NCBI RefSeq assembly: GCF_030651595.1
Contig: NZ_JAUSCH010000056.1
Span: 1-40,573, forward strand
Length of the DNA: 40,573 nt
DNA from: Candidatus Oleimmundimicrobium sp.
GTDB lineage: Bacteria; Actinomycetota; Aquicultoria; UBA3085; Oleimmundimicrobiaceae
Direction of reading: 5' to 3'
The notes below the pieces were generated by a model, which saw only the letters and a program-made list of their open reading frames with translations, did no database searches and had not been told where the DNA came from. This document shows, in pieces, positions 1-40,573 of the stretch. Numbering within the stretch: position 1 is the stretch's first letter; each line of letters begins with the position of its first letter. The position numbers and the translations under genes are program-made.

Positions 1-1520
1 GGAAGAATTACCTCCATTTCACCTTTTAGATTTTTCTGAAAAAACTCAGGTTTTTCGGTATGAACTGGAATTAAATATTTAGGGTTTATTGTTCTAATGA
101 GTTCAAGTAGTTGGGGCCCGATGATATGACCTGAAGCGTGAAATCCCTTTTCGCCTTTTTCCGGGTCTCCAACCAGAGTTAAGTTGAAATAATCTAACCA
201 ATTTCTTAATCTATCAAAGCTTATAGCCATCTCCTCGTTAAAAGCCTCACAGGTTGAATAGATATAAATACTTCCTTCTTTAGGCATAAGGTCCGGAAGC
301 TCGTTTATATCCCAAAAACTCATACAGACAATATAATCATCTTGGTTCTGCCTGATATCCTTGGGAGCAACTAATTTATCGGAAAATTGCTTAAGTATCT
401 CCCGCTCCCACTTATTGATGCTTCCTTTAATTTTGTCATATAAACAACAAACGGGGTCGGTAGAAAACTCTTTAATGCTGGGGTCAATAAGCCGCATTGA
501 TTCCAGAAAATAAATATCTTTGGCGAGTAAAACAAGCTTCCTCCCCGTTTCTTCCGCCACTTTTCGAAAGGTTAAAAGACGCTCGATATTGCGCGGGCCG
601 AAGTCTGCAATCACCAAGTTTTTCGTCCTTTTTACCGCCTCCAAGCTATTTTTGTATATTTCTTCCTCAGAAGTCATAACATCTTCATCAATATTTGTCC
701 CCTCGCAGATTAGAGCAAGTGGTTTAAGTTGAGCCACTTTTTCCATAAATTCGCGAGTGGTATAACCCCTTCCCCCGTGTAGCCGCAAATCCCCAGTATA
801 AACAACCCAACCGGCAGAAGTCTCAATTGCAATGGCCGCAGCCCCCCAAAGTGAGTGGTCAACTGGAAACCCCTTTACATTTAAATTTTTAATGCGATTT
901 TTAAACTCAAGAGGCATATAGTTGAGCTCTCTGCTTGTTGAAGTTGTTTCCCAAAAAATTTTTGCTTCAGAAGAAAGTTCATCCCCATAAAGTAATTTAA
1001 ACGGCCTTTGCCTTGAGGACTCTTGCCTATAATTTGTCGATTTTATGCAACCGTCTTCACATTTTTTCGGAACAAGGTAAGAAACTTCACTCTCAAAACC
1101 CGTCTTCCCGCTATCCTGGATAGCTTTGGCCAGAAAAGCAGTCATGGGACTGCAAAAAATGGGAATATCCGGTTTTAAGAAGGAAATGTATCCAGAATGG
1201 TCAAGATGAGCATGAGAAAGAAAAACACCGTCTAACTCAAGATTTCTCACTTGTTTGGTTTTAGAGACAAACTGCCAGCCTGCTTCTTCGGGTAATTCAA
1301 AATCAGAGCGATAAATTCCCTTAAGTGGAGGAAGAAGCCCCATAACCAAGGGGTCTAAAAGCCCTCGAACTCCCCGGGGACATAAAAACTCCTCGTAAAA
1401 TAGGGATTTTCTTCCATAAGAGATACCAAAATCCAAAAATACGGAAGTATCCTCCGCCTCAAGGAGTATCTTGTTCCCGCCTATTTCGTTTACACCGCCA
1501 TAAAGTGTGAGGTTTATCAT
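1..1520 (-). CDS. Beta-CASP metallo-beta-lactamase nuclease, RNase J-like (3' end beyond window)
   Basis: The reading frame opens at ATG 1518-1520 and runs off the left edge without a stop, so at least 506 residues are present and the C-terminus is missing. The metal site SHAHLDH is at residues 102-108, a further metal-ligand stretch YTGDLRLHG lies mid-protein, and HASGH (461-465) plus PVHTE (485-489) match the C-terminal beta-CASP motifs of RNase J and CPSF73-type enzymes. These families cut or trim RNA with two zinc ions. The substrate cannot be told; RNase J itself usually has PVHGE, so this is a relative rather than a clear RnjA. An AGGAGA sequence sits directly against the ATG, which is unusually close, but an in-frame TAA nine bases upstream rules out a longer form. 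It lies 90 bp downstream of the ABC operon. Confidence 0.85.
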   Translation of the reverse strand, partial: MINLTLYGGVNEIGGNKILLEAEDTSVFLDFGISYGRKSLFYEEFLCPRGVRGLLDPLVMGLLPPLKGIYRSDFELPEEAGWQFVSKTKQVRNLELDGVFLSHAHLDHSGYISFLKPDIPIFCSPMTAFLAKAIQDSGKTGFESEVSYLVPKKCEDGCIKSTNYRQESSRQRPFKLLYGDELSSEAKIFWETTSTSRELNYMPLEFKNRIKNLNVKGFPVDHSLWGAAAIAIETSAGWVVYTGDLRLHGGRGYTTREFMEKVAQLKPLALICEGTNIDEDVMTSEEEIYKNSLEAVKRTKNLVIADFGPRNIERLLTFRKVAEETGRKLVLLAKDIYFLESMRLIDPSIKEFSTDPVCCLYDKIKGSINKWEREILKQFSDKLVAPKDIRQNQDDYIVCMSFWDINELPDLMPKEGSIYIYSTCEAFNEEMAISFDRLRNWLDYFNLTLVGDPEKGEKGFHASGHIIGPQLLELIRTINPKYLIPVHTEKPEFFQKNLKGEMEVIL

Positions 1521-1610
1521 TCTCCTTAATTATTTCAGCAAAACAAGATTTTATCCTTCATTAGCGGATAGAGTCTCCGGGTTGGAAATAGATAATTAGT
1601 TGTACTCTTC

Positions 1611-2858
1611 CTAAACAGCGCTGGTGCGGAAGCGCCATATGGCTATGATACCAAAAACAACAGCAAAACCAATTAGAGCTAACATCTCCGGAATCACGGC
1701 ATTGAACTCAGCGCCGAAAAGTATCAGTTTATTAAAACCAGTTGTTGCCCAGCCGTGAGGAGTTATCTTAGCTAACGCCTGCATCCACTTCGGGGTGATG
1801 AACAGCGGCCACCAGCAACCACCGAGGGGTGCCAATACAAGCGAGGTAAGAACGGCAATGGAATCGGCACTTCGCTCGGTCTTAACCAAAGTGGCAAGCA
1901 TGATGCTGAAGGCCGAGGACATAATCACCATGAGAACAGAAAGGATGATGACAGCGGCAGGAGCAAGCCCTATGTCAACGTGGAGCACTAAAATACCCAC
2001 CGTCCAGAATATAAATATCTGAATCAATCCCTTGGCCGCCGTGCCAGCAAATATTCCACCTATTATCGACTCTCTACTTGCTGAACCGGTTAACAATCTT
2101 TCCATGGTGTTATTCTGACGCTCTCGAACTATCATTGTGGCCGAAAGAGCAGCAGCGAAAAAGACGAACATCACCAGATAGCCGGGAACAGTATAGTCGT
2201 TAACGTTAAACGGCTCAACCTCTCCAACCTTCTCCACTCCAAAATCGATGAAGGTATCTTCAAGTACAGTGTCCTGTTGAATTAAAAAAGGCTGTTGAAA
2301 AGCTTGACCTATATTGGCCATATCACCAGAAGCGGACATTTGCTCCTCAATCAATAGCCCTATGGAAGCATTGGTGACCACCTGCTGCGAACCAACTCGA
2401 GAGCCGATGACCTGAGCCAATCCGTTAAGTGCCGCTATGGTATTTACGGCCTCCGCGTCGGCCACCACTTCGAGCTGTGCGCCGTAACCCATCATTAAAC
2501 CTTCGGTAAAATTTTTTGGAAAGGACAAAAATCCATCTAACTTTTTATCTTCAACTTTCTGGTGGGCCTTGTTGTAATCTTTTTCCCAGACAATCTCTGG
2601 CTCGCCGGGCTTAAGTTTTGCTTCGTCTTGGGTTTCCATCGCTTCAATTATCTGATGGCTTATGCCACCCTTTGCTTCTTGAGTGGCCAAGTGAAGTACC
2701 AATCTTTCATCTTCGGCTCCTACACCGCTTTGCATGAAATTAAACATGATTATGAAGAGAAAAGGAAAGAGCACAAAGAAAAACAAGACCAGGCGGTCCG
2801 TGAAAAAGAGCTTTATATCTTTCTTTGCGATTAACCAAACATATCTCAATTGTCCCAT
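1611..2858 (-). CDS. ABC-2 type export permease, second subunit
   Basis: A 415-residue membrane protein of the ABC-2 family. An N-terminal membrane helix (about residues 22-46, rich in Phe and Leu) is followed by a large external loop of about 180 residues, then five or six closely spaced helices from about residue 225 to the end. This is the DrrB/YhaP/NatB-like layout, with the long extracellular domain between helix 1 and helix 2. The motif VRERQNNTMERLLTGSASR after the second helix is the typical coupling region of these permeases. It is the last gene of a three-gene operon, 4 bp downstream of its sister permease, and probably forms a heterodimer with it. The exported substrate is not evident; drugs, sodium or lipids are all handled by this family. 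Confidence 0.88.
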   Translation of the reverse strand: MGQLRYVWLIAKKDIKLFFTDRLVLFFFVLFPFLFIIMFNFMQSGVGAEDERLVLHLATQEAKGGISHQIIEAMETQDEAKLKPGEPEIVWEKDYNKAHQKVEDKKLDGFLSFPKNFTEGLMMGYGAQLEVVADAEAVNTIAALNGLAQVIGSRVGSQQVVTNASIGLLIEEQMSASGDMANIGQAFQQPFLIQQDTVLEDTFIDFGVEKVGEVEPFNVNDYTVPGYLVMFVFFAAALSATMIVRERQNNTMERLLTGSASRESIIGGIFAGTAAKGLIQIFIFWTVGILVLHVDIGLAPAAVIILSVLMVIMSSAFSIMLATLVKTERSADSIAVLTSLVLAPLGGCWWPLFITPKWMQALAKITPHGWATTGFNKLILFGAEFNAVIPEMLALIGFAVVFGIIAIWRFRTSAV

Positions 2859-2862
2859 GTTT

Positions 2863-4044
2863 TTACCTTCCTTCAGGCATGGCCTTAAAAAGTATCCGGC
2901 TAAGGATTAACCCCACCACGATAACGCCACCCATGACACTAAGCTCAAGACCGATATCGGAAAGAGAACCTCCTTGGGCTATTATTGTTTTGAAGGCATC
3001 ATTTGCGTAGGTATTTATGGATATCTTGCTTAGAGCGTAAAGTTTTGAAGCTTCAGGGATTTCAAAAAAGGTGCCCCCCAGCATGACCATAGCCATGGTA
3101 ATAGAGACGGCAATCCAGATGGCCTGGTCTGGAGAGCGAGCCATCGAACCTATGATGAGCCCCAGTGTGCTCACCGCCGCCGAAAAAATGAGAGCTAAAA
3201 CTAAGGCTTGAATAAACGAGAGTGGGGTAAAGATTTGAAAAACGATATAAGAGAGTGTAAGCAAAATGAATGTTTGTATAAAACCACGTAAGACATTGGC
3301 CAAAAACTTGCCCGTAAAGAGCTCCCCAACGCTCAGTCGGGTCGTAAGCAACCTTTCCAGGGTCCCTTTTTTGCGCTCATCTACCAAGGCTTGAGCGGTC
3401 AGGGTTATGGAGAATAGAACAAACATGGTAATGATACCAGGTAAAAACTGATTGACGGGGTCGGGCTCATCGCCCACTGTTTCCTTCACAACACCCACGA
3501 TGGGATGCTCGCGTTCCCTCTCCAAAAAGCTCTCGGTGACAGTCTCAATTTGACTTTTTGAAATATCGCTATTAGCTAGAGCATTTTTAACTTGCTTCTT
3601 AACCTGAAATTCCTGGTTTATCTCCTCGGCCACCCCGCGAATTAAGCTGGCCACAATCTGACCTTCTTGACCGCCGTTTCCTCTTTGTTTAAAGAGTAAT
3701 TGTGCCTGCTCACCGGAGACGAGCTTATCAGAGAAGTCCTCGGGTATATAGAACACCATCAGCAAGTCGGATCTTTTAAGTTTGGTGTCAGCCTCAGAGA
3801 AAGAAAGATATTCAATATCGAGGTTTTCGAGCTCTTCCAACCGCTCCAGAAGTATTTTAGAATATTCGCCACCTTCATCTTCGTTTACAATATGGGCGGT
3901 TCCGTGAAACATTGTTAGTCCGCCGAAGGCGCCATACATCAGGGCAAAGATAATTATGGGCAATAGCAAGCTAAAGGCCAGGTCGGCCTTGTCCTGTAAG
4001 TAGGAGCGAACCTCTCGAACGGCTACCAAAAATGCTCTAATCAT
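2863..4044 (-). CDS. ABC-2 type export permease, first subunit
   Basis: A 393-residue ABC-2 permease with the same plan as its downstream neighbour: one N-terminal helix (about residues 24-46), a charged external domain to about residue 205, then a cluster of helices to about 385. VDERKKGTLERLLTTRLSV after helix 2 is the family's conserved ERxxGTLERLL stretch. It starts 7 bp after the ATPase gene and ends 4 bp before the second permease, so the three genes are almost certainly co-transcribed. The two permeases share little beyond family motifs, which points to a heteromeric channel. The substrate is unknown. Confidence 0.88.
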   Translation of the reverse strand: MIRAFLVAVREVRSYLQDKADLAFSLLLPIIIFALMYGAFGGLTMFHGTAHIVNEDEGGEYSKILLERLEELENLDIEYLSFSEADTKLKRSDLLMVFYIPEDFSDKLVSGEQAQLLFKQRGNGGQEGQIVASLIRGVAEEINQEFQVKKQVKNALANSDISKSQIETVTESFLEREREHPIVGVVKETVGDEPDPVNQFLPGIITMFVLFSITLTAQALVDERKKGTLERLLTTRLSVGELFTGKFLANVLRGFIQTFILLTLSYIVFQIFTPLSFIQALVLALIFSAAVSTLGLIIGSMARSPDQAIWIAVSITMAMVMLGGTFFEIPEASKLYALSKISINTYANDAFKTIIAQGGSLSDIGLELSVMGGVIVVGLILSRILFKAMPEGR

Positions 4045-4051
4045 GTCGTCC

Positions 4052-4801
4052 TTAATCCCGAATGCTTCGACCGGTTAAATTCAAGAAAACATCTTCCAGG
4101 GTCACCTGTTCAGGCGAGCCGATTTCGCTCTTAAGTTCATCGGGGGTGCCCAGTCTGATTATCTCGCCACCATCCATGATGGCTATGCGGTTACAAAGCC
4201 GATCGGCTTCTTCCATGTAGTGGGTAGTGTAGAGGATGGTTATTCCATTGTTCCGTAAGCCCTCGATGGTTTCGTAGATGTTGTTCCGCGATTGGGGGTC
4301 TATGCCCACCGTGGGTTCATCTAAAAAGAGGAACCGGGGGTGGCCCATCAGAGATATGGCCATGTTGATGCGTCGCTTCATCCCCCCTGAAAATTTTTTT
4401 ATCTTTCCCTTGGCCCTCTCCGTCAGTCCCACGAGTTCAAGATTGGCAACAGCTTGGGTTTTTGCTTCTTTGGCGTTTAATCCGGCCATTCTTCCAAAAA
4501 AGATCAAGTTATCGAGAGCGGAAAGGTCTTCATAGAGAGCCAGCTCTTGAGGGCAAACGCCGATTAAATTGCGAGCTTCGTTTCCATTATGCCGAATAGA
4601 ATAATCACCAATTGTCGCGTCTCCATGGTCTGGCTCAAGAACCGTAGACAACATGCGTATGGTCGTAGTTTTACCAGCGCCATTGGGGCCCAATAAGCCA
4701 AAAATCTCGCCCTTGTGGATGGAAAAAGAGACACCATTAACAGCCTTTGTATCGTTAAAACTTTTATAGAGATTCTCTGCTACCAGAAATGCCTCAGCCA
4801 T
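4052..4801 (-). CDS. ABC transporter ATP-binding protein (exporter)
   Basis: A 249-residue nucleotide-binding subunit of the DrrA/CcmA-type export family. Walker A GPNGAGKTT is at residues 38-46, the ABC signature FSGGMKRR at 137-144, Walker B LFLDEPT at 158-164 followed by VGIDPQSR, and the switch His in YTTHYMEEADRLC. The C-terminal tail with GTPDELKSEIG and LEDVFLNLTGR is the usual drug-export accessory segment. It is the first gene of the operon with two ABC-2 permeases and has a consensus-like promoter upstream. It powers export across the cytoplasmic membrane. Confidence 0.93.
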   Translation of the reverse strand: MAEAFLVAENLYKSFNDTKAVNGVSFSIHKGEIFGLLGPNGAGKTTTIRMLSTVLEPDHGDATIGDYSIRHNGNEARNLIGVCPQELALYEDLSALDNLIFFGRMAGLNAKEAKTQAVANLELVGLTERAKGKIKKFSGGMKRRINMAISLMGHPRFLFLDEPTVGIDPQSRNNIYETIEGLRNNGITILYTTHYMEEADRLCNRIAIMDGGEIIRLGTPDELKSEIGSPEQVTLEDVFLNLTGRSIRD

Positions 4802-4857
4802 AACTTTTGCCCCCTAATTTTTCTAGCTATGATTTAAAGCTGCCACATTAGCTTAAT

Positions 4858-4886
4858 ATTATATGTCTTGTGTCCAGGACTGACAA
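4858..4886 (-). promoter_or_regulatory. Sigma-70-type promoter of the ABC export operon
   Basis: On the minus strand, -35 TTGTCA (4881-4886) and a perfect -10 TATAAT (4858-4863) are separated by 17 bp, about 57 bp upstream of the ATPase start. The spacing and match are strong. No operator-like palindrome was seen next to it. Confidence 0.7.
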
Positions 4887-4975
4887 TATAAACGTCTATT
4901 AAAGACATGCGGACAACCATCGATGGTTTTATTTTAAAGGTCAAATATCTAACAAACCTGTAGAAACCTTGCGAT

Positions 4976-5170
4976 TTAAGACTTGAGTCCTCTTGCTTTC
5001 GCTTTGGTGAAATCTTCTCTAATCCAACTCACGATTGCACCCACACCAATTAGCGCAGGGAGACCGATGGTAAGCCAGAGAGGTGCAGAGCGTCACACGC
5101 ACACGGCGGCAATTATTCCGGTTCAAAAAATAAGACTAATAACCCTCCCGAACCATTTCATAACATTCAT
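4976..5170 (-). pseudogene. Decayed small membrane-protein gene with two in-frame TGA codons
   Basis: Read through its stops, the frame gives a 64-residue product starting MNVMKWFGRVISLIF and ending FTKAKARGLKS, closed by TAA at 4976-4978. It is a short protein with two hydrophobic stretches around a central interruption and a basic tail. TGA occurs in frame at codon 16 (5123-5125) and codon 26 (5093-5095). A ribosome-binding site AAGGGG precedes the second ATG (5161) by 9 bases. Reading TGA as Trp would restore a plausible protein, but other genes here, such as hsdS, end in TGA, so these are taken as true stops and the gene as broken. The remaining parts of the 4802-5362 spacer hold only the ABC promoter and AT-rich DNA with no recognisable feature. 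Confidence 0.5.
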
Positions 5171-5362
5171 CCCCTTATTTTTGACCTTTGTAAATATTGC
5201 TTTATAAATTTATTTTATCCCTACACTTAAAAATAAGCTATACATCCTTGACTTCTCTTTAGACTAAACCAACTTGCAAAATTACGAAAAAGCCAAAATC
5301 AAAATCCGAGGGGAAAATTGCCTGGCAAATAAAGTGAGGTTTATATCAAAAAACTTAAGAGA

Positions 5363-5884
5363 TTAATGTGTAGGCTTCTTTCTTTTGAGTACTTCTTGCC
5401 AAAATGCTTTGTGTTGCTTTCCATCTTCGCCCACCACAGGCTCTTCACCAACTATTATAATTTCATCCTCTTCTTTTTTTACGAAGCACTCCTTAAATCC
5501 CCATCTTCTTTTATTTTCCGGAAGCCCTTCGCAATATTCCCACGAAATTCGACCCATCCCTTCGTAATCTTTATTCATCACCATAATCCCTTGCCATTCA
5601 TATTTAATATTGCCTGCTTCGTCTCTATTCCAAGTAGTTATTTCAAGTATGTTATCCCTTATGTATTTAATTGTAGAATCACTTTGGGGTTCTGTGCCAA
5701 CCACGAATCCATCCTGAGTTATATTTACTCCATATCCAATATATTCACCTGCAATAGGTCTGAACTTTTCCTCTATCACCTTTTTCATTCTCTTATCTTC
5801 CTGTTTGAGAAGCCATTTCTGAGCGATATAACCTCCAACAATAGACAAGATAGCTCCGAAAACAACCCACCCAAAAGTATCCAT
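5363..5884 (-). CDS. Single-pass membrane-anchored protein of unknown function
   Basis: A 173-residue protein I do not recognise. The N-terminus (about residues 4-24, GWVVFGAILSIVGGYIAQKW) is one membrane helix, followed by a charged stretch (KQEDKRMKKVIEEKF) and a soluble domain rich in aromatic and acidic residues to the end. A good ribosome-binding site (AGGAG, 8 bases before ATG) supports the start. It stands 79 bp downstream of the YgjP-type gene, at the end of the restriction-modification island, and could be the last gene of that transcript. A function in defence is only suggested by position. Confidence 0.7.
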   Translation of the reverse strand: MDTFGWVVFGAILSIVGGYIAQKWLLKQEDKRMKKVIEEKFRPIAGEYIGYGVNITQDGFVVGTEPQSDSTIKYIRDNILEITTWNRDEAGNIKYEWQGIMVMNKDYEGMGRISWEYCEGLPENKRRWGFKECFVKKEEDEIIIVGEEPVVGEDGKQHKAFWQEVLKRKKPTH

Positions 5885-5963
5885 TTTAACACTCCTTCAA
5901 AGTTATTCCATCATCATAACCAGTCTGTTCACCAGTGCTAGACACCAGCTCAACCACTTCTCA

Positions 5964-6488
5964 TTAAACGTTATTATCTTGAATCAAAAACCAATATGCA
6001 AATAAATCCTTTTCAAGCTCGTCAGAGTTATCAAACTTCTTTGAAACCATCTTCCAGAACCTATCGTTATGTTTTTTCTCAATCAGATGAGTGGCTTCGT
6101 GAAATATCACGTACTCTATCAAACCATCGGGCAGGTGTTTCATCAACGTATTTACAGTTAAATTTCTTCTTGTGCTGCAACTTGCCCACTTGGTTTTCAT
6201 TCTTCGAAAGAAGATTTTATTGACCCTTACGCCTAGCTCTTCCGAAGCTTCTTCAATGTAAAAATGAACAAGGTCTCTCAATTCCTCGTCCGTTCTATCA
6301 ATAATTTCTTTATTTGATGAATTCTTCAAACACTCCTCGATAAACACCTTTTTCCGACGAACCCAAACCTTATGTTTCTCTAAAACTGTGTCAGGATTAC
6401 GGTCAAAAGGTAATACGAGTAAAAGTTCTCCCGTTCTAAATTCCAGTCGAGGATGCTTTACATTCCTATAAGAGACCTCGTGTGCCAT
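5964..6488 (-). CDS. YgjP/DUF45-type zinc metallopeptidase
   Basis: The protein carries HEATHLIEKKHNDRFW, the HExxH zinc site with the third ligand in a KKHNDRFW segment, typical of the YgjP/SprT-like DUF45 family. WVRRKKVFIEE and MKTKWASCSTRRNLTVN are further family hallmarks. The chosen ATG (6486-6488) lies one base after the hsdR stop and has GGAG 9 bases upstream inside the end of hsdR, giving 174 residues. A longer form from 6521 is possible but would overlap hsdR by 32 bp. Genes of this family are frequent last members of type I restriction operons, where their role is not settled. Translation is probably coupled to hsdR. Confidence 0.85.
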   Translation of the reverse strand: MAHEVSYRNVKHPRLEFRTGELLLVLPFDRNPDTVLEKHKVWVRRKKVFIEECLKNSSNKEIIDRTDEELRDLVHFYIEEASEELGVRVNKIFFRRMKTKWASCSTRRNLTVNTLMKHLPDGLIEYVIFHEATHLIEKKHNDRFWKMVSKKFDNSDELEKDLFAYWFLIQDNNV

Positions 6489-6489
6489 A

Positions 6490-9400
6490 TTATGAAGCTC
6501 CATAGTTTTCCACGCTCTCAATTAGTTTCCCGTACAAATTGTCCATCTCTTCCAAAGATAATTTGTACTTCCTCTTTAATCCCCTGACAAATCGCCTAAC
6601 TTCCCTTTCCACTTCTTTCTTAATTGTCGTTTGTCCAATCCAGCCGGGGAACATACGCCTTTCCAACAAACCCGATAAGCTCTTCATTTCCCCAACCAAT
6701 TCATCGCCTTCGCCCAGTTTCTCCTCAAGAATAAGCAACATTGAGTACTCAAGGTTTGAGAAGTCTAAAGTTCTTTGCCTTGCTGAAAGAGCACTCACAT
6801 CATTTACTATCTCCGCACCCTCTTTGTATATTCTTTCGTAATCTTTGGTCTTCTCGTTCCAGAGTTCAAGAAGTCTCTCCACTCTCTCGGCTAAAGATTC
6901 GTAGATTGGACTCCTGTGTCTATCAACAAGAACCAGCTTATTGAGCGTAAAAAGTATATTGGCAGCCGCTTCTTTCTTGTCCTTAACCTTCTCTTCCAGT
7001 TTCTTAAGATAGTTTTCATCAAAAGTTATGGTCGGGAGCTCTCTATTGAGTTTTTCCACCTCGGTGGATTTATGAGCAAACTTTATTGTCTTTTCGTAAA
7101 ACTTCTGCACATACTTTTCATAAGGAGGCTTCTGGATAACAACCTTCATGTAGTAGGTGTAAATTGCGGAAAGCCACTTATAATCTTCAAAATGTTCGAG
7201 TTTAACTTCGTCAGGACCAAGAAGCTCAAAAACTTTTCTTAATTGTCTGTACTTTTCCACAAACCTCTTTTCCTTCTCCTCGTCTGCAGTGAGTATCTCA
7301 ATGGCCTTAAGTAAAGTTTCTCTTTCATATTTCCTCGACACTTCCTTAAATAACTCAAGGGTCTCCTTAATGAGAGTTACAAACTCTTCTCTTAATCCGT
7401 CATAACTTTGTAGCGCATCAGCAATATCCTCCTCGCTGTACATCTCCAAAGCTTTTTTAAACTCTTTCAAAACACCGACATAGTCGATTACGACACCTGC
7501 TTCCTTGAAGTCATTGAAGGGCCTGTTCGTTCTGGCAACCGCCTGAAGGAGACGATGTTCTTTTAACGGCTTATCGAGATACATCGTTTGCAAGATGGGG
7601 GCATCAAAGCCCGCGAGCAACATCTCGGTGACGATTAGGATTTTAGGGGATTCTTCCTCTTTAAACTTTTCAACCGCGTCTTTCCTAACATCCTTCAGAT
7701 CCCTGTATCCATACCTCACCTTGGACTCGGCAACAAGTTCCTGAAGCACAGGTTCCTTTTCGCCTCTCTCCTCCATTGTCATCACAACTTCGGAGCATTC
7801 CCTGGACAGATGCTTATCTAATTCGCTCTTATAGAGGGCACATGCCTTTCTGCTCGGTGCTACTACCATGGCTTTAAACTTGCCGTCAACATTTTCTTTA
7901 AAATGCTTGGCAATATCTTCGGCTATCAACTTTATCCGCTCCGGGTTTTCGAGAAAAAGCTTTATGGCGTTTAGTTTTCTCTTTGTTTTTTCTTCTACGT
8001 CCTCCTTAATATGTTCGGGAAGCTCTTCTTCCGCCATTTCCAAAAAACCCTCAAGTAATTCTTTCTTTAAGTAAACCTTTTTTTCAAGCCGGGGCTGGTA
8101 AACAATCTTTACCGTAAAACCGTCCTCTATGGAGTCAGTTATGAAGTACTTGTCCAGATAAAGCTCTTTGGGAGGATAACTAAATTCGAGATAGGTGTCT
8201 CTGCCTCTCTTAGATATGGGGGTACCCGTTAAAGCATAGAAGAAGGCGCTTTTAAGGATAGCTTTCATTTGAACAGCCAGCATTCCATATTGAGTTCGGT
8301 GCCCTTCATCTATAAAGGCGACGACATTTTTGCGACTCATTATAGTTGTTTTGCTTTTTGATACTGCCGCAAGCTCCCTTTGTAATTCTTTGAGCTCTTC
8401 TGGCCTGAACTTGTGGATGAGAACGATGAAGACGCCCCGCTTGCCACGATAGTCATCGTAGCTTAAGACATTTTTAAGTTCGTCTATGGAGCCAATGATT
8501 TCAGGCTCCACAATGTCCATTGAGTTAAACTCTTTATAGAGTTGATCCTCAAGCTCAATCCTATCGACGATGAAGAAGATGGTGGGATTTTTAAGTGCGT
8601 TAGCATAATAGAGTTTGTTGGCTGCAAATATCATGGTGAGTGTTTTTCCACTTCCCTGCCAGTGCCAGATAAGCCCCTTGTTTTTTTCTTCTTTCCCTTC
8701 GAGGTTATCGAGAACTCTGTTTACCATCTTGTTTGCGGCCCTATACTGCATGTATCTGGTTACAACTTTAGTGGCATTACCAAACTCAATTCTAAAAAAG
8801 AGAAAGTGTTTGAGGATGTCCAAGAAGGTGTCTCGTGAAAGCATCTCAATGGTAGAGTCGATGGAATCTAAATCATTTTCTCGCCACTTGTTGGTTTTTA
8901 CATCATCTTGCCAGGGGACAATGGGAAAATATTTCGCCTTGCTTTCAGCGGCGACACCAATCTGGACATATTTATAAAGTTCAGGAACGGTTTTCTCGTA
9001 GTCTTTTATCTGGCGGTAAGCATTGTGCCAACTCTCGGATATGCTCGTAGGGTTCTTACATTCTATATTTACCAGGGGAATCCCATTAACGTAAAGCACT
9101 ACATCGGTTCTTATCCTCTCCCTGCCATCGTAATACACCTGCCGGGTGACAATAAACTCATTGTTCTCGATATTTTCATAATCAAAAAGTTGGATAGCTC
9201 TTAGAACCCTGTCTCTCTCAAACTTTACTGGAACGCCGAGCTTATATAAATTTAGGATGCGCTTAGCTCCTTCCATCCCTGTGCCCGCGAACTTCAGTTC
9301 ATTTAAAACCTTATTTATCTCCTCATCTCCAACATCGAGTTTTTCGTTTATCTTCTCGATTGCCCTAATGAGATTAGGTACTAATAAAGGTTCTTGATAG

Positions 9401-9501
9401 CTCTCGCGCTCAAGTTCCTCAGCGGGGACAAACTTCCAGCCCTTCTCTTGAAGTTTCTGAACTATATAATCTTCAACTAAAATTTTCTCATCAAAAGCCA
9501 T
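6490..9501 (-). CDS. hsdR: Type I restriction enzyme, R (endonuclease/translocase) subunit
   Basis: A 1003-residue HsdR with the standard domain order. The N-terminal nuclease shows D133 and E147-C-K149 (PD-(D/E)xK pattern in RTDVVLYVN...NIECK). The SF2 motor follows, with Walker A GSGKT at 283-287, DEGH at 398-401, LTGTPISKRG as motif III, and a second RecA lobe with VVAPSRKACALYKSEL and QAVARTNRPF as motif VI. The C-terminal third is helical and would dock onto the HsdM2S core. All catalytic motifs are intact, so the enzyme looks active. Its ATG overlaps the hsdS stop by 11 bp. It cuts unmodified DNA after ATP-driven translocation. Confidence 0.97.
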   Translation of the reverse strand: MAFDEKILVEDYIVQKLQEKGWKFVPAEELERESYQEPLLVPNLIRAIEKINEKLDVGDEEINKVLNELKFAGTGMEGAKRILNLYKLGVPVKFERDRVLRAIQLFDYENIENNEFIVTRQVYYDGRERIRTDVVLYVNGIPLVNIECKNPTSISESWHNAYRQIKDYEKTVPELYKYVQIGVAAESKAKYFPIVPWQDDVKTNKWRENDLDSIDSTIEMLSRDTFLDILKHFLFFRIEFGNATKVVTRYMQYRAANKMVNRVLDNLEGKEEKNKGLIWHWQGSGKTLTMIFAANKLYYANALKNPTIFFIVDRIELEDQLYKEFNSMDIVEPEIIGSIDELKNVLSYDDYRGKRGVFIVLIHKFRPEELKELQRELAAVSKSKTTIMSRKNVVAFIDEGHRTQYGMLAVQMKAILKSAFFYALTGTPISKRGRDTYLEFSYPPKELYLDKYFITDSIEDGFTVKIVYQPRLEKKVYLKKELLEGFLEMAEEELPEHIKEDVEEKTKRKLNAIKLFLENPERIKLIAEDIAKHFKENVDGKFKAMVVAPSRKACALYKSELDKHLSRECSEVVMTMEERGEKEPVLQELVAESKVRYGYRDLKDVRKDAVEKFKEEESPKILIVTEMLLAGFDAPILQTMYLDKPLKEHRLLQAVARTNRPFNDFKEAGVVIDYVGVLKEFKKALEMYSEEDIADALQSYDGLREEFVTLIKETLELFKEVSRKYERETLLKAIEILTADEEKEKRFVEKYRQLRKVFELLGPDEVKLEHFEDYKWLSAIYTYYMKVVIQKPPYEKYVQKFYEKTIKFAHKSTEVEKLNRELPTITFDENYLKKLEEKVKDKKEAAANILFTLNKLVLVDRHRSPIYESLAERVERLLELWNEKTKDYERIYKEGAEIVNDVSALSARQRTLDFSNLEYSMLLILEEKLGEGDELVGEMKSLSGLLERRMFPGWIGQTTIKKEVEREVRRFVRGLKRKYKLSLEEMDNLYGKLIESVENYGAS

Positions 9502-10678
9502 CTTGAGCTCCTACTTTTACTCGTTTTTGGCCTGTAAGCAAATCATTCATTAACCCCTTTTTAACTCTTTCAAGCTTTTCCTTCTTCTTCCTGAGAAGTT
9601 CTAATCTATTGTCAACAGTGCCCAGAATCTCAGCGATTTTCTTTTGTTCAAATAAGGTTGGAAGCGAAATAAGCATCATATTAACAACACTTTTTGTTAC
9701 ATGCTTAAGCCCTGCTCCTCCATGTGCTTTCTTGATTAAGAAATCAAGTCTTTGGTTAATTGCTGCTATGAAGTAATTTTTAAAAAGATCGGGTGCTTTA
9801 AAAATAACTTTAAATATATGTTGATTTAAAACAGCCTTTCGGCCCATCCATTTATGCACACCAAAAGAAGTCCCTGGTGTTCCAGACCACGCTAGCAATA
9901 TCTCCTCTTTGTTAATTATGTACTTTTCAGCTACTTCAAAGTTACAGTAATTAAAGGGTTTCGATAGGTCGTTTAGATTTTGTATCCTAATTATGGGCAG
10001 ACCAGCATCTGACCACTCTGTCGGCTTAAAAGCACGACCATTTATTAAATTAGCAATTTGCCCCACTTTTACTACTTTCCAGCTTGCTGGTATCCTCCCA
10101 ATTTCTGTATCCTTAAATTCTTTGTGGCTGATGCCTCTGGTCAAAAGCTTTTGCATCAAGCCCTTTTTCAGCCGCTCGGTTTTCTCAATGGCTTGCTCTG
10201 TCTTCTCAATCCCCTCATCAACCGTCGAAAGAATCTCAGCAATTTTCTTTTGCTCGGGTTTAGAAGGAATTGAAATAACTTGACCATAAGCTATGTCTCT
10301 ATTTAATCCTGGAGTTCCTGTTGCCATATTCAATTTTGAAAGATTTAGTGAACTTAACTTGTAGTACATCCAACTTAAGTCAGTACTATTGTCTTTCAAT
10401 ACAACGAAATAAGTTGTATCTATGGGCCAAAAATCATTATCAGTCCAACTTATCGCACCTATGGTACCCTTTCTACCTACGACTATCCCTGGCCTCTTTA
10501 CTAGAAAATCGATGTGATAGCCAACAACACCATTTGAACCAAAGACAGGATATTTCCCCTTCTTTCTTTGAGTTTCTGTAAGCCCTTTACCGTATTCCAA
10601 GGAGATTTTATTTCCCAACTTCGCAACTTCCCAATCCTCGGGAATTTTGCCAATTGGCGTTTGTTTATGCTCATTCAT
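9491..10678 (-). CDS. hsdS: Type I restriction enzyme, S (specificity) subunit
   Basis: HsdS has two target recognition domains, each opened by an IGxIPxxWxVxxxG box (IGKIPEDWEVAKLG near the start and IGRIPASWKVVKVG mid-protein). Each is closed by a conserved helix with EQKKIAEIL(S/G)TVD followed by a coiled coil (EKTERLKKGLMQKLLTRG and KLERVKKGLMNDLLTG). The internal symmetry is complete, so it should read a split DNA target. ATG 10678 is preferred over the upstream TTG at 10690 because an AGGATTGGG element precedes it. The TGA stop lies inside the start of hsdR, so the two are translationally coupled. It is separated from hsdM by five genes, which is unusual. Confidence 0.96.
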   Translation of the reverse strand: MNEHKQTPIGKIPEDWEVAKLGNKISLEYGKGLTETQRKKGKYPVFGSNGVVGYHIDFLVKRPGIVVGRKGTIGAISWTDNDFWPIDTTYFVVLKDNSTDLSWMYYKLSSLNLSKLNMATGTPGLNRDIAYGQVISIPSKPEQKKIAEILSTVDEGIEKTEQAIEKTERLKKGLMQKLLTRGISHKEFKDTEIGRIPASWKVVKVGQIANLINGRAFKPTEWSDAGLPIIRIQNLNDLSKPFNYCNFEVAEKYIINKEEILLAWSGTPGTSFGVHKWMGRKAVLNQHIFKVIFKAPDLFKNYFIAAINQRLDFLIKKAHGGAGLKHVTKSVVNMMLISLPTLFEQKKIAEILGTVDNRLELLRKKKEKLERVKKGLMNDLLTGQKRVKVGAQDGF

Positions 10679-10682
10679 TTTG

Positions 10683-11183
10683 TCACCCAATCCTACAAGG
10701 TTTATTTTCTAACTTAACTTCTTTCTTAGTCGTATATAATGATGAATTAACGTATAGTTGTCCCCCTAATAAATCTGCAATTATTTCCTTGCTTTCTTTA
10801 ATTTCTCTGAGAAAATCGACCTGGAAACAATTCAATTCCCTACAGAAGTACAATTCTTTTTCATCTCCTCGCTTTACCATCTCTCTCAGAAAGGTTTCAT
10901 AATTCTTAATTAGCGGTTGATGTCCTTTATCGCTTCCAATCCACAATGAGAATTCTACTTTTTCTAAAACTGCATCAAGGTAAGGTGATTTATTAATTAT
11001 TTTTAGATATATACTTCCAGTAGGTATGTTTGAGCTTAATGAGAAAGAGATGGGATTGGTGCTTCGAACATCTATTAGAACATCATTTTTAAATTGACTT
11101 TCAGGATAAATCCTTTTTGCAATAAACGGCAAAAATTTGCTGGTTGTTTTAAATATTAACGACAAAACTAAATTATCAATCAT
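10683..11183 (-). CDS. Unknown protein between KAP NTPase and hsdS
   Basis: I do not recognise this protein. From ATG 11181-11183 it has 166 residues; an upstream ATG at 11207 would add eight. The chosen start follows GGAG and AAGG elements. The N-terminus (MIDNLVLSLIFKTTSKFLPFIAKRIYP) is hydrophobic with Lys residues and could be a membrane-associating or amphipathic helix. The middle has alternating hydrophobic residues like a beta-sandwich (SFSLSSNIPTGSIYLKIINKSPY), and a charged helical part follows (RGDEKELYFCRELNCFQ). It lies 26 bp after the KAP NTPase stop and just before hsdS, so it is co-transcribed with both. It may be a partner of the NTPase. Confidence 0.72.
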   Translation of the reverse strand: MIDNLVLSLIFKTTSKFLPFIAKRIYPESQFKNDVLIDVRSTNPISFSLSSNIPTGSIYLKIINKSPYLDAVLEKVEFSLWIGSDKGHQPLIKNYETFLREMVKRGDEKELYFCRELNCFQVDFLREIKESKEIIADLLGGQLYVNSSLYTTKKEVKLENKPCRIG

Positions 11184-11209
11184 TTTCCTTACTACTCCCT
11201 TTCCCATAC

Positions 11210-13405
11210 TTAAAGGTCATTGGGACTTTTACCCTTCGAAAGTAATTCAAACTCTTTGATAAAAGTTTCAACCGCAATTTTTTTCATGTCTTTTAACCAC
11301 TCAGGAGGTGATTTAATGAGATTTTTGCATCTTCCAATAATCTCTACTGGATTTAGAAAAGATTCAAGAGATTTTGGAGAAAGACACCATTTAACTTCTC
11401 CGACCCTATCCGTTAGTGTTTGCCTATATCCTTTAGAAAGAAACCCTTCAAGTAAATTCGCAAGATCTTGATCAGTCTCTATCGTTTTCGCTACCCATCT
11501 TTTCACAGCCTCCTCGCTTTCCCAATCTCTCCATCGATAGAGGACACCGGAAAAGTGCGGCAACTCCAGTAATCTGCCACCTGAGCTTGCCTCTTTGATT
11601 TTTTGTAAAGCTACTTCTTCCAATTCTCCTACATGCTGAAGACTCACGAGACATTCTTTTTCCGGGTCCTTCTCTTTAGCACCATATTTGCCATGTTGTT
11701 GCCCCAGAACTGCCACCTCGCCAACTATTACAGATACAGCTTGTCCGTCTCTAAATACCTTTTGCAAGATCTTGAATCTTTCTTCTTGTGAATCATACCG
11801 CTTTAGAAGTTGAAACATAATTCGTCCTATGCGGATATCATTCCCCCAACTGAATAAACCGCGGCCTTCATCTTCGAGCACGAGGAGTTTATCACCAACA
11901 TCGAAAAGTGCCTGTAGGATTTCGGGTATCTGTTCCTTTGGTATATCTTTCTGGGTGAAGTCTTCTATTCTTTCGAGAAAAGCACTGACTCGTGTACTTC
12001 CATCAGGCCGATGTTGCTGTACCAACCCTAACAATTTGTTGCCAAAGGCCGTGCTTTCCTTGCCAAGCATGAGGATCGTTCGCATTTCAGAATAGGCAAT
12101 CTCTCCTTCAGGAACTGCCAAACGAAAATAGACAGGAAAAATGTCAGAGCTACATATTCTTAATTGTCTTCTCCACTCCGAATCGCCGTGAATTGTATTT
12201 CCGAAGACATAATCTAATTTTGGAAAAATGCGGGCCAAGAGTTTCTTGACTGAGTCTCTATCGTTCTCGGGGAGCTGCTTAACCCATTCTTCGTGGAAGG
12301 CTTTAAGAGTATCTTTCGCATGTTGAGCTGCAACACCATAGGAGTCTACCTTGCCGGCAAACATGTCAGGATTAAAACGAATCAGATGGTAAACCTTAGT
12401 CACAAACAACCGCAGCGTCTCGATTGTAATGAAATCCACCGAGTTGACTTCGCCTTTGACTGGATGATAGTTTATTTTGAGAGTATTTGTTAGGAGTTTG
12501 ATGCTTCGCACTGTGTTTATAAAATGGTCAATTCCATCCCAATAGACATTGGCAAAGTAGATTTGGTCAGCTAATTCTTCTGGAGTGTCCGCAAAAATAA
12601 GACCCAATTGTTCAAAAAGCCATTTTCGCAAGGCAGCCTTATCAGGTACTGGCAATTCGAAGGGAATTTGAACAATCTTCTCAAGATAAGCTTCACCAGG
12701 TATGCCTTGTGTTTCTTTTAACGCTTCTACAACAACCGATTTATCAAACGCTAATAGATATGTGCACCTTGGAAAGTCGGCAACAGCTTTTATTACTTTG
12801 AACAAATCTCTTATTTCATCTACAGTAAGCCTATCGATATCGTCTATAAGCACAAGAATGCGACGATTTTGTTTTCTTAGAAGGCACTTGATTTTTTCCC
12901 GTGCTTCCCAAGCTTTTTCTTCCTTGCCTATTTTTTTGAGAACAGCTGACAAAGTTTTTCCACCAAATTTACCTAGCCCAGTCGGTTCAGGTATTTCCGA
13001 AATAAGGTCAAAAAAGGTCGCGAGACTGCTAGCTATGCTTTCTAGCTTATTCTTCTGAAAAGTTTTGAGTAGCTCACGAAAAAACTGTACCAAGAGGTCC
13101 CCATGGCCAGAGAACCACCACGGATTAAATCTCATAATGATTGGCCTATTTTCCTCTGGCATTTGTGCGATATAGTGTAGGACGAAATTAAGACAAGTAG
13201 TCTTGCCAGTACCCCAATCACCATGAAGGGCAAACACAAGAGAATCCTCAGTCCTAATATTGCGAAGCGCTTCAGCTAAATTCCTAGCAAAAGGCGCGTA
13301 ACCTAATCGGTCATCCTTCGGGTCCTCCAATGGAGTATCTACTAGAATCGCTTCGCTCAAATTTTGATTGTTTTGCGGCTTACTGAACTCTTCTGACACA
13401 CTCAA
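11210..13405 (-). CDS. KAP family P-loop NTPase, soluble type
   Basis: A 731-residue NTPase with Walker A GDWGTGKTT (62-70), the KAP marker RFNPWWFSG (92-100), and Walker B LVLIDDIDRL (184-193) followed by FPRCTYLLAFDKSVV. These are the signatures of the KAP group of STAND-like P-loop ATPases. Many KAP proteins have membrane helices inserted between Walker A and B; here that stretch (100-180) is mostly charged or amphipathic, so the protein is probably cytoplasmic. The C-terminal 400 residues are helical with no domain I can name. The start is TTG 13403-13405, with GGAG five bases upstream. KAP NTPases occur in anti-phage loci, including the Tmn system, which supports a defence role here. Confidence 0.88.
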   Translation of the reverse strand: MSVSEEFSKPQNNQNLSEAILVDTPLEDPKDDRLGYAPFARNLAEALRNIRTEDSLVFALHGDWGTGKTTCLNFVLHYIAQMPEENRPIIMRFNPWWFSGHGDLLVQFFRELLKTFQKNKLESIASSLATFFDLISEIPEPTGLGKFGGKTLSAVLKKIGKEEKAWEAREKIKCLLRKQNRRILVLIDDIDRLTVDEIRDLFKVIKAVADFPRCTYLLAFDKSVVVEALKETQGIPGEAYLEKIVQIPFELPVPDKAALRKWLFEQLGLIFADTPEELADQIYFANVYWDGIDHFINTVRSIKLLTNTLKINYHPVKGEVNSVDFITIETLRLFVTKVYHLIRFNPDMFAGKVDSYGVAAQHAKDTLKAFHEEWVKQLPENDRDSVKKLLARIFPKLDYVFGNTIHGDSEWRRQLRICSSDIFPVYFRLAVPEGEIAYSEMRTILMLGKESTAFGNKLLGLVQQHRPDGSTRVSAFLERIEDFTQKDIPKEQIPEILQALFDVGDKLLVLEDEGRGLFSWGNDIRIGRIMFQLLKRYDSQEERFKILQKVFRDGQAVSVIVGEVAVLGQQHGKYGAKEKDPEKECLVSLQHVGELEEVALQKIKEASSGGRLLELPHFSGVLYRWRDWESEEAVKRWVAKTIETDQDLANLLEGFLSKGYRQTLTDRVGEVKWCLSPKSLESFLNPVEIIGRCKNLIKSPPEWLKDMKKIAVETFIKEFELLSKGKSPNDL

Positions 13406-13440
13406 TCACTCTCCTGGTCCGCCTCAAGTTTATTTTTGTG

Positions 13441-13977
13441 TTAATGCGGAAACCCACAAAAAAAGCAAAATACTCTACTAGCCCAACCATCTTCTACCTT
13501 AATCTTGCGTTGACAACATGGGAGATCATATACTTTCATATCGTTAACTTCGGGAGATATCCAAGGTTCTTGTTGTTCCATCTCTTTGCCTTCAAACTGT
13601 ACAGAAATCATGCCTGAACCATATTTCCGAGAAGTTCTTTTAAGTGGACGAATGAGATTTTCATTAACTATCTTTGCCATAATGTTTTTGGTTACAACAC
13701 TGATGTAGGCAAGTTGTTCTTGTGTCCACCAGTTACCGCTGACTGCTGCCTGTCCACAATAAGGACAAGTAAATTCGACTTCTGAGTGTTCGTCTTCATC
13801 AAGATTTGTTGCTTCTTGTGTCTCAACCATGAAAGAGTCAAGTCCTTTCTGAGCAAGATCTGTTAACTCTTCTTTCTCTAGAAGTACCTTAAACTCTTTG
13901 CAGCAAAATGGACATTCTCGTCTGAAGTATCCGTTGTCATCAAGAGGAAATGGAAGGTTCATTTCAATATCGCTCAT
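13441..13977 (-). CDS. Zinc-ribbon protein of unknown function
   Basis: A 178-residue protein with four Cys pairs: CPFC (22-25), CPYCG (71-75), CC (154-155) and CFFCG (171-175). The first two pairs could form one zinc ribbon around an acidic insert, and the last two a second ribbon at the extreme C-terminus, CCQRKI...CFFCGFPH. The region between (residues 80-150) is mixed alpha/beta without known motifs. The ATG overlaps the TGA of the Abi_C-like gene (ATGA), so the two proteins are probably made together and may bind each other. I cannot assign a function. Confidence 0.75.
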   Translation of the reverse strand: MSDIEMNLPFPLDDNGYFRRECPFCCKEFKVLLEKEELTDLAQKGLDSFMVETQEATNLDEDEHSEVEFTCPYCGQAAVSGNWWTQEQLAYISVVTKNIMAKIVNENLIRPLKRTSRKYGSGMISVQFEGKEMEQQEPWISPEVNDMKVYDLPCCQRKIKVEDGWASRVFCFFCGFPH

Positions 13978-14768
13978 TTGACAACCGCTCCTTTTGTCTG
14001 GTTAAAGCGTCGAATAATTGTTGTTGAGAGAGTTGAGGCAGTGTTTATAGCAAGTTCTGCTATATTCTCTGAGACATCAGGCGGAAACTCGCCTTTTCCG
14101 TGAGCATCTCCCAATATATTCCTTAATCCACCCAAATGAGCTACAACACCTGATAAAGTGTTCATTAAGGTTAGGGTGGCTCCCGAGGAATCGAGTTTGT
14201 CAAAATTTAGAATACCACGTGTTGATTTCCAAAGGTCAGTGACCTGTTTGCTTCTAGGTAAGGACTTCCCCAATTTTTCATGACAAATGCGCATGGTGCT
14301 CTCAAGACATGCGATACTTCGAGTAACTGCATTTTCGAAATTACCATCCCGGATTGCTTCCCGAGCTTTTTCAATATCCTTATAAGCAGAATAAAAACCT
14401 TGAGCTTCAAACAATCCTCTGGCTGTAGAAATAATTTGCCTCGTTGTTTCTGCTGTAACTAAACCACAAGTACGGCAAAAATCTAAATCGGTTTCTCTTT
14501 TTCGAATCTTGCAAAAAAGAGATTCAACATTGAAAGATGCACCCCCTATGTAGGGATGGATGCGCACCTTTGGAAGGGCCGCGTCGCAGCCAACCTCTCT
14601 GAAAATCTGTCCAGCAGAGCAATTGAAACACATGGTCGGATTGACCTCGTTTGTAGTCTTATCGCCAGTTTGTCGTGCTGCTCGACATATTAGCGTGCCC
14701 ATCCCAACTTGTTGTAAATGACAATCTATATTGTCATTTTCTTTCGGTTCTACAAATCCATCTGACAT
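13974..14768 (-). CDS. Zn-finger protein with Abi_C-like abortive-infection domain
   Basis: The start at ATG 14766-14768 is preferred to the ATG 21 bases upstream because GGAGG lies 7 bases before it; this gives 264 residues. The first 105 residues carry eight Cys, including CFNC (47-50) and CRTC (98-101), which suggests one or two zinc-binding modules. The C-terminal half is helical. It ends with LRNILGDAHGKG (215-226), the hallmark of the Abi_C (abortive infection C-terminal) domain, preceded by CLESTMRICHEKLG as its first helix. Abi_C proteins are found in phage defence loci. The pairing with a Cys-rich N-terminus and an adjacent zinc-ribbon gene is unusual. The domain call rests on motif recognition only. 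Confidence 0.72.
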   Translation of the reverse strand: MSDGFVEPKENDNIDCHLQQVGMGTLICRAARQTGDKTTNEVNPTMCFNCSAGQIFREVGCDAALPKVRIHPYIGGASFNVESLFCKIRKRETDLDFCRTCGLVTAETTRQIISTARGLFEAQGFYSAYKDIEKAREAIRDGNFENAVTRSIACLESTMRICHEKLGKSLPRSKQVTDLWKSTRGILNFDKLDSSGATLTLMNTLSGVVAHLGGLRNILGDAHGKGEFPPDVSENIAELAINTASTLSTTIIRRFNQTKGAVVK

Positions 14769-14890
14769 TTTGCAACCTCCAGATATCATTATTTATATAC
14801 AACAATTAGAGCAAGCCTTTTATACACTCTATTTTGACAACCTTTTTGCCAATAAATTCTACTGTCTACCGTGTGCTGTCTACATTCAAT

Positions 14891-14926
14891 AATCACGAAC
14901 CTAATCACGAACCTAATCACGAACCT
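14891..14926. repeat. Three perfect tandem copies of a 12-bp unit
   Basis: AATCACGAACCT is repeated three times without change (14891-14902, 14903-14914, 14915-14926), just beyond the fic stop codon. On the transcribed strand the unit reads AGGTTCGTGATT. The rest of this spacer (14769-14935) includes two copies of CTGTCTAC separated by six bases. No hairpin with a T-tract was seen, so this is not an obvious terminator. Three short units without spacers are not a CRISPR array. Confidence 0.9.
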
Positions 14927-14935
14927 CCTCGGAAA

Positions 14936-15976
14936 CTATTGTGCCAGGACATAACTTAAACTCCGCCCTTTGCCCTCCGATTTAATTACCTTTAAATCCA
15001 CAAGTTTTCTGATTTCTTTCAATGCAGCACGATCCGAGATCTTAAACATCTCTCTTACGTCACGATTCGTTATTTTTCCGTTCTGATTTATAAATTCGAT
15101 AATCCTCATCTGTCTTTCCGTTAATGCGATCTGTCCTTTCTCGGTTCGCTTTAATCTTTCAGCGCTAAGTCTCGCAACTCTTTCCCTCACAGCAGCAATG
15201 CTAACCTTAACCCCTTCGACAAAATACTCAAGCCAACCGGTTAAATCGAGAATCGTTTGGTCCACACTTTGTAATGCCCCGTAATATGATTGCCTGTCTG
15301 AATCGTAGTAGTCATCCAGACAGAAGAATTGCTTTGCGTCAAAGCCTTGCAGATAAAGAACCAAGGCAGCAAGAACACGAGCTGTTCTGCCGTTTCCATC
15401 TACAAAGGGGTGAATTCTGACAAATTCATAATGGGCTATACCGGCTTCAAGAACAGGGTCAAGTGTTTTTGCTTTAGGGGAGTCCAACCATTCAATGAGC
15501 GCCTTTATTAAACTCGGAACATCTTCATTCGAAGGCGGCCGAAAAGAGACTTCACCAGTTAATCTATTCCCCACCACGACATAACGGGTACGGTAAACCC
15601 CACAATCTGAAGGATTTTCCAACGTGTCTTGAGTTAATATTTTATGGATTTTTAAAACATTTTCCTCGGTAATATTCTTACCGTCGGTGAGTTTCTGAAT
15701 GTTCTCCAAAACACCTAGATAGTTTAAAACTTCCTGTTTGTCCTTACGAGTTGCCATTACTTCGCGCCCATTAACCAGATCGCTCACCTGCTCCAAAGAT
15801 AATCTGTTTCCTTCAATGGCGGTAGAGGAATGAGCGCAACGAATAATTGCCTCGCGACGGAGCGATACTTCCCATTTCGGAATAAACGGAGAATTCAAAA
15901 CAAGTTCTCTCGCCGCAGCAATCTGTGTTAGATCATGTACAATCTTATCCGTGTAGCGAAACTTTGGCTTAAACAT
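14936..15976 (-). CDS. Fic family protein (AMP transferase) with winged-helix C-terminus
   Basis: A 346-residue Fic protein. The active-site loop HPFVDGNGRTAR (189-200) matches HPFx(D/E)GNGRxxR in full, so AMPylation activity is expected. The N-terminal inhibitory motif (S/T)xxxE(G/N) is present as STAIEG (51-56), which makes this a class II, self-inhibited Fic. The C-terminal 70 residues (LTERQMRIIEFINQNGKITNRD...) form a winged helix that could bind DNA. It overlaps hsdM by 8 bp, so it is translated together with the methyltransferase. Fic genes inside type I restriction loci are known, but their partner proteins are mostly undefined. Confidence 0.94.
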   Translation of the reverse strand: MFKPKFRYTDKIVHDLTQIAAARELVLNSPFIPKWEVSLRREAIIRCAHSSTAIEGNRLSLEQVSDLVNGREVMATRKDKQEVLNYLGVLENIQKLTDGKNITEENVLKIHKILTQDTLENPSDCGVYRTRYVVVGNRLTGEVSFRPPSNEDVPSLIKALIEWLDSPKAKTLDPVLEAGIAHYEFVRIHPFVDGNGRTARVLAALVLYLQGFDAKQFFCLDDYYDSDRQSYYGALQSVDQTILDLTGWLEYFVEGVKVSIAAVRERVARLSAERLKRTEKGQIALTERQMRIIEFINQNGKITNRDVREMFKISDRAALKEIRKLVDLKVIKSEGKGRSLSYVLAQ

Positions 15977-17741
15977 CGTTGCTCCCTTTTAGTTCTTCCA
16001 GATACCCTTCAATCTTGTTCTCAACCTCTGCAAGTTCGCCTTCCAAAATCTTTAATTCATCCCATTCTTTATCAACATCAATTTCCTCGATTTCTTCCTC
16101 AGGAAAAACATAGAGAGTAACGTTTAGATTGTAATCATTTTCCTTAATTTCCTCCAAGCTAACAACCCTTGAAAAACCATCGCCATCTGAAAATTCTCTA
16201 TAAGCTTCAACGATATTTTTAATATGTTTATCCCCCAAGCGGTTCAGTTTTCTAACATCCGGATGCTGTTCGTATTCATTGCTGGCATTGATAAAGAGAA
16301 TTTTTTCTTTGCGGTCGGTAGGCTTGTTCTTGTTGAGAATCATTACGGCTCCTGGTGCGCCTGTGTTATAAAAGAGTTTTTCGGGCAAAAGGATGAGGGC
16401 TTCTATGTAGTCCGCATTGAGCGCCGCCATTCGAATCGCCTTTTCTTTGCCGCCCCTAAAAAGGGAACCATTATCGATAACCACCCCGACCCTGCCAGTA
16501 TCATCCTTGGTAGAAGATACCATGTGCTGTATCCAGGCCCAGTCGGCCGATTGTTTGGGAGTAAACCCTAAGCGATATCTCTCTCTCCAGAACTCTCCCT
16601 TTTTGAGGGTTTCCTCAGGATAGCCGTCTTGATTCCAAGGAGGATTGGCGATAACCACGTTAAACTTCTTAAAATCTTCGCCCTCCTTAAATTTGGGATA
16701 AAGAAGCGTATCGCCCAGAGTAACTTGGGCATTTCTGATGTCGTGAATGTAGAGATTCATCTTGGCCAGAGCAAGCGTTTTGTGATTTGCTTCCTGACCA
16801 AAAAGAAAGAGCTTATCGGCGTCGCCGTTACCCTGCTCGTCTTCAACATGTTGGTAAGCGCTTATGAGCATACCTCCTGAGCCGCACGCTGGGTCATAAA
16901 CACTTTCATCGGCCTTTGGATCAAGAATCTCCACGATGAGCTTGATGACCTCTCTCGCCGTATAAACCTCTCCCTCCTTCGCTTTCTGTGGCGCAAAGTA
17001 GCTTAAAATCCACTCATAGGCATCGCCGAGGATATCAGGAGACACATGCTGAAGAGTTCTGGCGCTAAAGAGCTCGACGAGCTGTCTTAAAATCTCGGCA
17101 TTTTCTCTGTTGGTTGTGAATTGAACGAAATCGACATTTTCAAAAACATCCCTAAGCTCAGGGTTTCTCTCAGCCAGAGCCTTCATGGCCTTTGAAAAGT
17201 TTTCGGGGAGTCTGGCCGGCTCTTTTCTGATGTTTTCCCAGAGAAATTCGTCCGGCAAATCAAAATCGTGATAGATTGAGTTTTTGGCTTCTTCTTTAGC
17301 TTCTTCTTCGGTGAGTCCGTCCTCAAGCGCTTCTTTGCGCGCCTGCCCAAACTCCAATTCCCACTTGTCGCTAATTCGTTTATAAAAAAGAAGAACAAGG
17401 ATGAAAGTGTAATCAACCCTTGTTCTTATAAGGTCAGCTGCTTTTTTTAAGAGTCCTTCGAGGTCGCCCCTGGTAAGCTTATTTGTCTTAATTGATAAGG
17501 TTTCGGTTATGAATTCTTCTTTTCCTTTGAGTTTATAAATCCTCTTTCGGGCATCGGTGGGATCGAAACTTGCCTTAAGCCATCCCCTTTTTCGAAGCTC
17601 CGAGAGAATTACGTTAACTTGGTCCTCGCTTTCTTCAATCTTTTCTTTTAAGATATTTGCAGCATCTTCGAACCTGAAATCGGAGGTCTTGTAGGCTTCC
17701 CACAAGATTTTGTATCTTTTATCGAGCCACTTTGGTATCAT
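15969..17741 (-). CDS. hsdM: Type I restriction enzyme, M (DNA methyltransferase) subunit with extra N-terminal helical domain
   Basis: ATG 17739-17741 is chosen because AGGAG lies 9 bases upstream and the predicted promoter (17794-17822) falls inside the only longer frame, which would start at 17843. This gives 590 residues. The SAM-binding motif DPACGSGGM is at 283-291, and the adenine methyltransferase catalytic motif is NPPW at 366-369. The usual HsdM N-terminal helices begin near residue 90. Before them, residues 1-75 look like a winged-helix (FEDAANILKEKIEESED...LSELRKRGWL...RIYKL), an addition not present in E. coli HsdM. It methylates the target adenine and forms the core with HsdS. 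It is the first gene of the island. Confidence 0.96.
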   Translation of the reverse strand: MIPKWLDKRYKILWEAYKTSDFRFEDAANILKEKIEESEDQVNVILSELRKRGWLKASFDPTDARKRIYKLKGKEEFITETLSIKTNKLTRGDLEGLLKKAADLIRTRVDYTFILVLLFYKRISDKWELEFGQARKEALEDGLTEEEAKEEAKNSIYHDFDLPDEFLWENIRKEPARLPENFSKAMKALAERNPELRDVFENVDFVQFTTNRENAEILRQLVELFSARTLQHVSPDILGDAYEWILSYFAPQKAKEGEVYTAREVIKLIVEILDPKADESVYDPACGSGGMLISAYQHVEDEQGNGDADKLFLFGQEANHKTLALAKMNLYIHDIRNAQVTLGDTLLYPKFKEGEDFKKFNVVIANPPWNQDGYPEETLKKGEFWRERYRLGFTPKQSADWAWIQHMVSSTKDDTGRVGVVIDNGSLFRGGKEKAIRMAALNADYIEALILLPEKLFYNTGAPGAVMILNKNKPTDRKEKILFINASNEYEQHPDVRKLNRLGDKHIKNIVEAYREFSDGDGFSRVVSLEEIKENDYNLNVTLYVFPEEEIEEIDVDKEWDELKILEGELAEVENKIEGYLEELKGSNDV

Positions 17742-17793
17742 AATATAATACTCCTTGCTGTTATTAGAAAAGTTATTTATTTTATACTTAGGT

Positions 17794-17822
17794 ATTTTAG
17801 AGCACCGGCTTACTTCTGTCAA
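17794..17822 (-). promoter_or_regulatory. Sigma-70-type promoter of the restriction island
   Basis: On the minus strand, a perfect -35 TTGACA (17817-17822) and -10 TAAAAT (17794-17799) are 17 bp apart, about 52 bp before the hsdM start codon. It is the only strong promoter seen for the run from hsdM to the YgjP gene. Confidence 0.75.
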
Positions 17823-17894
17823 TACTTTTTTGGGGAAATTCAACTATCAGCCATAAGCTATAAGCCATCTACCAATTGCCATATCATTCAAAGG

Positions 17895-17984
17895 CAGCTA
17901 CCAGCTTCCAACCATCATCCTCCAGGAAAATCAAAAATATAAGCTTATCATTAGTCTTTAGAACCCGGGTGGGTTGTCCGTAGG
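17895..17984. repeat. Dispersed intergenic repeat, copy 1
   Basis: Within the hsdM-tRNA spacer (17742-18077). The 65 bases 17920-17984 align without gaps to 27129-27193 with about 50 identities; a CAGCT(A/G)CCAGCTT word precedes both. The flanks (17846-17859) also contain ATCAGCCATAAGCT, found again at 24124-24137. The GC-rich end of this spacer (17985-18030) has a small CGAC-acttc-GTCG hairpin but nothing I can name. Confidence 0.7.
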
Positions 17985-18032
17985 CGACTCACCTTCGACA
18001 CTTCGTCGGGCAAACCGGTGATTTAGAGTACT

Positions 18033-18063
18033 AAAAAAGCCCCACAAAATTTCTGCGGGACTT
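18033..18063 (-). terminator. Intrinsic terminator after tRNA-Thr
   Basis: On the minus strand, a 10-bp stem AAGTCCCGCA / TGTGGGGCTT with two G-T pairs encloses a 7-base loop and runs into TTTTTT. It starts 15 bp after the tRNA 3' end, so it ends the sigH-tRNA transcript before the restriction island. Confidence 0.85.
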
Positions 18064-18077
18064 TTCAATTCTATAAA

Positions 18078-18152
18078 TGGAGCCGGCGATGGGATTCGAA
18101 CCCGCGACCTGCTGCTTACAAGGCAGCTGCTCTGCCACTGAGCTACACCGGC
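18078..18152 (-). tRNA. tRNA-Thr (anticodon TGT)
   Basis: The cloverleaf folds with acceptor arm GCCGGTG / CGCCGGC, D-stem GCTC/GAGC, anticodon stem GCTGC / GCAGC around CTTGTAA (anticodon TGT, reading ACA and related Thr codons), and TTCGAAT in the T-loop. CCA is encoded. The T-stem has one C-A mismatch. It lies about 30 bp after sigH and before a strong terminator, so it is probably made from the sigH promoter or a weak local one. Confidence 0.96.
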
Positions 18153-18183
18153 TCAGCTCTCTGCTTAAACCTTTTAGGACATT

Positions 18184-18915
18184 TTAATGAATAACTTGAT
18201 GTCTTAAACTCAATTCAATTTTCCGCTTTACTCGTTGTAAGGCATTATCGACAGACTTTACATGCCTGCCCAGCTTATCAGCTATCTCTTGGTATGGCCT
18301 TCCTTCAATATAAAACTTAACAACCCTCGCTTCATAATCACTCAATATCTCATCGAAGCTTTCATGCATATTTTTGAGCTCTTCGCCATTTATCACTAAA
18401 TCAATTGGGTCTAAATCATGATTGCCCTGTATAGTATCTTCCAAAGTTCGCTCAGATTCCTCTTCATAGTAAGCTGGTCTATTAAATGAAATATATGAAT
18501 TTAAAGGAATATGTTTTTGCCTGGTGGCAGTCTTTATAGCGGTTATCATCTGCCTTGTTATACAAAGCTCCGCAAAAGCCTTAAAGGATGTTTGCCTATC
18601 ATCACAGTAATCCCTGATTGCCTTGTAAAGCCCAATCATTCCTTCTTGAATAAGATCTTCTTTATCAGCCCCAATTAAAAAATAAGAACGAGCTTTAATT
18701 TTAACAAAAATCTTGTACTTGCCAAGAACATATTCCAACGCTGCTTTGTCACCGTTCTTCGCGGCGATTACCACATCTGATTCTTTAAAATTCCCAAATG
18801 GCAAAGACTCTTTTCTTTGAATTTGTTTAATCTTAGATGTATTAGATGACGTTGATAATTCAGTTGTTGCAGATTCAACAACCAAAGACGTAATTAATTT
18901 AGTATCTAAGTGCAA
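18184..18915 (-). CDS. sigH: RNA polymerase sigma factor, SigH (Spo0H) type
   Basis: A 243-residue sigma-70 family factor of the SigH group. Region 2 contains KARSYFLIGADKEDLIQEGMIG and FAELCITRQMITAIKTATRQ, almost as in Bacillus SigH. Region 4 has SYxEI-like PYQEIADKLGRHVKSVDNALQRVKRK as its HTH. The first 45 residues are a Ser/Thr-rich extension longer than in Bacillus. The start is TTG 18913-18915 with GGAGG 9 bases upstream. Gene position after yacP also matches Bacillus sigH. In Bacillus it controls the shift to stationary phase and sporulation; whether this organism sporulates cannot be seen here. It has its own promoter within the end of yacP. Confidence 0.93.
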   Translation of the reverse strand: MHLDTKLITSLVVESATTELSTSSNTSKIKQIQRKESLPFGNFKESDVVIAAKNGDKAALEYVLGKYKIFVKIKARSYFLIGADKEDLIQEGMIGLYKAIRDYCDDRQTSFKAFAELCITRQMITAIKTATRQKHIPLNSYISFNRPAYYEEESERTLEDTIQGNHDLDPIDLVINGEELKNMHESFDEILSDYEARVVKFYIEGRPYQEIADKLGRHVKSVDNALQRVKRKIELSLRHQVIH

Positions 18916-18999
18916 AGGATATCGCCTCCAACATTTTTTGAAATGCTAACTCCAAGCGCTGGTTTATCCCTATAAAAAATAAGCTCACGAACCGAAAAA

Positions 19000-19028
19000 A
19001 TTATATAGGATAAAAATTTGATAATCAA
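19000..19028 (-). promoter_or_regulatory. Promoter of sigH
   Basis: On the minus strand, -35 TTGATT (19023-19028) and a perfect -10 TATAAT (19000-19005) are separated by 17 bp. The -35 overlaps the yacP stop codon. It would let sigH and the tRNA be expressed apart from the upstream operon. Confidence 0.65.
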
Positions 19029-19531
19029 GGATTATGAATTAACCGCCTAAGAGATTTTTTTACCTTCTCATCAAGACGATCCTCCAAAAAAAATTTCTTT
19101 TTGGGGCCCACTTCTTTTGCTCCAAAAAAATCCACCTTAGACTCGACAATATCTGCAACCATTTCTCCGGGCGTCTTACGCAAAACCCCGTCACTAAACA
19201 CAGTTTTTTGTTGGTCATAATCGGCGGTTACAACCGTCACTCTTTTATCTCGCTTTGCTTCATAAGCAAACTTTTCGATAAAAGAATCAGCGCTCTGACC
19301 TTTTTTTGTGAAAAAAACATCAATTCCAAAAATATTTGCTCTTCTCTCAAAACCATCCCGGCCGCCAGAGGCATCAAACACGACTACCACATCACATTCT
19401 TCCACCGTACCATAATTTGCCAAATCCTCAATCAATTTCACTCTGGCTGTTTCTAAATCCCCCATAAGTTGCCTATATCTTGATTCTTGGTTTATGACGT
19501 TGTAACCATCAACAATTATAAGTTCTTTCAT
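19025..19531 (-). CDS. yacP: NYN (PIN-like) domain ribonuclease, YacP/Rae1 type
   Basis: A 168-residue NYN-domain protein. The acidic active-site motifs are visible: IIVDGYNVIN at the start, VVVFDASGGRDG in the middle and VVTADYDQQK later. In Bacillus the homologue (Rae1) cuts mRNA in the ribosomal A site. The neighbours rlmB upstream and sigH downstream are the same as in Bacillus, which strengthens the call. A 111-bp spacer before it (19532-19642) is made of repeated short words, for example GTTAGTTGG and CCCTTTACCC variants, with no gene. Confidence 0.9.
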   Translation of the reverse strand: MKELIIVDGYNVINQESRYRQLMGDLETARVKLIEDLANYGTVEECDVVVVFDASGGRDGFERRANIFGIDVFFTKKGQSADSFIEKFAYEAKRDKRVTVVTADYDQQKTVFSDGVLRKTPGEMVADIVESKVDFFGAKEVGPKKKFFLEDRLDEKVKKSLRRLIHNP

Positions 19532-19642
19532 AAAATACCTCTTAAGTCAGTAGTTAACTAGGTGATTAGTTGGCTGGTTTGTTAGTTGGTTTTTTACTCT
19601 TTTAACCTTCAACTTTCCACTTTTAACTTTACCCTATACCCT

Positions 19643-20377
19643 TTACCCTCTTATCCTTTGTCTCCTGGCTTCACACATTAAAATAGCTCCGGCAACAGCA
19701 ACATTTAAGGAATTTACTTTGCCAAACATGGGTATCTTAATAAGAAAATCACATTTTTCCAGCAAGAGCCGGGCAATCCCTTTGTCTTCTCCGCCCAAAA
19801 CAATGCATAGTTTCCCGGCTAAATCAGCATCATAATATTTTTTTTCAGCTGAGGCGTCAGCTCCAAATATCCAAAAACCGTTCTCTTTTAACCTTTCAAC
19901 TGCCTGCACTAAATTACTAACTTGAATTATCGAAACATGCTCAATAGCCCCCGCGGAAATCTTACAAACAACCGGAGTTATTCCCACCGAACGTTTTTTG
20001 GAAATGATAATTCCGTCAACTCCACAAGCTTCAGCTGAGCGAATGAGGGAACCAAAATTTTGAGGGTCGGTAACTTCATCCAGAATTAAAACCATTGCTT
20101 CAGAAGTTTTGTTAACTTTAGCCAAAAAATCTACAAGAGGCTGATACTCAAAATCTTCCGCATAAGCTATTATGCCCTGATGCGTTTCGATGTGTGAGTG
20201 AGACTCTATTTTCTCCTTCAGAACCACCTCAATGGGCACACCTTTTCTTTTTGCCAAAACTTTAATTTTTTTTATAACTTCGTTTTCTTTAATCCCCTTG
20301 GCTATAAATATCTTCTTTACTCTACGCCCGCCTCGCAAAAGTTCAAAAACCGGGTTGCGCCCTTCAATGATATCCAC
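19643..20377 (-). CDS. rlmB: 23S rRNA 2'-O-methyltransferase, RlmB (SpoU) family
   Basis: A SpoU/TrmH-family methyltransferase with an N-terminal substrate-binding domain (DIIEGRNPVFELLRGG...) and a knotted SAM domain showing VLILDEVTDPQNFGSLIRSAEACG, ADASAEKKYYD, GGEDKGIARLL and IPMFGKVNSLNVAVAGAI. These are motifs 1 to 3 of the family. GTG 20375-20377 is chosen since family members usually begin at this point and TTGGAG lies upstream; ATG 20410 or 20413, overlapping the cysS stop, would add 11 or 12 residues. It acts on 23S rRNA (G2251 in E. coli). mrnC, usually before rlmB in Bacillus, is absent. Confidence 0.93.
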   Translation of the reverse strand: MDIIEGRNPVFELLRGGRRVKKIFIAKGIKENEVIKKIKVLAKRKGVPIEVVLKEKIESHSHIETHQGIIAYAEDFEYQPLVDFLAKVNKTSEAMVLILDEVTDPQNFGSLIRSAEACGVDGIIISKKRSVGITPVVCKISAGAIEHVSIIQVSNLVQAVERLKENGFWIFGADASAEKKYYDADLAGKLCIVLGGEDKGIARLLLEKCDFLIKIPMFGKVNSLNVAVAGAILMCEARRQRIRG

Positions 20378-20409
20378 AAGTAAACATCTCCAATACTTAA
20401 CCTTAGCCA

Positions 20410-21906
20410 TCATCGCCCTTTAAAAATTACCTGACAACCTTGAGGGGTATCTTTTAATTCAAAACATTGGGCGTTAAGCTCATTTCGAATAATATCCGCC
20501 GTGACCCAGTCTTTTTCTTTTCGAGCTCTTTCCCTGCCCTCTATTAGAGCACTCAGTGCTTCATTCTTATCATTAAAAGTATGATTAAGAATCTTCTCGG
20601 CAATTTTAAGAATACTGTCCGGAAATTCATCGGCAGTTTTTTTTGCCCCAAGCTCAATGCCCAAAACTGATATAAGTTCAATTAACTTATCGCGTGCCTC
20701 TAATAACAAATCTTTGGCCCTCACGCTCAAATTCTTCTGGCTTTCCTCTAAAAAAAGATTCATTTCTTTCACAAACTCAAAAATAACTCCCAAAGCAGAA
20801 GCTGTGTTAAAATCGTCGTCCATTGCCTCAAAAAAATTGCCCTTAACATCTACAATAGTCTTTTCAAACTGTTTTACCTTTGACTCTTCATCACGACCCA
20901 CTATGCTCGATTTTGCTAAATAATTAATATTGTAAACTGCAGTTTTCAGCCTTTCTAAGGCTGAAGCAACCGCCTCTAAATTTTCTTCACTGTAATTTAT
21001 CGGACTCCGATAATGAGTGGAGATAAAGAACATTCTTAAAACATTTGGGTCGTATTTTTTTAAAATTTCCCTTACTAAAATCACGTTACCAAGTGACTTT
21101 GCCATCTTTTCTTCTTTGATATTAACAAACCCGTTGTGAAGCCAGTATTTAACAAAGGGCTCTTTACCCGTGCAAGCTTCGGCTTGAGCAATTTCGTTTT
21201 CATGGTGGGGGAATATTAAATCTTGCCCTCCCCCATGAATATCAAAACTTGCTCCAAGATACTTTGAGGACATTACTGAACACTCTATATGCCAACCAGG
21301 ACGCCCTTCGCCCCACGGACTGTTCCAACTTGGCTCTCCTGGTTTTGCCGCCTTCCAAAGAGCAAAGTCCATCGGAGAGTGCTTTCTCGTATCTACATTT
21401 ACTCTTTCGCCGGCTCTCATTTCATCGATTGCTCGACCAGATAATTTGCCGTAACCTTTAAACTTCTGAACCTCAAAGAAAACGTCCCCATCAACTTCAT
21501 AGGCAAATCCTTTTTCAAGCAAACACTTAATTGCATCGATCATTTCTTTTATGTGTTCTGTTGCTCTTGGCTCAATTTGGGGCGGCTCATTTTTAAGGCC
21601 GTTCATATCTTCATGAAATGCCTTAACGTATTTCTCCGCGATTTCTTTAGTACTTAGCCCCTCTTCGTTTGCCCGGTTTATAATTTTGTCGTCCACATCA
21701 GTCAAATTACGAACATAGGTAACATTGTAATCTCTGTATTTTAAATAGCGATAGACGACATCAAAAGCCACATAACAGCGAGCGTTCCCTATATGTATGT
21801 AGTTATAAACAGTGGGTCCGCAAACATACATTGAAACTTTCCCTTTTTCGCGGGGGATAAATTCCTCTTTTTTTCTACTCAAAGTATTATAAATTTTAAT
21901 GCTCAC
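20410..21906 (-). CDS. cysS: Cysteinyl-tRNA synthetase
   Basis: A 498-residue class I synthetase. The HIGH box is HIGN (in [13 protein letters not shown]) and the KMSKS box is KMAKS (in [11 protein letters not shown]). Zinc ligands appear in VCGPTVYN, the WHIECSVMS segment and the HHENEIAQ motif, as in E. coli CysRS. The C-terminal DALR-type helical domain holds [13 protein letters not shown] and [20 protein letters not shown]. It overlaps the cysE stop by 11 bp, so serine acetylation for cysteine supply and cysteine charging are made together. Confidence 0.97.
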
Positions 21907-22546
21907 TATCTTTCCTCATCTCTCGAACCGACTGCTCAAGTTTATCAATCCGGTGGTGTAATGAGTTAAGGGTTTCCGCTACCGGATCAGGAAGACGCTC
22001 ATGATGAAGATCTACGGTGGGAATACGCTTGCCCTCACTCCTGACAACCCTTCCCGGAACACCAACAACTGTGCTGTTTGGCGGGACAGAATTAATTACC
22101 ACAGCTCCTCCGCCAATAACTGAATTATCATCGATGGTTATCGACCCTAAAACCGTAGCCCCAACTCCAATTACAACATTGTTACCAATTGTCGGATGAC
22201 GCTTTCCTTTTTCTTTACCAATTCCACCTAAAGTAACTCCCTGATAAAGAGTAACATTATCGCCAATTTCAGTTGTTTCCCCAATAACTACACCCATTCC
22301 GTGATCGATGAAAAAACTTCTTCCAATTTTTGCCCCGGGATGGATTTCAACACCAGTTAAAAACCGACTCAGGTGCGAAATTAATCTGGCAATAAGTTTT
22401 AAATTTCTTAAGTAAAACCAGTGGGCAACCCTATGAAATCTTAAAGCGTGAAAACCAGGATAAGTTAAAAATATTTCCAAAACGCTTCGTGCCGCAGGGT
22501 CTCTATCTTTAACCGCCTGAATATCACCTTTTAAAGTGTTAAACAA
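21896..22546 (-). CDS. cysE: Serine O-acetyltransferase
   Basis: A 216-residue CysE with the short N-terminal helical domain ([31 protein letters not shown]) and left-handed beta-helix made of hexapeptide repeats. The catalytic His segments are [18 protein letters not shown] and [20 protein letters not shown]. It makes O-acetylserine from serine and acetyl-CoA, the first step of cysteine synthesis. The short form, about 60 residues less than E. coli CysE, is normal in Firmicutes. It overlaps gltX by 8 bp and cysS by 11 bp. A C-terminal coiled-coil tail ([15 protein letters not shown]) is present. Confidence 0.96.
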
Positions 22547-23999
22547 GTTTTATTGCCTCCTCAATTCTTTCCAAACATTTTTCTTTCCCAAAAACCGAGA
22601 TCACATAAAACAATTCAGGCCCGGATAGAGCCCCGGTAAGAGCTACCCGAATAGGATGATAAACTCCTTTCCCTTTGATACCATGTGATTTTAATTCACC
22701 CGCAACCTCTTTGAGAATTATTTTTGCCTTCTCAATATCAATTTCATTTGCCTTAGCTAAAACTTTCTTGAGTACCTCAAACACTTTTGGCACTTGCTCT
22801 TCCTTTAACACTTCTAAAGCATCTTTGCTATACTCTGGTTTATCTTCAAAAAAGAGTTTAGAACTTTCTTTTATATCCGAGAGAACAACAAGGTTCGTCT
22901 GAACCGCTTCCACAACTTTTTCAATCCAAGCAACTTTTTTAGCTGTTGGCTTAGCATTAATATATCCTGCTTCTTCAAGGTAAGGTAAGACTAAATAAGT
23001 TAACTCTTTGATAGACAATTTTCTTATGTGTTGGCCGTTAATCCATTTAAACTTCTCAATATCAAAAATAGCTGGACTTTTTGAAATCCTGTCGATTGAA
23101 AAAACTTGAACAAGCTCCTGAAGAGTAAAAATTTCTCTTCCATCACCCAATGACCAGCCAAGAAGGGCAAGACAATTAACAAGGGCGCTCGAAAGAAACC
23201 CCTGCCTACGATATTCTCCTATCGATGTTGCTCCGTGTCTTTTGCTAAGTTTTGCGTGATCTGGCCCCAAAGTCATCGAATTATGAGCAAATTTGGGAAT
23301 CGGATAACCCAATGCTTCAAAGAGAAGAATGTGCCTTGCCGTATTTGCCAAATGGTCCTCACCTCTTATAACATGAGTTATCTTCATAGCCGCATCATCA
23401 ACAACAACAGCAAAGTTAAAGCTTGCCATTCCATCAGAGCGAATTAGAATAAAATCTCCGATAATATTACTATCAAATTCGACATCCCCTTTGACCAAAT
23501 CGTGAACCACAATTTTTCTTTTCGGAACCCTGAAACGTATAGTGGGTTTGCGACCTTCTGAAATCAAACTCTTTTCATCTTCAGAAGTTAAATTTCTACA
23601 TTGTCCATCGTATTTCGGCATAACCCCCTGCTTAATTGCTTCTTCGCGTCTCTCTTCAAGTTCAATTTCAGTACAGTAACATCGATAAGCGAGCCCTTTT
23701 TTCAAAAGTTCGTCCGCGGCTTTTTTGTACAGTTCCCCTCGCTGGCTCTGATAATAAGGCCCGTATTTGCCACCTACCTCTGGCCCCTCATCCCAATTCA
23801 ATCCCAACCAGCTAATATCTTCAATGATGGAACGCTCATACTCAACTGTTGAGCGACTGCGATCTGTATCCTCAATTCTCAATATAAAAACACCATTTTG
23901 ACTCCGTGCAAAGAGCCAGTTAAATAAGACTGTCCTGGATGTCCCAATATGTAAATGCCCCGTGGGACTCGGAGCAAACCTTACTCGAATATCTTTCAC
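22539..23999 (-). CDS. gltX: Glutamyl-tRNA synthetase
   Basis: A class I synthetase with [20 protein letters not shown] as the HIGH region and KLSKRHG as the KMSKS box, followed by the helical anticodon-binding part. GTG 23997-23999 is preferred because AGGAG lies 9 bases upstream; GTG 24005 is only three bases from it. This gives 486 residues, the usual length. The gene may also charge tRNA-Gln if the organism uses the amidotransferase route, but this cannot be seen. A 256-bp gene-free spacer lies upstream. Confidence 0.97.
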
Positions 24000-24005
24000 A
24001 AACAC

Positions 24006-24255
24006 ACACTCCTTTTATAGTTGTCAGTTGACAGTCGTGAGTCGGTAGTTATTTGATTCCTTAGTTACATGACTACATGGTTTCTAAGTCACCATGTTTC
24101 TGTGTTTTATGTCCCTAACAACCATCAGCCATAAGCTGCTTTGCAGTTAATTGCAAAATTATTTTTCGTTTTAAAACTTTAAAATTTCCAATCTTCCTGC
24201 CTGCCGGTCGGCACGGCAATTTACAATTCTTCTTAACCCTCTGCCCGTTACCCTT
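24006..24255. other. Gene-free spacer of degenerate short words
   Basis: No gene is supported between ispF and gltX. The DNA is a chain of imperfect words such as GTCAGTTGACAGTCGTGAG, ACCATG/CATGGT and ATCAGCCATAAGCT (the last shared with 17846-17859). It also has a GC-rich partial palindrome (CTGCCTGCCGGTCGGCACG, 24198-24216) and a TTAACCCTCTGCCCGTTACCC run near the ispF stop. No terminator or promoter was clear. Confidence 0.6.
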
Positions 24256-24729
24256 TTATTTTTCCTTTAACAGAGCAATGGCTTGGGCAGCTATTCCTTC
24301 ACACCTTCCGGTAAAACCCATTCCTTCGGTGGTCGTAGCTTTGAAATTTATTTGGGATTTGTTAACTTTTAAAATTTTTGAAATTTTTTCTTTCATTTTT
24401 CCCCAATAAGGAGCCAATTTGGGTTCCTGAAGAATTACCGTAGCATCTAAATTAACAATCTTATATCCTTTTGAAAACATAAGCTCAGTAATATCAGACA
24501 ACAAATCCAGACTGCAAATTCCCTTATATTTATCAGATGTATCGGGGAAATGACTCCCTATATCCCCTTCACCGATTGCACCTAAAATTGCATCAATAAT
24601 AGCGTGGGTCAAAACATCCGCATCTGAATGGCCTCCCAAACCCAAATGATGAGATATTCCAACTCCCCCTAAAATTAAAGGACGCCCTTCTATAAATCTA
24701 TGAGCATCGTAACCAATTCCAACTCTCAT
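24256..24729 (-). CDS. ispF: 2-C-methyl-D-erythritol 2,4-cyclodiphosphate synthase
   Basis: A 157-residue IspF of normal length. The start MRVGIGYDAHRF gives metal ligands Asp8 and His10, and GGVGISHHLGLGGHSDADVLTHAIIDAILGA carries the third His and the active-site loop. FPDTSDKYKG and KATTTEGMGFTGRCEGIAAQA are further conserved. It forms the cyclodiphosphate of the MEP isoprenoid pathway. The start overlaps the ispD stop by 4 bp, so the two are translationally coupled. Confidence 0.98.
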   Translation of the reverse strand: MRVGIGYDAHRFIEGRPLILGGVGISHHLGLGGHSDADVLTHAIIDAILGAIGEGDIGSHFPDTSDKYKGICSLDLLSDITELMFSKGYKIVNLDATVILQEPKLAPYWGKMKEKISKILKVNKSQINFKATTTEGMGFTGRCEGIAAQAIALLKEK

Positions 24730-25418
24730 TTCGTAAATCCTCTTTTTCTTAAAATTCCCTCTGCTACCTCTAAATCTTCTTGAGTAGTAATCTTTATATT
24801 ATCGTACGAACCCATAATCATTCTCACTTTATAACCAAGTCTTTCAACAAGCATTGAATCATCAGTTCCACAAAAACTATCTTTTTTGGCCTTTTCGTAA
24901 GCTTCTATTAAAATAGAAGTTAAAAATACCTGCGGCGTCTGGGCACACCAAATATTTTTTCTAAGTAAAGTTTTACTTATCTTATCATTGTCGACCACTT
25001 TTATCGTATCTTTTGCCGGGACACCAACCACCACACCATGCCAACCTTCCAGAGAAGATATTGCCTTAATTAAGATTTCAGAAGTCACAAAAGGCCTCGC
25101 ACCATCATGAACCAGTGTAATTTCAGCAGTTGGAGGAAGAAGACACAATCCGTTGTATACTGAATCTTGTCTTTTCTCACCGCCTTCAGCCACTTTTAAA
25201 ACCTTTTTAAACCCATGCTTCTCTACAATCTCTTTTTGACAAAATTCTACATCATTAGAGTTTACCAAGAGAATTACTCTATCAATTGCCGAACAATCTT
25301 CAAAAACAGACAAGGTATGTGTTAAAACAGGTTTCCCCAATAAAAGCAGATATTGCTTACTACGCCCCATTTTCATCCGACTACTTTTACCTGCTGCAAC
25401 AACTATAGCTACATTCAT
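24726..25418 (-). CDS. ispD: 2-C-methyl-D-erythritol 4-phosphate cytidylyltransferase
   Basis: A 230-residue IspD. The N-terminal nucleotide-binding loop is VVAAGKSSRMKMGRSKQYLLLLGKPVL. LVHDGARPFV and VGVPAKDTIKVV follow in the standard order, then QTPQVFLTSIL and TDDSMLVERLG. It transfers CMP to MEP in the isoprenoid pathway. It overlaps the PIN/TRAM gene by 4 bp upstream and ispF by 4 bp downstream. All key motifs are intact. Confidence 0.98.
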   Translation of the reverse strand: MNVAIVVAAGKSSRMKMGRSKQYLLLLGKPVLTHTLSVFEDCSAIDRVILLVNSNDVEFCQKEIVEKHGFKKVLKVAEGGEKRQDSVYNGLCLLPPTAEITLVHDGARPFVTSEILIKAISSLEGWHGVVVGVPAKDTIKVVDNDKISKTLLRKNIWCAQTPQVFLTSILIEAYEKAKKDSFCGTDDSMLVERLGYKVRMIMGSYDNIKITTQEDLEVAEGILRKRGFTK

Positions 25419-26485
25419 CTACCCTCCGTTTTGCTTTCTCCCCCGACTTTCGGTTTAGCAAATATCATTCTCCCCGCCGATGTTTGTAAGGCGCTTGTCA
25501 CTAAAACTTTGATTTCTTGGCCTATGTTGACGTTTCCTCCTTCAATGACCACCATTGTACCGTCATTTAAATAACCAATACCCTGGCCAACCTCTTTGCC
25601 TTTTTTAATGACATATATGTTTATCTCCTCACCGGGTAAGACCACGGGTTTTAGTGCGTTTGCAAGCTCATTTATATTAAGGACCACAACGTTGTATAAC
25701 CCAGCAACTTTATTTAAATTAAAATCATTTGTAACGAGGGGTAACCCCATATCTTTGCCCATTTGAACTAATTTAGCATCAACGTTCGAGATTTTTGGGT
25801 AATCTTTTTCAACAATCTTTACCTTCACATTTGGTTCCTCTCGCAATTCATGAAGAACATCTAAACCTCGGCGGCCTTTACTTCTTTTCAACGAATCTTC
25901 TGAATCAGCTATAGCTTGAAGTTCTTTTAAAACAAAGGCGGGAACAATCAACTCGCCACTTATAAAACCGGTTCTGCAAATATCGACGATGCGCCCATCT
26001 ATAATTACGCTCGTATCGAGGATTTTTTTGAGAGGAATGAATTTCTTTCCGTGTATTTTAGACTGACTCAAAAACTTAAAATTTGAACTGATATCTTCCT
26101 TCTTACGCAACCCAAGCCACGTCCCAAGATAGCCCAATATCACAAAGATAAGCATCGCTAAGTATGGCCCAAATACTGGAATTTTCCAAAGAGGTAAAGA
26201 TACAAGGGTTGCTAAAATTAAGCCGACAATTAAACCGGCAACCCCTACAATTATGTCTAGAAGTGGTACTTTTTGGATGGTCTGTTCCATCCAATTTAAA
26301 CCCTTAGCGGTTTGGATACCTACTACGCCACCTATAAAATATCCTATACCAGCGCCGATTATAATATATAGTATAATGCCGAAAAATGATGGCCCCGGGA
26401 TGGAAATTTGATAAAGATTAGCAAGTTCAGCTCCGCCAACTGCGCCAAGGAGAGTAAATATCAAACGGATAATAGTTGTTAACAT
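25415..26485 (-). CDS. yacL: Membrane-anchored PIN/TRAM domain protein (YacL type)
   Basis: A 356-residue protein with four hydrophobic N-terminal segments (about residues 5-20, 33-57, 75-100 and 105-123), then a PIN domain and a C-terminal TRAM domain. The PIN acidic residues lie in ILDTSVIIDGRIVDIC, KELQAIADSEDSLKR, GRRGLDVL and VTNDFNLNKVA. TRAM covers about 280-340 (GQGIGYLNDGTMVVIEGG). Bacillus YacL occupies the same site before ispD. The family is predicted to bind or cut RNA at the membrane; its substrate is unknown. GGAGGAGGG is the ribosome-binding site, and the operon's promoter is just upstream. Confidence 0.93.
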   Translation of the reverse strand: MLTTIIRLIFTLLGAVGGAELANLYQISIPGPSFFGIILYIIIGAGIGYFIGGVVGIQTAKGLNWMEQTIQKVPLLDIIVGVAGLIVGLILATLVSLPLWKIPVFGPYLAMLIFVILGYLGTWLGLRKKEDISSNFKFLSQSKIHGKKFIPLKKILDTSVIIDGRIVDICRTGFISGELIVPAFVLKELQAIADSEDSLKRSKGRRGLDVLHELREEPNVKVKIVEKDYPKISNVDAKLVQMGKDMGLPLVTNDFNLNKVAGLYNVVVLNINELANALKPVVLPGEEINIYVIKKGKEVGQGIGYLNDGTMVVIEGGNVNIGQEIKVLVTSALQTSAGRMIFAKPKVGGESKTEGR

Positions 26486-26560
26486 CGAACCCTCCTCCTG
26501 ATAAAACTTATTTTTTAATACCTATTTCTCTTGCCTCCTTTCTCAAGTTTTCTTAAAAAA

Positions 26561-26590
26561 ATGATAACATAATTTTAAAAACACCGTCAA
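26561..26590 (-). promoter_or_regulatory. Promoter of the yacL-ispD-ispF operon
   Basis: On the minus strand, -35 TTGACG (26585-26590) and -10 TATCAT (26561-26566) are 18 bp apart, about 75 bp before the start codon. It faces away from the promoter at 26632-26661. Confidence 0.6.
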
Positions 26591-26631
26591 AAAAAGATCA
26601 TTTTATAACGATATTTAACAGGGATTCTTTC

Positions 26632-26661
26632 TTGACAATTAAAATAGATAAAACCTATAAT
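26632..26661 (+). promoter_or_regulatory. Promoter of the lone plus-strand gene
   Basis: Perfect -35 TTGACA (26632-26637) and perfect -10 TATAAT (26656-26661) with an 18-bp spacer, 38 bp before the ATG. This is one of the strongest promoter matches in the window. Confidence 0.8.
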
Positions 26662-26699
26662 AATTTTAGCTTAAATAATCTGCAACAGAGGGTGATGTA

Positions 26700-27095
26700 A
26701 TGAGTGATAAGATATGTAAAGAGTTCCAGGATACAGTCTCTGAATATCTGATAAGACATAAAAGTATTATCGATGTAATGTCAAAACTCCAAGAAGCAAC
26801 AGCTCACGTAAATAGAGCTATAAGTAAAGCTGTGACTAGCTGTGGATGTTTAAAAATCAAGGCCTCAAAACAACCAATTCCCAAAGATGCAACTTTATCT
26901 GAGATATCAGAATATGTCCGCACTCACCTTGAAGGAAAACTTTGTCCCAATTGCCTTGAAGCTATTGAGGCTGAATTAGGAAATACAATGTTTTATTTAG
27001 CAGCTACGTGTACACTTTTGGATTTGGATCTTGAAAAAATTATCACTCATGAGAATAACCGAATTTCCACCCTGGGAGTTTACAGTCTAACCTAA
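26700..27095 (+). CDS. Small Cys-containing protein with MazG-like helical end, function unknown
   Basis: A 131-residue protein and the only convincing plus-strand gene. It appears all-helical. SCGC (47-50) and CPNC (82-85) could bind a metal. Residues 88-125 (AIEAELGNTMFYLAATCTLLDLDLEKIITHENNR) resemble the second half of MazG-type pyrophosphatases, where ELGDxLxYLA is typical; here Asn95 replaces the metal-binding Asp, so ordinary MazG chemistry is doubtful. I recall similar small proteins in anaerobic Firmicutes, often labelled only as domains of unknown function. A consensus promoter and a GAGGGTGAT ribosome-binding region precede it. It faces disA tail to tail and breaks the usual disA-yacL link. 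Confidence 0.85.
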   Translation: MSDKICKEFQDTVSEYLIRHKSIIDVMSKLQEATAHVNRAISKAVTSCGCLKIKASKQPIPKDATLSEISEYVRTHLEGKLCPNCLEAIEAELGNTMFYLAATCTLLDLDLEKIITHENNRISTLGVYSLT

Positions 27096-27110
27096 ATAGT
27101 TACCATTTTT

Positions 27111-27193
27111 CAGCTGCCAGCTTTCGGTCTCCAGAAAAATTAAAAACATAAGTTTTTTATTAATTTTTAAAACCTGAATGGGTTATTTGTAGG
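27111..27193. repeat. Dispersed intergenic repeat, copy 2
   Basis: In the convergent spacer between the plus-strand gene and disA. The 65 bases 27129-27193 align without gaps with 17920-17984 at about 50 of 65 positions. Nearly all differences are transitions, most of them changing G or C in copy 1 to A or T here. Confidence 0.7.
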
Positions 27194-27217
27194 AAATTTA
27201 TCTGATAGTAAATAAAT

Positions 27218-28288
27218 TTAGATATATTGTTCTAAGGTGCTGTGACCTCGAAGTCTCTTTAGACCTTCCCAGATAGCTTTCGCTCTTACCTCTCCTATCC
27301 CCTCAACCTCATCCAGATCTTCTATGCTTGCCTTGATTATTGTCTCCAAATCGCCAAATTTCTTTATAATCTTATTCACTATTGTTACCGGAAGACGCGG
27401 AATCTTCCTGAGTAAACGATACCCTTTTGGATGAACAATCTTATCCAGAATATTAACGGTATCACCTTCATATCCAAGTATCCGGCATATGTTAGTTAAG
27501 TCTAGTAACTCCTCAGAAGAAAGTCGCCTAAGCTCTTTTGCAGCTTTCTCAGCTCTTCTGCTATCTTTACAATAATCTTTTAACACCATCATATTATCTT
27601 CTTCTACGCGAACCATAAGTTCCTCTAGCTGCATTTTTATTAATCGGCCTTCGGAGCCAAGCTCGATTATATACCGTTCCACTTCATCAGCAACTCTTTT
27701 CACCATTTCAAACCGCTGAATAATTGACCCTACATCCAAGAGCGTTACAAAATCCTGAAATTCAAGTGAATTTAAATTAGTAGAAACTTCATTGAGCCTA
27801 ATTTTATATTTCTCAAGCGTTTGTAGAGCTTGATTGGCTTTGGCTAACAATGCTCGAATATCTTCAAGCACATATTTATAGTTGCTCCAATATAATGATA
27901 TTACATCCCGCCGCTGTGAAATTGAGACCACCAAAGCATTGGTTTGTTTCGCCACTCGCTCAGCAGTTCTATGCCGCATACCAGTTTCATCAGTCGAGAG
28001 CATTGGGTCTGGTACCAAGTGAATATTTGCTCCTAAAATTTTCTTTAAGTCCTGGTCTAAAATGATGGCACCATCCATCTTAGATAACTCAAAAAGTTTT
28101 TGGGGATGAAGTTCAACATTTAGTTCAAATCCGCCATCGCAAAGTTTTTCAACTTCTTCAACATCGCCTATAACAATCAATGCTCCCGTTCTTCCACTTA
28201 TAATTTGCTCCAAAGCATCACGTATAGGTGTGCCGGGAGCCACTATCTTTAAAACATTAATCAAAGTTGTTTTCTTCTTTTCACTCAA
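27218..28288 (-). CDS. disA: Diadenylate cyclase, DNA integrity scanning protein DisA
   Basis: A 356-residue DisA. The N-terminal DAC domain has DGAIILDQDLKKILGANIHL and GMRHRTAERVAKQT, the DGA and RHR catalytic motifs, both intact. A helical linker follows, then a C-terminal HhH domain (IVNKIIKKFGDLETIIKASIEDLDEVEGIGEVRAKAI) that binds branched DNA. It makes c-di-AMP from two ATP and stops doing so at damaged DNA. It follows radA by 23 bp, the arrangement seen in Bacillus, where RadA and DisA interact. Confidence 0.97.
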   Translation of the reverse strand: MSEKKKTTLINVLKIVAPGTPIRDALEQIISGRTGALIVIGDVEEVEKLCDGGFELNVELHPQKLFELSKMDGAIILDQDLKKILGANIHLVPDPMLSTDETGMRHRTAERVAKQTNALVVSISQRRDVISLYWSNYKYVLEDIRALLAKANQALQTLEKYKIRLNEVSTNLNSLEFQDFVTLLDVGSIIQRFEMVKRVADEVERYIIELGSEGRLIKMQLEELMVRVEEDNMMVLKDYCKDSRRAEKAAKELRRLSSEELLDLTNICRILGYEGDTVNILDKIVHPKGYRLLRKIPRLPVTIVNKIIKKFGDLETIIKASIEDLDEVEGIGEVRAKAIWEGLKRLRGHSTLEQYI

Positions 28289-28311
28289 TATTCAAGCCAC
28301 CCCAATCATCA

Positions 28312-29664
28312 TTAATTTAGATATTTCAATGCTTCTCGAACATTTTTTACAGGCAAAAGCTCAATGTCTAAACCTTTATTTTTTATATCGGCATCTTGCG
28401 CCGGTAAGATTACCCTTTTAAATCCGAGACTCGCCGCCTCGGCTAAACGCTTCTCAACTTGGCTTACGAATCTTACTTCTCCCGCCAATCCAATTTCACC
28501 AAAGGCAGCCACATCAGCTGGTATCTTTTTATCAAGGTAAGATGAAGCCACAACAAGAGCAATCCCCAAATCAGCTGCCGGCTCCACAACTTTTATTCCC
28601 CCCGTAATATTTACATAAACATCACACTTTTCAAGATGATGACCCATTTTTTTCTCAAGAACCGCCAAAACTAAAGAAAGACGATTAAAATCAAGTCCCG
28701 AACAAAGACGACGGGGAATATTTAAGTAAGAGCTGGATGTTAACCCCTGCAATTCCACAAGGAGAGGCCGATTGCCTTCCATTGTAACAACTACAATGGA
28801 ACCAGGAACATCAGTGGGCCTCTCAGCTAAAAAAAGCGCCGACGGATTTACAACCTCTGTAAGACCCTTTGAAGTCATCTCAAATATACCCACTTCGTTA
28901 GTTGAACCAAAGCGATTTTTAACTGCCCTTACTACTCGGTAGTTGCGATGTGTATCTCCTTCAAAATATAAAACCGTATCAACTATATGCTCCAATATTT
29001 TAGGCCCGGCTATAGACCCATCTTTGGTCACATGCCCAACAATAAAAGTTGGAAGACCCTTCGTCTTAGCTATTCTAAGCAAGCGTCCCGTAAATTCCCT
29101 TACCTGGCTTACACTCCCCGGAGACGAAGAAATATCAGAACAAAACATCGTTTGGATTGAATCGATAATAAGAAGCGCGGGGTTTATCTCTTCAATCTGG
29201 CTTTGAATATAGTCAAAATCAGTTTCGCATAAAATAAACAGGTTGGGTGAGAGTTGCCCTAACCTATTCGACCTCATCTTTATCTGTTTGGCCGATTCCT
29301 CGCCCGAGACAATTAAAACCTTGTTACCGGATAACGCCATACTATTGGAAACTTGGAGAAGAAGTGTCGATTTGCCTACACCGGGCACCCCGCCCAGCAA
29401 AACCAGGGAGCCGTCTACAATACCTCCTCCTAAAACTCTATCTAGTTCCGGAATTTGCGTTGGGAGACGTTTTTTCTCTGCTTCCTTTATGCTGATTATA
29501 TCCTGAGCTGGATTAAATGATTTAAAAGCGTTGCTTTTTGGAGTCTTTGCGACAGACTCTTCAACTATGGTATTCCACTCTCCACAGTCCGGGCACCTTC
29601 CTAACCACTTTAAAGAGGTATAACCGCATTCTTGACAACGCATTATAGTTTGGGTTTTCCGCAT
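28312..29664 (-). CDS. radA: DNA repair protein RadA/Sms
   Basis: A 450-residue RadA. A C4 zinc finger opens the protein (Cys 10, 13, 24 and 27). RecA-like motifs follow: GGVPGVGKSTLL as Walker A, LLIIDSIQTMF as Walker B, and the RadA-specific KNRFG. The C-terminal Lon-protease-like domain includes DVYVNITGGIKVVEPAADLGIALVVASS and GEIGLAGEVRFV; the Ser-Lys pair of active Lon is not expected in RadA. It is a branch-migration helicase used in recombination and repair. It sits 12 bp after clpC. Confidence 0.97.
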   Translation of the reverse strand: MRKTQTIMRCQECGYTSLKWLGRCPDCGEWNTIVEESVAKTPKSNAFKSFNPAQDIISIKEAEKKRLPTQIPELDRVLGGGIVDGSLVLLGGVPGVGKSTLLLQVSNSMALSGNKVLIVSGEESAKQIKMRSNRLGQLSPNLFILCETDFDYIQSQIEEINPALLIIDSIQTMFCSDISSSPGSVSQVREFTGRLLRIAKTKGLPTFIVGHVTKDGSIAGPKILEHIVDTVLYFEGDTHRNYRVVRAVKNRFGSTNEVGIFEMTSKGLTEVVNPSALFLAERPTDVPGSIVVVTMEGNRPLLVELQGLTSSSYLNIPRRLCSGLDFNRLSLVLAVLEKKMGHHLEKCDVYVNITGGIKVVEPAADLGIALVVASSYLDKKIPADVAAFGEIGLAGEVRFVSQVEKRLAEAASLGFKRVILPAQDADIKNKGLDIELLPVKNVREALKYLN

Positions 29665-29676
29665 ACTAAACTCTTT

Positions 29677-32121
29677 CTAGCTAAGTTGCACTTTTTCCTT
29701 CTCGGGTTCAAATATTACTTCGCCATTCCTAGTATCAATTTTAACCTTATGTACTTTCGCAAAATCACCGCGCAATATAGCATCTGAAAGTGGATCTTCA
29801 ACCAACCGCTGAATTGCTCTTCTGAGTGGCCTTGCTCCTAAAGCGTGATCATAACCTTTTTTAGAAAGCAATGTTTTTACTTCGTCGGTTAAAACAATTG
29901 ATATATTCTTTGTTTTAAGTTGTTTTTCAACTCGCTTAATCATTAAATCAACGATAGACTTGATATCCTTTTCGCTAAGTTCATGAAAGACAATTGTATC
30001 ATCCACTCTATTTAAAAACTCAGGTCGAAAGGTCTTTTTAAGTTCGCTCATCACCTTTTTCTTCATCTCAATGTAGGGTAAAGATTCTCCCGATTCTTTC
30101 GAGAAACCAATTCGAGTGGTTTTCTGTATCATACGAGCACCGAGGTTCGAAGTCATAATCACAATAGTATTCTTAAAATCAACGACACGACCTTGAGCAT
30201 CAGTTAATTTCCCATCCTCTAATATCTGTAAAAGCATGTTAAAAACATCCGGATGAGCTTTCTCAATTTCATCAAATAAGACAACGGAGTACGGTTTGCG
30301 CCTTACAGATTCAGTAAGCTGACCCCCTTCTTCATAGCCAACATAGCCGGGAGGAGAACCAACCAATCTCGATGTGTTGTGTTTCTCCATATATTCCGAC
30401 ATATCAAATTGCAAAAGCGCCCCTTCATCACCAAAGAGATATTCGGCTAAGGCGCGCGCCAGTTCCGTCTTGCCAACCCCTGAAGGCCCGAGAAAAATAA
30501 ACGAACCAGTTGGTCTTCGAGGATCCTTTAATCCAGCTCTGGTTCTTCGAATAGCTTTGGAAATGGCCTTAACGGCCTCATCTTGTCCAACAACTCTTTT
30601 ATGGAGAGCTTCTTCCATACAAAGCAATTTTGCCGATTCTTCCTCCGTAATTTTTACCACTGGAATGCCGGTCCATGCTGAAACAACTTCTGCCACTTCT
30701 TTTTCTTCAACTTTTTCCGCATCCGTGAGTTTGGGTTTCTTCCAACTCTCAATAATTTGTCTCTTTTTCTTGATAAGAGATTTTTCTTCATCACGTAAAT
30801 CAGCAGCTTTCTCAAAATCTTGTTCCTTTACCGCTGCCTCTTTTTCCTTTCTTGTTTGATATAGCTCACTCTCAATCTCTTTCACTCCGGAAGGAACCGT
30901 CATCAACCTCAATCTAACTTTAGAGGCCGCTTCATCAATTAAATCAATTGCTTTATCAGGCAAAAACCTATCAGATATATATCTATCTCCAAGATAAGCA
31001 GCAGCAGAAATTGCGTCATCGGTGATATTCACATGATGGTGTGCCTCATAACAATCCTTTAGCCCCTTTAAAATATTTATCGTCTCATCAATAGTCGGCT
31101 CATCAACCATAATTGGTTGAAATCTGCGTTCCAAAGCCGAATCTTTTTCAATATGTTTCCTATACTCATTCAACGTGGTAGCTCCAATGGTCTGAATCTC
31201 ACCACGCGCCAAAGATGGCTTGAGAATGCTAGCCGCATCAATAGCTCCTTCAGCTGCACCGGCTCCAATAATAGTATGAAGCTCATCGATAAATATAATA
31301 ACGTCTCCCCTATCGCGAATTTCTTTCATTATCTTTTTTAATCTTTCTTCAAATTCTCCGCGGTATTTAGAGCCAGCGATTAACAAGCCTAAATCAAGTG
31401 CATATATCTGCTTGTCTTTTAGTGTTTCAGGAACTTCGTTTTTCGCTATGAGCTGAGCTAATCCCTCAACTATTGCCGTTTTTCCCACTCCAGGGTCACC
31501 TATTAAAACAGGATTATTTTTAGTTCTCCTTGAGAGAATCTGCATTACTCTTTCTATCTCTTTCTTTCGACCTACTGTGGGATCAAGTTTATTTTCCAAA
31601 GCATATTGGGTAAGATTTCTTCCAAACTCATCAAGAAGATTTTTTTTCTCTCTTTCCACCTGTGGTTCTATGATTTTATCTTCATAATGGCCGCTTAGAA
31701 GCTGAACGGTTTGCTCATAAGCGCTTTCAAAATCTACCCCCGACTCCTCAAGAACTTTTGCCGCAATTCCTTCCTTTTCTTTTATTAAACCAAGTAAAAT
31801 GTGCTCGGTCCCAATATAGTTGTGTCCAAGTCTTAAAGCTTCTCTTAAAGAAAGCTCTAAAGCTTTTTTAGCCCGGGGCGTAAAAGGAATGTGGCCAATC
31901 GGTTCAGTTGCCCCCATTTCAGTTTCTTCTTCAATTTGTTCTTGTATGTCTTCTAAGCTAAGACCTAAGTTTTCCAATACTTTAACGGCTATGCTCTCTT
32001 TTTCGTGAATTAATCCCAACAGAAGATGCTCGGTTCCAACATAATTTTGTTTTAGCATCTTGGCCTCTTCTTGAGCAGAAACAATTACCCTTTTAGCCCG
32101 CTCAGTAAATCTCTCAAACAT
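29677..32121 (-). CDS. clpC: ATP-dependent Clp protease ATPase subunit ClpC
   Basis: An 814-residue AAA+ unfoldase. Two Clp_N repeats cover about residues 1-145. AAA module 1 has GDPGVGKT at 208-215. A UVR-like coiled middle domain follows ([22 protein letters not shown]), the feature that separates ClpC from ClpA. AAA module 2 has [20 protein letters not shown], and a ClpB-D2 C-domain ends the protein. It feeds substrates, including arginine-phosphorylated proteins, to ClpP. It starts immediately after the mcsB stop, so mcsA-mcsB-clpC form one unit. CtsR, the usual repressor of this unit, is not encoded here. Confidence 0.98.
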
Positions 32122-33186
32122 TTAAACCACCCCTTCCCGCAACTCAAATAGCTTGTGTTTTATAAGGTTAGCTCGAGCTATTAACTCAGAATCTTCATCA
32201 ACGTCTTTTCCAATAGAATCACGAAGATGAGCAGGTTTTATAAGCATCATTAGTTTTGTTACCTGGTTACAACTCAAATTAGGTAAAATGTTAAGGTCAA
32301 TGCCTAGACGAATCATTGATAAGTAATCAATGGCCTCTTCGAAAGAGATTAATTTTGCATGGGTAAGAGTACCCCATGCTCTTGAAACTTCATCTATCAA
32401 TTTGATCTTTTCCTCTTTCGCTAAAATTTGTCTAGCGGCTCTTTCTCTTTCTATTATATTTTTAGACACTTTTTGTAAATCATCAATGATTTCATCCTCG
32501 GACTTACCTATTGTTGTTTGATTGGACACCTGGTAAAAATTTCCCGCTACGTCGGTCCCCTCTCCAAAAAGTCCCCTCACGGTTATGTTGGAATTCGATA
32601 AATTCGAAAACAATAATTCCACTTCATCATTAATTGCCAAAGCCGGCAGATGCATCATAACTGAAGCCCTCATGCCCGTGCCGATATTGGTTGGACGTTC
32701 AGTTAAATATCCCCGGTGCGCAGAAAACGCATAAGGTAAGTGTGAACTCAATCGTTCATCAATTTCATCCGCAATCTTCCAAGCTTTTTGCAGCTGAAGC
32801 CCGGACGAAAATGCTTGAATGCAAAGATGGTCCTCCTCATTAATCATGATACATAAGTCAGTATTTTTCTCACTTAGAATAACCGCCAAGCCTTTTTTCT
32901 TAACATTGAAGGTTGGGCTTATCAGATGTTTTTCAACCAAAATATCTTTTTTTTGTGGGGCAAGCTCTTCAGAAAAGATTAAGATGAGATCGTTAAAATC
33001 ACACTCACCAGTAATAGCTTTTAAAATAAAACCCCGAACTTCGCTTAATTGAGCTTCAGTTGCCCAATGAGGAAAGGTAAAATTAGTTAAATTCCTGGCA
33101 ATCTTTACTCTGCTACTTACAATCACATCCGAATCTGAGCTCTCATCTTCTATCCAATTACTGAAATTCGACTTAAAAGTAATCAA
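32122..33186 (-). CDS. mcsB: Protein arginine kinase McsB
   Basis: A 354-residue phosphagen-kinase-fold protein. VIVSSRVKIARNLTNFTFP is the N-terminal nucleotide-binding segment, NEEDHLCIQAFSSG the catalytic NEEDH loop, and HRGYLTERPTNIGTGMRASVMMHLPAL the conserved central block. It phosphorylates arginines, marking proteins for ClpCP. The C-terminal domain that reads phospho-arginine is present. mcsA lies one base upstream and clpC directly downstream. Confidence 0.97.
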   Translation of the reverse strand: MITFKSNFSNWIEDESSDSDVIVSSRVKIARNLTNFTFPHWATEAQLSEVRGFILKAITGECDFNDLILIFSEELAPQKKDILVEKHLISPTFNVKKKGLAVILSEKNTDLCIMINEEDHLCIQAFSSGLQLQKAWKIADEIDERLSSHLPYAFSAHRGYLTERPTNIGTGMRASVMMHLPALAINDEVELLFSNLSNSNITVRGLFGEGTDVAGNFYQVSNQTTIGKSEDEIIDDLQKVSKNIIERERAARQILAKEEKIKLIDEVSRAWGTLTHAKLISFEEAIDYLSMIRLGIDLNILPNLSCNQVTKLMMLIKPAHLRDSIGKDVDEDSELIARANLIKHKLFELREGVV

Positions 33187-33187
33187 A

Positions 33188-33715
33188 TTAACTTACCTCC
33201 AGAGAAATGTTCTTCTCCAAATTGCTAATTTCATCTCTTGCCTTGGCAGCTTTTTCATACTCTTCTTTTTTAACGTATATCTTTAGTCGCTGTTGTAACC
33301 GCATTAATTTTAACTCAAGTTTAACTTGTTCATTTAAATTGCTTGGAGTCTTGCCCACATGTTTCGCTTCGCCATGGATTTTTTTAAGTAATAAAGAAAG
33401 TTTTGACCCAAACGATTTGTAACACGCGCTACATCCCAACCGTCCACTCTTACAAAAATCACTCAATCTTATCCCACATGTAGAACAAACCAATTCATCC
33501 TTCTCCTTAAAATCTTCAAGTAAAGAGTTTTCCTTGAAATCAAAAAGAGTATCACTTAAAAATTCAGGTAGCTCAGTGAATTCATTAAAAGATAAAATAC
33601 CATTCCAAAACTTCATCGCGCAATCTTTGCATAAATGAGTTCTAAAGATTTTACCATTCGCAATTTTAACCAAATAAATATAGGGTTTATTTTTATGACA
33701 TTCATCGCAAAACAT
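33188..33715 (-). CDS. mcsA: McsA, activator of McsB, zinc-finger/UVR protein
   Basis: A 175-residue McsA with its four CxxC sites. The first module has CDEC (3-6) and CKDC; the second has CSTCG and CSAC. A UVR motif (RLQQRLKIYVKKEEYEKAAKARDEI) closes the protein. It binds and activates McsB and may act as an adaptor to ClpC. AGGAG lies 8 bases before the ATG. In the 127-bp spacer before it (33716-33842) I see no CtsR-type operator (direct repeats of GGTCAAA), no CIRCE element and no clear promoter. Confidence 0.94.
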   Translation of the reverse strand: MFCDECHKNKPYIYLVKIANGKIFRTHLCKDCAMKFWNGILSFNEFTELPEFLSDTLFDFKENSLLEDFKEKDELVCSTCGIRLSDFCKSGRLGCSACYKSFGSKLSLLLKKIHGEAKHVGKTPSNLNEQVKLELKLMRLQQRLKIYVKKEEYEKAAKARDEISNLEKNISLEVS

Positions 33716-33842
33716 GATTTGTATCTCCTAAAAAGGTTGTCTGATTATCTAATTTTATTTTATCATTCGCCACAATTTTTAGCCATGCAGCTTTAATTTA
33801 AAAAATCTACGAATGATGATGCGGAAACGCTCTAACTGAAGT

Positions 33843-35321
33843 TTAACTTTCCGGTTTCATTTGAGGAAAGAGAATTACTTCTTGAATCGAGTGAGAGTTG
33901 GTTAAAAGCATAATCAACCTATCAATTCCTATGCCGAGGCCCCCTGTCGGAGGCATTCCATATTCCAGCGCCCTAAGAAAATCTTCATCTATGCGCTGAG
34001 CTTCTTCATCATTTTCATCCAATTGTTGCTCAAAACGCTTTCTTTGCTCCAAAGGATTTATTAATTCGGAGAAAGCATTGGCTATTTCCCTTCCAGCAAT
34101 AATTAATTCAAATCTTTCGGTAAGATTCGGATTATCGGGGTGCTGTTTAGCCAATGGCGTTACCTCAATTGGATAATCTTTTATAAACGTAGGCTGAATA
34201 AGTTGTCCTTCAATAAGTTTATCAAAAATTTCCGTAATTATCTTTCCTTTGCCAAAATTATCTTTTATTGCCACTTGATGTTGCTTGGCTATGGCTTTTA
34301 ATTCACCGATTTCCATTTCAAACGAGAGTTTTATGCCCGCGAATTTCTCAATTGCCTCAAGCATCGTGTATTCCCGCCACCCATCGGAAAAATCAAGCTT
34401 ATTGTCCTCATATTCAATTATCGTAGAATCACATAGTTCTTTAACTACTGAGCTTATAAGTTCCTGTGTAAACTTTATCATATCATTATAGTCAGCATAT
34501 GCTTGGTATATTTCAAGCATTGTGAACTCGGGATTATGCTTTGCGGACATCCCTTCATTCCTAAAGTTTCTATTGAGCTCATATACTCTTTCAAGCCCTC
34601 CCACAATCAAGCGTTTTAAATAAAGCTCGGGAGCTATACGAAGATATAGGTCAATATCTAAAGCGTTGTGGTGAGTGGTGAAAGGCCTTGCAGTCGCCCC
34701 TCCAGGAATGGATTGCAACATAGGAGTTTCTACTTCCAAAAATCCCTTTTCATCTAAAAAGTTTCGTATAAACTTAATTATCTTATTTCTTTTAATAAAT
34801 AATTCTTTAACACCGGAATTTACTATTAAATCAACGTAACGCTGACGATGCCTAATCTCAACATCTTTTAAACCATGCCACTTTTCTGGGAAAGGCCGAA
34901 GAGATTTAGATAAAAGCTCAAATTTATCAACCGCAATTGACAGTTCTCCGCGGTGGGTTTTAAATACTAGCCCTGATATTCCTACCCAATCCCCAATATC
35001 TGAATCAGTGGAAAAATGATACGCCTTTTCGCCTAACTTATCTATCGACAAATATAGTTGAATCTTTCCCGAGACATCGCTAATTACGGCAAAACTTGCT
35101 TTGCCATGTTTCCGAAGAGCCATGATTCTTCCGGCTACGATAACCCTATTATCAGTATTTTCGCCGGGCTGAAGATTCTTGTGGGTTGATATAATTTCAG
35201 AAATATAATTTTTCTGCTCAAATTTTCCCTTGTAAGGATTTATGTTTGAGGATACCAACTCCTGTAATTTATAACGGCGTTGAATCATTAGCTCGTTAAG
35301 TTCTAATTCATTATCTTCCAT
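33843..35321 (-). CDS. lysS: Lysyl-tRNA synthetase, class II
   Basis: A 492-residue class II LysRS. The N-terminal OB-fold domain (VIVAGRIMALRKHGKASFAVISDVSGKIQLY) binds the anticodon. Motif 1 lies in RQRYVDLIVNSGVKELFIKRNKI, motif 2 in FRNEGMSAKHNPEFTMLEIYQAYADY, and motif 3 in GLGIGIDRLIMLLTNS. The protein ends normally. Its gene precedes the clp unit as in Bacillus and follows greA by 29 bp, so it is probably co-transcribed with greA. Confidence 0.98.
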   Translation of the reverse strand: MEDNELELNELMIQRRYKLQELVSSNINPYKGKFEQKNYISEIISTHKNLQPGENTDNRVIVAGRIMALRKHGKASFAVISDVSGKIQLYLSIDKLGEKAYHFSTDSDIGDWVGISGLVFKTHRGELSIAVDKFELLSKSLRPFPEKWHGLKDVEIRHRQRYVDLIVNSGVKELFIKRNKIIKFIRNFLDEKGFLEVETPMLQSIPGGATARPFTTHHNALDIDLYLRIAPELYLKRLIVGGLERVYELNRNFRNEGMSAKHNPEFTMLEIYQAYADYNDMIKFTQELISSVVKELCDSTIIEYEDNKLDFSDGWREYTMLEAIEKFAGIKLSFEMEIGELKAIAKQHQVAIKDNFGKGKIITEIFDKLIEGQLIQPTFIKDYPIEVTPLAKQHPDNPNLTERFELIIAGREIANAFSELINPLEQRKRFEQQLDENDEEAQRIDEDFLRALEYGMPPTGGLGIGIDRLIMLLTNSHSIQEVILFPQMKPES

Positions 35322-35350
35322 TATTGCCTTTCAATAGCTCCTTAAATTTA

Positions 35351-35818
35351 TTATTTAATTTCAGATATCAAGTACTCCAATTTTCCGAGAGGAGCTTGAA
35401 CCATTACTTTATCCCCTGGTTTTTTGCCAATAATAGCCATCCCGACAGGAGATTCATTGGAAATTCTATATTCGCACGGATTTGCTTCAGCGGAGCCAAC
35501 CAACATATACTCAACAACTTCGTTAGACTCCAAATCTCTTAAAACCACCAATGAACCTAAATCCACTTCATCGGTTTTTCTCTTATTGCTAATAATTTTA
35601 GCATTTTTAAGAATGTTTGTTATCTGATCTATTCGACCTTCAATAAAGGCCTGTTCATTTTTAGCATCATCATATTCAGCATTTTCGCTGATGTCTCCAA
35701 ACTCAATCGCCTCTTTTATTCGCTTTGCAATTTCCCTACGCTTCTTAGTTACTAAATAATCCAGTTCTTCTTCAAGTTTTCGACAACCTGTTTCTGTTAA
35801 AGCAACCTCTTTTTCCAT
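35351..35818 (-). CDS. greA: Transcription elongation factor GreA
   Basis: A 155-residue GreA. The N-terminal coiled coil (TETGCRKLEEELDYLVTKKRREIAKRIKEAIEFGDISENAEYDDAKNEQAFIEGRI) carries the acidic tip residues D and E that promote transcript cleavage. The C-terminal FKBP-like domain ends with ISNESPVGMAIIGKKPGDKVMV. It rescues backtracked RNA polymerase. A consensus promoter and a leader with a stable hairpin precede it. Confidence 0.97.
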   Translation of the reverse strand: MEKEVALTETGCRKLEEELDYLVTKKRREIAKRIKEAIEFGDISENAEYDDAKNEQAFIEGRIDQITNILKNAKIISNKRKTDEVDLGSLVVLRDLESNEVVEYMLVGSAEANPCEYRISNESPVGMAIIGKKPGDKVMVQAPLGKLEYLISEIK

Positions 35819-35856
35819 TAGGCAACTTCCTCTCAGTAAATTATTTAATATAAAAC

Positions 35857-35875
35857 GGCACTGCTTAGCAGTGCC
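35857..35875 (-). promoter_or_regulatory. Hairpin in the greA leader, possible attenuator
   Basis: GGCACTGCT and AGCAGTGCC form a perfect 9-bp inverted repeat around one base, followed on the minus strand by GTTTTATATT. It lies about 23-40 bases after the predicted transcription start and about 40 bases before the greA ATG. It could end some transcripts early or stabilise the mRNA. Confidence 0.5.
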
Positions 35876-35904
35876 AACGCACGTATGTATACTACTAATA
35901 CTGC

Positions 35905-35933
35905 ATTATAAAAAAATATTGCCTACCTGTCAA
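35905..35933 (-). promoter_or_regulatory. Consensus promoter of the greA-lysS-clp region
   Basis: On the minus strand, perfect -35 TTGACA (35928-35933) and perfect -10 TATAAT (35905-35910) have the ideal 17-bp spacer, about 87 bp before the greA ATG. With no terminator seen after lysS, it may also drive the mcsA-clpC-radA-disA genes. Confidence 0.85.
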
Positions 35934-35972
35934 AATAAATCAACCTGTTGAAAGGATAACTTAAAAAAACCT

Positions 35973-37115
35973 TTAACCTAATTTGGAATATTTTAACATC
36001 CGACGAACTCGATAGAACCATTTCTTATTGCTGTTTAAGGCAGCGTTCTTCCTTATTTCTTTAATTTTATCCCGGGTTATTCTCTCTCCGAAACTGCGAA
36101 AACCGGCCAATTTAAATCCATGTTTCATCGCAAACCTGGAAATTTTCTCCACGTTGGAGACCCGAACACTCCCCATGTCAAAATTTTCTTTTATTCCTTC
36201 GAGACATAAAATCATGGTCTCAGACATACACGCGTAAGCATATTTATCCGGCTTCAACCTAAAATCATAATCAAAACGCGATTCCCTTTTTATTTTTCTC
36301 CCAGGTATTTTTATAATTCCTCCGTCAAAGACCAGAATATCATTTCTCTCTTTTAAAACAGATTTAGATACATCAGGTGGCTGAGCAACATCACAAACTA
36401 CTGTTCCGGACTCAAAATCGGCAACATCAATTATTGTATTGGCATCACTGGTGGCTGATATAACTATATCCGCCCCCTCTAAGGCCTTCTTTATATCCGT
36501 GGAAGCGCTAACCACCGCAAGTTCTTTTAGTTTATTCACTTGGAGTTCAAGAGCTCTTTGACGTCTCCCCACTAAAACTATTTCTGCAACTTCTGGCGCA
36601 AGAATTTCACTACATGCCCTTCCAATTGAACCAGTAGCCCCAACAACAACTAATTTAGCCTTAGATAACCGTATCCCCATTAACCTTGCTGCCTTCTTTG
36701 TTCCATTTACTGCAGCAGCAACTGTATAAGCGTTTCCCGTTGTAATTGGAAGAGCAGATTGTTTTGCTATTGATAACCCCCCATTTACAGCAATGGAAGT
36801 AAAACCACCGAGCCCCACAATGCTAGCCCCAAGTTCTTTTGCTATATCAATAGCTTCAAGGATTTTTCTTTGAGCAAGTTCAGGATGTTCTCTCATCTGC
36901 TCAGGCAGCAAAGGCACAGTTATAAACCACCCTTCAGCTTTTCTACCTGTCTTTGAAGTAATGCCGATTATATGCGACCCTATAAATGGCGGCTTTTCAC
37001 ACATCCACAGTAACATTTTTTTTATAAGAGCAACCGGCTTACCGGCGGCCTTTTTTTCAAAATTAACCACATCATCTAAATCTAACGGGTGAATGAGAAA
37101 TGCAAACTTTCTCAT
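35973..37115 (-). CDS. Acyl-ACP reductase-like (AAR-type) NAD(P) dehydrogenase
   Basis: A 380-residue protein often labelled shikimate dehydrogenase-like. It resembles cyanobacterial long-chain acyl-ACP reductase along its length. GLGGFTSI (101-108) matches AAR GGFSSI, TTGNAYT (125-131) matches TTGNTHT, and the Rossmann loop is GATGSIGRAC (159-168). YACMSETMILCLEG (294-307) aligns with the AAR segment FACFAEAILLEFEG, so Cys296 falls at the AAR thioester cysteine. MKHGFKLAGF matches the AAR end; about 35 extra residues follow. AAR reduces acyl thioesters to aldehydes. The substrate here is unknown, and the alignment is from memory of the family. It is the last gene of a five-gene operon and overlaps the SRPBCC gene by 4 bp. 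Confidence 0.8.
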   Translation of the reverse strand: MRKFAFLIHPLDLDDVVNFEKKAAGKPVALIKKMLLWMCEKPPFIGSHIIGITSKTGRKAEGWFITVPLLPEQMREHPELAQRKILEAIDIAKELGASIVGLGGFTSIAVNGGLSIAKQSALPITTGNAYTVAAAVNGTKKAARLMGIRLSKAKLVVVGATGSIGRACSEILAPEVAEIVLVGRRQRALELQVNKLKELAVVSASTDIKKALEGADIVISATSDANTIIDVADFESGTVVCDVAQPPDVSKSVLKERNDILVFDGGIIKIPGRKIKRESRFDYDFRLKPDKYAYACMSETMILCLEGIKENFDMGSVRVSNVEKISRFAMKHGFKLAGFRSFGERITRDKIKEIRKNAALNSNKKWFYRVRRMLKYSKLG

Positions 37116-37564
37116 CTTTTCACCTTCCGAGAGCCTTCCATCTTTTTTTTCATTCCTTCGAGCATCATCTCCGAATTCTCCTTAACCTTTAACTCTAAAA
37201 CAGGCCCAATAAGATCTTCCATATTGGGCATCCCAAAATCAAAATCAACAGTTAGAACCAATCTCGTGCCTTCCGGTATCTCTTCAAATTTCCATTCGCC
37301 TTCAAATTTATCTAAATCACCCTCGATAAGTTTATACTTAATAAGACAGTTTTCGTCATCGAACCATTCTTCCTCTGTCCAATTTAAAGCAATATCATCA
37401 ATCTCAGTCGCCCACTCCGTAACAGTCTTATTTTTCTCCTCTTTAACAACCTTTACTTCTTTCACATCCCTCATAAAGCTGGGAAAACTCTCCATGTTTT
37501 TAGCCAATTTATAAACATCTTTTTTAGGAGCCTTAATCTCTATTGAACTTTTAACACAAGGCAT
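37112..37564 (-). CDS. SRPBCC/START-fold protein (polyketide cyclase or lipid-binding type)
   Basis: A 150-residue protein with the START-like pattern: beta strand VKSSIEIKAPKKDVYKLAKNMESFPSFM, several antiparallel strands (VTEWATEI, CLIKYKLIEGDLDKFEGEWKFEEI, TRLVLTVDFDFGM), and a long C-terminal helix (VKENSEMMLEGMKKKMEG). This fold binds hydrophobic ligands. Relatives include COQ10-like proteins and aromatase/cyclases; no catalytic residues can be named. It directly follows the aminotransferase gene with no gap and precedes the AAR-like gene, so it may carry or present the pathway's lipid substrate. Confidence 0.83.
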   Translation of the reverse strand: MPCVKSSIEIKAPKKDVYKLAKNMESFPSFMRDVKEVKVVKEEKNKTVTEWATEIDDIALNWTEEEWFDDENCLIKYKLIEGDLDKFEGEWKFEEIPEGTRLVLTVDFDFGMPNMEDLIGPVLELKVKENSEMMLEGMKKKMEGSRKVKR

Positions 37565-38857
37565 TTAGTTTCCTCCTTTAAGCTTAAATAATCGATTATA
37601 CATAGACTGTGCCTTCTCAATGGCTTTTTTTGTTCCCTGTAAAACCTTATCTAATTGATTTTCAGTAATAACAAGCGGTGGCTCAAACCTAATTACTTTT
37701 GGATTATTTAAAGTATAAACGGCGGTTATCCCTTCTTTTGCCATTTCAGGGATGATAATTCCACCAAGACCTTCTTTGGTTAACTCAAAACCTATCATCA
37801 ATCCCTTCCCTCTAATTTCAGAAATGATATTTGGATAGCTCATCTGTAAATCTCTTAAACCAGCCATTAAATAATCCCCAAGCTGCACAGCCCGTTCGCA
37901 AAGATTCTCTTCTAAAACAACCTCAATTGCCGCTTTCGCCGCCACACAAGCTAAAGGATTCCCACCAAAAGTTGACGTTATAATCAAAGGATTTGAGTTG
38001 AAGACTTCCCAAACTTCACTGGTACCGGTGAACGCCCCAATTGGAATAACTCCTCCACTTAAAGCTTTTGCGAGCGTAATTATATCTGGAACAACTCCAT
38101 AGTGATCCACAGCAAACATCTTACCGGTTCGTCCAAGCCCGGTCTGAATTTCATCGACTATCAAAAGAACCCCCGCTTCATCACAGATTTTTCTCAATTC
38201 AGGCAAATAAGCGTCTGGGGGAACAATTATGCCACCCTCACCTTGAATAGGCTCAACTATAACCGCTGCCGTATTTTCACAAACTGCCTTTTGCATAGCT
38301 TTTATATCTCCAAAAGGAACATGAATAAAATCACCGACTAAAGGCTTAAATGGATCTCGATAAATATCTTTTCCCGTCGCAGATAAAGCGCCAAATGTTT
38401 TCCCATGAAAAGCGTTATGAGTTGAGATAATTTTAGTTCTTCCTGTAGTAACCCGAGCAAGCTTTAAAGCCCCCTCAACAGCCTCAGCCCCACTATTACA
38501 GAAAAAAGAATATTGAAGATCGCCTGGAGTTATTTTAGCTATAAGTTCAGCTAAATCAGCGAGGGGTTTATTTAAAAAAACTTTGGAAGATAACGACATT
38601 TTCTTTAATTGCTCTTGGACAGCCTTTATCACTTTTGGATGACTATGCCCTATATTAAAGACACCATAACCACCAGCACAGTCTATATAATCTTTACCAA
38701 AAATATCGGTAATAATTGCTCCGCGAGCTTTCCACTCAACGGTATCATAACCAGTTAACTTAAGAAGCCTTGTTAGAGATGGGTTGTGATAATCTTTTGT
38801 CTTTTGAAAAGTCTCTCTCGTTATTGTTTTTGCGGTTTCGTTTTTAATGCTTTCCAT
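37565..38857 (-). CDS. Class III PLP-dependent aminotransferase, PatA-like
   Basis: A 430-residue class III (omega) aminotransferase. YSFFCNSGAEAVEGALKLAR (116-135), VEPIQGEGGI (201-210), VDEIQTGLGRTGKMFA (234-249) with Asp235 against the PLP ring, and LAKALSGG with Schiff-base Lys264 are all intact. It resembles E. coli putrescine aminotransferase (PatA) closely in motif spacing, including GYGVFNIGHSHP and NNPKVIRFEPPL. Such enzymes move amino groups to or from terminal aldehydes. Placed between the SRPBCC protein and the unknown dehydrogenase-like gene, it could aminate the aldehyde made by the AAR-like enzyme, or it could act on a diamine. GABA, ornithine or putrescine activity remains possible. 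Confidence 0.9.
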   Translation of the reverse strand: MESIKNETAKTITRETFQKTKDYHNPSLTRLLKLTGYDTVEWKARGAIITDIFGKDYIDCAGGYGVFNIGHSHPKVIKAVQEQLKKMSLSSKVFLNKPLADLAELIAKITPGDLQYSFFCNSGAEAVEGALKLARVTTGRTKIISTHNAFHGKTFGALSATGKDIYRDPFKPLVGDFIHVPFGDIKAMQKAVCENTAAVIVEPIQGEGGIIVPPDAYLPELRKICDEAGVLLIVDEIQTGLGRTGKMFAVDHYGVVPDIITLAKALSGGVIPIGAFTGTSEVWEVFNSNPLIITSTFGGNPLACVAAKAAIEVVLEENLCERAVQLGDYLMAGLRDLQMSYPNIISEIRGKGLMIGFELTKEGLGGIIIPEMAKEGITAVYTLNNPKVIRFEPPLVITENQLDKVLQGTKKAIEKAQSMYNRLFKLKGGN

Positions 38858-38865
38858 TTTACCAC

Positions 38866-39771
38866 CTAATTAAGTTCAATTATTCTCGGTTTAAATTTAA
38901 GTTTTTTAAGAAGATTTGAATAGTCTTCTGACCTAATTTTCTCCACCGGCTTTCCTAAAATTGCAACCATAGTAGCTTCCATAACATTGGTCCCAAAAGA
39001 ACGACCTTGAAATTCCGGAGTTGTGGTAATAAGCAATTTCACCCCGCGAGACTTTAAATCCTCAACATCTTCACTCGTTATCGTGTTAGTCAATATCCAT
39101 TTACCTTTCATGTTCTGTGGCATATATTTTCGAATAAACAAATAATCTCCGGCAATTATATCCGCCTCTTCATAATATTTTGTATACTTCGGGTCCGGTT
39201 CCCTCTCTTGCTTTTCTCCTGTAGGATAAAGTATCTTAAAAGGCATTTTTACAACTATAGGTAAAAAAATAGCTGCTACCGTATTAAAAACTGAAAGAGA
39301 TCTTATCGGAACGGGAAGATTTAGCCCAAATATAAGGTCTCCAAATATTATTTCACACCCTGCCGCATCTAATGCCTCTGCCATTCCAAAACGGTCAACG
39401 GCACTTACCATCAAAACCTTTTTACCTTCTAGGGGATAATGTAATTTATTGACAAGATAATAAACAACTTCTCTTTCTAAGGTATTTTTTAAACCACTTC
39501 CGTCCGCAACAGGGGTTTTTTTAATCGCTTCTCTAAGTTTTTTTGCATCCTTTATTTCATATCTTTTTCCACCAGCATAAAGGTAGAGGTCTATTCCACC
39601 TAAACCAATGGCATCAACTTTACCATCGAGCTCTTTAAGAATCTCTATGGCTCTGTTAAAATTTCCATCGGTGCCGACCCTACTTATGCTAAACTCTTCT
39701 CCTAATAATTTTACTTTTGCCTGATGGTCTCTTTTTGAAGATCCAAGACTTACGCTTACGACCTTTTTCAA
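38866..39771 (-). CDS. Quinate 5-dehydrogenase-like protein, function unproven
   Basis: The start is taken as TTG 39769-39771 (LKKVVSVSLGSSKRDHQ), where family members begin and with a G-rich ribosome-binding region (GGGGGGGAAGG) just upstream; this gives 301 residues. Conserved stretches are SVSLGSSKRDH, the GTDGNFNRA loop, DAIGLGGIDLYLYAGGKRYEI, TPVADGSGLKNTLERE, VSAVDRFGMAEALDAAGCEI and LYPTGEKQE. I recall homologues in anaerobic Firmicutes such as Moorella and Desulfotomaculum under the label quinate 5-dehydrogenase, which has no clear support in the sequence. It lies 8 bp before the aminotransferase and overlaps the regulator gene by 83 bp in another frame. Confidence 0.8.
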   Translation of the reverse strand: MKKVVSVSLGSSKRDHQAKVKLLGEEFSISRVGTDGNFNRAIEILKELDGKVDAIGLGGIDLYLYAGGKRYEIKDAKKLREAIKKTPVADGSGLKNTLEREVVYYLVNKLHYPLEGKKVLMVSAVDRFGMAEALDAAGCEIIFGDLIFGLNLPVPIRSLSVFNTVAAIFLPIVVKMPFKILYPTGEKQEREPDPKYTKYYEEADIIAGDYLFIRKYMPQNMKGKWILTNTITSEDVEDLKSRGVKLLITTTPEFQGRSFGTNVMEATMVAILGKPVEKIRSEDYSNLLKKLKFKPRIIELN

Positions 39772-40309
39772 CCTTCCCCCCCTTTTTGATACCAATAATA
39801 TTCCTTAAAAGACTTTTAAGTTCTTTCACATCGACCTTCTTATCCGTTTTTAAGGGAGACCTGCCCAAAGAAACTCCTATTACTTCACCATTTAAAATTT
39901 TTCCTAAAGATTTAACCCTTTTATCTGATGCTAAAAATATGACTATATCGAATTTTTGAAGCTTGGCAAGAATGCTTAAAACTTCATTGAAGACAAAAGC
40001 TCCTCCCTTATCTGCAATAGAGAGCCGCTCTCTCTCGCTTAATAAATAAACAAAATCTACGCCACATTCTTTAGCGGCTTTTTTAACCTCTTGCTTGTTT
40101 TCCACGGGAAATCCCACTAGAGCAATGTGCTCTCCCCTTCTCATTTCTCCAAGACCTTCAAGATGCGAGACAAAAGAACGTTCAACCCCAACATCATAAG
40201 CCACTTCTGCTTGAGTTGCCCCATCTGAGCGTTTTTTTAAAATCTCACTCACCAATTCGGTGAGTCTTTCGCGGCTTATTACTTTACTGCCAATGCGAAT
40301 TAAATCCAT
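39689..40309 (-). CDS. HTH transcriptional regulator of the operon
   Basis: A 206-residue protein. Residues about 14-50 (LTELVSEILKKRSDGATQAEVAYDVGVERSFVSHLEGLG) form a helix-turn-helix. The middle (60-165) has alternating strands and helices (HIALVGFPVENKQEV, FDIVIFLASDKR, EVIGVSLGRSPLK) that may sense a ligand. The last 27 residues are very basic and are encoded in the overlap with the next gene. It is the first gene of the operon, and its promoter carries a 28-bp palindrome over the -10 box, which points to self-repression. GAGG lies 9 bases before the ATG. The basic tail may be an artefact of a G-run length change at 39776-39782. Confidence 0.8.
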   Translation of the reverse strand: MDLIRIGSKVISRERLTELVSEILKKRSDGATQAEVAYDVGVERSFVSHLEGLGEMRRGEHIALVGFPVENKQEVKKAAKECGVDFVYLLSERERLSIADKGGAFVFNEVLSILAKLQKFDIVIFLASDKRVKSLGKILNGEVIGVSLGRSPLKTDKKVDVKELKSLLRNIIGIKKGGKVEKGRKRKSWIFKKRPSGKSKIIRRRV

Positions 40310-40324
40310 TTATGTCTTCCTCTC

Positions 40325-40352
40325 AAAATGTCCACAAATTTGTGTACATTTT
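40325..40352. promoter_or_regulatory. 28-bp near-perfect palindrome, probable operator
   Basis: Left half AAAATGTCCACAAA, right half TTTGTGTACATTTT: 13 of 14 pairs match, with one mismatch at position 8. It covers the last bases of the -10 box and the transcription start of the operon promoter, so a bound dimer or tetramer would block initiation. The adjacent HTH gene is the obvious candidate to bind it. Confidence 0.85.
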
Positions 40353-40376
40353 AACATAGGAAAAGATGAAGCTCAA
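40348..40376 (-). promoter_or_regulatory. Promoter of the AAR-like/aminotransferase operon
   Basis: On the minus strand, -35 TTGAGC (40371-40376) and -10 TAAAAT (40348-40353) are 17 bp apart, about 38 bp before the regulator ATG. The operator palindrome overlaps the -10. Confidence 0.75.
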
Positions 40377-40422
40377 GAAAGGAGAACTCCTTTCATTTTC
40401 TTGCTCGTCCAAGAAAATGAAA
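40377..40422. repeat. Two nested inverted repeats upstream of the operon
   Basis: GAAAGGAG-AA-CTCCTTTC (40377-40394) is an 8-bp inverted repeat. TTTCATTTTCTTG (40391-40403) and CAAGAAAATGAAA (40410-40422) form a 13-bp perfect stem with a 6-base loop. The two share the TTTC at 40391-40394, so only one can fold at a time. The AAGAAAATGAAACAAAAG word is of a kind common in dispersed bacterial intergenic repeats. Confidence 0.75.
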
Positions 40423-40517
40423 CAAAAGAAAGACGGCCGATCATTTTTTAAACGGCTCCAAAATGTACGGTTGTTCAGGCGCCTGCAGAACTCGCCAGGC
40501 TGAACTATATCCTTCCC

Positions 40518-40540
40518 TTTGGCTTTTTTATAAAGCCAAA
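40518..40540. repeat. Inverted repeat near the right edge
   Basis: TTTGGCTTT (40518-40526) and AAAGCCAAA (40532-40540) form a 9-bp perfect stem with a 5-base loop. On the plus strand the loop-side T-run and on the minus strand AAGTTTTGG give no typical terminator. The stretch 40423-40573 contains no gene I can support. Confidence 0.65.
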
Positions 40541-40573
40541 ACTTCCAACTACGTTGTAAGATGGATGTAACCC

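Follow-up and report, generated by a model that had tools for sequence, protein, structure and literature searches.

A HEPN-type protein and its PDC-M14A zinc-ribbon partner in the cargo interval of a type I restriction locus

In a 40,573-nucleotide stretch of DNA from Candidatus Oleimmundimicrobium sp. (contig NZ_JAUSCH010000056.1, positions 1 to 40,573; hereafter, the window), four genes separate hsdM and fic from hsdS and hsdR of a type I restriction-modification locus. They encode a HEPN-type protein (P1), a double zinc-ribbon protein (P2), a KAP NTPase and an orphan protein (P4), and the question raised by this locus is whether they work as a single defence system or were brought together as separate pieces of cargo. 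An earlier note on this DNA, made from the sequence alone, described co-directional genes with links to defence inside a type I locus, and in both respects the description was confirmed.

The interval between hsdM and hsdS

All genes of the locus lie on the minus strand, in the order hsdM (15969–17843), fic (14936–15976), P1 (13974–14789), P2 (13441–13977), the KAP NTPase gene (11210–13405), P4 (10683–11207), hsdS (9491–10690), hsdR (6490–9501) and ygjP (5964–6521). HsdM, HsdS and HsdR are all intact, adjacent and match their own families (HsdM and HsdS by family profiles, HsdR with TIGR00348 at E = 1.2e-206), which identifies a type I restriction-modification system, and HsdS has two specificity domains. 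The fic product, a Fic/DOC protein, matches the Pfam Fic family (1.8e-22). P1 and P2 overlap by 4 bp (ATGA), P4 starts 2 bp past the KAP stop codon, and the end of P4 overlaps the start of hsdS. In base composition P1, P2 and KAP cannot be told apart from the hsd genes, while P4 is more AT-rich (32% GC), and a promoter scan revealed sites no more commonly than in shuffled sequence. Between fic and P1, in a gap of 146 bp, a 12-bp unit (TAATCACGAACC) occurs three times in tandem (14890–14926), possibly a scar of insertion or recombination. A perfect 10-bp inverted repeat with a 4-nt loop (14716–14739) lies inside the P1 coding sequence, at its beginning. A gene for a YgjP-like metallopeptidase lies directly 3' of hsdR in the window, as well as in L106 and L107, these being the only type I loci of the same class with sequence reaching that far.

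Four related type I loci of the same class (L105–L108), with HsdM proteins 55–79% identical to that of the window, carry different genes between hsdM and hsdS. These are fic, a PDC-S54 gene (2.4e-163) and a gene for a protein without a family name in L105, a short fic-like frame and an AlbA_2 fragment in L106, a gene for a weakly AlbA_2-like protein in L107, and a gene for an AlbA_2/HATPase protein in L108; for L105 and L108, where the sequence ends inside the locus or the stretch examined, this comparison covers only the part after hsdM. The hsdM-fic order is kept in L105 and L106. The region separating hsdM-fic from hsdS-hsdR is a slot for variable cargo, and the locus shows cargo exchange among related type I systems at this place. 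That type I loci can harbour embedded defence genes has been reported before: DarTG2 has been found inside such a locus (PMC12255303), and defence genes embedded within other defence loci ("guilt by embedding") are the subject of a preprint by Payne et al., according to its citation in PMC12988326. In L105, PDC-S54 is followed by the gene for the unnamed protein, of 315 amino acids, between fic and hsdS (L105, 3306–5541), and the two represent a candidate pair.

The KAP protein matches Pfam PF07693 (E = 9e-57) and, nearly end to end (residues 21–704), the PADLOC model of PifA (1.2e-117). It was described earlier as a soluble KAP NTPase with a Walker A lysine at position 68, and this description holds, since the Walker A motif reads GDWGTGKT, with Lys68, and a maximum 19-residue hydropathy of 1.2 indicates no membrane helix. 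None of the KAP homologues on four plasmids and in four genomes of the same phylum is flanked by a homologue of P1, P2 or P4, about 1.5 kb having been examined on each side of the match in the four genomes. KAP is probably an independent, single-gene defence of the PifA type, for which exclusion activity is predicted. An assignment to the Qat system was considered and rejected, with a score of 51.8 bits against QatA, for which the cut-off is 600, and with no match to QatB, QatC or QatD among the neighbours. P4, listed in the earlier note as an unknown protein just before hsdS, indeed matches no family. Neither 296 genomes of the phylum nor plasmids yielded a homologue, and the idea of P4 as a conserved partner of KAP was therefore rejected; a role as a KAP accessory is possible. 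Taken together, the best explanation for the content of the slot in the window is two independent insertions, one being the P1 and P2 module and the other a stand-alone PifA-like KAP NTPase with P4.

The HEPN-type protein and its zinc-ribbon partner

The earlier call of P1 as an Abi_C-like protein passed a profile comparison, with 34.3 bits against the Pfam Abi_C cut-off of 24 (E = 2.6e-8), and the PADLOC AbiJ model also matches (3.3e-12). The start codon of P1 is probably at 14768, matching the start in the homologous locus L009. The C-terminal half aligns with plasmid-encoded AbiJ proteins through R-x6-H-G and carries an intact R223-x6-H230 motif (R223 NILGDA H230), which does not vary among the three intact P1 sequences. 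In a survey of HEPN proteins, R-x6-H is taken as the RNase active-site motif (PMC3710099), and P1 is a putative RNase on these grounds. The N-terminal part of about 110 residues is a new Cys-rich domain with eight cysteines (C23, C35, C54, C57, C68, C93, C105 and C108), all invariant across the same three sequences. In a tblastn search of P1 against plasmids, only the C-terminal part, from about residue 102, was aligned among the matches listed, and therefore the N-terminal domain looks specific to a small group. An AlphaFold model of P1, built from the three-sequence alignment, had a pLDDT of 40.6, too low to be of use.

P2 belongs to the PADLOC PDC-M14A family (2.5e-24). Both the zinc-ribbon call and the ATGA overlap with P1 made in the earlier note stand, and in an alignment of 55 family members three CxxC pairs and a C[C/H] motif (CC in P2) are conserved, with C22, C25, C71, C74, C154 and C171 invariant and C174 near-invariant. 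The AlphaFold (AF2) model of P2 (pLDDT 84.8) contains strand pairs around the Cys motifs and a long helix at residues 86–117; in the model, these strand pairs are consistent with two zinc ribbons. Fold and sequence searches against the PDB gave no convincing match and no solved relative. The sequence matches, designed or C2H2 zinc fingers with only the Cys spacing in common, were discarded.

Recurrence of the genes elsewhere was a check attached to the earlier note, and its outcome is divided: the P1 and P2 genes recur together, while P1, P2 and KAP were found together nowhere else. In another Actinomycetota genome (L009), P1 is about 85–86% and P2 71–72% identical to the window proteins, with the same 4-bp overlap. 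Since this sequence ends 141 bp past P2, the lack of a KAP gene there rules out only its immediate adjacency to P2. An Omnitrophota locus (L010/L109) holds a decayed pair, P1 having a stop codon and P2 being split by a DDE transposase gene, within a defence island with RhuM-Fic and AbiEii. A search of phage records for P2 gave none; two IMG/VR viral contigs with near-identical gene maps (L080/L081) were found instead, with P1 about 62–63% and P2 55% identical. There the two genes form a lone cassette on the opposite strand, between the terminase and the portal/head genes, and in L080 (IMGVR_UViG_3300017989_005592, 4166–5528), a tailed-phage contig, this is a cargo-like position. No KAP gene was present at the pair loci of L010/L109 and L080/L081. 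P1 and P2 are a portable two-gene pair conserved across several backgrounds, the sample being a handful of loci, one of them decayed. Phages are known to carry anti-phage cargo (PMC9122126), and the phage-borne copy of the pair fits this habit.

Effector partners of the zinc-ribbon family

To see which genes accompany P2 relatives, one genome per species was scanned, yielding 61 loci. A CAP12/PCTIR-type TIR gene lies immediately upstream of the zinc ribbon in 45 of them, a count that is not an unbiased frequency because the scan patterns were derived from TIR-paired homologues. Assignment to the TIR class relied on resemblance to reference TIR proteins; three of these references were checked with Pfam. 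Further partners are a DUF4062/TIR-like protein (L025), P1 (L009 and L010), Ymh-type HEPN proteins (L027 and L028), a DUF5677 protein (L052) and Fic (L015), and three of the 61 loci have no assigned partner class. The gene adjoining another P2 homologue, in L006, matches PADLOC M14B (3.7e-91). Zinc ribbon and TIR_2 are fused into one protein in L011 (907–2475), a metagenome-assembled genome of Ktedonobacteraceae. Double arrangements, with two TIR-zinc-ribbon pairs or a pair and an extra TIR gene, were observed in Mycobacterium and Nocardioides (L068, 392–1788 and 5517–7281; L042, 4945–7201).

In another recurrent arrangement, a zinc-ribbon gene of the P2 type and a gene for a Ser/Thr kinase are convergent. 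It was seen in L021, L037, L045 and L061, with a fragment in L055, and a further profile search, covering 301 Chloroflexota genomes, added two such neighbours (L088 and L090). The kinase of L090, the sole one so tested, matches the mad6 and PD-T4-6 models; these kinases are convergent with the zinc-ribbon gene, not co-operonic. The Chloroflexota search also revealed three zinc ribbons (L091–L093) fused to a C-terminal domain with an RHxxxH motif; the fused domains have no Pfam match and may be HEPN-like, judging by the motif alone. One fusion gene (L092) is located directly 3' of hsdS and another (L091) beside a RES-domain gene.

On a tree of 66 zinc ribbons the partner labels are clustered. 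To explain the distribution of the HEPN label, a minimum of four changes is required on branches with good support, and L011, with its TIR fusion, nests inside the Ymh-HEPN clade; the fused zinc ribbons form long branches and their placement is unsure. The changes in the HEPN label and the position of L011 are therefore evidence of effector exchange around a constant zinc ribbon. A TIR-zinc-ribbon pair on a contig titled Vibrio cholerae strain 35D (L062, WNZI01000057.1) groups with Cryobacterium (99/92 support) and represents contamination or a recent transfer.

The association of one zinc-ribbon family with several kinds of effector suggests a shared trigger or adaptor. One could go further and propose that PDC-M14A is a general infection-sensing adaptor family for TIR NADase-type, HEPN RNase, kinase and Fic effectors, sometimes fused to them, with P1 and P2 as its HEPN-RNase version, present in type I loci and phages; we put this forward tentatively, as a reading that may well prove too broad. 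Literature searches, with preprints and most subscription journals outside their reach, found no paper naming PDC-M14 in its text and no zinc-ribbon partner common to TIR and HEPN effectors.

A possible mechanism, its rivals and known systems

With moderate confidence we propose that the slot holds two insertions and that P1 and P2 constitute an abortive-infection or phage-exclusion module, with P1 as the RNase and P2 as the sensor or adaptor of exchangeable effectors. The C-terminal HEPN domain of P1 would be a metal-independent RNase, silent before infection. P2, alone or with the Cys-rich N-terminal domain of P1, would recognise an infection product, a nucleic acid or a phage protein, and activate P1, which would then cut host or phage RNA and stop phage growth; the sensor role is assigned to P2 because it is constant across partners. 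The outcome would be abortive infection or the exclusion of competing phages. The family may do an equivalent job for CAP12-type TIR proteins, Ymh-HEPN proteins and perhaps PD-T4-6-like kinases, so that the effector would be exchangeable and P2 the constant part. If so, the combination of a single small and constant zinc protein with interchangeable killing enzymes would provide a simple and testable form of modular immune signalling, and the trigger recognised by the zinc ribbon, once found, would explain the TIR, the HEPN and perhaps the kinase versions.

The chief rival, which we regard as rather unlikely, takes the two genes for a classical toxin-antitoxin pair, in which P2 neutralises the HEPN toxin P1 and is released or degraded on infection. 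The overlapping genes, the small partner, the HEPN toxin and the pairing across backgrounds all agree with it. An antitoxin, however, usually fits one toxin fold, whereas effectors as unrelated as TIR, HEPN, Fic and M14B are found with the P2 family, which is even fused to TIR. Nor is the gene order constant, the effector lying first, 5' of P2, in the P1 and TIR pairs and second, 3' of it, in the Ymh and M14B pairs.

Association with restriction genes raises a still less likely alternative, that P1 and P2, perhaps with Fic, back up the type I system as PrrC does in EcoprrI, firing when a phage anti-restriction protein disarms restriction. The pair is embedded between hsdM-fic and hsdS, and P2 homologues lie within or next to type I loci in L027 (where hsdM and hsdS follow the Ymh-HEPN pair), L052 (beside hsdM, hsdS and hsdR) and L092, as well as near HsdR in L054. 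Moreover, AbiJ, Ymh and PrrC/RloC HEPN proteins are known from restriction-modification operons, PrrC/RloC also with Fic/Doc (PMC3710099). On the other hand, the pair has no nearby hsd genes in L080/L081, a helicase is all that accompanies it in L009, and for most P2-TIR pairs no hsd genes lie within 6 kb. The model of the earlier note, in which infection is sensed by two Cys-rich proteins that pass the signal on through KAP as a three-part system, is very improbable. Co-directional and closely spaced genes in the window are in its favour, but KAP is absent from L010/L109 and L080 and does not adjoin P2 in L009, the examined KAP homologues stand without P1, P2 or P4, and the slot is occupied by other cargo in related type I loci. 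Because of this neighbourhood evidence, the trio as one system was rejected and KAP was set apart from the proposed module of P1 and P2.

That no named system has this gene set, as the earlier note stated, is true only in part, since P2 falls in PDC-M14A, KAP matches the PifA model and type I embedding has been described. The window KAP resembles PifA, the phage-exclusion KAP NTPase of the F plasmid, along nearly its full length; it differs in being carried in a type I locus with the orphan P4. Like the type I-associated anticodon nucleases PrrC and RloC, P1 is a HEPN protein encoded within a type I locus, close to Fic. However, PrrC and RloC have an ABC-ATPase fused to HEPN, while P1 lacks an ATPase domain and so falls outside this group; it has a separate zinc-ribbon partner, and the pair also occurs away from restriction-modification genes. 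With AbiJ/Abi_C proteins P1 shares the C-terminal domain with R-x6-H, but it differs in its new N-terminal domain, rich in cysteine, and in a zinc-ribbon partner that looks obligate; no zinc-ribbon neighbour is annotated for the plasmid-encoded AbiJ proteins of Enterobacter, Shewanella, Sphingomonas and Rhizobium. The closest counterpart of P2 is the PADLOC candidate PDC-M14; the PDC candidates were obtained by screening for guilt by embedding (preprint of Payne et al., 2024, according to PMC12988326). Both comprise two adjacent genes and P2 matches the M14A model, but M14B had no match among the ten window proteins in the PADLOC search, and its place is taken by a HEPN protein. This HEPN version and the breadth of effector exchange around the zinc ribbon appear to be new.
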